This document shows, piece by piece, positions 1-64,000 of a DNA stretch of 64,000 nt. Position 1 is the first letter of the stretch, and each line of letters opens with the position of its first letter. The stretch is from Zygotorulaspora mrakii (taxonomy: Eukaryota > Ascomycota > Saccharomycetes > Saccharomycetales > Saccharomycetaceae): assembly GCF_013402915.1 (NCBI RefSeq), contig NC_050725.1, positions 496,001 through 560,000 on the forward strand. The letters are read 5' to 3'. Below the pieces are notes generated by a model. That model saw only the letters and a list, made by a program, of their open reading frames with translations, did not search any database and was not told where the DNA came from. A program made the translations under genes and the position numbers.

Positions 1-387
1 GGAGTCGTTATGAGTACTGGTTAGATATGTGGCATTGAGGATTCTACTGAACGGAATGACCGTATTGGCCGATAATTGCCCATTTTGCTGTCTGATCTGC
101 TCCTGGGACACATTAGCTGCCCTCAGCAGTCTATCATTGTTGTCTGTGTCGCTCAAGCAAGTAACACAACTTACCAAAGACGCGGTTTCCAGAAAAGTGT
201 TGTTGCTTTGGATGCTCTGCAAACTAGTGGAACTGGCGTTTGTCGAATGGTAATGTCGGTCGTAATCAGAATAGCTACCGCTGCGAACGTGCCCATGTGA
301 GGTGATCAATATACCGTCATCCGTCAGAGTGGCTTTATAGAAATCTCTGCCTCGAATCGCATTTTCTGCTCTCACTGGCATGCTCAT
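1..387 (-). CDS. LCB4/LCB5: Sphingoid long-chain base kinase, N-terminal part (runs off left edge)
   Basis: The minus strand is open from the ATG at 387 to position 1 (129 codons) with no stop. I recognise it by three blocks shared with yeast Lcb4/Lcb5: an early ATLTDDGILI (yeast AILTDEG/AILTEEG), ETASLVSCVTCLSDTD, and NTVIPFSRILNATYL near the visible end. These enzymes phosphorylate dihydrosphingosine and phytosphingosine. The diacylglycerol-kinase-like catalytic domain lies beyond the window. The neighbour HSP60 supports the call, because LCB5 (YLR260W) and HSP60 (YLR259C) are adjacent and divergent in S. cerevisiae. LCB4 and LCB5 are a WGD pair, so a non-WGD yeast should have one gene. The first in-frame Met is at 387 and a second at 381; the frame is also open further upstream but without a Met. 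No long ORF from computed translation covers it because it is cut by the edge. Confidence 0.9.
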   Translation of the reverse strand, partial: MSMPVRAENAIRGRDFYKATLTDDGILITSHGHVRSGSYSDYDRHYHSTNASSTSLQSIQSNNTFLETASLVSCVTCLSDTDNNDRLLRAANVSQEQIRQQNGQLSANTVIPFSRILNATYLTSTHNDS

Positions 388-1537
388 CGTGGCATGAATA
401 TTTTTCAGCGTGGTGTTGGACACAGCAACCGAATGTAGAGTGGTAGTCGCACTTGTCGTAGCGGCTCCAATGCTTGGCTGATCTGATACCTCCGAATCCA
501 CTTTGTTCGCAAAAGAACTACCAGTCCCAATCGTTATCTGAGCGGTACCCGAACCAGTACACGAAGATGTAGCTTTATCCTTAACGGATTTTCTGTTAAA
601 GATCCTCAACTTGATTATATTACAAAGTAGATATAGATCAAGAAGAAAAAGAAAAAGAAAATGAAAAATAAAACACCAAAACAGAAAAAAAAAAAAAAAG
701 ATGTTTGTTAATACTGTGACCAGTCTATTGGGAATAGTAGTGAACTGAATCTCTCTCCCTATCACCTGGCACCTTGCGCCCTGCACCTGATACTCGTATG
801 TGTCGCACTCGTTGCACCCGTCGTGCGTGTCGTGTTTGCACTCCTATTCTGCCCAGCACTTGCCGTTGCTACCTGCAGTCTTGTTGCTCCTAAAACAAGA
901 TGACTTTTCCGACTAGTGGCCAGATACTGAAGCCTTGTAAAACGTTGAAAGAGGAATCTGATACTTACCGAGCTGGGAGGACAGAGTGCTGGGAGGACAG
1001 AGAGCTGCACACATGTTATCAGAACATCGCTATGAACGTTCGGAATACGGATTATGACCGAAAAGGAAATAAGAAAGATGGAAAGGAAAGGAGTAGATCG
1101 CTTTCCGTATTGGGGCTTCCGTCAGGAGCGATGCGATGTGACGCGACTACTCGTAGAGAGTGATCCTTCGGCCCCTTGATCTGTGTTAAATTTCTAATCA
1201 TGTTAAAAATCACATCTTACATCGCCCCTGACGACGCATTGTGGAATATTCTAGCAATTTATTTTTTAAGACGTCTTGTTCTCCCATCTTCTCATCAGCT
1301 CCCTCCCATTGCGAGTCCAATCCAAGCTCTTGTTTCCCCATATTCGACATCGCATTCACCCGCTGTACTCGTGTTCGCATACACACAGACATACATATAT
1401 ATAGGTATACATACGGGCGTAACTAGTCAGCTGTTGCGGTTACTTATAAGCTTCACTGGTGCAAGATTTGCTTAGTCTCGCTTTTTTTAAGACATACCGG
1501 TTATTATCTTCTTTTCGAGTTTGTATCTACGTTTGCC
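388..1537. other. Divergent LCB4/5-HSP60 intergenic region
   Basis: About 1.15 kb shared by two divergent promoters. It holds a purine-rich/poly-A stretch at about 640-700, a heat-shock element at 1239-1261 and a TATA-like run around 1395-1409. The short ORFs here (762-1475) overlap each other on both strands, have no recognisable domains and are not called. Confidence 0.6.
1239..1261 (+). promoter_or_regulatory. Heat-shock element upstream of HSP60
   Basis: Five alternating units spaced every 5 bp read TTG, GAA, TTC, GCA, TTA. The two central ones are perfect nGAAnnTTCn, and the outer three have one mismatch each to the Hsf1 consensus. It lies about 280 bp before the HSP60 ATG. Yeast HSP60 is a known Hsf1 target; binding here is inferred. 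Confidence 0.55.
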
Positions 1538-3271
1538 ATGTTGAGATCTGTTGCTACTCGTTCTAGTGCTAGTGCCCGTTCTTCGCTTTTCTCTAAGCTT
1601 TTGCGTCGTACTTATTCCAGTCACAAGGAATTGAAGTTCGGTGTCGAGGGTAGAGCAGCACTGTTGAGAGGTGTGGAGACGTTGGCTGATGCAGTTTCTG
1701 CTACTTTAGGGCCAAAGGGCAGAAATGTTCTTATTGAACAGCCTTTTGGTGCACCAAAGATCACCAAAGACGGTGTAACTGTCGCAAGAGCTATTGTTCT
1801 AGAAGACAAGTTTGAGAACATGGGTGCTAAGCTGCTGCAGGAAGTTGCGTCCAAGACGAACGAAGCTGCCGGTGACGGTACGACATCTGCCACCGTGCTG
1901 GGGAGAGCTATCTTCACGGAATCTGTCAAAAATGTAGCAGCCGGTTGTAATCCTATGGATCTAAGAAGAGGCTCGCAAGCGGCAGTTGAAAAAGTCATCG
2001 AGTTCTTGAGGGAAAACAAGAAGGAAATCACCACGAGCGAAGAGATCGCCCAAGTGGCCACTATCAGTGCCAATGGAGATTCCCATGTTGGTAAACTCTT
2101 GGCCTCTGCGATGGAGAAGGTCGGCAAGGAAGGTGTTATTACTATCAGAGAAGGTAGAACTCTGGAAGACGAACTTGAGGTCACGGAAGGTATGAGATTC
2201 GACCGCGGTTTTATTTCCCCTTATTTCATCACCGATCCTAAATCGGGCAAAGTTGAATTTGAAAAACCATTACTGTTAATCAGTGAAAAGAAGATTTCGG
2301 CAATCCAAGAGATTTTGCCTGCACTTGAATTGTCAAACCAATCAAGAAGGCCTTTATTGATTCTTGCAGAGGACATTGATGGCGAAGCTTTGGCTGCTTG
2401 TATTTTGAACAAATTAAGAGGTCAAGTCAAAGTTTGTGCTGTGAAAGCTCCTGGATTTGGTGACAATAGAAAGAACACTCTTGGAGATATCGCTATACTA
2501 ACTGGCAGCACAGTCTTCACTGAAGAACTAGACTTGAAGCCAGAACAATGTACTATCGACCAACTAGGTTCCTGTGATTCAATTACCATTACGAAGGAAG
2601 ATACTGTCATTTTGAATGGTAACGGTAACAAAGACTCCATTGAAACAAGAATTGAACAGATCAAAAATTCAATTGATTTGACAACAACAAACTCCTACGA
2701 AAAAGAAAAATTACAGGAAAGACTGGCAAAATTGTCTGGTGGTGTTGCAGTCATTAGAGTTGGAGGCTCATCCGAAGTCGAAGTCGGCGAAAAGAAAGAT
2801 CGTTACGATGATGCTTTGAACGCAACAAGAGCCGCCGTCGAAGAAGGCATATTACCAGGTGGTGGTACCGCTTTAGTTAAGGCTTCTCGTATACTGGATG
2901 ATGTCAAAGTTGATAACTTTGACCAAAAGTTGGGTGTTGACATCATCAGAAAAGCAATTACGAGACCCGCAAAACAAATTATTGAAAATGCAGGTGAAGA
3001 AGGCTCCGTTATCGTCGGCAAACTAGTTGACGAATTTGGTGATGATTTTGCAAAGGGTTATGACGCAGCAACCAGCAATTATACTGATATGTTAGCTGCT
3101 GGTATCATCGATCCCTTCAAGGTTGTCAGATCAGGTTTAGTAGACGCTTCTGGTGTTGCATCCTTGTTGGCAACTACCGAGGTGGCCATCGTCGATGCTC
3201 CACAGCCTCCATCTGCTGGCGGTGCTGGCGGTATGCCAGGTGGTATGCCAGGAATGCCTGGTATGATGTGA
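1538..3271 (+). CDS. HSP60: Mitochondrial chaperonin Hsp60
   Basis: 577 codons; S. cerevisiae Hsp60 has 572. This group I chaperonin folds proteins in the mitochondrial matrix together with Hsp10. Residues 1-28 form a typical presequence, rich in Arg and Ser, hydroxylated and without acidic residues. The mature chain begins near [11 protein letters not shown]. Family hallmarks are visible: TLGPKGRNV near residue 57, the ATP-site [10 protein letters not shown] at 112-121, and the Gly-Gly-Met tail at the C-terminus. The promoter has a heat-shock element. It is divergent from LCB4/5 as in S. cerevisiae. The 3' side is unlike S. cerevisiae: a tRNA gene and LTRs follow. Confidence 0.98.
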
Positions 3272-3449
3272 GATCAATTAAGCCGAATTTACCCGCCTCT
3301 TCGCCCAGAATAAAGATTGATAGTCAGTTTGAATATATACACATGTAAATATATACATAATGAAGTGCATGTCTCATTGCAAAGAAATTTCCAAAACTCG
3401 AACGTCAGTCAATTGGACATCTGTCAGAAGCTGAACAAAAAAATAAATC

Positions 3450-3558
3450 GGGGCGAGCTGGGAATTGAACCCAGGGCCTCTCGCATGCTTGATCTTATAA
3501 TCCTCAGTGTACTGAAGATTCGCCCAAAGCGAGAATCATACCACTAGACCACACGCCC
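3450..3558 (-). tRNA. tRNA-Pro(UGG) with intron
   Basis: On the minus strand a 72-nt tRNA is split by a 37-nt intron (3486-3522). The acceptor GGGCGTG pairs with its 3' partner, the T arm contains GGTTCAATTCC, and the anticodon loop is TTTGGGT with anticodon TGG. The intron sits directly after position 37, the canonical eukaryotic position. S. cerevisiae tRNA-Pro(UGG) also has an intron at this site. A T-run just past the 3' end is the Pol III terminator. Confidence 0.96.
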
Positions 3559-3683
3559 TAATAAATTAGATGTTTATTGAAGATAATAAATGTATTATTA
3601 TCCAATGCTAGTCGAGTTTTGGGCAACACAGAGAGGAAGCAGATAGTGTTAGAGTCATTTTCGATTTGAAAAGTATTTGGAAA

Positions 3684-4177
3684 TATTTGGAAAGAATGTT
3701 TTCTTCGGCGTTGTCGATAGTAACTTGGTTTGACATTGATGATGATACTATGATATTCAATTATAGAGATATATAATTCCTTGGTTTTCTATATCATGAA
3801 TTGAGACAAAACTAATTGAACTTGGATTAATATCTGGAAAATACGTCAGTATTTATACCTAGCATTTCGCACCTATTGAACCATAAGAGAGGACGACGAG
3901 TGAAGATTTTTCATCGTCATCACACCATTTCTAGTCCCATAGAATCCACAGTACAACTGTTATTTCTTGTTCCATGCCATAGACTCCTTCGTAGTCAGAC
4001 TCCTGAGTTGTAAACGTCTCGCGATAGACTGTCATCCGATATCTTTCCAGTATCGATTGACATTCTGTTAGGGCTTCGTCTGGCTTCGTTTATTTTGCTG
4101 CACAAACCACTTGTCTTGTTTTTGATTCTCTAATTCATCTCTTTCATATATCTTACAATATCGATCTATATTCAACA
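3684..4177 (-). repeat. Solo LTR, copy A1 (near full length, decayed)
   Basis: Minus-strand copy of the LTR family described at 54068. It begins at the TGTTGAATATAGATCG end (4177) and finishes at the AAATA end (3684). It shares the TATAAATAC TATA-like block, the ATGACGATGAAAATTC... block and the terminal GAAGAAAACATTC. No target duplication is visible. Its 3' end lies 125 bp upstream of the tRNA-Pro 5' end, in the same orientation. Confidence 0.85.
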
Positions 4178-4477
4178 GTGTTTTCATGACGCTATTTTTC
4201 TAGTCTGCCACAATTTATGGCGCCGCTCGTTATTTATTATTTCATGCCGAAGTTCCTCCGTAGCCATATCCCTGAATTGTAAGCTTCTCGCAATAGAACA
4301 TCAGCCGACGACTCTCTAGAATCGATTGACATTCTGTTGAGGCTTCATCTGAGGTCATTTCTTTCGCATTGTCATCGTGAAGGTTTCATCTTTGATTCTT
4401 TCAGACTGTCTATTTTATATATCTTGTTTATATCATATTATCAATCAGTATTTGTTGAATCAATTTATATTTCAACA
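4178..4477 (-). repeat. Decayed partial LTR, copy A2
   Basis: This is the 5' part of the same LTR on the minus strand, ending at TGTTGAAATATAAATTG (4477). It aligns with A1 over the CTAGTC, CCATGCC, TCTCGC and CGATTGACATTCTGTT blocks, with many substitutions. It abuts A1, so A1 probably inserted into it. The left limit is approximate. Confidence 0.65.
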
Positions 4478-4537
4478 ATAACAAATGTAGTAGGATAATC
4501 AATAGAGCCTTTATCAGTTCACCATTGGTGCCGCACA

Positions 4538-4710
4538 TCACGTTACTTTTCCAAGCTCATAGAGTCACTAGAACAGCTGTTGTCTATGTTCAATGCCTTG
4601 TTACCGTCGTAGTAAGATTCCCGTTAACCTCTCACGATGGAATATCAGCGGACAGCTTTCAATTCTGTTGAGGATTCATCTGACGTCATTTCGTTTGTTG
4701 TATCAGTGGT
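4538..4710 (-). repeat. Strongly decayed LTR fragment, copy A3
   Basis: Third, most divergent fragment of the same family. The order of ATAGAGTC, TCAATGCC, TCGTAGTAAGATTC, CTCTCACGATGG and TTCTGTTGAGG follows the middle of the LTR. The limits are approximate, and no termini or flanking duplication are visible. Confidence 0.5.
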
Positions 4711-5351
4711 GGAAATGCCGGATCATACCTTACTTTCGTATACTTAAATGTCAGTATCTCTTTCAGCAGATGGTGATGAATTGGGGGCTGTAATGCTTAT
4801 ACAACAAATAATCTTAAGCCATGGATCAATCGCTGTTTGCACCTTCCAACATCAATATCCTGGATGCCATTTCAATAGCCGGATGTTTTTAGATATGTTT
4901 ATTTTCAGCGTTCCTAGCATTCCAGGCCAGCGAACTTCTATTGCTTTTTTGATTACCAATACCTGAATACGCGGTGGTCATCAGGCTTCCTGGTATGCTT
5001 CTTGGACCGTTGCTATGCTCGCGCTAAGCTTGACCACAATGATTCTCCAAGATGACTGCTCATCTGCATGGTAATGAAAATCAATAAAGCCATTAAGGAT
5101 TAACTAACTGTACGTGATACTCGTAACATGACCGGCTTTCCTACTTCTTTTTTTTAGCTGTTCTTTTTTTTTTTTTTTCACTGCACTGAAATTAGAAGAA
5201 TGGGACCTTGTTAAAAAAAAATCAAAAAAATCATAGCCTCATCGCTATTATTTAACAATCACAAATAAACAACCAAATAAAGCAGCGGATAGAAAGAGTT
5301 TCAGGTTTTTCTGCTTTACATCAAATATATTGCATTTGATAAAATGTTGAC
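4711..5351. other. RRN11 upstream region
   Basis: About 640 bp with long T- and A-runs at 5148-5230 and a PAC motif at 5238-5245. The 4593-4966 ORFs fall in decayed LTR sequence and are not genes. Confidence 0.5.
5238..5245 (-). promoter_or_regulatory. PAC motif upstream of RRN11
   Basis: CTCATCGC, the complement of the PAC core GCGATGAG, lies about 107 bp before the RRN11 ATG. PAC marks ribosome-biogenesis and Pol I/Pol III genes in yeasts and is bound by Dot6/Tod6. The function here is inferred from the site and its position. Confidence 0.5.
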
Positions 5352-6716
5352 ATGTTCGACATACCTATAGGATTAACAAGCAAACGAATACGAGCTGCAG
5401 AAAAGCTTCGATATGAATATTGTAATAACCTTTACCGAAGATACCGCCAGAGCCAAGGAATTATGGACAATGGATTACCTACACCCGAAAATTCAGCTAC
5501 AGAGGCCAGCGAGACTGAGGAAGGGTCACAGAAGAAAAGAAAGCGACTAAGAAGGAGATGGAAGACCATCATGGGGGAGAGTTACTCAGATTGTGACTCT
5601 GATGATGATGATCTTGAAGAATTGATTCAAACAGGTGATGATGACGTAGAGCATAAAGAAGAGGACCAAGAGCGCATCTTTTTCAAGAGATATCACAAAC
5701 CACAACACACCTTCGAAAACTGGCAAACCGATGCCAGTAAAAGGGCACCAATACGAAGAAACAAAATATCTTTCTCTAAATTAAATCGAATACAAAAACG
5801 TTCCAAAAATAACATGGAAAAATCTTTTGCATTTGCCTCTCATAAGAACAAAGTATTCTTCAACTCGATAAGTCAAGGTTTAGAATATATCGATCCTGAA
5901 CTCGGAGATACTGAGACTTTCAACATTAAGCATATTAGACTTTTGACAAATCTTTTACAGTTGCATGTTTCGCGGCATAATTGGACTCTAGCATACAAAT
6001 GCTTCGCTTTACTGATCAGGATACCAAAAGTTGACATTCGGAACCTATGGGGTATAGGTGACAGGATACTGGCCGAAAGAGAACCCGTAAAATCATTGGA
6101 ATTTCTTGAATGGATGAATAGTGTATATTCGTCCAGGATGAAATTTTCGGAAGATATTAATTATCAAAGACCACCAGTATTCACGAAAGGATCTAGAGAT
6201 CACGTTCCAAAATACACTGTCACTTTTTTATGGATCTCTTTAATAAGCTGTACCAGGGAAATGGAAGAATCAGGTGGTAACGATAATTTAAATGAAGGCG
6301 ATGCTTTACTGGATCTCATAGAAAGAATCTCGGAACTGATCTTGAGTCCTCCATTTATGGAAGATTCTGAGATTTGGTTCATTTACGCATTATGTCATAT
6401 GATTAAAGCAGATAAATTATCAAGTCAATTCAATCAGAATCTTGTCGGATCTGCAAGAGATATTGCAAGTAATCAAGTTTTCCAGCATATCCAAAATTCA
6501 AAGACTTTTTTACAAACGTGTGCGTCCAAGGGCGATTTCCATTTCCCAAAGCGATACATCGAAAGGCAACTAGAATCATTTGAAAAAAGGATTCAACAAC
6601 TCGATATTATTCAAAGTAATACTGATCAAGACGACATTTATCATTCAGAAGATTTTGATTATCATATATCACATTACGAAGATAGCTCGAGTGATGGCTT
6701 GGAATCAAGCTCCTAA
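5352..6716 (+). CDS. RRN11: RNA polymerase I core factor subunit Rrn11
   Basis: 454 codons; S. cerevisiae Rrn11 has 507. Core factor (Rrn6-Rrn7-Rrn11) recruits Pol I to the rDNA promoter. The start MFDIPIGLTSKR matches the family's characteristic N-terminus, followed by a Tyr/Arg-rich YEYCNNLYRRYR block. Residues 50-120 are charged and acidic. The conserved helical core, about 190-330, includes LLQLHVSRHNWTLAYKCFALLIR, which resembles the TPR-like repeats of Rrn11, and the tail is acidic and Ser-rich. A PAC motif upstream fits co-regulation with ribosome synthesis. In S. cerevisiae RRN11 (YML043C) is not next to HSP60 or HRD1, so the left junction with the tRNA/LTR cluster may be a rearrangement. 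Confidence 0.88.
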   Translation: MFDIPIGLTSKRIRAAEKLRYEYCNNLYRRYRQSQGIMDNGLPTPENSATEASETEEGSQKKRKRLRRRWKTIMGESYSDCDSDDDDLEELIQTGDDDVEHKEEDQERIFFKRYHKPQHTFENWQTDASKRAPIRRNKISFSKLNRIQKRSKNNMEKSFAFASHKNKVFFNSISQGLEYIDPELGDTETFNIKHIRLLTNLLQLHVSRHNWTLAYKCFALLIRIPKVDIRNLWGIGDRILAEREPVKSLEFLEWMNSVYSSRMKFSEDINYQRPPVFTKGSRDHVPKYTVTFLWISLISCTREMEESGGNDNLNEGDALLDLIERISELILSPPFMEDSEIWFIYALCHMIKADKLSSQFNQNLVGSARDIASNQVFQHIQNSKTFLQTCASKGDFHFPKRYIERQLESFEKRIQQLDIIQSNTDQDDIYHSEDFDYHISHYEDSSSDGLESSS

Positions 6717-6821
6717 AAGAAAAACTATACTTCCTACCAAAAAAATTATGGTTAAAATCCGAACAAAATGCATAAACGTACATAAACAATAGACATTAAA
6801 AAATTGCAATTATTTCATTTA

Positions 6822-8474
6822 TCAATCCTTTCTTATTCTTTTATTCAAATCCTGTACCTGACTTTCTAGTTCTGATATTCGCCTTTTCAGGGAGTCGATA
6901 TTTGAATTGTGAAATATGTATTCATCAGGTATAACAACTCTCTTTATCAGTTCCGATTTGGTATCATTGTCCACCTCATTTGAATTGTTTTGTAAGCTCC
7001 TGTCGATCATAAGTTTAACAGGTACTTCCCTGCTTTTCTTGATATCATTTAAAGTAAAACTTATGGAATTCTCACTAGATCCTTCAATTGAGAAAGGATA
7101 CCAGGTATTGCGTGCAGTATGACTTTTTCTTTCCTGTGACACACACACTTCTTCTATTTCTCCATTATCTTCGCCCAACCCAGTACTTGTTGTTGGCTGT
7201 GGCATCTGTTCCATGGGTACATCTGTATTGCTATCTGTTGGAACTGAGGAAGCTGATGTTGGCGAGGAGATATGAGAAGGTAAAACATTCCCACTTTCAT
7301 CAAATACAGGAAGTCTACAAATCGGACAAGTTTGAGATCTTTCCATCCAATTTTTCAAACAGCAAAGGTGTAAAACATGACCACAAGGCAATCTCTTCGG
7401 TGTATATTTTTTCGAAATTCGACGATGTGATCTTTGTTCAGGGATGAGTTCATCCATGCATATTATACAAATATTATCAACTCCCATAGCCTTTAAGCTT
7501 TCCTCCGATACGGTTGGCAGTTTGTCATCCAATTGTCTATTATTTCTCCATGTCTTCCAAACCATAGTGATGTTTTGATAAAGAGTTATGAGATCCCAAA
7601 CAATGTCTTTCATCAACATGACTGGAATCTTCAGAGGTATCAACATTAAGCAATGCACGATCGTCTTTAAAAATCTAGTGAAAATATCAATAATTCTTTC
7701 GTAGAGAAATTTGCCCTCCAAGCCAGTGAACTGGTTTTCATCTTCGTCTTCATTATCAGCCTCATCTTCGCCGTCAGAACTTGATTCCAAATTGACAATA
7801 TTATCACTTTGTTGCGATCGATAAAACTCATACAAATTTAAAGAAGAATGCAACAACATGTTCGACAGATCAATTAATAGCATTGAAAATTCCATTCCAA
7901 TCATCAACACAACTGAAGTTGAGGAGGAAAAATTGCTCAATAATGATGTATTGATGCAGTAACATACCATTTGTAAGTCAATAATAAATAAAATTACCAT
8001 GTTTAAGGTAAATCTTGAAAGTATTAGCTTATAAATCCTTGTAGTCTCTTGCATATTCTGTAACAGCCCATCCAACCTGTCTCTCAAAATCCAATGAAAC
8101 ACCTTTACGTATATCAATAGAAATCCAAACAGCATGACAGTAGAGAAATCCTGTTCTTTAAACATCGAGGTCATCAAAATTGTATTTATCAGAGTAAATG
8201 GTAATCTCTCCAGTATGTGCTCATATTCAATGAGTCGAAGGTTACCGAACAGCAATAGCGTAGATAGCCTCCATAACAATGCAGAATTCAATAGCATGAA
8301 TGCGCATATAATGATAAAATTGAATCCTTCGGTCAATTTCAGAATAGTTTGGAGAAACGAAATACTTGTCACCGTGGCATCATATACAGAGTAAAAAGCT
8401 AACGCATAGATAACAATCGTGAACACGATCACTTGCCTTTTCCTAGCCTGAGAGACCTCCATGATTGAAATCAA
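6822..8474 (-). CDS. HRD1: ER-associated degradation ubiquitin ligase Hrd1
   Basis: 550 codons; S. cerevisiae Hrd1 has 551. It is the membrane E3 and retrotranslocation channel of ERAD-L/M. The N-terminal half contains several hydrophobic segments and the family sequences LPFTLINT and FHWILRDRL. An acidic loop ending in QFTGLEGKFLYE precedes the last membrane region. A RING-H2 domain at about 335-390 shows CIICMDEL, the CGH..H pair and WMERSQTCPICRLPVFDE. The tail is Ser/Thr-rich and ends in a predicted coiled coil (LKRRISELESQVQDLNKRI). Two in-frame Mets compete as start (8474 and 8462); the second gives an N-terminus closer in length to yeast. It is followed by HTZ1 as in YOL013C-YOL012C. 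Confidence 0.97.
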   Translation of the reverse strand: MISIMEVSQARKRQVIVFTIVIYALAFYSVYDATVTSISFLQTILKLTEGFNFIIICAFMLLNSALLWRLSTLLLFGNLRLIEYEHILERLPFTLINTILMTSMFKEQDFSTVMLFGFLLIYVKVFHWILRDRLDGLLQNMQETTRIYKLILSRFTLNMVILFIIDLQMVCYCINTSLLSNFSSSTSVVLMIGMEFSMLLIDLSNMLLHSSLNLYEFYRSQQSDNIVNLESSSDGEDEADNEDEDENQFTGLEGKFLYERIIDIFTRFLKTIVHCLMLIPLKIPVMLMKDIVWDLITLYQNITMVWKTWRNNRQLDDKLPTVSEESLKAMGVDNICIICMDELIPEQRSHRRISKKYTPKRLPCGHVLHLCCLKNWMERSQTCPICRLPVFDESGNVLPSHISSPTSASSVPTDSNTDVPMEQMPQPTTSTGLGEDNGEIEEVCVSQERKSHTARNTWYPFSIEGSSENSISFTLNDIKKSREVPVKLMIDRSLQNNSNEVDNDTKSELIKRVVIPDEYIFHNSNIDSLKRRISELESQVQDLNKRIRKD

Positions 8475-8706
8475 AGTCTATTTAGCGGACTCTCACTCGT
8501 TATACCTTTTTCTCTTCCCCTTTTCTGTTTCTATACTTTTTGTTGAACTCATGATCCCATGATATAGCTAATTCCAAAATTAACCGTTACAAACAAATAC
8601 GCTTAGATATATATATAATACAACATCAAGAAGGGCAAAGCTGAACCGCGCTGTACGCTACATTTATGCTGGAGCCCAGCAAGAAAGCAGGCGCATTACA
8701 GCTGAT

Positions 8707-9105
8707 TCACTTGCGCTTTTCAACCTTTAATAGCAGCGCCTTGTTTATATGCGGCAAGACACCACCTGAAGCAATGGTGGCCCTGATTAACGAATCTAGT
8801 TCATCATCACCTCTTATAGCAAGCTGCAGGTGTCTTGGAGTTATTCTTTTCACTTTCAAGTCCTTGGCAGCATTTCCTGCCAATTCCAAAACTTCTGCTG
8901 TCAGATATTCAAGCACAGCCGTCAAATATATCGCCGCCTTAGAACCAACACGCGCTTTACCACTCGCGTTCTTCTTCAAATAACGCTTGATTCTCCCCAC
9001 TGGGAACTGCAGGCCTGCTCTAGCTGACGACGACTGCGATCTTAGACCTGCTCCTCCATCCTTTGCACCAGATTTACCCTTACCACCGTGTACCTTACCA
9101 GACAT
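8707..9105 (-). CDS. HTZ1: Histone variant H2A.Z
   Basis: 132 codons with a complete H2A fold: [37 protein letters not shown] and [17 protein letters not shown]. The GDDELDSLI acidic-patch segment and the short C-terminal tail mark H2A.Z rather than canonical H2A. The Lys/Gly-rich N-terminal tail has several lysines, the usual targets of NuA4 acetylation. Swr1 deposits this variant at promoter-flanking nucleosomes. The neighbours HRD1 and PLB are those of YOL012C. Confidence 0.97.
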
Positions 9106-10109
9106 GTCTTCTCACTTAATTGGTTGCTCACTGCACTGCAAGATCCCAAACCTAACCAATCCTTGTGGCTTAGATTCGTAGTTATAGAACTCGTCTTTGT
9201 TGTGTTTATTTGCTCATTTGTTTATTTGTTTGTTTTTAACCCTGCGCATCACGTAAGAAAAGGATACGCGGAGGATTACCCGGCCTGGCGGCTAAGTTGT
9301 TAATAGGCGCTTAAATGGCACCACAAAGAGGATAACTAACCACTCTAACACACAACATGTCAAGTTAGAGTTTCAATAGTGGCAGTTTTAGGAGATCTTC
9401 GGTGCATTTATTGAGGACTTTCCGCTCGATTTGGCACTCCTGCCTACTGGATATTGAACGAAAAGCTCTGTATTGATTACGGTGCAGCCCGGTTTTGGAG
9501 GGCGCTGTTGAAGAAGATGACAACGACTGTCTGCGAAAGCTCTCTGATCGATACAGTGCTGCAGATAAGCTACGTTTTGCACGGGCGATGGTAAACGGCA
9601 GGGTGCACGACAAGCCAAGACACCAAAAAGTTATATTTGATCGGTTTTGGAAGGTGGTCAGGAGAGCTGCGCTACATCTTGCTGCGGTATTTGAGGGCAG
9701 TCAGTACCCATACAAGCAGCAAAGAGAACCATCAATATCCCTGGACCACATCCGTGGATTACACCCGTGGATTACGAGGAAAAAAGAGGCGACAGGTTAT
9801 CGAAGAACTCCAAGGTGAGAGAATGCAAAAAACTCAAGCACTAGCAAAGTGCTCTGGCGCATGGGGCATGAAGACTTTCCGAATTTTTATCTATTTTGGC
9901 ATGCCAATCGTATTTGTAATACATAAACAGAGTTGCGACCGGAGCTTCTTTTTTCTGAAAAAGGAGAATAGTGATTTTCGCTGCTCGCTGTGCCTCGTCC
10001 GTCTTGCCAGGGAAACGAGCTGATTTTAGTATTATATAAGCGCAAGGAAGCGAAAACGGTTGACGTTCAAGAGGCATTTAGTCCCGAAAATGAGTGGGAA
10101 CGATTTAAA
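9106..10109. other. Divergent HTZ1-PLB intergenic region
   Basis: One kb holding two divergent promoters. A TATA box (TATATAAG) at 10033-10040 lies about 70 bp before the first PLB ATG. Small ORFs on both strands at 9365-10023 overlap one another and match nothing I know, so I leave them uncalled. Confidence 0.55.
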
Positions 10110-12032
10110 ATGAACCAGCTTAGTCTTACGTTCATTGTACTTTTACAGATTTTAGTGAAGTCCAGTATAGCGTGGTCTCCAACCAACGGCTACGTCCCTG
10201 GTAACGTTACTTGCGATGACGATATTAATCTAATAAGAGAGGCCAACGAATTATCTCCAAACGAAACAGATTGGCTTCGGAGGAGAAGCTCTTACACAAA
10301 TGAAGCTTTGCAAAACTTTCTAACGCGAGCAACAAGGAATTTTTCGGATGATTCAATTGTCTCGCAACTCTTTAGGAACAACTCTAATGTTCCTAAAATT
10401 GGTATCGCATGCTCCGGCGGTGGCTATCGTGCCATGTTAAGTGGTGCAGGTATGATAGCAGCGATGGACAACAGAACTGATGGCGCTCTGGACCACGGTT
10501 TGGGTGGTCTTCTGCAAAGTGCTACTTATCTGGCTGGGTTGTCCGGTGGAAATTGGCTCACGACAACTTTGGCATGGAATAATTGGACATCTGTGCAAAC
10601 AATTCTAAATAACATGACGGAAGATGATTCCATCTGGGATATATCCAATTCCATCATCAACCCGGGTGGTATCAATATTGTTAGCTCGGGACAAAGATGG
10701 AATCATATTTCCGACGCGGTTCAAGCAAAACAAGATGCCGGATTCAATATTTCCCTAACGGATGTTTGGGGCCGTGCCTTATCGTATAACTTCTTCCCTA
10801 CCCTTTACCGTGGTGGTGTTGGTTATACTTGGTCAACGCTAAGAGAAGCAGATGAGTTCCGAAATGCCGAAATGCCTTTTCCAATTTCCGTAGCCGATGG
10901 TAGATATCCTGGTTCAACTATTATTGACTTAAATGCTACTGTTTTTGAATTCAATCCCTTTGAAATGGGTTCATGGGATCCAACTATAAATTCTTTCACT
11001 GATGTTAGATATCTAGGCACTAACGTATCAAATGGTACTCCTACAAACCAGGGGCAATGTATTGCTGGTTTCGACAATGTCGGTTTCATTGCAGGTACTT
11101 CTTCTTCACTGTTCAATCAGTTTATCCTACAGATTAATGGAACAGCTCTTCCAAGCTTTCTGAGAAATATAGCCAACAGATTCTTGCAAAACCTAGCCAG
11201 TGAGGATGATGATATTGCTATATATGCACCAAATCCATTTAAAGACTCTGAATTTGTGGAATCAAATTTTTCAAGGTCTATCGTTGAATCCGATTACCTC
11301 TATTTGGTTGATGGTGGTGAAGATGACCAGAATGTTCCCTTATTACCATTAATTCAACAACAACGTGATTTGGACGTAGTGTTCGCTCTAGACAACTCTG
11401 CTGATACTAGTCAAAGCTGGCCTGATGGGTCCTCTTTGGTTCACACTTATCAACGTCAGTTTGGCGCTCAGGGTAAAGATATGGCTTTCCCATATGTGCC
11501 AGATGAAAACACGTTTATTAATCTAGGTCTCAACCAGCGCCCTGCATTTTTTGGATGCGATGCCAGAAATCTATCTGATCTAAATTATGTCCCACCTTTG
11601 ATAGTTTACATTCCAAATTCTCGTCACAGTTTCAATGGTAACCAAAGCACATTTAAATTATCCTATGATACGGATGAGCGTTTCGGGATGATCCAAAATG
11701 GATTTGAAGCTGCTACGATGGGAAACTTGACGCAGGATTCAAACTTCTTGGGATGCGTTGCGTGTGCCGTTTTAAGGCGTAAACAACAGAGTTTAAATGC
11801 CACTCTCCCAAGCGAATGTAACGATTGTTTCAGAACTTATTGTTGGAATGGTACCGTTGACAGTTCAACCCCAGACGACCAAAATTCTGGTGATACCTCT
11901 TCACGTTCTCAATCAGCTTCATCGACATCAGCGGGTTCAAGTTCGAAGCATAATGGTGGAGAACTCTCTGTCCAACCACGTACGTTCCTGTCCATATTAA
12001 CACTACTTACTACCATAGCAGGGTTGATGTAG
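10110..12032 (+). CDS. PLB: Phospholipase B / lysophospholipase, first tandem copy
   Basis: 640 codons from the Met at 10110. I prefer this to the open-frame start at 9990 because it begins with a signal peptide ([15 protein letters not shown]..., cleavage near IAWSPTNGY) and sits about 70 bp after a TATA box. Secreted fungal phospholipases B deacylate glycerophospholipids. The cPLA2-type catalytic dyad is visible: Ser145 in GLSGGNW and an Asp in [24 protein letters not shown] supplies the Arg and oxyanion region. There are many N-glycosylation sequons, a Ser-rich C-terminal stretch and a final hydrophobic segment typical of a GPI signal. The context corresponds to PLB3 (chromosome XV) and PLB1/PLB2 (chromosome XIII) together. 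Confidence 0.95.
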
Positions 12033-12515
12033 ATTCTACAAATATTGTTTAAAACATGCGTATAATTTAAGTAAAGAATAAAAGTATCTTGCCCTTTGTT
12101 TGAAAAGCTCCTAATTTTCGCAGTTCGGAAACAAGACATCATAAAAATGGCAGATACATCATATATTGTTTTGGAATTGTTTTGGGGCTGCCCATTTTTG
12201 TTAAGTTGATTTCTCGTTTCCTCAAATAGTGATACGGGAAAGTGGCATACCATCTCGTTTAGTAGGGAGAGCCAAAAAGGGAAATAACAAGACAAAAGTT
12301 TCTTCAACATACTTTTATAGATGCGGTGAAATTGAAACTCACTGTTGGATTTTAAATTCACTAGCATTGGTTCAATTGCAGTAAATATGCTGCAAGAAAA
12401 ATATCTGCTATATAATGAATAGGCGTGTACGACTTGGCTGGGAAAGGTAGTGTTGCAAATGTTTCCTGCCTATTCCTTTTTACATTGGATTCCAATGATA
12501 CCAAATTGCTGAAAA
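12033..12515. other. Gap between tandem PLB genes
   Basis: About 480 bp containing the first gene's terminator region and the second gene's promoter. A TATA-like TATATAA lies near 12410. The minus-strand ORF at 11909-12367 overlaps the PLB coding end and has no recognisable features. Confidence 0.5.
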
Positions 12516-14513
12516 ATGTTACTAAAAAATCTTCTTTTTCCCATCACTTTGTTGTTCATCTCGTTGGTAGGTGCTTGGTCACCTAGCAATGGCTATGCAC
12601 CTAGTAGAGTTTCCTGTGATAATGACACTAATTTAATAAGAGAAGCGAACGGCCTATCTGCCAATGAGACCGACTGGCTGCAGAAAAGAGACATTTATAC
12701 ACGGTATGCCTTGAAAAGTTTCTTGACTCGAGCCAATAACAGTTTTTCAAACCACTCGATAATCTCAGAATTGTTCAGTAATGACTCGAACGTTCCAAAG
12801 ATTGGAATTGCATGTTCTGGTGGTGGCTACCGTGCCATGTTAAGTGGTGCTGGTATGATCGCCGCAATGGACAACAGAACTGGTGGCGCTCTGGATCATG
12901 GCTTGGGTGGTCTCCTTCAAAGTTCCACATATCTTGCTGGACTTTCCGGAGGATCCTGGTTGGTAGGGTCACTGGCATGGAATAACTGGACTTCCGTTCA
13001 GGATATCATCAATAGCACACCCGAAAATGATTCCATTTGGGACTTGACGCATTCTATCGCCTCTCCAGGCGGAGTAGACGTCAATAAATCTGCCGAAAGA
13101 TGGGAGGTAATCACCGAAGACATAATGTCAAAGGCTGCGCTTGGATTTCCGGTGACTCTGGCAGACTACTGGGGCCGTGCTTTATCTTACAATTTTTTCC
13201 CATCTTTACCTGATGGTGGTGTAGGCTATACATGGTCTTCTTTGAGGGATTCTGAAGTTTTTACGAGTGGTCAAATGCCCTTTCCCATTTCTGTCGCCGA
13301 TTTCAGATCTCCTTACACTACAATTTCCAGCAGGAATAGTTCAGTTTTTGAATTCAATCCATTTGAGATAGGCTCTTGGGAATCCTCTGTAAATGCATTC
13401 AGTGATATCAAATATTTGGGTACCCAAACGTCGAATGGTGTTCCGGTGAACAAAGGTCAATGTGTCGAGGGGTTCGATAATGCTGGTTTCATTATGGGAA
13501 CATCATCAACCCTGTTTAACCCTAGTATGTCACCAGTGATTGGAATGCTAATGAATGGTGGAACTGTTGCTTCTATTTTCCAGAAAGCTATTGCCAATGA
13601 TTCTAATGACGTTGCTAACTATGCTCCAAATCCATTCAAAGATGTCACATTCGCAACCGATGATTCTGGGGAGACGATAGTACAGAGTGACTATCTTTAC
13701 CTCGCTGACGGGGGTGAAGATGGTGAAACTATTCCATTAGTTCCCCTGCTTCAACAGGATCGTGATTTGGATGTTATTTTTGCGTTGGACAGTTCATCTG
13801 ATACTATCACGAGTTGGCCAGATGGTAGTTCATTAGTGAATACTTATGAACGTCAATTCAGCTCTCAAGGTAAAAATATAGCCTTCCCATATGTTCCGGA
13901 CCAATCAACATTTGAGATTCTGCAATTGAACAAAAAGCCTACCTTCTTTGGATGTGATGCCAGAAATTTAACAGACTTAAAGTATATTCCACCACTTGTC
14001 GTTTACATTCCAAATACCGCATACTCTTTTAATAGTAATCAGAGTACATTCAAAATGTCTTACACACCAGCTGAACGCCTCGAAATGATGGAGAACGGTT
14101 TTGAAGCAGCAACGATGGGTAATTTTACACATGATCCAGAATTTATGACATGTATTGGATGCGCCATTATTAGACGTAAACAACAGAGTTTTAATGCTAC
14201 GTTACCTGAAGAGTGTGATTCATGCTTTTCACGCTACTGTTGGAGTGGAGAATTGAGTGAAAATTATCCAGGTGTCACTACAGGGAATCAAACGCTAACC
14301 TCGAACGTGACTTCAATTTCGTCAACGGCAACGTTGGAGCCATCAATTACCTCGATGTCCACGGAAACCTTGTCAATATCTTCTGCTACCGCGTCTCCTT
14401 CCTCGACAATCGTGATGAGAGGTGCTGGATCAACTTATTTGAGACCCACATTTGATATGAAATGTCTCGCGGTAATTATATTTACTTCAGGCGTGTTTGG
14501 TTTCATTTTGTAA
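12516..14513 (+). CDS. PLB: Phospholipase B / lysophospholipase, second tandem copy
   Basis: 665 codons, closely related to the preceding gene and in the same direction. The start MLLKNLLFPITLLFISLVGAW is a clear signal peptide. The catalytic Ser144 is in GLSGGSWLV, the form I associate with most family members; the first copy has Asn after GLSGG. The Asp is in YLADGGEDGE. The C-terminus has a longer Ser/Thr-rich linker, then a hydrophobic tail (CLAVIIFTSGVFGFIL) that fits a GPI-anchor signal. S. cerevisiae PLB1 and PLB2 are also a tandem pair, next to TAF4 on chromosome XIII, and TAF4 follows here too. Which copy is orthologous to which cannot be decided by reading. Confidence 0.95.
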   Translation: MLLKNLLFPITLLFISLVGAWSPSNGYAPSRVSCDNDTNLIREANGLSANETDWLQKRDIYTRYALKSFLTRANNSFSNHSIISELFSNDSNVPKIGIACSGGGYRAMLSGAGMIAAMDNRTGGALDHGLGGLLQSSTYLAGLSGGSWLVGSLAWNNWTSVQDIINSTPENDSIWDLTHSIASPGGVDVNKSAERWEVITEDIMSKAALGFPVTLADYWGRALSYNFFPSLPDGGVGYTWSSLRDSEVFTSGQMPFPISVADFRSPYTTISSRNSSVFEFNPFEIGSWESSVNAFSDIKYLGTQTSNGVPVNKGQCVEGFDNAGFIMGTSSTLFNPSMSPVIGMLMNGGTVASIFQKAIANDSNDVANYAPNPFKDVTFATDDSGETIVQSDYLYLADGGEDGETIPLVPLLQQDRDLDVIFALDSSSDTITSWPDGSSLVNTYERQFSSQGKNIAFPYVPDQSTFEILQLNKKPTFFGCDARNLTDLKYIPPLVVYIPNTAYSFNSNQSTFKMSYTPAERLEMMENGFEAATMGNFTHDPEFMTCIGCAIIRRKQQSFNATLPEECDSCFSRYCWSGELSENYPGVTTGNQTLTSNVTSISSTATLEPSITSMSTETLSISSATASPSSTIVMRGAGSTYLRPTFDMKCLAVIIFTSGVFGFIL

Positions 14514-14665
14514 GAATACTGCATTATGTACAACTATATTCTAAAGATGATCTGACAAACATCTGTTACAACGCCATATTTTAGAGACTGTAAACCCAGC
14601 TAGTTGTTGTACCGTACGTCTAGATGATATTGATTACTTCTACTTAATCACTACTTGATCTCTAA

Positions 14666-15811
14666 TTAATCCCTAATTCTTGCATATCCCTTCGAAATCA
14701 CATTGTGAGTTCCGTTATGCCTGTTCTCTAATGCATATAATAAATCTCTCATTACTATACCCGGCTCTTCCCTCGCCTCTCTGAATCTCAGTCCACTATC
14801 GCCTCTAGCTGCAATGGCAGAAGCAACTTTCCCAAGGGTTTTTGATCCCATGGCAGTTGGTTTACTTGTGGATGAGGTCAGCCAACCATATTGCTTTTTG
14901 CTACCTGCTCGCAGACCAGCAGTGACATTCGAAGCCCTGTGTAGGGTTTCTTCGGAGTCCATCTTATTCTCAAAGTCTTCTTTCTCTAGCCCCAACGCTA
15001 TTCGCTTTTTCACACGTCTTTCTTCCTCCTTTTTTTGAACCAAAGCCATCGACCTCAACGACGCAGATAGTTCACTTCTTCTTCCCGAATTCAAAGTGAC
15101 AGCTCTTCTTCTATGTCTGGATATTACCAGTGAGTTTGTTATTACGTCTTTCATATACATTTCACATGCACTAGACATGACACGCAAAACCTCAGAATTT
15201 TTTGTAAAGTTCTGGGTAAAATTCTGTTCTTTACTGACTTTCTTCATAAAGGCGCCGACCTGATCAGGATGGAGAAAAGCTTGACGATTGGGCATTTTCA
15301 TGTTTGCTGTTTGTGTCTGCGACTTTGATGCATTCATAGATGAGTTCAGAAGTGCTTCCTCCTCCCTGATATCCACACCAGCCGAAAATAATACATCCTG
15401 CATTTTATTTGGATCGGTCTGCGGTGGCTTGTTTCCTGATGAAATCTCCGCCCCTTGAGAACTGGAAGCTTGACCACTTTTACTCTGAGCTTTGGATTTT
15501 TTCTTTTCATCTTTCTTGGGCAGTGCCAGTAGATTTGCAGTGGAGTTGCTATCAGATTTTTTGAGATCTGTCGTCGGCATCGATTTTTTGGGCAAGGACA
15601 TTCCATCAGAATTATCTCCCGTGTTATCAAAGGCCATTGGCACAACTGTAGAGAAATTCCCAGATCCACCTGACTGCTGAGATATAGAACTAGTACGAGA
15701 CATTTGTGAATTCCCCAAATCAAAGGCAGGCTCCGTATCCTGCGCAGGGGTATTAGATTTGGATCTTTTCGCTAGCGGATCCATCGCGCCACCTTCACGT
15801 TTCACTGACAT
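14666..15811 (-). CDS. TAF4: TFIID subunit Taf4
   Basis: 381 codons; S. cerevisiae Taf4 has 388. It heterodimerises with Taf12 in TFIID for RNA polymerase II initiation. The N-terminal 130 residues are low-complexity, rich in Ser, Lys and Gln. The conserved part starts near QDVLFSAGVDIREEEALL. It includes the histone-fold-like helix VLRVMSSACEMYMKDVITNSLVISRHRR and a basic, Glu/Arg-rich helix (EERRVKKRIALGLEKEDFE). The C-terminal domain ends in REARAREEPG-like sequence and MRDLLYALENR. The neighbours PLB and MVP1 match chromosome XIII, with RCL1 from chromosome XV interleaved. Confidence 0.93.
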   Translation of the reverse strand: MSVKREGGAMDPLAKRSKSNTPAQDTEPAFDLGNSQMSRTSSISQQSGGSGNFSTVVPMAFDNTGDNSDGMSLPKKSMPTTDLKKSDSNSTANLLALPKKDEKKKSKAQSKSGQASSSQGAEISSGNKPPQTDPNKMQDVLFSAGVDIREEEALLNSSMNASKSQTQTANMKMPNRQAFLHPDQVGAFMKKVSKEQNFTQNFTKNSEVLRVMSSACEMYMKDVITNSLVISRHRRRAVTLNSGRRSELSASLRSMALVQKKEEERRVKKRIALGLEKEDFENKMDSEETLHRASNVTAGLRAGSKKQYGWLTSSTSKPTAMGSKTLGKVASAIAARGDSGLRFREAREEPGIVMRDLLYALENRHNGTHNVISKGYARIRD

Positions 15812-16145
15812 TGCAGCAGTTTCTCAAATTTCTTTCTAACCAGCAAAAACTTCAGTCAAAAAAACCGTTATGCACTAAAAATATCTTTTATGATTGAACT
15901 TAAGAAGATCTTGTAAATGTAGTTATCCATGAACCCTCTTGCTTCTGTAATTTCGAACTTTTTCAAAACTATTGAGATAGTATTTTTCGCAATCATAACA
16001 AACGGTATATGTCGCTTCCAACCACATAAGAAAAATTTCAAAGCTCATCGCATGGCAAGAGTAAAATCGATGGACATAATCCAAGTAATAGGGCGCAACA
16101 AATAGCTTTAGCATCACTATTTATCAAAATATTAAATAGTCGAGA
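15812..16145. other. Divergent TAF4-RCL1 promoter
   Basis: About 330 bp between divergent genes. It holds an RRPE-like AAAAATTT (16031-16038) and a PAC motif (16043-16051). The 15923-16117 ORF on the minus strand has no recognisable features. Confidence 0.6.
16031..16051 (+). promoter_or_regulatory. RRPE-PAC pair upstream of RCL1
   Basis: AAAAATTT followed 4 bp later by GCTCATCGC, the complement of the PAC core. The pair sits about 95-115 bp before the RCL1 start. This arrangement is characteristic of yeast ribosome-biogenesis genes, which fits Rcl1. Confidence 0.7.
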
Positions 16146-17240
16146 ATGTCTTCTAATCAACCGTTCGTTGTTTTCGAGGGATCCAGAAACTTTAGACTGC
16201 GGATAGTTTTAGCGACGTTATCAGGAAAAGCTATAAAGATTGTAAAGATTCGTTCAAGTGATCTGAACCCAGGTTTAAGAGATCACGAAGTATCTTTTTT
16301 AAGACTAATAGAATCAGTTACAAATGGTAGTAACATCGAAATCTCATATACCGGTACAACGATAATTTATAGGCCTGGTATCATTATAGGTGGATCCGTA
16401 ACACACAATTGTTCAAAAGATAGACCGGTTGGGTACTTTGTGGAACCACTGTTGTATTTGGCTCCCTTTTCGAAAAAAAAGTTTTCTATAATGCTCAGAG
16501 GCATTACGTCTTCGCATAACGATGCAGGTGTTGAAGCAATAAAATGGGGGTTAATGCCAGTGATGGAAAAATTTGGAGTCAGAGAGTGTGCTTTACACAC
16601 GTTGAAAAGAGGTGCACCACCCCTTGGCGGTGGTGAAGTCCACTTAATCGTGGACTCTTTGATAGCTCAGCCTATCACAATGCATGAGCTAGACAGGCCG
16701 TCTATATCTTCCATAAGAGGAGTTGCATATTCAACAAGAGTGAGTCCTTCTATGGTGAGTCGAATGATTGACGGGGCTAAAAGGGTACTGAAACAGGTAG
16801 GATGTGAAGTTAATATCACTGCGGATGTATGGAGAGGTGAGAATTCTGGTAAAAGTCCAGGATGGGGCATCACTTTAGTTGCATCAAACAAAAAAGGTTG
16901 GTGTTATTTTTCTGAGAAGATAGGTGACGCTGGTGCTATTCCGGAAGATGTTGGAGCAACAGTAGCGTATCATCTATTGGAAGAAATTTCGAAAAGCGGA
17001 GCCGTTGGTAGGAACCAACTTGCCCTTGCCATAGTCTATATGGTCATTGGCAAGGAAGATATTGGAAGACTTAGAATCACAAAAGAACAGGTTGACGAAA
17101 AATTCATTCACCTACTAAGAGACATAAAAAGTATTTTTGGCACAGAAGTTTACTTGAAGCCTGTTGATGATGGTACAACTGATTTCATTGCTACTGTAAA
17201 GGGTATCGGTTTCACAAACACAAGCAAAAAAATAGTATAG
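16146..17240 (+). CDS. RCL1: 18S pre-rRNA processing factor Rcl1
   Basis: 364 codons; S. cerevisiae Rcl1 has 367. It is a member of the RNA 3'-phosphate cyclase-like family. It lacks cyclase activity and works in the SSU processome with Bms1, affecting A2-site processing. Visible family features are FEGSRNFRLRIVLATLSGK at the N-terminus, YRPGIIIGG near residue 78, KRGAPPLGGGEV near 155 and YLKPVDDGTTDF near the end. The RRPE-PAC pair upstream agrees with the function. It lies between TAF4 and MVP1, both chromosome XIII genes in S. cerevisiae, whereas RCL1 is YOL010W. Confidence 0.97.
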   Translation: MSSNQPFVVFEGSRNFRLRIVLATLSGKAIKIVKIRSSDLNPGLRDHEVSFLRLIESVTNGSNIEISYTGTTIIYRPGIIIGGSVTHNCSKDRPVGYFVEPLLYLAPFSKKKFSIMLRGITSSHNDAGVEAIKWGLMPVMEKFGVRECALHTLKRGAPPLGGGEVHLIVDSLIAQPITMHELDRPSISSIRGVAYSTRVSPSMVSRMIDGAKRVLKQVGCEVNITADVWRGENSGKSPGWGITLVASNKKGWCYFSEKIGDAGAIPEDVGATVAYHLLEEISKSGAVGRNQLALAIVYMVIGKEDIGRLRITKEQVDEKFIHLLRDIKSIFGTEVYLKPVDDGTTDFIATVKGIGFTNTSKKIV

Positions 17241-17319
17241 AAAACAGTAAACGCAAGACTTGGAGATGTTCAATATTTCACATATGTACGCGTGTTTATT
17301 TAAAATAAGATAAATGTTC

Positions 17320-18885
17320 TTATTCGAAAGATGTGGGCATTTCAGTCAACTTTTCAGTCAAATTTTCCCATTCATTCAAATTTAAACCCAAATAATTGGC
17401 ATTAAGTTTTGACCACTGTTGAAATGCTCTGGAAATCAAAAATTGAGTAGCTTGGAAAATCGCGAACTCCTCCAATATACATTCTCGAATTAACCAGGCT
17501 CTATTGAGCTCTTCATTAATACTCTTTTTATCTCTTTGAATGGCAACCGTGATTCTATCATACTCTACTCCACTGGCATCGGCCTTATCCCTCATGGATT
17601 TCAGCTTCTCTGTATTAATCTCGACCCGTCTTTGTAAAAGAGGTACATTATTTGTAGCCATTATTTTATACCGCTCGAAGAGTCCTCTCAAAGAAAGAAG
17701 AATATCTATAAATATCCTAAACTTTGGGATCAACTCCTCTGAAGTGTCTGTTGCTTCTTTATTAATGAGATCACAAGTTGTTCCTAGGTGCTTTTTTATG
17801 TCCCCGAAATGGCTATGAATATCAACAATTGTACTACTTTGTTCAACAGGATACAACTTATTAACATTTTGAGAAAAATCTTCAACAAATGACGATAGCA
17901 ACGACCGCTCATGCGCGATTTGCCTAATTCGCCTTTGATATCTTTCCAAAACAATGGTAATTCGCATCCACGTCTCCACTGTCTTCTCGATTGAAGCATC
18001 TGCTTCATTCCATTGATCAGACAATTCTTTCCTCCATATTCTCATGAAATTACTGGTGATTTTCTTATCACTAAACTCTTCAGATGTGTCATAGCTAGCT
18101 TGTTTTCTCCATCCTGAAAGGTCTGCGGGAACAGTGAGAAAAGTTAATACAAGATCATCATTGCACAACACGGGATGTTTCATAACTAGGTTGATGAATC
18201 TGGTAAGGCCTTGCCTTCTTCGCTCCAAAAATGTTTTATCATTATTCTGTGAACCTATCTTCTTTGGTGGTAGATCTGGGATGAGCCTAAATGGATACCG
18301 TCTAAGTAGAACATCTTGCAACCAAACGAAATCCGAATACCGCCTTATCACGGTACGATCCTTTGACGTTTCGGTATTGGGTAAATCGACCAAGTGTTTA
18401 ACCTGATAGTTGGTGTGCTTGAAAAGAATTCCCTCTTTGTCTGGCAGTTCTTCGACGGTGACAATGTCCATGCTTAATGGTTTAAATGTTTTCTTGACGG
18501 AATTCAACCAATCATTGAGATCTTCTGATGTCTCTCCCTCACTGTCCGTCACCAATTTTTTATCTGCTTCTTCCAAGTCTTCAAGTATACCAGGTGCTCC
18601 TACTGCGGTTATATTACCAACGATGTCCTTAAAAGGTTGCTCTTTCTTATCTTTTTTGATCATGGCATCATTCCAAATGCTATGTTCCAACGCATCTGCA
18701 GACTCTGTCAAAAATCCTTGATTGCGATTATCAAGCTCACTCAAGGAAACTCGAGGAATATTTGTGTCCAACTCTGAAGACTTTGGCAATTTCGCAGTAG
18801 CTGAAACCCATTCGCTGGAGTATTCGTGTACATTGGACTTTGTAGCGCCAGAACGCCAGGGATCTGGCTCGTCAAACAAATCCAT
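17320..18885 (-). CDS. MVP1: Sorting nexin Mvp1 (PX-BAR)
   Basis: 521 codons; S. cerevisiae Mvp1 has 511. This endosomal SNX-BAR protein acts in retromer-independent recycling and vacuolar sorting. The N-terminal 110 residues are acidic and low in predicted structure. A PX domain at about 135-250 shows VIRRYSDFVWLQDVLLRRYP and LPPKKIG, then ERRRQGLTRFINLVMKHP. The C-terminal 270 residues are mostly helical, consistent with the BAR domain. It is convergent with RCL1 and shares a compact spacing with MDM12. Confidence 0.92.
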   Translation of the reverse strand: MDLFDEPDPWRSGATKSNVHEYSSEWVSATAKLPKSSELDTNIPRVSLSELDNRNQGFLTESADALEHSIWNDAMIKKDKKEQPFKDIVGNITAVGAPGILEDLEEADKKLVTDSEGETSEDLNDWLNSVKKTFKPLSMDIVTVEELPDKEGILFKHTNYQVKHLVDLPNTETSKDRTVIRRYSDFVWLQDVLLRRYPFRLIPDLPPKKIGSQNNDKTFLERRRQGLTRFINLVMKHPVLCNDDLVLTFLTVPADLSGWRKQASYDTSEEFSDKKITSNFMRIWRKELSDQWNEADASIEKTVETWMRITIVLERYQRRIRQIAHERSLLSSFVEDFSQNVNKLYPVEQSSTIVDIHSHFGDIKKHLGTTCDLINKEATDTSEELIPKFRIFIDILLSLRGLFERYKIMATNNVPLLQRRVEINTEKLKSMRDKADASGVEYDRITVAIQRDKKSINEELNRAWLIRECILEEFAIFQATQFLISRAFQQWSKLNANYLGLNLNEWENLTEKLTEMPTSFE

Positions 18886-19179
18886 AATTTTCTCACTATT
18901 GTGAAATATTGCTGACGAGAAAAGTCTACAAAGTGATCAATAGTTTGCTTCAACGCTCTTTTCAGTTTACACACTTGTTTGCTAAAGATATCGATACCAA
19001 GAACAAGTATACGCGGAACGTATTAAGAAGCTTTTCAAATGAAAACCCTTGAAATTAATAAAAGTACGAAACAAATATAAAAGAGGCAATAGAAGGAGAA
19101 AGCACTGTCAGACAGGTCCGAAAATACACGCTTTATATAGAAGTTTATCAATCTTATTTTTCCGTAGCTTCACGGTGCT

Positions 19180-19953
19180 TTACAGTGCTTCGTGCTCCTC
19201 ATTGCAATCATCAACATTGTTGATCTCTTCGTCATCGGATAAGTCCAAATTGATCCAACTTGGCCAAGCTAATTCCTTACGCAGTAGTTCCTGAAATTTC
19301 TCCAGTAAAAATTCTTCTAGTTTACCCACACTTCGTAGCATTGATCCTTCCTCTTCGTGTGGTCCACCTATTTCTGTCTCGATTTTCATGCTACGAATTA
19401 GTCTCATCTGTTCCAAAGACCTTCTTGGAGCCAATAGCGATCCGCTGGCATCAAGAATGGAGTCCTGCGTATCTAGTCTACTATCGCTTACATCACAAAG
19501 GAAACTTATGAATACCTGCTTTTGCAAGGAAGCTGCCAAGCATAATGAATGGAGCCCAATATTACTGATGGTAAGCTTCACAGGCAAAGTCATGAAACTA
19601 GTTGTCGGATAGTTCAATACTAGGTCAGCGGCAACTGTTATGAGCATGTCCCCATTATATTCCACTTCTGCAAGAAATTGTACGTCATTGGGAGACTTTT
19701 CCACCTTTTCGGTATCTGAACCTGATTGTTCGAGATCTTCACTTATAGCTTCATAAAAATCATTTAACGGATCAGATATTTCTCTTAATGTTATGTTGGG
19801 CGCTATTTTGCCTAAATCAAAATTCAGAATTCTCAAATTTCCTACATAGCTAGGGAGACTTACTGTTTCCAAATACGAATTCAGGTGTTTTCTTATAGAC
19901 TCATTTAACCTAACATCAGATTCTAATTCACTCCAGTCAATTTCAAATGACAT
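19180..19953 (-). CDS. MDM12: ERMES subunit Mdm12
   Basis: 257 codons; S. cerevisiae Mdm12 has 271. It is a cytosolic SMP-domain lipid-transfer component of the ER-mitochondria encounter structure with Mmm1, Mdm34 and Mdm10. The start [13 protein letters not shown] is the family's characteristic N-terminus. The SMP fold occupies nearly the whole protein, with [39 protein letters not shown] and [12 protein letters not shown]. The tail is acidic. It is divergent from COQ10 as in YOL009C-YOL008W. Confidence 0.95.
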
Positions 19954-20139
19954 GAAGATATATATCTTAATCAGAGCAGGCGTCTTATACCTTCACGCTG
20001 TTATTATTTCCAGATTTTAACAAAGTTGAGCTTGGATTGTTTGCAAATGAAAAACATCCATTTCAGGTCAAAGCATGACGCACGCAGACCAAAGAATCAA
20101 CAGCCCCAGTATTAAGTTGAACTCTATGTACACCTTTCA

Positions 20140-20772
20140 ATGTCTCTGGTATTCATACGACATTCAATAGTAGTATCAAGAAGACAATTGGTCTTTGTCA
20201 CTCCCAAGGGTAGGAGGCCACTGTTCAGCTGGGAAAACAAGTCTGATAAAATTAAAGAGCAGAGATACATCATAGATAAGACTCTAAATGCCGAGCCAAA
20301 GCAAATATACGATGTGGTATCAGAAGTGTCGAAATATCAAGACTTCATCCCATACTGTACGGAATCATTCGTGAGCGAGCGTGATCCAATTGGCGGCACA
20401 CCAACTAAAGCAGGATTACGAGTTGGTTTCCAGCAGTATGATGAAAAGTTCAATTGTCTCGTGACCTGCAAAGATGAAGCTAACCAAGGGCCAAATCACT
20501 ACAGTGTAGTTGCCGATTCTATTTCACATAATCTATTTCATGTCCTATATTGCAAATGGACGATGAGACCCCACGCGAATAGACCCCATGCTTCTCAAGT
20601 TGAATTGACTCTTAGGTTCAAATTCAAGTCAAGGCTTTACAATACTGTATCGTCAATATTTGCAAAAACCGTTACAGAGCTGATAATGAAAGCTTTCGAT
20701 AAGAGAGTCTTTCAAGTGAAAAAAATGGAATCCCCGTCAGGTCTTTCAGCATCAATAAAAAAAAGCTCATGA
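20140..20772 (+). CDS. COQ10: Coenzyme Q-binding protein Coq10
   Basis: 210 codons; S. cerevisiae Coq10 has 207. It is a START-domain (polyketide cyclase/dehydrase-like) mitochondrial protein that binds coenzyme Q and is needed for respiration. Residues 1-35 are basic and lack acidic residues, as in a mitochondrial presequence. The START fold begins at RYIIDKTLNAEPKQIYDVVSEV, with YQDFIPYCTES and the C-terminal helix FAKTVTELIMKAFDKRV. It shares a 186-bp divergent promoter with MDM12. Confidence 0.95.
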   Translation: MSLVFIRHSIVVSRRQLVFVTPKGRRPLFSWENKSDKIKEQRYIIDKTLNAEPKQIYDVVSEVSKYQDFIPYCTESFVSERDPIGGTPTKAGLRVGFQQYDEKFNCLVTCKDEANQGPNHYSVVADSISHNLFHVLYCKWTMRPHANRPHASQVELTLRFKFKSRLYNTVSSIFAKTVTELIMKAFDKRVFQVKKMESPSGLSASIKKSS

Positions 20773-20889
20773 AAGGGAGCTTGGTTCGAAGTTACCTGAT
20801 GACATCCTTTCCATTTTCATTGCCCCAAAAAAAAGTAAGAAATAAGTCTTGATTAAATATATGTTTAGACGCCTAGTAAACTATACTAA

Positions 20890-21588
20890 CTACTGCTTCT
20901 CACCATCAAAATCTTGAAGACACCACCAGATTCCCACAATTGTTACAAACCCATAAAAGAATATTTTATCCTGAGCAGTTATCTCATCACCATTTTCCTT
21001 CGCTGTCTTATTCGTGACAATAGTAGAGGTAACCACTTTTCGTTGTGTAATACTTTTCATAAGCTTCGCGGCATCTTTTCCAACCTTTTGAGCAGCTATA
21101 GTTTCGTATGTCATTGTACGTGCGGACATTTTTGGCGCTGCTGTAAGATCGGCAATATCACTCGATATTCTTCTAGGTGTGTGAATAGCTCGCTTCTTAG
21201 TAAAGATTTTTGCCTTTTTCGTTGAAACCGTACTCGCCTGATCGAATCCATGATGTGAGGATACTCTTGCTACTAATTCTGCTTTTTTCCCTGAAATTTT
21301 CAAGCCCCTAGAACGACATTCATTCCTTAAAGAAGCCAGAGACATCTTATGGAATGCCATCGTTGTTCTTTCAGACGTAACCAATGGTGTAGTATCTGTC
21401 TTCTTCGTATTGTGAACAAGTCGCAGTGAAACCGCATGGAGTGGAGATATTAGCGATCCTGCACTTGCATAAGGGGTCGTAACAGTAAGTGACAGCAAAG
21501 TCCTTTTTACCACTGTGGGCCTTGGCCCTATCCTAGCCAAACTACATATACTTCTTTTCATACTTGCAACGGACTTTAGGATCTCCAT
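20890..21588 (-). CDS. AIM34: Mitochondrial SAP-domain protein Aim34
   Basis: 232 codons; S. cerevisiae Aim34 (YMR003W) has 198. I identify it by its SAP domain (FHKMSLASLRNECRSRGLKI, then GKKAELVARV, about residues 79-112) plus its position beside MIX17 and MVP1 genes. The N-terminus is Arg/Ser/Thr-rich and free of acids after the first residues, which suggests a presequence. One hydrophobic segment near the C-terminus (FFYGFVTIVGIWWCL) suggests a membrane anchor. The start may be the first Met or the one at codon 10. The molecular role is unknown; S. cerevisiae mutants affect mitochondrial inheritance. Confidence 0.85.
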   Translation of the reverse strand: MEILKSVASMKRSICSLARIGPRPTVVKRTLLSLTVTTPYASAGSLISPLHAVSLRLVHNTKKTDTTPLVTSERTTMAFHKMSLASLRNECRSRGLKISGKKAELVARVSSHHGFDQASTVSTKKAKIFTKKRAIHTPRRISSDIADLTAAPKMSARTMTYETIAAQKVGKDAAKLMKSITQRKVVTSTIVTNKTAKENGDEITAQDKIFFYGFVTIVGIWWCLQDFDGEKQ

Positions 21589-21892
21589 TTTCCAAACAAT
21601 GGGGAGGCCTCACTCGGAATCTCTACACCTCTAAATGATAATACATCATGAGACATGAAAGTCATCTTTATTTTGTTATTCATAAATGTTTGTTTACCTT
21701 TCAAACTACAGATCTCGTATCTTGATCGCTCTGAACGATCAATTATATACAGTACACACTGATCATAAGAATAAATAATTTGGTTAAGACTATGTATAAA
21801 ATAATATTATCTCTCTGAACCGGCTGGCTAAACCTCCTGTACCGGCATGCGGATTTATCTTCCGTCTCATTAAAAGACAAGGCAGAATGCGT
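21589..21892. other. AIM34-MIX17 gap
   Basis: About 300 bp between two genes on the same strand. AT-rich; I see the AIM34 promoter and the MIX17 3' region, nothing else. Confidence 0.4.
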
Positions 21893-22357
21893 CTAATATT
21901 GACGTGCCGCTTCTTGACATGCCTTCAATTGTTGCAGGTAAAAGTCACAGATCTGGAAATTGCCATTGTTTTCATCCAAACAACGTGTGAAACTTCTAGC
22001 ATCCGTATCACAAGCCTTTGCCTGGTTCTGATTAAAGCCTTGTGAGTCAGTAGTAGCAAGCTGTTGTTGCTGCTGCTGCTGCTCTGCAGGAGCCGACCCT
22101 GAACTTGAAAACATACCGGTAAGACCGGCACCGATAGTATGACCTACAGCACTTCCCACTGCTACACCAGCAGCAGTAGATGCCATTTGAGCAAACATTC
22201 CAGGTTGTCTTGGTTGTGCTCCAGCGGTGGCGGGTGGATGAGAGTAGGCAGATGAACTCTGTTGTGGGGGAGCACGTGTAGGTGCGGCCATAGTAGATGC
22301 AGAACGACTCTGCATAGGTCTAGAAGCTGGTCTTGAAGATCCTCTTGAACGTGCCAT
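21893..22357 (-). CDS. MIX17: Twin CX9C mitochondrial protein Mix17 (CHCHD2/10 family)
   Basis: 154 codons; S. cerevisiae Mix17 (YMR002W) has 156. The N-terminus is rich in Arg, Ser, Pro and Ala. A Gly/Ala-rich segment follows (MFAQMASTAAGVAVGSAVGH), then a short poly-Gln run of seven residues. The C-terminal CHCH domain has the two CX9C motifs in CDTDARSFTRC and CDFYLQQLKAC. Such proteins are imported into the intermembrane space by Mia40. It is adjacent to AIM34 as in S. cerevisiae chromosome XIII. Confidence 0.95.
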   Translation of the reverse strand: MARSRGSSRPASRPMQSRSASTMAAPTRAPPQQSSSAYSHPPATAGAQPRQPGMFAQMASTAAGVAVGSAVGHTIGAGLTGMFSSSGSAPAEQQQQQQQLATTDSQGFNQNQAKACDTDARSFTRCLDENNGNFQICDFYLQQLKACQEAARQY

Positions 22358-22617
22358 TTGTAGTCTATTCTAGTTATTATTTGTTCTTGGATTTGCCCCA
22401 AAACGAATATTCGATTTTTAGAGTTTTAGGTATTTCTTTCGCTCTCTTATATAGTTTTCGAAATGGAAAATATCTCTTCAGGGTAACAGAAACGATATTT
22501 AAGATTATTCTTCTATTAATTTCTATTTCTATGTAAGTGTTTATGACTATAAATGATTCGTTAGGATCTTTTTGAAACGAAAAGGTTTCTTTTAAGTTTT
22601 TTAAGGATTGTAGAGCA

Positions 22618-23820
22618 TCACTGTTCATAATTCCCATCAAGAAGAGTGTCTAAATGAACACTTGGCGGTCTGTAATTTTTCTTCAGCTTTGGCGATGCAT
22701 CCCTTTGTTGCACGCCACTGTCAACAGAATATCCATGTGAACTCGTCAAGTCTGGACGTAACAGCGATGAGTTATTCTGTATATATTCTCTTGGACTAAT
22801 GCTTTCTTTCCAAGGTGTGTTTGAAGCCAAGTTACTCATGCTTGGGTTATTGATGAATTGTGTCCGCACTTGCTCTCTTGGCGTACTATCTGCAGAATCT
22901 AAAATCCTACTTGAACTAAAGTTACTATCCGACCAAATATTTGACTGATTTCCACCTTCGTTTTGTAATATTTCCGTTGGGGAAATGAACATGGATTGTC
23001 TTTTATTATGTGATTGTTTTTGTGCTGAATTGTCAAGCACGTCGCTCGATTTGTTGTCATGATTCAATAAATTGAAAACAGAAGTGGAACCGAGGGTGTG
23101 AAGTGTCATTCTTGAATTTCTAGTTTTCAAAACTTTTTCTGAGATGTCACTATTGTCGTCATTATCCGAATAGCTGTTGTTGTCACCAGAATCTGTGGCC
23201 TGCGAGAAAAAAAAAGGATCACTTTGATACTTGCTCTCTATTTCTTTCAGCTTATACTCTTTACGTGCTCGGTACCACGAAGTTATTGTGAATATACCCA
23301 CCACAAGACCAACCAACAGCAGTATGAAGCCAAGACAACTACCAACTGCAATGAACACAGTGCCGCCAGCATGACTGGCACGGTAAATGTATCGATTATC
23401 TTCTTCATTTGGAACTATAGGTGTAAAAGTGGGGACGAATGATGAGGATGAGCTCGCTGAATCTGTATGTGATGATCGTGATGTCAAACTAGGGTTCGTG
23501 GAAGTGGTCCTAAGCGACGGCATAGATCTGCTGGAAGTGGATCTAAGAGATGGCATGGATCTAGTCGTGGTTGCACTAGGACTTGAATTTGATCTGGAGC
23601 TCGCATTTGTTCTAGAGTTTGTGTTTTCAGAGCTGGAACTGGCACTGGAACTGGCACCGGAGCTAGCACTTGCACTTCCTGTGCTTCTGTTTGAGCTACG
23701 ACTTGTTTGACTAACACTTGTGCTCGTCGAGTCCCCAGCAGCAAGAACTCCTACCACTATTGTGAGAAGAAAAATCAGCCACATTACTGAGCCATGTTTT
23801 CTAATGCTCAAAAGGTTCAT
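22618..23820 (-). CDS. CSI2: Single-pass Ser/Thr-rich membrane protein, Csi2-like
   Basis: 400 codons from the Met at 23820. I prefer this start, ten codons into the open frame, because a signal peptide follows at once (WLIFLLTIVVGVLAAG). Residues 30-135 are almost entirely Ser, Thr and Arg, as in an O-glycosylated stalk. A transmembrane segment at about 155-180 (IAVGSCLGFILLLVGLVVGI) is followed by SWYRARKEYKLKEIESKY and a cytosolic tail of about 200 residues. The assignment to CSI2 (YOL007C) rests mainly on its position between COQ10/MDM12 and TOP1 plus the matching topology. Csi2 is implicated in chitin deposition; its mechanism is unknown. Confidence 0.8.
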   Translation of the reverse strand: MNLLSIRKHGSVMWLIFLLTIVVGVLAAGDSTSTSVSQTSRSSNRSTGSASASSGASSSASSSSENTNSRTNASSRSNSSPSATTTRSMPSLRSTSSRSMPSLRTTSTNPSLTSRSSHTDSASSSSSFVPTFTPIVPNEEDNRYIYRASHAGGTVFIAVGSCLGFILLLVGLVVGIFTITSWYRARKEYKLKEIESKYQSDPFFFSQATDSGDNNSYSDNDDNSDISEKVLKTRNSRMTLHTLGSTSVFNLLNHDNKSSDVLDNSAQKQSHNKRQSMFISPTEILQNEGGNQSNIWSDSNFSSSRILDSADSTPREQVRTQFINNPSMSNLASNTPWKESISPREYIQNNSSLLRPDLTSSHGYSVDSGVQQRDASPKLKKNYRPPSVHLDTLLDGNYEQ

Positions 23821-24285
23821 ATTCCTACAATTTCGTACAACTTTCGCCAAGCACTATCTTCAGCTAGAGAACTGAAAAATAAGATAGCTTATTTAATTCT
23901 TCTCAAAACTATTTCTCTTATAAAGTCAGGCTCAGTAGAGTGCCATTACGCAAAAAGAGACCAACCTCCGTTACCACACTGAGAAAAGAGAACAATTCTG
24001 CTTTTTTTCCAAACGTGCGAAAGAATTAGAAAAAGTGTAGGTGGTTAACGGGCGAATTGTTTTACTAATGAGCACCGCTACGGAATTCATCGTGGTATTG
24101 TTTTCGATTTCGAGAATATCAAAAGTTCTTTTTTCGCGTGTATATCTTTTTTAATGAAAGAATTTCGCGTTTCAAGTCGCCAAAATTTTTTGAAAATGAA
24201 CGTTTCAAAGATATATTTAGCCAATTGATTCTACGTATGTGCAGCATGGATGTAAATGAAGCTACATATTAGTTGGTTATATGAT
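23821..24285. other. CSI2 upstream / TOP1 3' region
   Basis: About 465 bp, AT-rich with T-runs. The 23794-23982 ORF on the plus strand looks fortuitous. No repeat or RNA gene is visible. Confidence 0.4.
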
Positions 24286-26721
24286 CTAAAATCTCCAGTT
24301 TTCGTCAACAGACTCTATAGCCCATTTAAATTTTTCTCTCAGTGATTTCGTAAAGATTTTCTCTATGGGAACTCCGTACTTTTTGCAGAATACAACAGAT
24401 AGTCTAGGATCGATGTAGTTGATTTTTGACGTACCCAAAGAAACTTGAGAATTCTCTTCTTTATCTTTCAATTGAATACAGCTAACTTCGATTCTCTGCT
24501 CTAATTTTTCTATTTGTTTTTCCAGTTTTTCTATAGTGGCATTATTAATATCTATTTCATTAGTTTTCAGCTCCTTTTCGAACAGCTTCCTCTTATCTTC
24601 CACTTTTGCAAGCCATTCTTCCAGATCAGATTCTGTGAGCAACTCTTCGTTTTCAGATTTTCTTTTCTCATTCTCACGGGCAAACTTTTTGTGACATCTA
24701 TCTATTTCTCTCTCAATGACACGTTTATGAATTGATGCCTCATCCTCTTTGGTCAAATCGTCAATTTCCTCAAAGAATTTTTGTCTTTTTTTCAGTTGAG
24801 ATTTATCTAATTCTAAAATTGCTCTTTTCAATCTGATCTTTTGCCATTCCAGCTCTTGAATCCTATCATTTGCTTTTTGCACTGATTGCGCATGATTCTT
24901 AGTGACCGACCTTTGATGGTTACACAGTATCGCCACTGTTCTATTTGCTGCATTATACTTTAGATTTTTTTCTGCAACCGTACCCTCATTGGGTATCAGA
25001 TCCAATTGATCCTGCATTGTTTTTGATGCATTGTAAGTACGGAAGACTTTAGCGGTCAAGCCAGGCATATAATTCTGTAAATATTTGTTTAATATGCTCG
25101 GATCTAAACGATCAAATAGTTGATGACCTGGCTGCTTTGGAGGTCTTTTAAATATTGTTAAATTTTTGAAAACCTGTTTATCTACCTCGACCTCTTGATA
25201 AAATCTAATGGAATCTTTACCTAAAAAGTCAAAAATGACAGTATTAGGAGGTTTTAAAGTAACATGCTCGTATCTTAGAGAACAACAGCCAACCGTATCT
25301 GCTTCGTCCTCGGATTTCTCTCCCCCTGCTCTGAGTGCAAAAACATCTATCAGATAAATGGCAACAGCTTTCTGACGCTCTAACATTACCTTATTTTTCA
25401 GATTTTTTCTATAGTCTGCTCTGATAGGATCGATATAATCTTTCAGTTGCCTGGCCTTTTCAAATTTTTTGAAATCAGACTGACCATTCAAAGATGAGCT
25501 TGCGGCAAATCTCACATATTTGAAAGAGTTGGAAATATTCTCCCTCCACATGGCCAGCCATTGTACAGTATTATCATGCCTGATTTCTCCCCACTTTTGT
25601 CCCTCGCATAATGGTGGAATAGCCGCAGTTCGATCAAGATTTAAAACAACATCCTCTGGGTAAACCCTTCTTTTTAATTTACCTGTCTTTGGATGAGCAC
25701 CACGTCCACGAAATAATCCCGGAGGTTCAATCCTGAAATTTCCAACTTGTTCTTTCCTGCCATCTAGTTCACAAAACTTGAAAGGCTCTTCAAGTTTTTC
25801 CCTTTCAAAACGCAAACTCTTCTTTTCCAGCGAGCTCAATTGTTTTTTTTGTTCCTTTTGCAGTTCAAAATAAGCAAACATCTTGGAGAAATCACATTTA
25901 TCGAATGATTTAACTTCAACACCATTCAGCGGGCCTCCACACTCTTTGAGAACTTGCAGGAAATCCTCGAAGAAGTTCTTTTGAAAAACAGGATTCTTTG
26001 CATGATCAGATTCTAGAAGAGCTGCAAAAAACCCTGCAACCTCTTCCGCCTTCACTGGCAAATCAACTGGCTGGTTACCATAGTATAATTTCACATGAGA
26101 TGGCAGAGGCTCGTAAGCAGGGGGGAAGATGACTCCGTTGTGTTTCAACGTATGCCATTTGATTGTGTCATCATCATTATTGGCTTCCCACCATTTATAA
26201 CTGTTATCAACTTCTTCTTCCCTTTTTTCCTCGATTGTACTTTCGGATTCATTCTCCTCTTTTTTCAATTTCTTTACGCCGCCGGCTTTCTTTGAGTTCT
26301 CTTCTTGTTTGATCTTTTTGATTCCAGACCTTGCTTTCTTCTGGTTGGACTCGGAAGACTCTGAAGACTCGGATTTCACCTTTGTTTTCTTGCTCCTACT
26401 CCCAGTCTCTATTCTACCCTTGTTCTTAATCTTCTCCTTGCCTTTGCCGTCGCCACTGCTCTTGGCCTTCACATTTTCCGACACTTGAGACAATGCAATG
26501 TCATCTTCATCATTAGAGACATCAACCGCACTTGTGCTACTCACACTTCTCGTCGTGCTGCTAACTGACTCGGGAGTTGACTCGCTGATGTCATCATCGC
26601 TATCCTGGAGAGGCGAAACCTTTCTTCTTTTTGAAGTTTGCGAAAGCGGAGTGTCCTCTTCATCCGAAGAGACTTCTCTTTTGTCTGATGTCATATGAGA
26701 CTGCCCACTGTGGAATGTCAA
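24286..26721 (-). CDS. TOP1: DNA topoisomerase I
   Basis: 811 codons; S. cerevisiae Top1 has 769. This type IB enzyme relaxes supercoils through a 3'-phosphotyrosine. The N-terminal 170 residues are charged, with Ser/Asp and Lys-rich nuclear-localisation stretches. The core begins near [27 protein letters not shown]-like and basic catalytic segments follow, such as [21 protein letters not shown] and [10 protein letters not shown]. The linker coiled coil is at about 620-740. The nucleophile is Tyr769 in [12 protein letters not shown], exactly 43 residues from the end, the same spacing as yeast Tyr727. It is divergent from CDC5, a junction of chromosome XV and XIII genes. Confidence 0.98.
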
Positions 26722-26865
26722 CTGTCAAATACGATCTTCTAGAGCACGAAGAAGCTCACTCAAAGATTTAGAACTCCAAGTCTCGATGCCGTTTCCACAA
26801 GCTTTAAGGTGTGATGAGTGAAGACGTGATGAGTGAAAAAAAAAACAGAGCTATATTGAAAAACG

Positions 26866-26885
26866 GTCCGAGTTTAATCTCGGAC
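26866..26885. promoter_or_regulatory. Perfect inverted repeat GTCCGAG / CTCGGAC
   Basis: Two perfect 7-bp arms, GTCCGAG and CTCGGAC, separated by TTTAAT. A 10-bp palindrome TGTCCGGACA follows at 26945-26954, and a related TCCGGACA at 26974-26981. CCG/CGG half-sites in inverted order are the usual targets of Zn2Cys6 regulators; the factor is unknown. Confidence 0.45.
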
Positions 26886-26999
26886 ACTTGCCCTATGGTT
26901 CTGTAAAGATATATACCCTAACTCAAAAGTATCGAAACTTGATGTGTCCGGACAGTCCCTCGATTTGTTATTTTCCGGACACGTTTTTATGTATTTATC

Positions 27000-27023
27000 C
27001 CAATCAAGGTGAAAAATAAACAA
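27000..27023 (+). promoter_or_regulatory. Mcm1-Fkh composite site upstream of CDC5
   Basis: CCAATCAAGG fits the Mcm1 core CC(N6)GG. Six bp later comes ATAAACAA, a forkhead site (RTAAAYAA). Mcm1-Fkh2-Ndd1 drives the G2/M CLB2 cluster in S. cerevisiae, and CDC5 belongs to it. The site is about 590 bp before the CDC5 ATG, rather far. Confidence 0.55.
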
Positions 27024-27610
27024 ATAGAACTAATACGGTAAAACAAGCAAATGCGAATCGAATGGGAGAATAGAATCATGGAAACTTTTATGTATCAAGT
27101 CAATAATCTCAACTCTCAACCCTTTTAACAATACACCCTCAAGAACGACATTTGTACAATCCTTGAGGAAGACTTTCTTTTCTGCTTTTTAGTTCAAATA
27201 ATCAAGTATCTTTAGCTATTTGTATCTGTAGAGCTCCCAAGCACTTCCAGATATATAGGAAGATACATAGGCTTATAGGTGAGCCTCAGCAAACTATTTT
27301 TGCAACAGGTCTAAGTACAGGAGAAGCTTCTATCGAACAAACGCAGATTCCCAGGTAAAAGAAGAAACTTTAGACTCATTTGTTATTTTGCTTGACACAA
27401 AAACAATTGCAGATTAATTAATTTCGAAAAATAAGTTTTGAGAGAAAATAAACTGGAGTTTTTAGGTTATAAGAGAACGTAATTAAGCGAAAAGAAGGCT
27501 ACGTTCGCTCAAAGTTCAATTCACATTCCCTATAACCTTTCCTTTATTGAAGATATTATCTATCGTCTTTTTCTGGCTTTATTGCGAGCAGACGTATAAA
27601 GCTTACAACG

Positions 27611-29932
27611 ATGTCGTTAGCACCTTTGAAGACTGTAAATGATAAACAGCTTAATACCCGCCCCAACCTGGTTCATACCCCTGTAAAAGGTGTTAATGGA
27701 AGCCATGGTGTTGCTGCTGCTCCATATGGGACGACAGGGATAACTACGGCGACGACAACTGCCACTACAACTGGCGCTAATATCGGTGTTACTGGCGCGG
27801 GGCCAGATGGTAAAGAAAACTACCATGCTCCTACTCAGACCTACTTCCAGGGCAAAAAGACTCAAGCTCTGCATAATAACAGTAATAACTTGAACAATAA
27901 TGTTAATCCTAATAATAATAACAATAATATTAATAATAAAAGAGTCGAAGGTCATGGTGGTCAACCCGCACAAAGGAAAAAGAAGGAAAAATTGTCTGCT
28001 CTTTGTAAAACTCCACCTTCTTTAATAAAGACAAGAGGCAGAGATTATCATAGAGGTCACTTTCTGGGCGAAGGTGGCTTTGCTCGTTGTTTCCAGATAA
28101 GAGATGACAGTGGTAAGATATTTGCAGCAAAAACCGTTGCAAAACTATCGATAAAAACTGAAAAGACGAGGAAAAAACTCTTATCAGAGATTCAAATTCA
28201 CAAAAGCATGAAGCACGTTAACATTGTACAATTTATTGACTGTTTTGAGGATGAGACCAATGTTTATATTTTGTTAGAGATTTGTCCCAATGGATCTCTT
28301 ATGGAATTATTAAAGAAAAGAAAGGTTCTTACGGAACCTGAAGTCAGATTTTTCGCAACACAAATTTGTGGTGCGATAAAATATATGCATTCAAGAAGGG
28401 TTATACATAGAGATTTAAAGTTGGGAAACATTTTTTTTGATAAGGACTACAATCTCAAGATTGGTGATTTCGGTCTAGCTGCCGTACTTGCCAATGATAG
28501 GGAACGTAAATATACAGTATGTGGTACACCAAATTATATCGCCCCTGAAGTACTAATGGGTAAGCATTCTGGACATTCATACGAAGTTGATATATGGTCC
28601 ATTGGTGTAATGCTATATGCATTACTGGTTGGAAAACCGCCATTTCAAGCAAAGGATGTTAATACAATATATGAAAGGATTAAATGTTGTGATTTTGGTT
28701 TCCCAAAGGAAAAGCCAATATCAAATGAGGCGAAAGTTTTAATTCAAGACTTATTGTCATTGGATCCTCTTGAGAGACCATCATTAACCGAAGTAATGGA
28801 ATATGTATGGTTTAGGGGATTGTTTCCAGCATTTATTCAATCAGATGTAATGACTGAAGTACCACATTATGAGAATAAATTGACCACGGAAGAATCTTTA
28901 GAAAATTTAAAGATTTGTATGGAAAAGTCGGGTTTAATTGATAATAAAGGTCATAGAAATCAAAATGTTTCTTCATTTAAAGATAGTAGATCGGATCAAC
29001 AAAATTATCAGCAGCAACAAAAACAACAATGGTCTACTATTCTACCTGATTCGTTATCCCCCGGTGGGACAAAAAACAAATATAAAGAGGTTGTCGATTT
29101 AGAAGCACAAAAGAGACTAAATGATCTAGCAAGAGAGGCGAGAGTACGGAAAGCTCAGCAAGCTACAATAAAGAGGGATTTAATTGCTACATCGACGAAT
29201 TTAATCAAATCTGAGATATCATTGAGAATTCTCGCTAGTGAGTGTCATTTAACATTAAACGGCATATTAGAAGCAGAAGCACAAAAGAGAATGGGTGGAC
29301 TGCCGCATACCAGATTACCAAAAATCAAGCATCCAATCGTGGTAACAAAATGGGTAGATTACTCAAATAAACATGGATTCTCATATCAATTATCAACAGA
29401 GGATATTGGAGTCTTGTTTAATAATGGTACTACAGTATTGAGGTTAGCCGATGCTGAAGAATTTTGGTATATAAGCTATGATGAAAGAGAAGGTTGGGTA
29501 GCAAGTCATTATTTATTAGCAGAAAAACCAAGAGAGTTAACAAGGCATTTAGAGGTGGTTGATTTTTTTGCGAAATATATGAGGGCTAACTTAAGTCGAG
29601 TCTCAACATTCGTAAGAGAAGAGTACCATAAAGATGACGTATTCTTGAGAAGATATACAAGATTTAAACAATTTGTTATGTTCGAATTAAGCGATGGAAC
29701 ATTTCAATTCAATTTTAAAGATCACAACAAGTTAGCCGTTTCCGAAGGTGGTAAGCTATTGACATATATTTCTCCATCACATGAAAGTTTGACCTATCCA
29801 TTGGTTGAGTTATTAAAAATTGGAGAAATTCCAAGTTATCCAGATTGTAATCTCATGGAAAAGTTAATACTTATAAAAGAAGGCTTAAAGCAAAAAACAT
29901 CAATTGTTACTATAGAACAAAACCAACATTAA
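27611..29932 (+). CDS. CDC5: Polo-like kinase Cdc5
   Basis: 773 codons; S. cerevisiae Cdc5 has 705. It controls mitotic entry and exit, cohesin cleavage and cytokinesis. The degradation signals are kept: an RxxL D-box at 17-20 (RPNL) and a KEN box at 68-70. The kinase domain at about 150-405 shows LGEGGFARCFQ, HRDLKLGNIFF, DFGLAA and CGTPNYIAPEVL. Polo boxes follow in the C-terminal 200 residues (VTKWVDYSNKHGFSYQL onward). The extra length is mostly in the N-terminal region: a Thr-rich segment at 41-55 and an Asn-rich tract at about 90-110. In S. cerevisiae CDC5 is the first gene right of CEN13. Confidence 0.98.
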   Translation: MSLAPLKTVNDKQLNTRPNLVHTPVKGVNGSHGVAAAPYGTTGITTATTTATTTGANIGVTGAGPDGKENYHAPTQTYFQGKKTQALHNNSNNLNNNVNPNNNNNNINNKRVEGHGGQPAQRKKKEKLSALCKTPPSLIKTRGRDYHRGHFLGEGGFARCFQIRDDSGKIFAAKTVAKLSIKTEKTRKKLLSEIQIHKSMKHVNIVQFIDCFEDETNVYILLEICPNGSLMELLKKRKVLTEPEVRFFATQICGAIKYMHSRRVIHRDLKLGNIFFDKDYNLKIGDFGLAAVLANDRERKYTVCGTPNYIAPEVLMGKHSGHSYEVDIWSIGVMLYALLVGKPPFQAKDVNTIYERIKCCDFGFPKEKPISNEAKVLIQDLLSLDPLERPSLTEVMEYVWFRGLFPAFIQSDVMTEVPHYENKLTTEESLENLKICMEKSGLIDNKGHRNQNVSSFKDSRSDQQNYQQQQKQQWSTILPDSLSPGGTKNKYKEVVDLEAQKRLNDLAREARVRKAQQATIKRDLIATSTNLIKSEISLRILASECHLTLNGILEAEAQKRMGGLPHTRLPKIKHPIVVTKWVDYSNKHGFSYQLSTEDIGVLFNNGTTVLRLADAEEFWYISYDEREGWVASHYLLAEKPRELTRHLEVVDFFAKYMRANLSRVSTFVREEYHKDDVFLRRYTRFKQFVMFELSDGTFQFNFKDHNKLAVSEGGKLLTYISPSHESLTYPLVELLKIGEIPSYPDCNLMEKLILIKEGLKQKTSIVTIEQNQH

Positions 29933-30295
29933 TGATACGATGATATAGGTTGATAGAGTATATATCCATAATAGAGAGAAAATAAGGTATAAATAGATTT
30001 AATGACTTCAAATATCGATTGAATTGCCACAGAAACTTATTGAATTTTCCATTATAATGTATCGAAAGTCAGAAGTTTCTGTTGTTTTTACTTTATTGAT
30101 ACACGGCAACCATATATACATATATACATAGAAACACCATTTAATTGTGCAGAAACTGGGTACACCAAGCATTAAAAGAACAGCGCATATAGTTTTTTCG
30201 AACGAGAATGCTAATGTCATGTTTTCTACAAACATTTTGCGGAATCCGAAAGGCAATTGTTCATTTCACATCATTCCATTTCGTGACGTCTCCGC
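29933..30295. other. Convergent CDC5-RPB11 gap
   Basis: About 360 bp of 3' flanks of two convergent genes, with TATATACATATATAC-type repeats near 30110. ORFs at 30008-30548 are antisense to RPB11 or in the gap and are not called. Confidence 0.4.
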
Positions 30296-30664
30296 CTATA
30301 TGCCGAAATTATCGTCATGTGCCAAAGTTTGTAAGTTCCATTCCGTCTCAAAATTGGTTTTTAACACAGCTAGTTTGTTGATTATACCATTGCATGCATT
30401 TCTCAAGGCGTCCTTTGGATCGTATCCTTCCACAGTTTGGATTCTCATTTTAAACCTCGCAAACAGTGGGTGTTCGACTTTGTATGCGGCGAATAGTACT
30501 TTGCTATCATTCAGTAGCTCTGATCTAATTAGGTTCCCCAGTGTATGATCCTCTTTCTCGAAGGTTATTACAACCGCATTTGGTGCTTTCGTATCCGGCT
30601 CGATCTTTAGTTTCGACTCCCCCTCGCCTAGCAGAAACAGTTCAAATCTATCTGGTGCATTCAT
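30296..30664 (-). CDS. RPB11: RNA polymerase II subunit Rpb11
   Basis: 122 codons from the Met at 30664; S. cerevisiae Rpb11 has 120. The open frame extends 12 codons further upstream, but [19 protein letters not shown] is the conserved N-terminus of the family, so I use the internal Met. Rpb11 pairs with Rpb3 in the assembly platform of Pol II. The alpha-like fold is visible in [36 protein letters not shown] and [13 protein letters not shown]. It is divergent from SIN3 as in YOL005C-YOL004W. Confidence 0.97.
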
Positions 30665-31061
30665 GCTTGTCAACACAAATAGCGAAACCTTGAAATTCAC
30701 CTCAACACTTGTATCTAAAACGGTGATAGAAAGAATTCTGTTTCGTTATTATTTTAGCCTTTTCCCGGCATTACCATCCATCGCATAATTGACTTTTGCG
30801 GCCTCAAGATAGGGTAAATATTTTACGTAGCTTATGATAATCACGATATTTCCCTTTGTCTAATGATCCTTTTTTTTAGTTCTTTTCGACCAAGCTCAAG
30901 CTGAAAAAAGATTCACATATTTACCCAGGCAGATTAAGCCCAATTCTTGCCGAACCAAATTATAAAAAAATACTGATTTGTATCAGGTACTGACCGCAGA
31001 ATAACTTCGGGATATCTGAGGATTGTTTTTGTTTATCCTGTATAAGAGACTTCCTATTCCA
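30665..31061. other. Divergent RPB11-SIN3 promoter
   Basis: About 400 bp, AT-rich, with T- and A-runs around 30868-30910. I see no recognisable binding site beyond these. Confidence 0.4.
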
Positions 31062-31874
31062 ATGTCTCAGTTTTGGAATCAACACACGCCCTCAGGTAGC
31101 TCGAATGCAGGGTCGAAGGATTTTCAAGATCAACCGAATGCAAACAGAAGCGGAATGGATCTTTCAAACATGGGAGTCAAACAGGCGACTGGTCAGCAGG
31201 CAGTGTTTCAGAGGCCCAATGCTGTTTCGGGTTCTTTTGATGTCGCAACTGCAACAGGTGGAGCAGATGCGGCAAGTGGGCCTAACAGCAAGGGCGCTGG
31301 TGAGAATGCTAATAACAACAAAAGCAATGCAAATATTGATAGCTCAGAAGGTAAAATGGCTGGTGTTGGTAACGTGGATATCAAGAAGGAAAGTAAGGCG
31401 CAGCATTTCGTTTTACCATCCATCTCAGATTTGAGTGGAGAATCACGTGGTCACACATACACTCATGCTGGACACGGCCACAGTCATAATAGTCACCCTC
31501 CATCTAATACCACAATGAGTGGTACCAATAGTGCATCTACCTCGAGTACTAGTAATCCCATGCTACCAAATCAACCTCTGAGGCTTCCCTCGGTAGCGAC
31601 CACTCCATATGGCTCGGAACAGGTTATCAAAGGGTTGACCACTAATGATGCTCAAGTTTCTCATGATTCGAATGGAAATACTAGTGAATTTAGTAAAAGC
31701 AACAAACCCAAGCATAATATCAGTACCGGTAGCACCAACGATGAAATGAAGAGTTCTGGTAGAAAGAGTACATCTGGCTTTTCTGTGGCAAGTTTTGATA
31801 ATCCCCTTCCTCCTGTAAAACAGCAGGATCCAACCCCACAATATCAGGTGTTGCCGCAACAGCAACAACAGCAA

Positions 31875-31924
<50 letters not shown>

Positions 31925-34900
31925 GCAGCAACAGCAGCAACAGCAACAACAAGTCGCCTATGATTCTTATTATCGGCCACTCAATGTGAAAGATGCACTC
32001 TCATATTTGGAACAGGTAAAATTTCAATTTAGTGCTAGGCCAGATGTCTATAATCATTTTTTGGATATTATGAAAGATTTCAAGTCACAAGCTATAGATA
32101 CCCCGGGTGTAATCGAGAGAGTTTCAACATTATTTAGAGGATTTCCGAATTTAATTCAAGGCTTTAATACATTCTTACCTCAAGGATATAGAATTGAATG
32201 TTCAGCTAACCCTGATGAACCTATTAGAGTAACGACGCCTATGGGCTCTTCAATTGTAGCTGGTACTACAGACTCGACACTCACTTTTCAAAATCAAACA
32301 CAAAGGCCAAACTTACAGCAAGATAGTTCGGTGCTTCTTCAACCAGATCTATCTGAACAAGGTAGTCAGCAAGCTAACTTGTCTCATAATTCTGTTGGTA
32401 TACCCGATGATTCTGCTCAACCTCAGGTCCGGTCGCAACTTCCACACGATTACCAAGGCCATTTACAACCTCAATCTCAACCGCAATCTCCAGCTCATCC
32501 TCCAACCCAGGCTCCGGTTACAAGTCAGGTACAAGGCCAACTTTTATTTACCGATCAGCAACAGTTTACAGACACAAATAAGAAAGCTGCAGATGTGGAA
32601 TTTAGTCAAGCCATAAGTTATGTCAATAAGATTAAGAATAGGTTTGCAGATCAACCTGATATCTATAAGCATTTCTTAGAAATATTGCAAATATATCAAA
32701 GAGAGCAAAAGCCAATAAACGAAGTTTATGCTCAAGTTACTGTTTTGTTTCAAAATGCACCCGACTTGCTTGATGACTTCAAGAAGTTTTTGCCAGATTC
32801 ATCCGCTACGGTTCCATCTCAGCAATCGGCCACTCAACAACCATTGCATGCATTCGGTATGGGTAATTTTTACGGAGATAATGAGACGGGTGCTCAACAG
32901 AACTTGCCACCATTAGGAAACTTTTCGCCTCCGACAAATGGTGGCCCAGTCCGCCCATATTATGCTGAACCAGCCTCGCAGGCAGTGGGGTTGCCACCGG
33001 TCCCCCGACCGGACAATCATATGGAGCAGAACATGCATCCACATGTAAGCACTCAAGGAATTTCGAACGATGGAATCCCAATCTCAGATTTGAGATCTCC
33101 GATTACACAGAATGGTATTGAAATCTCACAGTATCAACAACAGCAGCAGCATGTACCGACAAGCGAAGAAGGTCAATACTTCGAAAGTGCTGTTAGGCCC
33201 GAAATTGATTTAGATCCAAGCATAGTCCCAGTCATTCCTGAACCTACCGAACCTATTGAAGACAGCCTTTCTTTAATCGAAGAAACTAACTTTTTTGACA
33301 AGGCAAAAAAATTCATCGGCAATAAACAAATTTACACAGAGTTTTTGAAAATTCTAAATCTCTTTTCACAAGATCTTTTGGAAGTCGGCGAGCTCGTATC
33401 GAAGGTTGAACACTATTTGGGTGCGAATAAGGAGCTTTTTTCTTGGTTCAAGAATTTTGTTGGTTTCCAAGATAAACCTAAACATATTGAAAATATTGTA
33501 CATGAAAAGCATAGGTTAGATCTTGATTTATGTGAGGCATGTGGCCCTAGCTACAAAAAACTACCTAAGGCAGACACCTTTATGCCTTGCTCGGGCAGAG
33601 ATGAAATGTGTTGGGAGGTGCTGAATGACGAGTGGGTAGGCCATCCTGTCTGGGCTTCTGAAGATTCAGGGTTCATTGCACATCGTAAAAATCAGTATGA
33701 GGAGACTTTGTTCAAGATTGAAGAAGAAAGACACGAATACGATTTTTATATTGAATCAAACTTAAGGACCATACAAACATTGGAAACTATAGCCAGTAAG
33801 ATAGCTAACATGACCGAAGAGGAGAAAGCTAATTTCAAGCTCCCTCCTGGATTGGGACATACATCACTCACAATTTATAAAAAAATTATCAGAAAAATTT
33901 ACGACAAAGAGAAGGGTTTTGAAATCATTGATGCTTTGCATGAGTATCCTGCCGTTGCTGTACCTGTCGTTTTAAAGAGATTGAAGCAGAAGGATGAGGA
34001 ATGGAGAAGAGCTCAAAGAGAATGGAACAAAGTATGGAGGGAGTTGGAACAAAAAGTATATTTCAAATCCCTCGATCATCTGGGATTGACATTCAAGCAG
34101 GCAGATAAGAAGTTATTGACCACAAAGCAATTAATTTCTGAGATAAGCAGTATTAAGGTTGACCAGACAAATAAGAGAATGCATTGGCTGACACCAAAAC
34201 CAAAAAGTCAGTTATCGTATAATCTTCCAGATAAGCAGGTGCTTTACGACATTCTGGCATTGGCAGAAATTTTCATAAATCATAGTGCTACTTATTCAAA
34301 TCCTGATAAAGAGAGACTGAAGGATTTGCTGAAGATCTTCATTTCTCTTTTCTTTTCTATTCCTCTGCATGATATTTTTTCTGCTCTAGAGGCAAAGACG
34401 GATTCTTCTGAAGGGAATGGAAAGTCTGCATCAGTCAATGGTAGTGATGAAGTTTCTAAAAAAAGGCCTCGGGAAATTGAAATCCCTCTGAAGGACGTCC
34501 TTCACCGGGCTAATTACCAAATGTTAAAGCAGCGGGCAAACGGAGGCGACGATTACAACGACTCGCCAATTTCTGAAGGCCATTTAATGGATGACGATGA
34601 CAAGCTGGACGCAGAAGAGGAAAATATCAGACTAGAAGCAAAAAAGCCTTGGTTACTTGGAGATTTAGTTGAAGAGGCAAATGCACAAGGGAAAATTCAA
34701 AATCGTAAGACTTTCAACCTTTTTGCAAATACGAACATATATGTATTTTTCCGTCATTTATTGACGCTCTTCGAACGGCTTTACGAAGTAAAGCAGATTG
34801 ACGACGAAGTTACCAAAGAAATCAATAGCAGAAAGGTTGTTCAGTTCGCAAAAGATTTGAACTTAATTTCCCAACAATTGAAAGATATGGGTTTAGACTT

Positions 34901-35945
34901 CAATGGCGCAGATGCCTACGAGCAATTGGTTCACTTATGTGAACGCTTAATTGAAGGTGATATTGAGCATCAATGGTTTGAAGAAAGCTTACGTCAAGCA
35001 TATAATAATAGGGCATTCAAAATATACACCATAGACAAAGTTATTCAAGCCTTGGTGAAACATGCACATACGATAATGACCGACTCAAAGAGTTCCGAGA
35101 TAATGATGTTGTTCGAAAAAGACAGATCACAAATGGATACCACTGCAAAGAATCAGATATTGTATCGTCTGCAAGTACGCTCTTATATGTCACCTACAGA
35201 AAACATGTTTCGCATTGAATTCAACCGCCAAAAGAATAACGTCTGTATTCAATACATAGCTGTTGACGATTTGACTTTAGCGGAACCAAAGTCATTAGAA
35301 GATAAGTGGAAGTATTATGTCACTTCTTATGCTTTATCTCATCCTACTGAAGGAATACCACAGGAAGAATTGCAGATTCCATTTTTAGAAAGAGTCGTCG
35401 AAGATGAAGGGGCATTTGGAGATGATGAGGAAGACGAAGTGACATCCTCTAAAGAAAGATATTCCCCAGAAGGAGTATCAGGCTCCACCCTTAAAATTAA
35501 AATCAATCCAGAAACATATGCTTTGGACATTGAGCCTGGTTCTTATGATGTGTTTTCAAGGAAATCGATCAACAAATTCACCACAAACGTGGGAGGAGAA
35601 GCATTCAATAAGAAAAGACAAAGAAAGCTAAATATTATAAAGAGGTACTTGGAAAGCAAAAATGGATGGAAGAAGTCTCTATCCAGCACAGAGGCAGATG
35701 TTATAAATGAAAAATTATCGTATGTCAAACGAAATGGTACACTTAGCGGCTTCGTGCTGGAAAACAAACTTAACCCGGGTACAGATAAGTTCGACTCGAA
35801 GCAACTAATTGAAGATAGAGAGCAAATTCAGGTTAATGGAATTTTGGCAAAAGATTATAAAGGTTTGCCGGATAGTGAAGAAAGAGGTAATGACACAACT
35901 ACTGAGGATATCGATACTGAGATGTCAACAGCACTGGCTGGTTAA
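31062..35945 (+). CDS. SIN3: Histone deacetylase corepressor Sin3
   Basis: 1627 codons from the Met at 31062; S. cerevisiae Sin3 has 1536. The open frame starts 13 codons earlier, but MSQFWNQ resembles the yeast N-terminus MSQVW. Sin3 is the scaffold of the Rpd3L and Rpd3S complexes. After a 265-residue low-complexity region there is a pure poly-Gln tract (266-297). PAH1 follows at about 302-375 (RPLNVKDALSYLEQVKFQF), PAH2 at about 510-580 (VEFSQAISYVNKIKNRF) and PAH3 at about 738-805 (NFFDKAKKFIGNKQIYTEFL). The HDAC-interaction region starts near RLDLDLCEACGPSYKKLP. The order PAH1-PAH2-PAH3-HID is complete. Confidence 0.98.
31857..31952 (+). repeat. (CAR)32 poly-glutamine tract in SIN3
   Basis: Thirty-two consecutive CAA or CAG codons, in frame, just before PAH1. 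CAA and CAG are mixed, which interrupts a pure trinucleotide repeat. Length is likely to vary between strains. Confidence 0.98.
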
Positions 35946-36034
35946 GAAGGCCCCTTTAGTAGTTTCCTGATCATCAATGAGATTTTGAAGTATGTATCTG
36001 TGTAATCTAACAAAATAAATATAATTAACGCAAA

Positions 36035-37201
36035 TCAATCTATCTCTTCCCTAGTGCCTTCTGGATCGTCTGTCTCAACGTCGACGCCAAAATCCTCCAA
36101 GTTTTCCCCCCAGTCATTTTGCCATTTAGTCCTAGGCACATATTGCTCTGGCTCTGGTGACCTTCTTCTTATTAGTTGTTCCCCGTTTTTCATTGAAGTT
36201 TCCATTTTATTGGAGGGAACTACAATTTTTACACCATTTTTACAGCAATCAGGAGGCCAGGGTAGGGATAAGAACATATCCAGCGTACTTGACCCCAGAC
36301 TTAACTCCGAGAGTTCATTTTTTGGGAAATTCATGCCGCTTACTTTCGGTTTACTGAAGGGCCATAACCATAGCCAGGGAGATCCAAGTAAATTCACGGT
36401 ATTTGTCCAGACGTCAATATCATATGGGAAATTTACCACATCTTCAAACCGTAGCCGGCGGTCATTGAGGAGTTTAGTGAATTCATCCTCTCTTTGTAGC
36501 AAATGAGCTTCTGGAAATACTTCCTTTACGCTATGGATTAACTGAGGAATCAATCTCTTTGAATAAAACAAAGCTTCCAGTCGCTCCATCTCCCAGACTT
36601 CGATCTGTGATCTGCCAGAAAAAATTTGGTTGGAAAGGCACCTGCAAAACAACAGTGCGATACTCAGCAGCACGAAAGAATCGAGAGGCGTTAGCACGGT
36701 CAGAAATATAAGCTCTGAAGTATGAAACATATAGTGTGGAAGGTTCTTGTGCTTAAAAAGGTACACCACTCGGCATAACAGCTGAAATGACAAGAATCCA
36801 GTAGTTACAATGACCCAGAAGAGAAACCGCATAAAATGTGGGAAATTCTCTAATCCGACGCAATTCATTGTCCAAGGGCAGTGGTGATCCATCATAACCA
36901 CGCACTGTTTGCATGTCTTACAATGATGGGTCCTTTGTCCTTTAAAATTCTTGCATTTCTTACAGTATCTTTTCCATTCATATTTCTTAGGATGAATTGG
37001 ACGATCGTTCTTACCGGGATTTGTGTAAATTGCCAAATAGTACGATATCCATATCATTGTTACACTACATTCAAACCATATTTGTTTACTTCGTGATGCA
37101 AAATTCGCCAGAATAAAGAAGTGACTACCATAGGAAAGCAGGGCAATCAAGAAGCACGGAATAGCTATTCCGAGCCATGGCCACTTCAGTTTGCTTGCCA
37201 T
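36035..37201 (-). CDS. PFA4: DHHC palmitoyltransferase Pfa4
   Basis: 388 codons; S. cerevisiae Pfa4 has 378. This ER protein S-acyltransferase modifies chitin synthase Chs3 and amino-acid permeases. Two hydrophobic segments occur near the N-terminus (WLGIAIPCFLIALLSYG and WFECSVTMIWISYYLAI). The Cys-rich DHHC domain at about 75-125 runs YCKKCKNFKGQRTHHCKTC to DHHCPWTMNCVGLENFPHF. Two more membrane segments follow. The tail contains an acidic stretch. It is convergent with SIN3 as in YOL004W-YOL003C. Confidence 0.95.
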   Translation of the reverse strand: MASKLKWPWLGIAIPCFLIALLSYGSHFFILANFASRSKQIWFECSVTMIWISYYLAIYTNPGKNDRPIHPKKYEWKRYCKKCKNFKGQRTHHCKTCKQCVVMMDHHCPWTMNCVGLENFPHFMRFLFWVIVTTGFLSFQLLCRVVYLFKHKNLPHYMFHTSELIFLTVLTPLDSFVLLSIALLFCRCLSNQIFSGRSQIEVWEMERLEALFYSKRLIPQLIHSVKEVFPEAHLLQREDEFTKLLNDRRLRFEDVVNFPYDIDVWTNTVNLLGSPWLWLWPFSKPKVSGMNFPKNELSELSLGSSTLDMFLSLPWPPDCCKNGVKIVVPSNKMETSMKNGEQLIRRRSPEPEQYVPRTKWQNDWGENLEDFGVDVETDDPEGTREEID

Positions 37202-37779
37202 TAGCGATTTTTTTGTATACTAATGTCTTTAACAATCTTTGCGTGCTTGAATTATAAAAGTTCTAGGCGAACTCTAAAAATTGAAATCACATCTTGTAAC
37301 ATCACAAAACAATTTGATCACTTTTAAAGGACATAAAGATGGACGCTAATGGTGTAAAATAGCATATGCGACTTACATGTTTCATGCTTGTCATTCCTAA
37401 CTCAATTTTTATCGATGTTCATATTCTCTATTGTTGAGATAGACGACGACATTCGATTATACCGAGTAGTTTCTATGAAGACATTTCACAGTTGTCGTAA
37501 GGGCTTATCTAAGAGTTGATCTCCATGGGAGTCATTCACACTAACTCAGCTAGATATTGAAAAATGAAATTGTGATACTCAGTTATAAAAGTACGTAAGT
37601 CATGGATTTGCTATTTCATTAAATGCAACACAAACTAGATGAATTAATGTTGAGAAGCGCGAAACGGTGCTTGTATTTATGCCTGACAAGGAGCAATTAT
37701 CGAGCCATGAAAGAAAATGACAAGTGGAGGAGATTCGCTCTCATCAACACATAGTTTAAGCTGTAGTCACACCGTTTTC
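37202..37779. other. PFA4 upstream region before the LTR
   Basis: About 580 bp of AT-rich sequence. A TGTTGAGATAGACGACG start at 37432 looks LTR-like, but I find no matching end or target duplication. The 37697-37987 ORF crosses into the LTR and is not a gene. Confidence 0.4.
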
Positions 37780-38270
37780 TGTTGAAATACAAATTGATTA
37801 TAGAAATACTGACTGATATTGTGCTAAAAACAAGAGTTACTATATAGGCGACTTGAAAGATTCGAAGAAGGCTTTCCCAGTGGCATTGCAAAAGAAATGA
37901 ATTCAGATTGTTCTCTAACAGATGTTCTATCGCGAGACGTTTACAATTCAGGAGTCTGACTACGAAGGAGTCTATGGCATGGAACATGAAATAACAGTTG
38001 TACTGTGGATTCTATGGGACTAGAAATGGTGTGATGACGATGAAAATTCTTCACTCGTCGTCCTCTCTTATGGTTCAATAGGTGCAAAATGTTAGGTATA
38101 AATACTGACGTATTTTCCAGATATTAATCCAAGTTCAATTAGTTTTATCTCAATTCATGATATAGAAAATCAAGAACTTATATATCTCTATAATTGAATA
38201 TCATAGTATCATCATCAATGTCAAACCAAGTTACTATCGACAACGCCGAAGAAAACATTCTTTTTAAATA
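37780..38270 (+). repeat. Solo LTR, copy B1 (variant U3)
   Basis: 491 bp from TGTTGAAATACAAATTG to the AAATA end. The 3' part, from about GTTCTATCGCGAGACG on, is nearly identical to copies C and D. The first 150 bp after TGTTGAAATA differ, so this is a second subtype. No target duplication is visible. A TATA-like GGTATAAATAC lies near 38095. Confidence 0.85.
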
Positions 38271-38455
38271 GAAATATTAGGTATAAATACTGACGTATTT
38301 TCCAGATATTAATCCAAGTTCAATTAGTTTTATCTCGATCCATGATATAGAAAACCAAGGAATTATATATCTCTATAATTGAATATCATAGTATCATCAT
38401 CAATGTCAAACCAAGTTACTATCGACAACGCCGAAGAAAACATTATTTCCAAATA
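38271..38455 (+). repeat. Truncated LTR 3' end, copy B2
   Basis: 185 bp directly joined to B1, repeating the last part of the LTR from GAAATATTAGGTATAAAT to CCAAATA. It matches B1 almost base for base. It ends 94 bp before the tRNA-Thr. It may be the surviving end of an older insertion cut by B1 or a tandem duplication. Confidence 0.85.
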
Positions 38456-38549
38456 GGGATAAAAGCTGAGCAAAACATAGACAATGTTGAACTCTCCTTT
38501 AACATTTCGAGTTGAAACCGAATGAGGCCGTACCAATCAACTAATTCGA

Positions 38550-38622
38550 GCTTCTATGGCCAAGTTGGTAAGGCGCCACACTAGTAATGTGGAGATCATC
38601 AGTTCGACTCTGGTTGGAAGCA
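38550..38622 (+). tRNA. tRNA-Thr(AGU)
   Basis: 73 nt without intron. Acceptor GCTTCTA pairs with the 3' TGGAAGC, the anticodon stem CCACA/TGTGG closes the loop CTAGTAA with anticodon AGT, and the T arm contains GTTCGAC. A run of seven T follows within 3 nt as the Pol III terminator. Confidence 0.97.
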
Positions 38623-39175
38623 TTTTTTTGAGCTTTTTCGAAATAGTCATTGTCAATTGCACTACCTCACCTCCATGTGATTTCAGAAATTCAAGTAAAT
38701 GAATTTTTAATATGTTGGAATATCTACTTCAGTTGCGTTGCCCTCCCTACAAAATCTCCTCAAGCGAAAATAAAGCCATGTCCCGCTTCTTACTGACGTG
38801 CGCCCACCCCGCAATGCTGTGGAAAACAGAACATATTTTTCGCCATAATGCCTATTTGCTCTTAATCGATGTTTTGTTCGCAAGTTCACGGCCTCTGGCC
38901 TGCGTAATGCACCTATGCAAATCGTTAAGATTCATATATTTCTTAATACACTTCTAGTGAAAAAGATAATAAGGTTCTTTTTAGATCAACGTTGCATGCC
39001 AAAGTTTCCCAGCAAGCTGATAATGAAAGATGAAAAGGTCGCAAGAATTCCTAATTGGGTAGTTGGGCCATATGGCGTATTTCTTATTGTTTTAACTAAA
39101 AATGTGACAGTCTTGTTCTTGGTATTTTATTTGCGTCAAAAAATACTTTTTCATGCAACGCATAGGTAGGCTTGT

Positions 39176-39183
39176 TGCACCCA
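39176..39183 (+). promoter_or_regulatory. Aft1/2 iron-response site 1
   Basis: TGCACCCA is a full match to the Aft1/2 consensus YRCACCCR, 234 bp before the transporter ATG. Aft1/2 activates siderophore uptake genes when iron is low in Saccharomyces. Confidence 0.65.
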
Positions 39184-39233
39184 AGAAATGAAAATACGAT
39201 TGTCCTATGAGCTGCTCTGGGCTGTGGGATTCC

Positions 39234-39241
39234 CGGGTGCA
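39234..39241 (-). promoter_or_regulatory. Aft1/2 iron-response site 2
   Basis: The minus strand reads TGCACCCG, also a full YRCACCCR match, about 50 bp downstream of site 1 and in opposite orientation. Two such sites are typical of strongly iron-regulated promoters. Confidence 0.65.
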
Positions 39242-39416
39242 AATTAAAAGCTTGGCCCATTGCTTAGGTGACTGTCGTTGATGATAAACTCAGCTGTAGC
39301 TCAAGATTCGATAGACACCAAGATTTTGTATTTAAACGGCCAAGGAATGCATCTTTTCGATTGTTGCAAGGCGCTGCGTCTGTAGGACTAACACAGGCAA
39401 TTGAAGATTTTGAGAC

Positions 39417-41255
39417 ATGAAAGACACTGAGTTGTCTGAGGTCGTCTCACCTACATATTCTGCGGATGCCGAGAAGCAAATGGCTGCCGTGGCAGTCAAG
39501 CGTGATGTGGATAAATTCCGGAATTCAAAGAATTTGGTCATCAGAAAGACAGAAATTCTTGCTGCCCAATATGATAGATGGTACTACCATGTTCTGTTGT
39601 TGTTATCTGCATTCATCTGTGGATACGGCTATGGCTTAGACGGGAATATTCGTTACATATACACTGGTTATGCCACAAATTCTTACGGTGAGCATTCTTT
39701 ACTGTCGACTGTTAATGTTATCAATGCAGTTATAAGCGCAGCGTCACAAATTCTCTATGCTAGATTATCCGACGTGTTTGGTAGATTACCTTTGTTTATC
39801 ACTGCTGTTGTTTTTTATGTAGTGGGAACAGTAATTCAAAGTCAGGCCTATGATGTGCAAAGATACGCCGCCGGAGCCGTTTTTTATAACGCAGGATACG
39901 TTGGTGTGATCCTTATTTTATTACTGATTTTATCTGACTTCTCCTCGTTGAAGTGGAGATTGCTCTATCAATTTGCACCAACATGGCCCTTTATCATCAA
40001 TACCTGGATTTCTGGTAATATCACTTCGAGGGCAGACCCATCCGAAAACTGGTCGTGGGACGTGGGAATGTGGGCCTTTATATTTCCCTTAAGTTGTTTA
40101 CCATTAGTGCTGTGTATGGTTCATATGAGGATAAAGGCAAGAAAGTCAGAAGAATGGGTAATGCTGAAGGATGAAAAGTCTTTCTTTCAAGAACATGGAT
40201 TGATTAAATTATTGAAAGAACTTTTCTGGAAACTTGACCTGATTGGAGTCTTTTTCATGACATTATCACTTGGCTGTATTTTAGCGCCACTGACACTAGC
40301 GGGAGGTGTTAGCTCTCAGTGGAATAACTCTCATGTTATAGGTCCCTTCGTCCTAGGATGGGTTCTTCTTTTGATTTTGATTTATTGGGAATATAGGTGG
40401 GCAAGAGACCCTTTAATACCATACGATTTAGTTAAGGATCGTGCTGTCTGGTCTGCAATGGCTATCTCGTTTCTGATAGATTTCATATTTTACATGGCAT
40501 CTGATTATCTGTATACGGTTCTGTTGGTGGCCGTTAACGAGTCTGTGAAATCGGCAACCAGAATAAGCTCGCTTTCCTCATTTGTGTCTACTGTTAGTTC
40601 GCCATTCTTTGCACTCTGGATAACAAGATGTACAAGACTAAAGCCATATATCATAGCCGGATGCGGTCTATGGATGGTTGGGATGGGGTTGCTATATCAT
40701 TTTAGAGGTGGTGAGGGTTCTCATTCAGGTATCATTGGGGGTCTATGCGTGTGGGGTGTTGGCACGACGTTATTTACTTATCCTGTTAATGTTTCGGTTC
40801 AATCAGCAACTTCTCATGAGCATATGGCCACAGTTACGTCACTGAACTACACTCTATATCGTATTGGATCCGCTGTTGGCGCCGCTGTCTCCGGAGCTAT
40901 CTGGACTCAACGCTTATACAAGGAACTTTTACGAAACATAGGCGATGCCACATTAGCAGCAAATGCATATGCTCAACCCTACACTTTCATAGTGAGCTAT
41001 CCCTGGGGCACACCCGTTAGAGAGGCTGTGGTCAAGTCATATATGAACGTTCAAAGATTAGAAACCATGGTTGCGTTGATATTTACAGCGCCATTACTTT
41101 TCTTCTCCTTGTGCCTGAGAGATACCAAACTCACAAACAAAGTTGCTCATGAAAATCTCAAAGAAGGAGAATACATCGATATTGAAGATGATGATCCAAT
41201 TGCATCATGGTTCACTTCTAAGTGGAGTAAGGTGAGGTCCAAGAAAGAAAATTAA
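39417..41255 (+). CDS. ENB1: Siderophore-iron transporter, Enb1-like (MFS)
   Basis: 612 codons; S. cerevisiae Enb1 has 606. It is a member of the ARN subfamily of proton-driven siderophore importers. I count about 13-14 hydrophobic segments. The family hallmark AFICGYGYGLDGNIRYIYTGYA starts TM1. It is followed by ARLSDVFGRLPLFI, SSLKWRLLYQFAPTWPFIIN and, near the end, AVGAAVSGAIWTQRLYKELLRNIG. This pattern is closer to Enb1 (enterobactin) than to Arn1-3. In S. cerevisiae the family is subtelomeric; here it is internal, between PFA4 and IZH2, beside a tRNA and LTRs. The substrate is inferred. Confidence 0.85.
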   Translation: MKDTELSEVVSPTYSADAEKQMAAVAVKRDVDKFRNSKNLVIRKTEILAAQYDRWYYHVLLLLSAFICGYGYGLDGNIRYIYTGYATNSYGEHSLLSTVNVINAVISAASQILYARLSDVFGRLPLFITAVVFYVVGTVIQSQAYDVQRYAAGAVFYNAGYVGVILILLLILSDFSSLKWRLLYQFAPTWPFIINTWISGNITSRADPSENWSWDVGMWAFIFPLSCLPLVLCMVHMRIKARKSEEWVMLKDEKSFFQEHGLIKLLKELFWKLDLIGVFFMTLSLGCILAPLTLAGGVSSQWNNSHVIGPFVLGWVLLLILIYWEYRWARDPLIPYDLVKDRAVWSAMAISFLIDFIFYMASDYLYTVLLVAVNESVKSATRISSLSSFVSTVSSPFFALWITRCTRLKPYIIAGCGLWMVGMGLLYHFRGGEGSHSGIIGGLCVWGVGTTLFTYPVNVSVQSATSHEHMATVTSLNYTLYRIGSAVGAAVSGAIWTQRLYKELLRNIGDATLAANAYAQPYTFIVSYPWGTPVREAVVKSYMNVQRLETMVALIFTAPLLFFSLCLRDTKLTNKVAHENLKEGEYIDIEDDDPIASWFTSKWSKVRSKKEN

Positions 41256-41495
41256 GATGACTTTGCTTTAGATAATGCACTGCATAACTTTTGTGTACGC
41301 TTGGTCAGAATTCATAAAGCTGCTTTTTGTGATGCTAAAAGATGGTTTGAGTTGCATATTTGAGATTTTTAAATCTATATCGCTATCTCTATATTCTATA
41401 GGTCTCAACGAAAATACGTTTCCGTGAAACAATGTATACTTTGCCGCAAAAGTTTCATAACAACTTCTATAAATATGAAGGCACCTTTTCTGTCT

Positions 41496-42479
41496 TCAAT
41501 GTCCAGCATTTGTCGCTAATTTCAAGTGAACTAATTCATAACTTTTTACCACACCGCATAAATGGCACAAAGCGGCTATGACAACCAATAAATGGAAAAG
41601 CTGATGTGAATGACCCCAGATATCAAATTTTCCTGGGGCTAATCTCTCTGGAAACCTTATACCATACAAGAAAGCACCTAAAATATAGAATATACCTCCC
41701 AAAACTACCCATTTAAGCTGAATTCTTTCGTAAGTTTCCGTGAAACCAAAATATAACACCCCTGCAAATATTGGTAAGACAGCAGATAAACCAAAAGCGA
41801 CAAATAATGCCGCTCTATACGGTCTCCATTCTCTGGTTCTAAAAGTGTCACCTAGTGAAACAACGGCACACGCTGCTCCGAATGAAAGTGTAACCAAAGT
41901 GAACGTATAAAATAGCCATGATGATTCGAAAAATCCATAATATAGGATACTTACCATAGAAGTGACTATCAAAACAACAATACCCAAATAATCTAGCTTG
42001 TTTCCAAATGTTGCGACTGCTAGTGAGTGGCACTTCAAACAATGAAATATACTACTCAAAGTCAAGCAAGTGAATGCGCCAAAGAAAAATAAATCTATCA
42101 TAAAATAATCAATAATCCTTGTTGTATCGAATTTTTTAATAGCAAATTTATCAAAAAGTAACACCGTAAGAAACCAAACTCCGGGTATGAGATGGGTATA
42201 AACATTGACGGATTCGTTGTGCAAATAGAATAAACTGTAGAGGCACTCTTTGAGACTATTCGTTTCGCCAATATACCCCCCTAAAATGTGCTCGTTATCC
42301 TTTTGCCAGTCAGGAATTTCGTCCCAGGTTAATAGTTCTCTTTCACGCTTGCTTTTACCTCTCATATGCTTCCCTTTTTGTCTATTACTCTTCATAGTAT
42401 TAATTTCTTGCACCTTCTCTTCTTCCAGGACTGTCGTTGATGAGGAGTTCTGTGATCTCTTTTGTAAATTGTTACCCAT
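41496..42479 (-). CDS. IZH2: PAQR/haemolysin-III-type membrane protein Izh2
   Basis: 327 codons; S. cerevisiae Izh2 has 317. It belongs to the PAQR (adiponectin receptor-like) family implicated in zinc and lipid homeostasis. The N-terminal 60 residues are polar. ELLTWDEIPDWQKDNEHILGGYI leads into seven hydrophobic segments. The metal-site residues are visible: Ser and His in SSIFHCLKCHS and two His in WGHSHQLFH. The protein name comes from position (YOL002C, next to PHO80) and length; IZH1 and IZH3 are alternatives. It is convergent with the transporter. Confidence 0.93.
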   Translation of the reverse strand: MGNNLQKRSQNSSSTTVLEEEKVQEINTMKSNRQKGKHMRGKSKRERELLTWDEIPDWQKDNEHILGGYIGETNSLKECLYSLFYLHNESVNVYTHLIPGVWFLTVLLFDKFAIKKFDTTRIIDYFMIDLFFFGAFTCLTLSSIFHCLKCHSLAVATFGNKLDYLGIVVLIVTSMVSILYYGFFESSWLFYTFTLVTLSFGAACAVVSLGDTFRTREWRPYRAALFVAFGLSAVLPIFAGVLYFGFTETYERIQLKWVVLGGIFYILGAFLYGIRFPERLAPGKFDIWGHSHQLFHLLVVIAALCHLCGVVKSYELVHLKLATNAGH

Positions 42480-44163
42480 CAGGGGTCTTCTTCTGTGGTT
42501 AGTTATGTGAAGGTGAGCGAATCAATAGAGTTGAGCTTTATCATGATCCACACATTCTGTAAACGCCATTTATATGTTTCATTTATACAACATTCAAGAA
42601 AAATTATTAAAACCTCTTGTAATTTGCTTGTGTGACAATGTTAATGCACTGACATCCACTTTCTAGAAACAGCCGAAGGCCGAATTTTGAAATCCAACAG
42701 AAAAGATATCGAAAAAGAGAACAAAAACAAATTAGAAAATGTTTCGGCGCTTAACTGTCTTCCCGTAACATTTCAATCATTATTTTCAAACTAACCTTTA
42801 TATTTTTGTTGACTTTACGCCAAGTATCCTTTATAAACTCTTGGGTAGGTTCTTTCTTCCTAATCGGCGATGAGGTTATAATGCTCGTTTAGAGATTCGC
42901 CATTTCAACATGGATAGTATTTAAGTAGTAGCACCAATTCGTGAGATTGTATGGCCCTGAAAGTCAAAATCAAGCACTATGTTGATTATCATCAGTGCAG
43001 CAGTTGAACAGAATTGCTGTTGAAGGAGTTTACGTACGTACCTCACTGACCTTAACATGAGCCACCAAAAATGAAACTGCCGATAAATTTAATTCACTTT
43101 TCCTGAGTTAGGATACCAATGCTATTGCTCATCTAAAATCTCATGGTTTACTGCAAGTCTGAGAAAGCGGTCATGCAAAGAAAGTGCAAATACGCCTCTA
43201 TTTTGAAGATAAATAAGGGCGTAAGAAGTTCTAAGTATGTAGACCTTGATTCCTCGAAAATCGAGTCGTGAAAACTTTACACATTGTGCTATATGTTGCA
43301 CAGGATTCTGAGGATTTCTGGAAGAGACAATCCATCATAAACAACCCTCATTATCTGCGCCACCTCTTCTGCTTCTATATATAACCCGATAGACAACGGA
43401 ATCTATTACAGGTACTCAATAGCGGAGCACGTTCATACATGCGGCCTTTCGGTCTAACACTTAGAGCAGCGAGATCTATCATGAGAGTCACTAGTTGATG
43501 AGCTCTTGAAGCGGTTTGCATGCAGCATTGAAATCATTAAAGCGAAATATTAATCTCAAATCGACAACGCTTCCGTTACTTTCATTTTGCAGCATAATTG
43601 CAGCTTTGAGTGATTTTATGCTCCTCCATCCTTCCCTTGCTATACTTTGTAAATACGAAAAATGGTCATATCATGTCTCAAATCAAGTACGAATACTTTT
43701 CAAAATAAGTACATCAATACAACTCTTGATGTAACCGTGGTTGTGTTTATTACCGTATTCTTGTCATTAAAGCACGTGAATGCAACTTCTTGGGTTATTA
43801 ATTGTGAAAAAACTAAAAAGATAATAAACTGCCAAGAGTACAATTGCTGTAATATGAAGTAAAGCAATTGAGAAAACAACAAACTTGACCAACTGCATTT
43901 AGCTTCCATAATTTCTGCTCTAGCGTTTCAACCGGATTTCTTTATCGTTGTGCATAAATTATAGCTGTGTTTGATCTCTTCATCATCATATTACAAGAAT
44001 GAATCTTTAGTTGATTTCATTACTATTGAGTTTTAATATCTATTTCAGGAAGTTCCTTTTCAAACAGAGAGTGCACAAGTCAAGGTTTCAAACATTTAGT
44101 GAGTACAATTAGAGATTCGGGATTTATATACCTCTAAGTCTAACCCTGGTTGCACATAGAACC
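42480..44163. other. Long IZH2-PHO80 divergent gap
   Basis: 1.7 kb, the longest gene-free stretch apart from LTR regions. It is divergent between IZH2 and PHO80. A TATA-like CTATATATAAC lies near 43373. Small ORFs at 43516-43909 overlap each other. I find no LTR, tRNA or recognisable snoRNA. Confidence 0.45.
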
Positions 44164-45222
44164 ATGGAAGCAATAGATAAAGCGTGGAATGCTTCAAGCC
44201 AATATCCTTCCACTTCGGACCTTCTCAGCAATGCAGAGGAAAATGAGATTTCAACCATAGTTCTCCCATCCAAATTTATCAAGTGTTCAAGAACAGATTT
44301 AGCTATTTTGATTTCGAGAATGTTGACTTTTCTAATTCAGATAAATGATTCATCATCGAAAAGTTCAGATTGTGATGTATCGGCCCTAACAAGATTCCAT
44401 TCAAGGATACCACCGGACATATCAGTTTTCAACTATCTTATACGGCTGACTAAATATTCATCTTTGGAGCATTGCGTACTATTAACAGCTGTTTATTACA
44501 TTGATCTTTTATCCAGCGTATATCCAACGTTCACATTAAATTCACTGACTGTTCATAGATTTTTATTGACTGCAACTACCGTGGCAAGTAAAGGCTTGGT
44601 CGATTCTTTTTGCACAAATACACACTATGCAAAGGTAGGAGGTGTACATTGTAGCGAGTTAAATCTTTTAGAATGTGAATTCTTGAAAAAGATCAATTAT
44701 CGAATTATACCCAGAGATGAAAATATTGACCACTGTAAACTAGAAAAGAAACATGATATTTTTTCATTGCAAAAAGGATCAGATAAGGACTTAATCAATT
44801 CTTTGAAAATCAAAAACAACTTTCCTGAGAATGAGAGTAGTTACAATGTCCTCAACACATATTATAACAAGATTGTTCAACTAGTTGGTTCATTCGAATC
44901 TTCGCCTGACAAATCAAAAGTGATAAATTATACCTTACCTTATTTTATTCGAAACATCCATACGGAGGACATTGTTGATAAGCCACAACTCATAAACATT
45001 CATCCTTTTAAAGAGGCTATCCAAGATGTGAGTGGCATATCAAGAAAGAGAAATTTGGATGCAACTGTCGTTGAAGATTTAGATATGGTATCAGACCAAA
45101 ATGAAAAAGGTTACAACGATAAAACAATGGATAATGAAACTGTAGACTCGGAATCTAGTGTCTCCAAAAAACACATTAATCAACAGCGTCTTCCGAAAAT
45201 ATCGCATAGGACTGAACATTAA
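44164..45222 (+). CDS. PHO80: Pho85 cyclin Pho80
   Basis: 352 codons; S. cerevisiae Pho80 has 293. With Pho85 it phosphorylates Pho4 and represses the phosphate-starvation genes. The cyclin box at about 75-185 shows FHSRIPPDISVFNYLIRL, then HCVLLTAVYYIDLLS and VHRFLLTATTVASKGLVDSF. YAKVGGV and the ELNLLECEFLKKINYRI helix complete the Pho80 signature. The 150-residue C-terminal tail is polar and longer than in yeast. It transcribes toward the predicted centromere, as YOL001W does toward CEN15. Confidence 0.95.
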   Translation: MEAIDKAWNASSQYPSTSDLLSNAEENEISTIVLPSKFIKCSRTDLAILISRMLTFLIQINDSSSKSSDCDVSALTRFHSRIPPDISVFNYLIRLTKYSSLEHCVLLTAVYYIDLLSSVYPTFTLNSLTVHRFLLTATTVASKGLVDSFCTNTHYAKVGGVHCSELNLLECEFLKKINYRIIPRDENIDHCKLEKKHDIFSLQKGSDKDLINSLKIKNNFPENESSYNVLNTYYNKIVQLVGSFESSPDKSKVINYTLPYFIRNIHTEDIVDKPQLINIHPFKEAIQDVSGISRKRNLDATVVEDLDMVSDQNEKGYNDKTMDNETVDSESSVSKKHINQQRLPKISHRTEH

Positions 45223-45348
45223 GTAACTTATGCTAAATAATTAATCAACTGCTGTATAAGCTTTTCAAAATAATAATTGCATTTCATATAGTTTTCTTCT
45301 TTTTATTTTTTGAGGAAAATAAAAGCGTCTCTTTTCAAGTAACCTAGA

Positions 45349-45514
45349 TTTCTTGTTCGGAACTAAAACACATTAAATCTTGAAACTCAGCAGTCCTGCA
45401 TAAGCTAGTAAACTATTAATACAAAAAAGCTTAAAGCAGTAATTAAAATAAACATAGAAATATTTAATTAACTTATATTTTAAACGGTTTACTACTTATT
45501 TTATGTCATGTGAC
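45349..45514 (-). other. CEN: Predicted point centromere (CDEI-CDEII-CDEIII)
   Basis: Read on the minus strand: CDEI GTCACATG (45507-45514) matches RTCACRTG fully. An AT-rich spacer of 134 bp follows (45373-45506, about 78% A+T by my count). CDEIII is at 45349-45372, beginning TGTGTTTTAGTTCCGAA and ending in an A-rich flank; the essential CCG sits in TTCCGAA. No other CCGAA exists in the gap. The gap lies between PHO80 and RRP6, the neighbours of CEN15 in S. cerevisiae. CDC5 and YPT7, the neighbours of CEN13, lie on opposite sides. The spacer is less AT-rich than S. cerevisiae CDEII, especially near CDEIII, and longer than its roughly 80 bp; some other yeasts have longer ones. Confidence 0.75.
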
Positions 45515-45777
45515 CTACATCTGGAAGGTATTATATCTGATCTGCTGAACTTCATGTACTTGAGTATTCAGGATTCACAGAAACTACATCTACATCCGAG
45601 GTAACAGAGGAGAGACTTAGTTAAGATTTATATTTTGTGCAAATATACTTTCATTTCTTGTGGTCTGTGTTTTTATTTTGCGCTTTTACGTCAAAAAGTT
45701 TTCGCCTGTGAAAAGACGAATTTCGAGCTCATCTCATCACATTCAAACATCCCAAGCAAACCAGTACCACCAGAGCG

Positions 45778-48021
45778 ATGTCAGTCGACCCTAATGACTT
45801 GTTTCACAAAGTTGTGAGTACTGTTAGAGCTTCAACAGCTTTAGCTGCGAAAGATGTTGATTTTTGTCGCAGTCTAGACGTCGATGTTGCTGCTTCGATC
45901 GATAGCAATGCAACAGAGGTAATGGAAATGATCAATGGTGTCCTAACTTCAATAGATCCGCATTCTGATCAGCTAGAATCAGGCAAGGATAAATTGGAAG
46001 ACTCATGGAAGGACTTTAGTAATTTGATGGATGCCCTTTTCGAGAAATCAGACCGCTCCTTGGATATTTTAACCAAACGACATACGTATACTCAGGAAGC
46101 AAAGAGCCTTCAGTATCTTGATGAATCTCAAGACAAAGAGTCTAGTCCTCTGGTCCGTATTTCAAAGCCACAATTGCAATTTGAAAGACCAGTTGATAAT
46201 AGTGAGTCACATCCTTTTATTCCTCTGCTAGTTGAAAAGCCGCACTCAATGAAACCGCTTTCTGAATGCTTAAGATTAATTCCTGAAGAAGATGACATGC
46301 CGGAGCACTATTCACAGCCTTATTCGTACGAGATTGATCATCAAGAGTACGATGCCTCGGTTCTTGTCAAATCTGATCCTATACCTTCACAACCTTGGAA
46401 TGGCACTGAGGCCATCTGGGTGGATAATATGGAATCTCTACATGATCTGCTATTAGAATTGAAAAAATACAAAGAAATTGCAGTTGATTTGGAGCATCAT
46501 GATTATAGATCCTATTACGGTATAGTATGTTTGATGCAAATCAGCACCCGGGATAAAGACTATTTAATCGATACAATCTCTCTGCGCGAAAAGCTAAAGA
46601 TTTTGAATGAAGTTTTTGCAGATCCTCAAATTGTGAAGATTTTTCATGGTGCCTTCATGGACGTTATTTGGTTACAGAGAGATCTGGGTCTTTACGTTGT
46701 TAGTCTTTTCGATACATATCATGCATCCAGGGCAGTAGGGCTTCCGAGATTCAGCCTGGCATATCTGTTGGAAAAGTACTCTAATTTCAAAACGTCTAAA
46801 AAATATCAGCTGGCAGATTGGAGGGTTAGGCCTCTTCCTAAGGCAATGGCAGCCTACGCTAGATCTGATACTCATTTTCTTCTAAATATTTACGACCAAT
46901 TGAGGAACCAGCTAATTCAAGAGAACAAATTGGCAGGTGTACTATTTGAGTCTCGAAAAGTTGCTAAAAGAAGATTTGAATATGCGGCTTATAGACCCAA
47001 AATTCCACTTGCATCTGTGTATTCTTCTGCAGAAAAGGCAAATGCTTGGCAAACATTAATGTATCAGTATAACATACCACCAGAGAAGGAAATGTTACTT
47101 AAAAAGTTGTATGAGTGGAGAGATATGATCTCTAGAAGAGATGATGAATCTTCAAGGTTCGTTATGCCAAATCAATTACTGGTCGCACTTGTTTCTTATG
47201 CACCTGTTGATTCGATTGGGGTTGTTTCTGCAAGTAATATGATGTCTGATCATGTTCGGTCCAATTCTAAAGAAATTGCAAATCTAATAAGAAAAACTGA
47301 AGAGTTACCGGGTTCCAATAGTATTCACCAAAGCCCAAAATTTAAGCAATCTAGAAGCAATATTGATATAGTCAAGGTTTTAACAATTACCCAGGTCCAG
47401 CAGAAAGTGTCGCAATTTAAAACTCTCTCTGAGAGTCATGCATCTAAAAATTCTATTGATACTGCTGGAAGTAGCTCACTTTTGCTTGGCGATATTTTAT
47501 CCAAAAATTACGCTGCCTCTGAATATCTGGATGGAAGAGCTATAGAAATTACAGATAGCCAATTAAAACACAGAGCACTTGAACCACTAGCAAAACTAAG
47601 CGCATTCGATAATGCTACCTCTTATACAGTGTCGGTAGTTGCAAAGTCAGAAAACTCCGAGAATGAGAAAAAACAACCCAATCATATAACGAAAGAGGAT
47701 AGGAATGCCACCTCAAATGAAACAGACTCAAAGAAACCTGAGATGAAGGAAAATATGGATGAGATTGTAACATTGAAAGTTTCTAAAGGTAGCGGGAAGA
47801 AGTTTCGTGGCAATGATCTTTCTAAGAGCTCTACTGTAGACGTCATTGACTATAACAAGAGCGAAAAAATTCTTCAGAAAAACAGTGGCGAAAGGAATAA
47901 AAATGCCAGGAAAAGAAGTTTTGATCCATATTCAGCTCCGAATAATTCATCTGGGGCACCCAAGACACCAAAAAGAAGAAAGGCAACCAATAGAGGTAAA
48001 AGTGCATCTTTCAAAAAATAA
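45778..48021 (+). CDS. RRP6: Nuclear exosome 3'-5' exonuclease Rrp6
   Basis: 747 codons; S. cerevisiae Rrp6 has 733. It trims 5.8S rRNA and snoRNA ends and degrades nuclear transcripts. An N-terminal PMC2NT region pairs with Rrp47. The DEDD-Y exonuclease domain at about 215-390 has VDLEHHDYRSYYG (Asp and Glu), FHGAFMDVIWLQRDLG, and YARSDTHFLL with the catalytic Tyr and Asp. An HRDC domain at about 425-510 includes ANAWQTLMYQYNIPPEKEMLLKKLYEWRD and FVMPNQLLVALV. The C-terminal tail is Lys-rich with nuclear-localisation clusters. It transcribes away from the centromere like YOR001W. Confidence 0.97.
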   Translation: MSVDPNDLFHKVVSTVRASTALAAKDVDFCRSLDVDVAASIDSNATEVMEMINGVLTSIDPHSDQLESGKDKLEDSWKDFSNLMDALFEKSDRSLDILTKRHTYTQEAKSLQYLDESQDKESSPLVRISKPQLQFERPVDNSESHPFIPLLVEKPHSMKPLSECLRLIPEEDDMPEHYSQPYSYEIDHQEYDASVLVKSDPIPSQPWNGTEAIWVDNMESLHDLLLELKKYKEIAVDLEHHDYRSYYGIVCLMQISTRDKDYLIDTISLREKLKILNEVFADPQIVKIFHGAFMDVIWLQRDLGLYVVSLFDTYHASRAVGLPRFSLAYLLEKYSNFKTSKKYQLADWRVRPLPKAMAAYARSDTHFLLNIYDQLRNQLIQENKLAGVLFESRKVAKRRFEYAAYRPKIPLASVYSSAEKANAWQTLMYQYNIPPEKEMLLKKLYEWRDMISRRDDESSRFVMPNQLLVALVSYAPVDSIGVVSASNMMSDHVRSNSKEIANLIRKTEELPGSNSIHQSPKFKQSRSNIDIVKVLTITQVQQKVSQFKTLSESHASKNSIDTAGSSSLLLGDILSKNYAASEYLDGRAIEITDSQLKHRALEPLAKLSAFDNATSYTVSVVAKSENSENEKKQPNHITKEDRNATSNETDSKKPEMKENMDEIVTLKVSKGSGKKFRGNDLSKSSTVDVIDYNKSEKILQKNSGERNKNARKRSFDPYSAPNNSSGAPKTPKRRKATNRGKSASFKK

Positions 48022-48052
48022 TCGACACGCTTTAATGTACATTAGGATTATT

Positions 48053-48055
<3 letters not shown>

Positions 48056-48089
<34 letters not shown>
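48056..48089. repeat. (AT)n microsatellite
   Basis: 34 bp of uninterrupted alternating A and T in the short convergent gap between RRP6 and YPT7. It is likely to be length-variable. Confidence 0.97.
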
Positions 48090-48093
<4 letters not shown>

Positions 48094-48129
48094 GTGTTTG
48101 TGTCTCGAGACATCAGCATGATTTAAAAA

Positions 48130-48756
48130 TCAACAACTACACGAACTTGGTTCGCCATCCAATTGGATGTTAATTGCGTCATTGAAATCTTCTTCAAAAG
48201 CATCGGCATCCGCCTGATTTTGTTGCAAAGCACTACGAGCAATCTCCTCGAATGCAGTATCAACATTGATCGCATTCTTAGCACTGGTTAAAAACATAGG
48301 AACGTTACCCAAAGATTTCGCTAAATCTTGAACGGATTTCAGACTAACGACTTTTTTAGATTCATCGACATCAACTTTATTACCTAATATCACGAATGGA
48401 AACGTCTCTGGGGATGAAACGTTGGCGTGAACAAGAAACTCATCTCTCCAGGATTTGATACTTTCAAAAGATTTTGCATTCGTAACATCATAAACTAAAA
48501 CGCAGCAATCTGCACCTCGATAGAATGCTACACCAAGTGATTGGAATCTTTCCTGCCCTGCAGTGTCCCAAACTTGCATTGTGGCCACTTTATTCCCATC
48601 AACTTCTACCTCCTTAGTTAAAAAGTCAGCACCGATAGTGGCCTTATATTGTTGGGAATATTTATCATTAACATAACGATGCATTAATGATGTTTTGCCG
48701 ACACCGGAGTCGCCTAGCACAATCACCTTAAGTATATTTTTCTTTCTGGAGGACAT
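48130..48756 (-). CDS. YPT7: Rab7-family GTPase Ypt7
   Basis: 208 codons, the same length as S. cerevisiae Ypt7. It directs homotypic vacuole fusion and late endosome-vacuole traffic through the HOPS complex. GTPase motifs are complete: P-loop GDSGVGKTS, effector segment [14 protein letters not shown] (Rab7-type), [17 protein letters not shown] and TSAKN. The protein ends in CSC, the double geranylgeranylation signal. In S. cerevisiae YPT7 (YML001W) is the first gene left of CEN13. Confidence 0.98.
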
Positions 48757-49449
48757 ATCAAATAGATGATACGGGCTGTAGTAAATTCGACGTCCTGAAC
48801 AAGATCAAGTTTTTCAAGGGACGCTACTCAAATCGTGTATTGCTCTACTGTGCTGTACTTTCTTGATTCTAATGTCATCTTCCTCTGACTGCTGCAAACA
48901 GTCGGAAGGGATGTAATCACATATCGTCATATACGATATATAATATTTAAGCCGTTAAAACTGTAATGGGTAGAAGTTGAATTATTAATGACCAATGCTC
49001 CCAGACGGCAAGCATTATCCACTAATGCTGACGAATTCTTTGTAGCCTTTGGTTTTTTTTCTCTTAAAACCCTTGTTACGGTACACTAACGTTACCTCGG
49101 ATAGAAGGTGACCATCGATGATCCGGAAAGAGGTAATTGCAAAGCAGGATGAATAAGATTTAGTGATTCTCTTGAACAGCCAGAATTACTTTTGTCGGAC
49201 ATCTTCAATGAGATTTAGATTGAGAAACAATACTAGCGCAAGGCATAAGTGCACCAAAGCAATATGACTGACGACCCAAGCAACATCTTTTTCGGCTATC
49301 AATACTACTATTTAAGCGCTGCCGAAATGTGAGAAATCACTACGCGTCACATCGCAACATTAATCACTTTCATTATATAAGATGTTACTAATTTTTACAC
49401 ATCAGTTTCTCATCTGCAAACTCCGCGCGGCTGGCTCCTCAATAAGGAA
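48757..49449. other. Divergent YPT7-pirin gap
   Basis: About 690 bp between divergent genes. A TATA-like TATATAAG lies near 49374, 70-75 bp before the pirin ATG. I see no other feature. Confidence 0.45.
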
Positions 49450-50556
49450 ATGATGAAAAGTATTGATAACGAAAAGTTGGAAAAATCACACCGTAGTGTT
49501 TGGTTTAAAACAGGGCAACTGATCGTAGTGCTTTCAATTCTCCTCATTCCATATATCTTCCATACAAATGGACGTATAACAGTATCAAGTTTTTTAGACA
49601 CTGTAACTCAGCTTAAAGCGCAATCGAAGGGTAATATGAGTAAGAATATAGGGATACGTTCAATACTAAAACGATTTGTAGCTATTGAACAGGAAGAAGG
49701 TGTAGGAGCCCGAGTAAGAAGATCAATCGGCTCTCTAAAGGTTAGAAGATTTTCGCCATTCTTGATGCTCGATCATTTCACAGTGAATGCACCCGCGGGC
49801 TTTCCTGATCACCCTCATCATGGACAAGAAACTATCACATATGTTCTTGGCGGTATGATTGCTCATGAAGATTTTTCGGGTTCTAAAGGTGTACTATATC
49901 CGGGCGATCTGCAATTCATGACGGCAGGTAAAGGTATTGTTCATTCCGAAATTCCAGTTAAGATGGATAGTGGTGAACCGGCCGTCGGTTTACAATTATG
50001 GGTCGACTTACCTAGCAAACTTAAAAACGTAGAGCCAAGATATCGGGATCTAAGATCGGCAAAAATACCAATTGTACAGCCATCTGAAAACCTAAAGGTG
50101 CGTGTCATTAGTGGAGAATCGTACGGTGTAAAGTCATTAAGGGATCTGGCTTATACACCAGTTCATTTCTACCATTTTTCAATATCTAAAAAAGGTGTCA
50201 AATTCGCTCAACGTTTTCCAGATAGCTTCAATGTGTTTCTGTATATCACAAAAGGCTCGATTGAGATTGCTGGCGAAATTTGTCCAACATTCTCCGCTAT
50301 TTTCTTTAATTGTGATGGTAGTGCTGTTGAAGGAATATCTGCAAGTGAGGATGTCGAATTTGCTTTGATTGGTGGTGAAATTTTGCATCAAGAGGTTGTT
50401 CAACATGGCCCATTTGTTGAGACAGACAACGAAAAATTGCAAGAGGTATTCCGTAACTATCAATATGGTATCAATGGATTTGAAAGAGCTCACAATTGGA
50501 GATCTTCCATTGCAAATGGTGTCGATGAAAGCGAGGCTAGAATAATTAACGGATGA
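49450..50556 (+). CDS. Pirin-family cupin with N-terminal membrane segment
   Basis: 368 codons. Pirins are bicupin iron proteins, about 290-310 residues in most organisms; some are quercetinases or transcription cofactors. The N-terminal cupin holds the metal ligands His121 and His123 (FPDHPHHGQET), His165 and Glu167 (GKGIVHSEIP), corresponding to human pirin His56, His58, His101 and Glu103. The C-terminal cupin is visible from about 240. The first 62 residues are an extension with a hydrophobic segment at 21-38 (GQLIVVLSILLIPYIF). The internal Met63 (49636) would give a standard soluble pirin. It is not part of the S. cerevisiae gene order around YPT7/ALG6, and as far as I recall S. cerevisiae has no pirin gene. 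Confidence 0.9.
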   Translation: MMKSIDNEKLEKSHRSVWFKTGQLIVVLSILLIPYIFHTNGRITVSSFLDTVTQLKAQSKGNMSKNIGIRSILKRFVAIEQEEGVGARVRRSIGSLKVRRFSPFLMLDHFTVNAPAGFPDHPHHGQETITYVLGGMIAHEDFSGSKGVLYPGDLQFMTAGKGIVHSEIPVKMDSGEPAVGLQLWVDLPSKLKNVEPRYRDLRSAKIPIVQPSENLKVRVISGESYGVKSLRDLAYTPVHFYHFSISKKGVKFAQRFPDSFNVFLYITKGSIEIAGEICPTFSAIFFNCDGSAVEGISASEDVEFALIGGEILHQEVVQHGPFVETDNEKLQEVFRNYQYGINGFERAHNWRSSIANGVDESEARIING

Positions 50557-50873
50557 AAACATGAAACCTTTTTTCATCTCGAGAATTCATACCATCTTGA
50601 AGATAAATGCATCCTGGCCATATCGGTTCATCTTTAGACACCTAGAAAGTTTTTAAAATGAGTAATCAAGTATATAAAAATTTAAGTTCATTAAAATTCA
50701 ACCACTTAAAAATTCAAGTTGTCAATCATAGCTCATTGGATATTTTTTTTGTTTTTATTTTCAATGCCTTTTGTTGAGTGAGGTCACGTACATTATTCGC
50801 TTGAGCGAAATATCTAACTTTAATTCCATGCTACACAGTAGCGCACGTACAACAAGGGATATCTTAAGGCAAA
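50557..50873. other. Pirin-ALG6 gap
   Basis: About 315 bp between two genes on the same strand: a 3' flank, a T-run near 50750 and the ALG6 promoter. Nothing else is visible. Confidence 0.4.
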
Positions 50874-52508
50874 ATGATACCTATAAAGAAGCCTAAGAAG
50901 AGCGATAACATTGTACAATCATTTTATGCTTCACCACTGTATGATTTTCTCTATCCTTTTAGGCCTGCTGGAAGTCAATGGCTAACGGAATATGTTATTG
51001 TTCTCTTCGCCCTAATTATACGATGTGCTATCGGTTTAGCATCATATTCCGGGATGAATAACCCACCTATGTTTGGTGATTTTGAAGCACAAAGACATTG
51101 GATGGAGATTACTCAACATTTGCCTATTTCACAGTGGTACTGGTTCGATTTAGAGTATTGGGGGCTGGATTATCCACCACTCACAGCATATCATTCATAT
51201 GTTTTAGGGAAGATAGGCTCATTCATAAACTCTAAATGGTTTGCTTTGAATGAATCTCGTGGATTTGAATCACTGGATAACGATTTGAAGACTTATATGA
51301 GATTTACAGTTTTATTAAGTGAAGCGATTTGCTACATTCCTGCAGTTGTTTATTTTACCAAGTGGGTAGGAAAACATAGGAATCAATCACCAATTGGTCA
51401 ATTTATTGCTGCTGCAGCAATTCTTTTCCAACCTTCTTTGATGCTGATTGATCATGGGCATTTTCAATATAATTGTGTTATGCTGGGCTTGACAGTATAC
51501 GCAATTAATAGTCTTTTAGATGAGTTTTATGCCCCAGCCGCATTTTGTTTCGTGTTATCGATTTGTTTCAAGCAAATGGCTCTGTATTATGCACCTATTT
51601 TTTTTTCATACTTGTTGAGTAAATCACTATTCTCTCCCAGGTTTAATTTACCAAGATTTTTATCTGTCGCTATAGCAACTGTGCTTACGTTTGCAGCAAT
51701 GTATGCACCTTTGTATGTTCTTGGGGGAGGCCTTACTAATGTGGTTCAGTCTGTTCATCGTATATTTCCATTTGCTAGAGGAATTTTTGAAGACAAGGTG
51801 GCTAACTTTTGGTGCGTATCGAACATCGTCTTCAAGTACAAACAAAAATTTACGCAGGAGCAGCTACAATTTTACTCTTTGATTGCTACAACCATCGGAT
51901 TTGTCCCTGCTGTGATAATTATTTTCCTTCGTCCAAAAAAGCATGTTATTTTGTATGCTTTGACGGCTTGCTCAATGTCATTTTACCTTTTTAGTTTCCA
52001 AGTTCATGAGAAGACAATATTAGTCCCTCTCCTACCCATTACTCTACTTTATACTTCTACGGATTGGACTGTACTTTCATTAGTAAACTGGATAAACAAT
52101 ATTGGATTATTCACATTATGGCCTTTGCTGAAAAAGGATGGTCTAATGTTGCAGTATGGAGTCTGTTTTGCTTTGAGCAATTGGTTAATAGGTAACTTTA
52201 GTTTTGTCACTCCCAAATTCCTGCCCAAATTTCTCACTCCTGGGCCTTCCATTAGCAGTGTCGATGATAATTATCGCCGCAGAAGTTTATTACCTGAAAA
52301 TTTTCTATGGAAAGTTGCCATTGTGTCATCATATGTAATCATGGTCTTAATTCAAATTTTGGACATCTTTGTTTCTCCGCCTAAGCGGTATCCGGATTTG
52401 TGGGTACTTCTCAATTGCGCCTTGGGGTTTGCATGCTTCTCCATATTTTGGCTATGGAACTATTATAAGCTCTACAAGCTGTCATACAAAACCATGAAGC
52501 AGCTGTAA
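50874..52508 (+). CDS. ALG6: Alpha-1,3-glucosyltransferase Alg6
   Basis: 544 codons, the same length as in S. cerevisiae. This polytopic ER enzyme adds the first glucose from Dol-P-Glc to the lipid-linked oligosaccharide for N-glycosylation. SFYASPLYDFLYPFRPAGSQW precedes TM1. The luminal loop has GDFEAQRHWMEIT and YWGLDYPPLTAYHSYV, the GT57 signature with conserved acidic residues. HGHFQYNCVMLGL and FARGIFEDKVANFWC follow. About 11 or more hydrophobic segments are spread through the chain. ALG6 is YOR002W, next to RRP6 in S. cerevisiae; here YPT7 and the pirin gene lie between. Confidence 0.97.
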   Translation: MIPIKKPKKSDNIVQSFYASPLYDFLYPFRPAGSQWLTEYVIVLFALIIRCAIGLASYSGMNNPPMFGDFEAQRHWMEITQHLPISQWYWFDLEYWGLDYPPLTAYHSYVLGKIGSFINSKWFALNESRGFESLDNDLKTYMRFTVLLSEAICYIPAVVYFTKWVGKHRNQSPIGQFIAAAAILFQPSLMLIDHGHFQYNCVMLGLTVYAINSLLDEFYAPAAFCFVLSICFKQMALYYAPIFFSYLLSKSLFSPRFNLPRFLSVAIATVLTFAAMYAPLYVLGGGLTNVVQSVHRIFPFARGIFEDKVANFWCVSNIVFKYKQKFTQEQLQFYSLIATTIGFVPAVIIIFLRPKKHVILYALTACSMSFYLFSFQVHEKTILVPLLPITLLYTSTDWTVLSLVNWINNIGLFTLWPLLKKDGLMLQYGVCFALSNWLIGNFSFVTPKFLPKFLTPGPSISSVDDNYRRRSLLPENFLWKVAIVSSYVIMVLIQILDIFVSPPKRYPDLWVLLNCALGFACFSIFWLWNYYKLYKLSYKTMKQL

Positions 52509-53254
52509 ATTTTCATGGAAAATCTTATTTAGTCGTATATGTACTTAAGCATTCCCTTTAATTTATGTTTTGCATGTGTTGCGAAGCTTTTGAAAAAGAA
52601 TCTGTGACATATTGAAAGAACATTCTTTGTAAGTTCTGACAAGAGAACGTTTTATAATTTCGTTATGAAAGAAAGATTTATTTGTTTAAATCTAAATATT
52701 GGTTAGCGCATCACCTCTTGAATTAGTTCCCTGCACGAAGTTTTTCGGTTCAGTTTTACACAATAACAATGCTTTTTTAGTATGAAAATGACAGTCGATC
52801 GTCATCCAGCGCAGTAGCTCCAACGGAGAGAATAGGAATGATAATTCGCGGTCCTCAGCGCTGAAAAGCAGTATTTTTATATACAATAATCCAGAGATTA
52901 AAGGCGGACGTGTCCCCTGCAAACGGTTAGTCGTCTTTGGAGCGAAGATCGAAGGATTATAAATCACAAGACTTGTATCATTCACAACTACAAGTAACGA
53001 GGAATCTGTGGCATGGAATTAGAGATAACAGCTGCCTTATTGATTTAAAATTTTTTGGGATTGTGTCGAAGTAGTACATTTTTGAAGTGTATAGAGATGA
53101 CTTTATTTATTGTCCACCTTTTATCTTCTTATAGCGAACTGTAAAAACGTGACTGGACAGTGTTAGTCGCACCTACGCACGAGACATTCTGCTATATCGG
53201 GTATGTTACGGGCAGTTCGCTGAATTTCACGGCATTCATACAGTGCATGATAGG
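52509..53254. other. ALG6 downstream region before LTR C
   Basis: About 745 bp without a recognisable gene; the 52692-52985 minus ORF has no known features. This is the left flank of a tRNA/LTR cluster and of an inversion relative to S. cerevisiae. Confidence 0.45.
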
Positions 53255-53751
53255 TGTTGAAATATAGATCGATATTGTAAGATATGTGAAAGAGGCGACT
53301 TATAAGAATCAGAAACAAGACAATTGGTCTGTAAAACAAAATAAACGAAGCCAGACGAAGCCCTAACAGAATATCAATCGATACTGGAAAGATATCGGAT
53401 GATAATCTATCGCGAGACGTTTACAATACAGGAATCTGACTACGAAGGAGTCTATGGAATAAACACGAAATAACAGATGTGTACTGTGGATTCTATGGGA
53501 CTAGAAATGGTGTGATGACGATGAAAATTCTTCACTCGTCGTCCTCTCTTATGGCTCAATAGGTGCGAAATATTAGGTATGAATACTGACGTATTTTCCA
53601 GATATTAATCCAAGTTCAATTAGTTTTGTCTCAATTCATGATATAGAAAACCAAGGAATTATATATCTCTATAATTGAATATCATAGTATCATAATCAAT
53701 GTCAAACCAAGTTATTATCAATAACTCCGAAGAAACCATTATTTCCAAATA
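53255..53751 (+). repeat. Solo LTR, copy C (full length)
   Basis: 497 bp from TGTTGAAATATAGATCG to TTCCAAATA. It is about as intact as copy D and has the same U3 type. The flanks ATAGG and GTCAG do not match, so no clear target duplication remains. Its end lies 107 bp before the tRNA-Arg, in the same orientation. Confidence 0.92.
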
Positions 53752-53858
53752 GTCAGGCACGAACTGCTAAATCGGCCAGGTACAACAAGAAAGTATACCG
53801 ACATCCGGCTCGTTCTTAGAGTACCACATAATACTTTTTAAACTTCCAAGAAATCTTG

Positions 53859-53931
53859 TTCCTCGTGGCCCAATGGTCACGGCGTCTGGCTACGAACCAG
53901 AAGATTCCAGGTTCGAGTCCTGGCGGGGAAG
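53859..53931 (+). tRNA. tRNA-Arg(ACG)
   Basis: 73 nt, no intron. Acceptor TTCCTCG pairs with CGGGGAA, the anticodon arm is TCTGG/CCAGA with loop CTACGAA and anticodon ACG, and the T arm contains GGTTCGAGTCC. A T-rich terminator follows. Sequence is nearly identical to S. cerevisiae tR(ACG). Confidence 0.97.
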
Positions 53932-54067
53932 ATTTATTTTTTGACGAAAAATGGGCTTTTTTGAGTTTTATCATATGCGGAGTTTTTCTTTCTTCATGAA
54001 TGGATAGCCCATTGACAGAAGGTCTGTTGGTTCTTTGTACTCCCTCTTCTTTTGAAATTAATCTTCA

Positions 54068-54563
54068 TGTTGAAATATAAATCGAGATTGTAAGATATAT
54101 TAAAGAGATGACTTATAAGAATCAGAAAGAGACAATTGGTCTGTAAAACAAAATAAACGAAGTCAGATGAAACCCTAACAGAATGTCAATCGATAATGGA
54201 AAGATATCGGATGATAATCTATCACGAGACGTTTACAACTCAGGAGTCTGACTACGAAGGAGTCTATGGCATGGAACATGAAATAACAGTTGTACTGTGG
54301 ATTCCATGGGATTATTAATGGGTGTGATGACGATGAAAATTCTTCACTCGTCGTCCTCTCTTATGGTTCAATAGGTGCGAAATATTAGGTATAAATACTG
54401 ACGTATTTTCCAGATATTAATCCAAGTTCAATTAGTCTTATCTCAATTCATGATATAGGAAACCAAGGAATTATATATCTCTATAATTGAATATAATAGC
54501 ATCATCATCAATGTCAAACCAAGTTACTATCGACAACGCCGAAGAAAACATTCTTTCTAAATA
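54068..54563 (+). repeat. Solo LTR, copy D, with 5-bp target duplication
   Basis: 496 bp, TGTTGAAATATAAATCG to TTCTAAATA. CTTCA flanks it directly on both sides (54063-54067 and 54564-54568), which fixes both ends. It contains a TATA-like GGTATAAATAC near 54388. This copy defines the family: five copies end in AAATA. The right end is TA rather than the usual CA. It starts 136 bp after the tRNA-Arg 3' end. No internal retrotransposon genes are left in the window. Confidence 0.95.
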
Positions 54564-54592
54564 CTTCAGTCATTAAGAGTCTCCATTTTTTA

Positions 54593-54615
54593 GAATTTTT
54601 TGGAATGTCGTAGAA
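54593..54615 (+). promoter_or_regulatory. Heat-shock element upstream of SGT2
   Basis: Five units at 5-bp spacing: GAA, TTT, GAA, TCG, GAA. The three GAA units are perfect and the two TTC positions have one or two mismatches. It lies about 154 bp before the SGT2 ATG. SGT2 is an Hsf1-dependent gene in S. cerevisiae. Confidence 0.6.
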
Positions 54616-54768
54616 ATGACAGATAATAAATCATATTCAACACGTCGCGCGAAAGCTAGGACTGGTTCGGCTAAAAAACGAAAATTAAATTGAACACTTC
54701 CAAACTATTCTACCCTTTTGCCACTCACGTAACGAAATATTCAATATACCAGGTATACAGATTATACT

Positions 54769-55815
54769 ATGTCTGATTCAAACAAAAACGTCGCATCTTT
54801 GATTATTGACTTTTTAGCCAATGTTGTGGAACAAAAGTCTGTATCACAGGATGCTGCTGACTCTTTAAATGTAGCGATTGATTGTATATCGGAAGCTTTT
54901 GAGGTTAACAAGGATGCTTCTAAGTCAGAATTTGGTGGAAAGAGTTTAGTTGAACTGTTAGAATCGGCATCATCCGTCAATGTTCGCGGTGGATCAACAA
55001 CGCAAGGGGAAAGCGTTGAGGTTAATATACCACAGGAAGATGCTGAGACAAAGGCTGAAGCTGAGGCTCTTAAGTTGAAGGGCAACAAGGCCATGGCTAG
55101 CAAAGACTATGAACTCGCTATCAAAAACTATACTGATGCTATCAAGATTTTGCCAACGAATGCCGTTTATTATGCAAATAGGGCTGCAGCATATTCTTCG
55201 TTGAAGGACTTTGAGAATGCTATTGAGGATGCCCAATCTGCCATCAAAGCAGATCCTTCATACTCAAAGGGTTATTCAAGGTTAGGTTATGCTACCTTTG
55301 CTCTTGGACGAGCAGAGGAGGCTTCAGAGGCTTACAAGAAAGTGCTAGATATTGAGGGTGAAAAAGCCAGTGACGTAATGAAAAGGGATTATGAAACTGC
55401 TAAGAAGAAAGTTGAGCAATCGTTAGATTTAGAAAAATCAACCGAAAAGAACACTAGATCAGCACAAAATGAATCTGGTTCGGCTCCCGGCGGATTTGGT
55501 GATTTCGCATCAATGTTGGGAGGCGGTCTGGGTGGCCTTTTGAACAATCCTCAATTGATGCAGGCAGCTCAGCAAATGATGCAAAACCCACAAGCTATGC
55601 AGCAAATGGAAAGCATGATGCAAAATCCTGGTATCAAGAAGATGGCTGAGGGTTTCGCTAATGGCCAGGGAGCACCAAGCATGGCCGATTTAATGAGTAA
55701 TCCTGCCCTAAGAGAGATGGCAGGCGGCTTGTTTGGAGGAGCTGGAGCTGGAGCTGGAGCTGGAGCGGGAGCTGGAGCTGGATCCGATGTTACCAAGACC
55801 GAGGGTCCTAATTAG
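54769..55815 (+). CDS. SGT2: Tail-anchored protein targeting co-chaperone Sgt2
   Basis: 348 codons; S. cerevisiae Sgt2 has 346. It receives tail-anchored proteins and passes them to Get4-Get5-Get3. The N-terminal dimerisation domain (1-70) binds Get5. Three TPRs at about 98-205 begin ALKLKGNKAMASKDYELAIKNYTDAI and include YYANRAAAYSSLKDFENAIEDAQSAI and SRLGYATFALGRAEEASEAYKKVL. The C-terminal client-binding part is Met/Gln-rich (LMQAAQQMMQNPQAM) with NNP/DPG-type helices. It ends in a Gly-Ala repeat and a short acidic tail. An HSE is present upstream. Its direction is opposite to YOR007C relative to the centromere. Confidence 0.97.
   Translation: MSDSNKNVASLIIDFLANVVEQKSVSQDAADSLNVAIDCISEAFEVNKDASKSEFGGKSLVELLESASSVNVRGGSTTQGESVEVNIPQEDAETKAEAEALKLKGNKAMASKDYELAIKNYTDAIKILPTNAVYYANRAAAYSSLKDFENAIEDAQSAIKADPSYSKGYSRLGYATFALGRAEEASEAYKKVLDIEGEKASDVMKRDYETAKKKVEQSLDLEKSTEKNTRSAQNESGSAPGGFGDFASMLGGGLGGLLNNPQLMQAAQQMMQNPQAMQQMESMMQNPGIKKMAEGFANGQGAPSMADLMSNPALREMAGGLFGGAGAGAGAGAGAGAGSDVTKTEGPN
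55741..55782 (+). repeat. GCTGGA hexanucleotide repeat in SGT2
   Basis: Seven tandem hexamers (one GCGGGA variant) coding for an Ala-Gly repeat just before the C-terminus. The reading frame is kept. Copy number may vary between strains. Confidence 0.95.
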
Positions 55816-56029
55816 GACTTTTAGAAGTTTTAAAATTGATAACTGTATATTACAACAAGCGTGGTATGAAATGACAGTAAATAGGCAACCATTGCACATA
55901 TGGAATGCAATGTTACATAATTTAGTTTACTTATTATGATATAAATATTTCGTCTATCAGTATTACGATATTCTCCTTTTTTCCCTCAGGCAAGTTTGAT
56001 CAATGCCGTACCCCTTCCTTTTATTTTGC

Positions 56030-59000
56030 TTAGACTCTCTCCATTTGAATAACATGCTCCTTCAAAACTTTTATATGCTCCGCGACCCATTTTTTGATAA
56101 TTCCCTCGACCAGAAACTTACCACGAAAATCCATGTACTTGCTTAATTCTTCTGCTAGTTGCTCATGTGCATATCTGATGCCATTACCCAACTCGTGCAG
56201 AATTCTCCTGCAACCAATGATATTTTCCGAGAGCCGCTTCTCGAAATTTGCCCTTTTACCCTCAAGTAACTTATTTAGTATACCATCTTCATTGGAAGGC
56301 AGGTCAGGTTTCACAAGGTGCGGGAAATTTTGGGAATACTGCTTATGCAATTCTAGCAGTTCAGAGTACAGCTTCCACCATTTTGGTATTGAGACCTGCA
56401 ACACCTGATAAATATGTCTGCATAGTTTATCGGTGCAGCAATAAAGAAAATCTATTGCCTGTATCAAGATTAGCATTGAGCTATCACCAACACCCCAATA
56501 CTCATGAGAAAAACAGAGCCCTCGCGCCACAAATTCTCCGAGATATTCTCTCGAGTATTTTGCAAACAAAAGATACGCTTCGGACACGTCCTGTGACTTT
56601 AAATGAGTAAAAATTGCCAACTTCTTCAAAACTTGAAGCTTTGATCTGACAGATAATAATTCGGCTTCATTGAAACGCAAGAAACTTTGTAGAATATTCA
56701 TTTCTTCAGGCTCCATGTTTTTATTGCTATTCTCATATCCGGAAATACTGGACTGTTTTTTGCTTTGTTGTCTAATCCATACTGTTAGATTCGATTCATC
56801 TAGCATAATATTTTGTTTCAACTCTCCGATATGAATTAAAGCATTCATACATTCCGTTAACATGCTGTTGATATGCAGCGATTCAAGTTTTCCCACAGGA
56901 GAAAGTCTCATTTTACCCAGTTTCAGTAGCTTTTCAAATGTTTCTTCCAGAGGCACGAAACTCATTTGAAATTTTTTAGATAGTATGCGGAACACACTCT
57001 GTATTACTCTTATTGGAAGCCTTACAGTTTCGTAATTGCTATTTTGTTCTAACCTGACAGTGACATGGAGCATCCATTTAGCACTCTCCTGTTTCAAAGA
57101 GTGAACCAGGGCGAGACCAAGTGAAGAATTGACTGCAGATCTTTTTGCCAGCTCATGCAGGACTATCGGGTTTTTAGCGTAGTCGAAGCATGTTAAATAA
57201 CCGGGAAGTTGAGCTTTCCATACCAGTACTCTTCCATCAGCAAGAATGGCTTTGACATTCTCTAATCTATTGTACTTAGCAAAAACCATCAGAGGTGTTA
57301 GACCCTTCTTGTTTGCGGCATTAACATCAATGGACCTACTCTCTAGCAGGAACCTGGCGCTTCTCTTCAATATATGCAACAGGGTATTCCCTTTGTTGTC
57401 CTCATGATGATTAAAATGGAATTTCATATCCTTCATCTCATACCATTTCCTTGTACATTGGTAAGACGCAATCACCATCTCTTGATAGTTTGCCTGATCA
57501 TAACTTCTGAAAATTGTAAAAAGAGGTGTCTGTCCATTAGAATCCTTGTATCTCCAATCAATGTAGCTCCCTATACTTCTTAAGATGTTCATCTCATGCG
57601 TCAGGTAATGCGCAACAGTCCTATTATGAGAATCAGGTTTATTGATGTACTTTACTATTTCCTGCAACGTACACGAATTAAGAATAATATCAATAATAGT
57701 ATACGCTGCGAAAAGATTACCATGTGTAAGTGCTTGCACCAGAAGCGTACACCCATCAAGATTCTCATCTTCCAGAATATCCTCGAGTGGGAAAGCCTTC
57801 TCATTTCTCAGAAGCTCCACCAGATCTTCATTTTTTCCATGAATTATGCATAGAGAAATCAGTGATTCCCCTTCAAGTGATCTGTATCTCAAACATCCCT
57901 CATATTTCTTCATATCTGTAAAATTCCTCTTATCGCCATCCGTCACAGTTTGTATCAGCTTTTGAGTTGTCACACAAGAATTTTTGAGGCTCTCCAATCG
58001 GCTAGTTCCTCTTAGGTCTTCAAAGTGACACACTACAGCTTCCAGAGTCGACAGAGCATATCCGAGAAGACCAAATTTCCCAGCGGTATCATCTGGTGCG
58101 AACTTCTGCAAGTAGTAGAGATGGCTTTTCAGATTCTTCACTTGTGTTCGACAAACGACCAACACAAAAAAGCTTAGCAAAGAATCAGCATCCATCGCTA
58201 CTGGAGAATCAACATCATTTTCCATCCTAGAATTAGATCTAGAAAGACTTTGCAGCGTCTCAATTAGTACAACAGATTTTTCTGCGTAAGTGTGAGATAC
58301 ACTAAGACGACTAAAGGAGTTTATAGCAAGCAATATATTTTTTTCCATAGCGACTACGTTCTTTAACTGGAACTTTTCAAACTTTTCGAGGTATAAGTCG
58401 CTTTCAAGACGATCCAATGACAAATGTTGTAAGCCCGCAATATCAAGCTCTGAGGCTCTAAAATGATTCGTCAGTCGTACCCATACGTCATCATAGAGAT
58501 TAACTTCCACATAGCGGTAAAGAAGGTCACGCAAATTAGGAAATGGTGTAAATAAAGCATCTTTGCGCATGAGCTCAAAGGACTCATTGATTATCTCATG
58601 AAATAGGGCCTCACTTGAGTCAATACTAGGAGTTTCACTTCTGTATTTTTGGAAAAGTAGATTGAATTTATGTTTCCAGTTGGGATGAACTCTTATTATA
58701 TTGTCGAATGTTTGGCGACTTCTTAAAGCTCTTTGTTCAGACAATGAAGCTTGTTCTTTAGTGCTCTTGAAATCACCAACGTTTGTCAAATTTTCTTGCC
58801 GTACAATGCTTCCACATAAAGGTTCCTCAACATGAATAAGTGGAATTCTATCGGATCCAATCAGATAATCGTTAAAGTTTGTTAAAATTTCTATATTTAA
58901 AATTCTGTGTCGTCTCATATCATTAAAACCATCAGCAGTAAGTAGCATACGATTCTGTGGTCTCGCGATGATTTTTTTACCGTTCAGTGTACGAAACTCT

Positions 59001-59299
59001 ATCTGTTGAGACGCTACAACATTCTCACTCTTTGATGGTTGATCCACAAGCAGGATATGTGAAGCAACAAAGTCAAATGTATAACATAGCTCACGTAGAA
59101 AAGATCCAGATTCTAGATCTTCGTAGTTAAGCAACTTATCGTTGCTCGGAACTACCAAAATGAAGTCTTCACTAGCAAGTTTGAGAAAAAGCTTCTTTAA
59201 ACTCGAGTTGTGAGGATCTGGGCAATTGAAGACTGCATTGACCAATGGATTTAGTAAAACCGGAAGATGATAAGGCATAACACGTATGCTAAAAGACAT
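56030..59299 (-). CDS. VRL1: Endosomal VPS9-ankyrin-BAR protein Vrl1
   Basis: 1089 codons, open throughout. In S. cerevisiae the functional gene of about 1090 codons is split by a frameshift into YML002W/YML003W in S288C and intact in other strains. Vrl1 is a VPS9-domain Rab5-type GEF that forms the VINE coat with Vin1. The VPS9 domain is at about 255-400: YDDVWVRLTNHF, the helix around MDADSLLSFFVLV (369-381) and LKSHLYYLQKF. Ankyrin-like repeats follow at about 480-690 (GCTLLVQALTHGNL, GLTPLMVFAKYNRLENVKAIL). The helical C-terminal 350 residues fit the AH-BAR part. In S. cerevisiae it neighbours YPT7; here SGT2 and TSR3 surround it. Confidence 0.93.
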   Translation of the reverse strand: MSFSIRVMPYHLPVLLNPLVNAVFNCPDPHNSSLKKLFLKLASEDFILVVPSNDKLLNYEDLESGSFLRELCYTFDFVASHILLVDQPSKSENVVASQQIEFRTLNGKKIIARPQNRMLLTADGFNDMRRHRILNIEILTNFNDYLIGSDRIPLIHVEEPLCGSIVRQENLTNVGDFKSTKEQASLSEQRALRSRQTFDNIIRVHPNWKHKFNLLFQKYRSETPSIDSSEALFHEIINESFELMRKDALFTPFPNLRDLLYRYVEVNLYDDVWVRLTNHFRASELDIAGLQHLSLDRLESDLYLEKFEKFQLKNVVAMEKNILLAINSFSRLSVSHTYAEKSVVLIETLQSLSRSNSRMENDVDSPVAMDADSLLSFFVLVVCRTQVKNLKSHLYYLQKFAPDDTAGKFGLLGYALSTLEAVVCHFEDLRGTSRLESLKNSCVTTQKLIQTVTDGDKRNFTDMKKYEGCLRYRSLEGESLISLCIIHGKNEDLVELLRNEKAFPLEDILEDENLDGCTLLVQALTHGNLFAAYTIIDIILNSCTLQEIVKYINKPDSHNRTVAHYLTHEMNILRSIGSYIDWRYKDSNGQTPLFTIFRSYDQANYQEMVIASYQCTRKWYEMKDMKFHFNHHEDNKGNTLLHILKRSARFLLESRSIDVNAANKKGLTPLMVFAKYNRLENVKAILADGRVLVWKAQLPGYLTCFDYAKNPIVLHELAKRSAVNSSLGLALVHSLKQESAKWMLHVTVRLEQNSNYETVRLPIRVIQSVFRILSKKFQMSFVPLEETFEKLLKLGKMRLSPVGKLESLHINSMLTECMNALIHIGELKQNIMLDESNLTVWIRQQSKKQSSISGYENSNKNMEPEEMNILQSFLRFNEAELLSVRSKLQVLKKLAIFTHLKSQDVSEAYLLFAKYSREYLGEFVARGLCFSHEYWGVGDSSMLILIQAIDFLYCCTDKLCRHIYQVLQVSIPKWWKLYSELLELHKQYSQNFPHLVKPDLPSNEDGILNKLLEGKRANFEKRLSENIIGCRRILHELGNGIRYAHEQLAEELSKYMDFRGKFLVEGIIKKWVAEHIKVLKEHVIQMERV

Positions 59300-59533
59300 G
59301 AACGCCTACTAATCGACTAATGCAGCCGAGGGAAAGACCGTATGTTCTCCATCTAAAAATGGTTTTCATTCCCTTTCGGAATTGTTTAATTTCCTTTTCA
59401 GTTCGCCTTGTACTGTCAGTAGTCTTAATATTAATATGAGGGCCTCGATGAAAAAAAAACAACCATTAAAGTCATTGCATGCTGTTATATAATCTATAGC
59501 TGTATATACCCACAGGTTAGCAGAGGAACAACA

Positions 59534-60433
59534 ATGGCAAAAGGAAAGAATAAGAGCTTGGAAGATCGAGGTGGTAGACCTAGTAAAGGATCCAATGGTC
59601 ACAGCTCGAGACAGAATCATCGGCACATGGAGTTAAAGCGCAATGGAAATATAGAGACAAAATTTCCAGTTAAACTAGCCATGTGGGACTTTGACCACTG
59701 CGATCCAAAAAAATGCAGTGGTAAAAAGCTCGAAAGGTTAGGAATGATTAAATCACTACGAGTAGGTGAAAAATTTCAAGGCATAGTTGTCTCACCGAAT
59801 GGAACTGACGTCGTATGCCCCGATGACAAGGAGATCGTCGAAAAGCACGGCGCATCTGTCGTAGAGTGTTCCTGGGCAAGACTAGATGAAGTTCCCTTCA
59901 ACAAAATTGGTGGCAGACATGAACGTCTATTACCCTATCTGGTTGCTGCAAATCAAGTCAACTATGGTAGGCCGTGGAAACTAAACTGTGTCGAGGCATT
60001 GGCAGCTTGCTTTGCAATTGTTGGCAGAGTGGATTGGGCATCTGAACTACTTTCACATTTTTCCTGGGGCCCGGTATTTCTGGAACTCAATAAAGATCTA
60101 TTGGAAATCTATCAGAAGTGCACGAATTCGACGTCCGTGAAAGAAGCAGAAGCATCATGGCTCGAAAAGCTGGAACTTGAAATTCAAGAGCGCAAAGCTC
60201 AGTCGAAAGACGAGGACATCTGGCTGACAGGGAATGTTAATAGACAGATGAACCAGCTTTATATATCTGACGACGAGAAGGAAGGAGAAGAAGAGGACGA
60301 ATTGTCTGACAAGTCGAAGAGTATTCACTACGATTCCTTGGGAAACGTCATAAATCTCAATAGTGAAGACGACGGATCGAACCATGAACAGCTGGAAAAT
60401 GTCAAATACGATTTGCTTGGTAACATTATATAA
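59534..60433 (+). CDS. TSR3: 18S rRNA aminocarboxypropyltransferase Tsr3
   Basis: 299 codons; S. cerevisiae Tsr3 has 313. It adds the acp group of m1acp3-psi at position 1191 of 18S rRNA during 40S maturation. The N-terminus is basic. The conserved start of the SPOUT-like fold, LAMWDFDHCDPKKCSGKKL, is at about 48-67. ECSWARLDEVPFNKIGGRHERLLPYLVAANQVNYGRPWKLNCVEALAACF is the main family block (about 115-165). The tail is acidic with two repeated YDLLGN/YDSLGN motifs (KYDLLGNII ends the protein). It is next to DNL4 as in S. cerevisiae, but both are inverted. Confidence 0.95.
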   Translation: MAKGKNKSLEDRGGRPSKGSNGHSSRQNHRHMELKRNGNIETKFPVKLAMWDFDHCDPKKCSGKKLERLGMIKSLRVGEKFQGIVVSPNGTDVVCPDDKEIVEKHGASVVECSWARLDEVPFNKIGGRHERLLPYLVAANQVNYGRPWKLNCVEALAACFAIVGRVDWASELLSHFSWGPVFLELNKDLLEIYQKCTNSTSVKEAEASWLEKLELEIQERKAQSKDEDIWLTGNVNRQMNQLYISDDEKEGEEEDELSDKSKSIHYDSLGNVINLNSEDDGSNHEQLENVKYDLLGNII

Positions 60434-60829
60434 CTGTCATGGGAGAACGATAATGGACCCGAGGAGCATATAGGAAAACCATGCACTAGAAGGTGCAGTT
60501 TCTAGAACTTAAAGCGCAATAAAGACACCAGGGTTTCTATCCGAACATACCAATACAGGGTGTTTATTCAATACTGTTTAATCACGTGCGTTATTTATCA
60601 TTTAGGCCTAATTATATGTAATTTTAAATTCTCATTTGATCCTGGATATCAAGTGGTGTAGTAGCACATTAGCAAAACCAACCAATCTTTTCTGTGTCAT
60701 TGTTGTGTTGAAGTCCAGAGATTGGCTATTGGAAATTTCCATAACTCGTCAGTTTTTGATTCATATTCATGATTCTTCCAAGGCCTTTTGACGTTGTATA
60801 GCGAGTGCATCATACTTTTATAAGAAACG
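60434..60829. other. TSR3-DNL4 gap
   Basis: About 395 bp between two genes on the same strand. It contains an E-box/CDEI-like ATCACGTG near 60582, probably a Cbf1-type site. I found no CDEIII next to it. Confidence 0.45.
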
Positions 60830-63706
60830 ATGGAGCAGTTGGCACCTCAAGCTGAGGCATGTTTGGAAGGACCGAAGAATTTTTCACCGTCCCCAGACTT
60901 CGTGTGGCTTTGTGAAGAACTATTCAAAAAGCTTGATAATGTACAAATAGAGCGCAAACAACACTACAGCGGTTCCAAGCCTGTATCAGTGCGATACTAT
61001 GAGGTAATAAACAACTTTGTCAATTTATGGAGGAGCACAGTTGGTACTGATATTTTCCCTGCTCTCGTACTTATATTACCTTATCGGGACAAAAGGATTT
61101 ACAACATAAAGGATTACACTCTTGTAAAGGCTATCTGCAGGTACTTGAAGCTTCCGAAAAATTCAGTGACAGAGAGGAGACTGCTTAGATGGAAGAAAAA
61201 AGCTTCAAGAGGTATTAGACTGTCTGATTTCTGTGTGGAAGAGATTAAAAAGAGAAAGCGGGAATCTAGCAAGAAATGTCGTATCACAATCGATAAACTT
61301 AATGAATTCCTAGACAAACTTGCTGAAGAGCGTGGCACTAAAGGAAGAGGTTACGTGGGAGTGATTGAATCTACTGCATTCAAATATTGTTTAGAAAATA
61401 TGTCTTATATGGAGCTCAAGTATCTCTTTGATATTATTTTAAAAAGTAGAGTAATTGGAGGGCAGGAGCATAAGTTTTTAAATTGTTGGCATCCAGACGC
61501 GGAAGATTACCTCAGTGTCGTATCTGACTTAAAACTTGTGGCAAGCAAACTTTGGGATCCTAATTTTCGTTTGAAAAATGATGACTTGAGCGTTAATATA
61601 GGATATGCTTTCGTGCCTCATTTGGCCAAAAAACTCTCGATCTCCTACGACAAAATTTGCAAAAAATTGGCTTATGACTTCTATATAGAGGAAAAAATGG
61701 ATGGCGAACGAATCCAATTACATTACCAGGATTACGGCATGAAACTCAAATTTTATAGCCGCCGTGGATTTGACTATACGTACCTTTACGGTGAAAGCAT
61801 AAAAGGAGGAACAATTTCCCCTTTCTTGAAGCTTACTAAAAATGTGAAAGAATGTGTGCTGGATGGCGAAATGGTAACTTTTGACCTTGAACGCAATACT
61901 GTGTTACCTTTTGGATTAGTTAAAAGTAGTGCCAAAAACGCTTTGAGTCCCGAAGGAATCTGCACATCTGGCTATAGGCCCCTTTTTATGGTACTTGATC
62001 TGATATATCTTAATGGTATAAGCATTACCAAACTACCGTTGCACCAACGTAAGGTTTATTTACGTCAGATATTAACACCGCATCCAAACATTGTGAATAT
62101 TCTTCCATATATCCGATGCTCTGATTCAGAATCAATTAAAAAATCTCTTCAGACTGCCATAACAATGGGATCAGAAGGAATAATTCTCAAGCGATATAAT
62201 TCAAAATATAGCTTCGGAGCTCGAAATGATAATTGGCTAAAGGTAAAACCTGAATATCTAGAGCAGTTTGGTGAAAACATGGATTTGCTTGTAATTGGAA
62301 GAACACCTGGGAAGAAAGACTCTCTGATGTGTGGTTTAGCTGTCTTTGAAGAAGAAGAAATTTCCGATGCAATGAGGGAAATGCAGCAGATTGTCAATTT
62401 GGATACCGATTCCGAAGATATAGAAGAGGAACACGAACGGAAGAAGAAGATCAAAGGATTTGTTTCGTTCTGTGTTATTGCCAATGGTATTTCTCAGGAA
62501 GAATTTAAGGAAATCGACAGAAGAACGAGAGGATTTTGGAAAAAAACAGAAGAGATTAATCCTCCACCTTTATTGAAATTTGGGACCAAAGTACCAGAAG
62601 AATGGATCGAGCCTCAAAATTCTGTGGTTCTTGAAATTAAAGCAAGATCTTTAGATAATACGGAGTCAAGTGGAAGAAAATTCAAAGCTGGTTGTACGTT
62701 ATACGGAGGATACTGTAGGGGAATAAGATTAGATAAAGATTGGACTACCGCATATAGTTTGTCGGAGCTATATCAGGAGAGAAGAAGCAAATCTAGTGCT
62801 TACGGACAGAGTGCTAAACAGACTCTTCTCAAACCAAAAAGAGCGCGGAAAAGTAATATTGCTCTTTCGATAGGAATGAAGCTAGATGATGATGAAGCTT
62901 ATAAGAGGAATCTTGACATATTTCGAGGGTTGTATTTTTATATACTATCTGACTGTGTTGATATTTGGAGTAAAAGACGTATAACGAAAGAGCAACTGGG
63001 AGCTTATGTAGTGCAGAATGGAGGCGTACTAATCAACAATTTGATAAACAAACACAATACTGAAAGTAGCTATCGCATAATCAGTAGCAGGTGTACGACC
63101 GAATGCAATTTGTTGGCTGAAAGAGGTTACGATATTATTAATCCTCGCTGGATTTTAGATTGTATTAGCTATGAAACCCTGGTTAAGATAGAACCGCGAC
63201 ATTGTTACAAAGTATCTAATGATTTGATGAAGGTGGCAAAATGCAGGGCGGATAATCTTGGCGACAGCTACGAGATATTCGTTTCCCAAAACGGATTAGA
63301 CAGCCTTATAGATTTCGCAGTTAGCTTCGATAACATGAAAGAAGTCAAATTTCATACAGATTCTGAAATACAAAAGATTCCACTTTTTCTGCTTAGTGGC
63401 AGAGTTGTTTATGTCCCTCCAATACCTTATAGTGAGGATGAGGTTACCAATGGTATAATAGATAGGATTAAGGCATTTGGGGGCAAAACGACCCAAAATA
63501 TCTCATCATGTAATTTAATAATAACTCCCGATGCCAATGCTGAAGAGAAGGCTAGTATTATCAAGAAAATACGGTTGGAATTATCGTTTTTGGATGAAAA
63601 TAGTGGCTATCCTCCAAAGATTCCATTTATTGTTGCTGGAGAGTGGCTTTTTAAGTCAATTGAAAATGGATTCCAATTACCTGAAGAAGACTTCGGGGTT
63701 TTCTGA
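60830..63706 (+). CDS. DNL4: DNA ligase IV
   Basis: 958 codons; S. cerevisiae Dnl4 has 944. It seals double-strand breaks in non-homologous end joining with Lif1 and Nej1. The N-terminal DNA-binding domain (about 20-260) precedes the adenylation domain. The active-site Lys289 is in EEKMDGERI, followed by FYSRRGFDYTYLYG, LDGEMV, LVLDLIY and SEGIILKRYNSKYSFGARNDNWLKVKPEY. The OB-fold ends near GCTLYGGYCRGIRLDKDW. Two BRCT domains lie at about 690-800 and 865-958, with the Lif1-binding linker between. The gene is complete. A TSR3-DNL4-SGT2 grouping occurs in S. cerevisiae (YOR005C-YOR007C). Confidence 0.97.
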   Translation: MEQLAPQAEACLEGPKNFSPSPDFVWLCEELFKKLDNVQIERKQHYSGSKPVSVRYYEVINNFVNLWRSTVGTDIFPALVLILPYRDKRIYNIKDYTLVKAICRYLKLPKNSVTERRLLRWKKKASRGIRLSDFCVEEIKKRKRESSKKCRITIDKLNEFLDKLAEERGTKGRGYVGVIESTAFKYCLENMSYMELKYLFDIILKSRVIGGQEHKFLNCWHPDAEDYLSVVSDLKLVASKLWDPNFRLKNDDLSVNIGYAFVPHLAKKLSISYDKICKKLAYDFYIEEKMDGERIQLHYQDYGMKLKFYSRRGFDYTYLYGESIKGGTISPFLKLTKNVKECVLDGEMVTFDLERNTVLPFGLVKSSAKNALSPEGICTSGYRPLFMVLDLIYLNGISITKLPLHQRKVYLRQILTPHPNIVNILPYIRCSDSESIKKSLQTAITMGSEGIILKRYNSKYSFGARNDNWLKVKPEYLEQFGENMDLLVIGRTPGKKDSLMCGLAVFEEEEISDAMREMQQIVNLDTDSEDIEEEHERKKKIKGFVSFCVIANGISQEEFKEIDRRTRGFWKKTEEINPPPLLKFGTKVPEEWIEPQNSVVLEIKARSLDNTESSGRKFKAGCTLYGGYCRGIRLDKDWTTAYSLSELYQERRSKSSAYGQSAKQTLLKPKRARKSNIALSIGMKLDDDEAYKRNLDIFRGLYFYILSDCVDIWSKRRITKEQLGAYVVQNGGVLINNLINKHNTESSYRIISSRCTTECNLLAERGYDIINPRWILDCISYETLVKIEPRHCYKVSNDLMKVAKCRADNLGDSYEIFVSQNGLDSLIDFAVSFDNMKEVKFHTDSEIQKIPLFLLSGRVVYVPPIPYSEDEVTNGIIDRIKAFGGKTTQNISSCNLIITPDANAEEKASIIKKIRLELSFLDENSGYPPKIPFIVAGEWLFKSIENGFQLPEEDFGVF

Positions 63707-63874
63707 TAGAAGATATATGAAGATTTTTTTTTTTTTGAGAACTATATACTCTTGTTCAGTAGTATTAATAAACTACGCCTTTTCACGTGACTAACTAGCG
63801 GTCGTCCAATACAGAAATTGTAAATTATGAGTGCTAGATAGTCAATTACAGTTTTAAGAGCAGTGAGGCAAATA

Positions 63875-64000
63875 ATGTATGACAATTTCAAGGGCTTTGT
63901 GCCTATCCATACTATCTTCTACGCCGTTTTTCATCCCACTGAGGGTACAAAAGTGCGATATGAATTCCCTCCAGGCAACTTAGAGAGTCATAATATCAAT
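63875..64000 (+). CDS. NPR2: SEACIT (GATOR1-like) subunit Npr2, N-terminal part (runs off right edge)
   Basis: 42 codons from the ATG at 63875, open to the right edge. FKGFVPIHTIFYAVFHPTEGTKVRYEFPP is the conserved Npr2/NPRL2 N-terminus: yeast has FQGFVPIHTIFYSVFHPTEG-type sequence here. Npr2 and Npr3 form the Npr2-Npr3-Iml1 complex, a Gtr1 GAP that inhibits TORC1 when nitrogen or amino acids are scarce. It is divergent or tandem to DNL4, with 168 bp between; a CACGTG E-box sits near 63785. In S. cerevisiae NPR2 is YEL062W, not near DNL4, so the gene order differs here. It is short but unmistakable. Confidence 0.9.
   Translation, partial: MYDNFKGFVPIHTIFYAVFHPTEGTKVRYEFPPGNLESHNIN

Follow-up and report, generated by a model that had tools for sequence, protein, structure and literature searches.

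The region analyzed here is a window of 64,000 nucleotides (G000:C7:496001-560000) from the genome of Zygotorulaspora mrakii, the assembly of which comprises 10,450,160 bases in nine contigs. Contigs C1 to C8 range from 1,813,878 down to 885,376 bases, and C9, with 37,644 bases by subtraction from the assembly total, is presumably mitochondrial. The locus of interest is the 555-bp, 69% AT gap between the stop codon of PHO80 (44164-45222, plus strand; PDB 2pk9, E 1.1e-90; Pfam Cyclin) and the start codon of RRP6 (45778-48021, plus strand; PDB 6ft6, E 8.9e-226). YPT7 is located at 48130-48756 on the minus strand (PDB 1ky2, E 3.3e-109), and the polo kinase gene CDC5 at 27611-29932 on the plus strand (PDB 6mf4, E 1e-168; Pkinase and POLO_box domains); these four genes were identified by the closest PDB chain in sequence. 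Domain matches revealed Sin3, topoisomerase I, DHHC and HlyIII-type genes on the left side, and Alg6/8, SGTA-dimer and VPS9-ankyrin genes on the right side. A gene for an MFS/TRI12-type transporter (39417-41255, plus strand) lies between the DHHC and HlyIII-type genes, and no such gene is known at the corresponding place in Saccharomyces cerevisiae. In addition, a 109-base tRNA was matched by Rfam at 3450-3558 (minus strand) and not by ARAGORN in bacterial mode, and thus probably contains an intron. As for the relatives of this yeast, the closest RRP6 among the 120 listed of 2747 is 62% identical, and the named species among these 120 include Z. rouxii (55%) and T. globosa (53%). The window RRP6 and its closest relative were grouped in a 23-row tree with a support of 100/100, and this pair adjoined Torulaspora and two further rows with weaker support (94/92).

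The PHO80-RRP6 gap contains no ATG-started open reading frame of at least 40 amino acids. It harbors a 168-base element on the minus strand, at 45347-45514 of the window (C7:541347-541514), which is divided into CDEI (45507-45514, GTCACATG), a predicted Cbf1 site; CDEII (45373-45506), the predicted wrap of a Cse4 nucleosome; and CDEIII (45347-45372, 26 bp, TGTGTTTTAGTTCCGAACAAGAAATC), a predicted CBF3 site with a TTCCGAA core. PHO80 flanks the CDEIII side and RRP6 the CDEI side. The core part of CDEIII, TGTGTTTTAGTTCCGAA, spans 45356-45372 on the minus strand, and its CCGAA is at 45356-45360. An earlier note had predicted a point centromere in this gap from the letters alone, and all the letters it quoted, for both CDEI and the TTCCGAA-core CDEIII on the minus strand, are correct. 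The spacer that it put at 134 bp and about 78% AT is exactly 134 bp long with a measured AT content of 77.6%, and its statement that the 555-bp gap has only one CCGAA also held in both parts, since a single CCGAA/TTCGG was found with both strands counted, at 45356. The two weak points that it conceded, a moderate AT content and a CDEIII-proximal stretch of 45 bp that is not very AT-rich, are real as well: 77.6% is the lowest CDEII value of the eight elements described below, near the 76% floor given by Gordon et al. (2011; PMC3141009), and the 45-bp stretch has 67% AT. Both features are common to the element on C4 (78.1% for CDEII, 69% for its last 45 bp), and partly to that on C5 (73% for the last 45 bp).

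The gene orders at the S. cerevisiae counterparts are PHO80 / CEN15 / RRP6 and YPT7 / CEN13 / CDC5, with PHO80 and RRP6 both on the W strand. The gene order of the window fits an unduplicated arrangement in which the CEN15 and CEN13 regions are interleaved, and CDC5, the neighbor of CEN13 on its other side, is 15.4 kb from the CDEIII end of the element. The flanking genes agree with the earlier claim that both the PHO80/RRP6 and CDC5/YPT7 pairs bracket this site. With respect to orientation, the element lies on the minus strand between two plus-strand genes, as does CEN15, which is listed as 15- in Table 1 of Gordon et al. (PMC3141009). In the same study, the ancestral CEN6 has two S. cerevisiae descendants, CEN13 and CEN15, and the window element has both the flanking genes of the arrangement before the whole-genome duplication and the minus orientation expected of an Anc_CEN6 orthologue.

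Motif searches were performed in the window and in the whole genome. The pattern TCACRTG-N(120-150)-TTCCGAA has one match in the window and an average of 0.05 matches in shuffled windows. Since matches turned up in 5 of the 100 shuffles, the motif by itself carries only modest weight. In the whole genome, TCACRTG-N(130-160)-TTCCGAA yielded nine matches, five with an AT-rich spacer of 0.77-0.85 (one each on C2, C3, C4, C6 and C7) and four with a spacer of 0.61-0.67. The relaxed pattern CACRTG-N(125-155)-TTCCGAA yielded 20 matches and added an element on C5, the other 14 having at most 0.66 AT; the loosest pattern yielded 42, for 30 of which the spacer AT was determined, the remaining 12 including the C6 and C7 elements. 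Across the 64 loci obtained with the first four patterns, no spacer outside the elements exceeded the 0.72 AT of L025. From the CDEIII side, TTCGG-N9-ACA-N(115-145)-CAYGTG had eight matches in the genome, six of which are the elements (the other two spacers have 61% and 50% AT), and its reversed control had none (0 + 0). A Saccharomyces-like CDEII length of 60-90 bp was also tried and rejected, as its five genome matches had spacers of 0.39-0.70 AT and none was on C7. The two relaxed searches (42 and 20 matches), which found the C5 element, did not find those on C1 and C8, which escaped because their CDEI deviates. Taken together, motif, AT content, spacing and synteny are well beyond chance.

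One like element was found on each of the eight large contigs, six by motif search and two (C1 and C8) by synteny. The elements are located at about 1034.0 kb on C1, 814.6 kb on C2, 451.0 kb on C3, 735.8 kb on C4, 794.6 kb on C5, 521.5 kb on C6, 541.4 kb on C7 and 372.8 kb on C8. Their orientation relative to their neighbors, judged by eye with the S. cerevisiae centromere signs of Table 1 of Gordon et al. (PMC3141009), is that of S. cerevisiae in all eight cases. For the six motif-found elements, neighboring genes were identified by Pfam and matched to the ancestral centromeres in the same table, the numbers of which are used here. The C2 element (CDEII 136 bp, AT 0.838) corresponds to CEN1 by a DOM34-type eRF1 protein and RER1, and the C3 element (L068 4845-5014; 136 bp, 0.846) to CEN3 by RMD1-type, neutral trehalase and RanBP1 genes. 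The C4 element (137 bp, 0.781) corresponds to CEN2 by a MET14-type APS kinase, a VPS1-type dynamin and poly(A) polymerase, and the C6 element (133 bp, 0.850) to CEN7 by SGN1-type RRM, IRC22-type TRAP-alpha and ankyrin-BTB genes. At the C5 element (135 bp, 0.822), assigned to CEN4, only an ERG26-type 3-beta-HSD gene was recognized, and two other open reading frames tested there had no Pfam match. The window element (134 bp, 0.776) corresponds to CEN6 by PHO80, RRP6, YPT7 and CDC5. These six assignments left over CEN5 and CEN8, and contigs C1 and C8. The genome has two Dynamin_M genes, the VPS1-type one on C4 and a second on C1, which is taken as DNM1, and a single Hat1_N match, on C8. Synteny therefore predicted where the elements of C1 and C8 should lie, and both were indeed located next to the expected genes, the DNM1-type gene (CEN5; L072 419-589; 135 bp, with 134 or 137 also readable; AT 0.859) and the HAT1-type gene (CEN8; L074 572-739; 134 bp, 0.858). 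Only one of the eight CCGAA words in the C1 locus and one of the six in the C8 locus have AT-rich upstream sequence (0.83 and 0.84), and these are the elements. The neighbors accordingly fit the eight ancestral centromeres, those of C1, C5 and C8 by a single neighbor each.

The eight elements, six of which were aligned by MAFFT in one orientation, have near-fixed spacing. The earlier note had proposed comparing the consensus at the other centromeres, and the other seven elements share a TTCCGAA-type CDEIII and a CDEII of 133-137 bp, the range of all eight. TTCCGAA is present in all eight, and TGT occupies CDEIII positions 1-3 in seven, with AGT in C1. CDEI is GTCACATG in three, contains TCACATG in five and CACATG in six. 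The two exceptions have a normal CDEII length and TTCCGAA: the CDEI of C8 is GTCAGGTG, with CAGGTG, and that of C1 is TGCATGTG or GGTGCATG, a reversed E-box (CATGTG) of ambiguous register. In terms of the published consensus NNCAVBTG, CATGTG departs from it, whereas CAGGTG is within it but differs from CACATG, which the other six share. These deviating CDEIs are the only mildly unusual point of the set. A drifting CDEI beside a fixed CDEIII and spacing could mean that this lineage relies less strictly on Cbf1, or on the orientation of Cbf1, with single-chromosome variants from which a centromere transition might start, an idea that we regard as rather unlikely. Two smaller observations concern C3: its element lies on the opposite strand to the others (in the five-element set) and its TTCCGAA is followed by G, a position occupied by C in six of the eight, and a 118-amino-acid open reading frame without a Pfam match (L068 4944-5300) overlaps it.

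The elements were also scored by models trained without the site in question. With the remaining seven elements as training set, the window site scored 44.0, and only one of the eight held-out scores is lower; the five other motif-found elements, each left out, scored 39.9-60.4, and C1 and C8 scored 49.7 and 53.6 with the model from the six motif-found elements. The best score in 40 first-order Markov sequences of 64 kb was 16.2, and the best in 53 other loci (168,207 bases), all taken from around related motifs except L075, which surrounds CEP3, was 14.3. One caveat is that the elements were already known when the length range and the AT term of the model were set. Second-best places that adjoin or overlap the elements scored above these controls. 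The one in the window (17.2) overlaps the near-palindromic TTCSGAA of CDEIII on the other strand, which is due to TTCCGAA being nearly palindromic. The second-best places in the C1, C2 and C3 loci scored 23.2, 22.7 and 16.1, that of C3 being 4.3 kb from its element.

A CDEIII-type centromere needs Cep3 and Ndc10, and the genome fits in this respect, as it has a gene for Cep3 (E 4.3e-186) and one for Ndc10 on C2 (E 9.4e-100), so that the CBF3 proteins of a conventional point centromere are probably encoded. A second, weak NDC10_II match was observed at C1:1107451-1108083, in two pieces within one 852-amino-acid frame, which may be distantly related to Ndc10 or to its DNA-binding fold. The sister elements, the neighboring genes, the orientation, the score of 44.0 and the presence of Cep3 and Ndc10 together indicate that the window element very probably serves as the C7 point centromere, still placed at Anc_CEN6 and homologous to S. 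cerevisiae CEN13 and CEN15. The suggestion of the earlier note, an ancestral centromere kept at its location before the whole-genome duplication, is thereby strengthened. By homology with S. cerevisiae, a Cbf1 dimer would bind CDEI (GTCACATG), and the CBF3 complex (Ndc10, Cep3 and partners) would bind CDEIII via its CCGAA core. A single Cse4 (CENP-A) nucleosome would then be expected on the 134-bp AT-rich CDEII, and the kinetochore would presumably be built on it, as in that yeast.

Two other explanations have to be weighed against this one. The element could be a relic, that is, an ancestral sequence kept in place while C7 now uses another centromere after a fusion or relocation; centromere deaths after telomere-to-telomere fusions have been reported by Gordon et al. 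(PMC3141009), and the window CDEII is the least AT-rich of the set, with the low held-out score given above. We consider this highly improbable, because no other form of CDEI is as common among the eight and the CDEIII retains both TGT and TTCCGAA, the other C7 matches with a determined AT content (L013, L014 and L066) reach only 0.50-0.67, and eight large contigs with one element each leave no element to spare.

The remaining explanation, a chance pairing of a Cbf1-type E-box in the RRP6 promoter with an unrelated TTCCGAA that happens to be suitably spaced, is the least probable of all. CACATG and CACGTG boxes do double as transcription factor sites, and TCACRTG-N(130-160)-TTCCGAA has the four matches elsewhere in the genome without an AT-rich spacer. 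However, the predicted gap, the orientation, the spacing and the CDEIII context would all have to coincide, and the leave-one-out score of 44.0 faces at most 16.2 in random sequence. A C7 centromere at Anc_CEN6 therefore remains the preferred explanation.

As a member of its class, the predicted C7 centromere can be compared with 102 conventional point centromeres of Saccharomycetaceae (PMC3141009) and with the PCAn atlas of 138 species published in 2025 (PMC12925627). The consensus in the former compilation has an 8-bp CDEI (NNCAVBTG) and a CDEII of 76-98% AT (PMC3141009); GTCACATG agrees with this CDEI, TGTGTTTTAGTTCCGAACAAGAAATC is a 26-bp CDEIII with the invariant CCGAA, and 77.6% is within the AT range, near its low end. 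The CDEII of 134 bp conforms to the uniformity of length within a genome, and there are eight elements on eight large contigs, provided that the contigs are taken as chromosomes, a count in which an extra element with a deviating CDEI could be missed. The 8-bp CDEI, the 26-bp CCGAA-containing CDEIII and the AT-rich CDEII of near-fixed length are those of conventional Saccharomycetaceae point centromeres, and nothing sets the window element apart from them. It has the same CDEI-CDEII-CDEIII build as S. cerevisiae CEN15 and CEN13 and the same neighbors. Its CDEII is longer, at 134 bp compared with about 85 bp in S. cerevisiae, and a CDEII of about 135 bp falls within the published span, which runs from roughly 50 to almost 200 bp (PMC12925627). 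The unconventional point centromeres of Naumovozyma are likewise short and sequence-defined; they are described as being off syntenic positions and without regular CDEI and CDEIII (PMC12925627), whereas the window element has regular CDEI and CDEIII and is at its syntenic position. It is a fine but unremarkable representative of baker's-yeast centromeres.

Earlier publications cover point centromeres, the positions that they occupied in the ancestor and the uniformity of CDEII within a genome (PMC3141009; PMC12925627), and centromere positions are reported to be conserved even between yeast orders (PMC12711049). One paper counts Zygotorulaspora mrakii with the "less well characterized" genomes, which it mentions following those whose centromere locations are known (PMC9731477). 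Our literature search found no paper joining three of the terms CDEIII, CDEII, PHO80 and RRP6, and the 2025 atlas does not mention Zygotorulaspora in its main text (PMC12925627); as the species list of the atlas is in supplementary files, this genome may already be catalogued there. The predicted window centromere reveals no biology of a new kind. The complete predicted set, in which all eight ancestral centromeres retain their place and orientation in a lineage beside Torulaspora and Zygosaccharomyces, will be useful for comparisons of karyotype and CDEII length and for centromeric plasmids for Z. mrakii.

Several homing endonuclease-type (Hom_end) matches were also observed. Two of them, the genes at C3:1040783-1041109 and C3:1043603-1044214, are located roughly 5 and 2 kb, respectively, downstream of an FBA1-type aldolase gene (C3:1045942-1046964), the same place as the WHO elements reported for Torulaspora and Zygotorulaspora mrakii, where a WHO gene pair in the latter and WHO clusters in the former are located downstream of FBA1 (PMC7282813). 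Further Hom_end matches are found at C7:271609-272223, C7:197910-198539 and C1:410762-411019; the latter two sit in a 594- and a 298-amino-acid frame, and that at C7:271609-272223, in a 1069-amino-acid open frame, is perhaps a VDE-type intein in VMA1.
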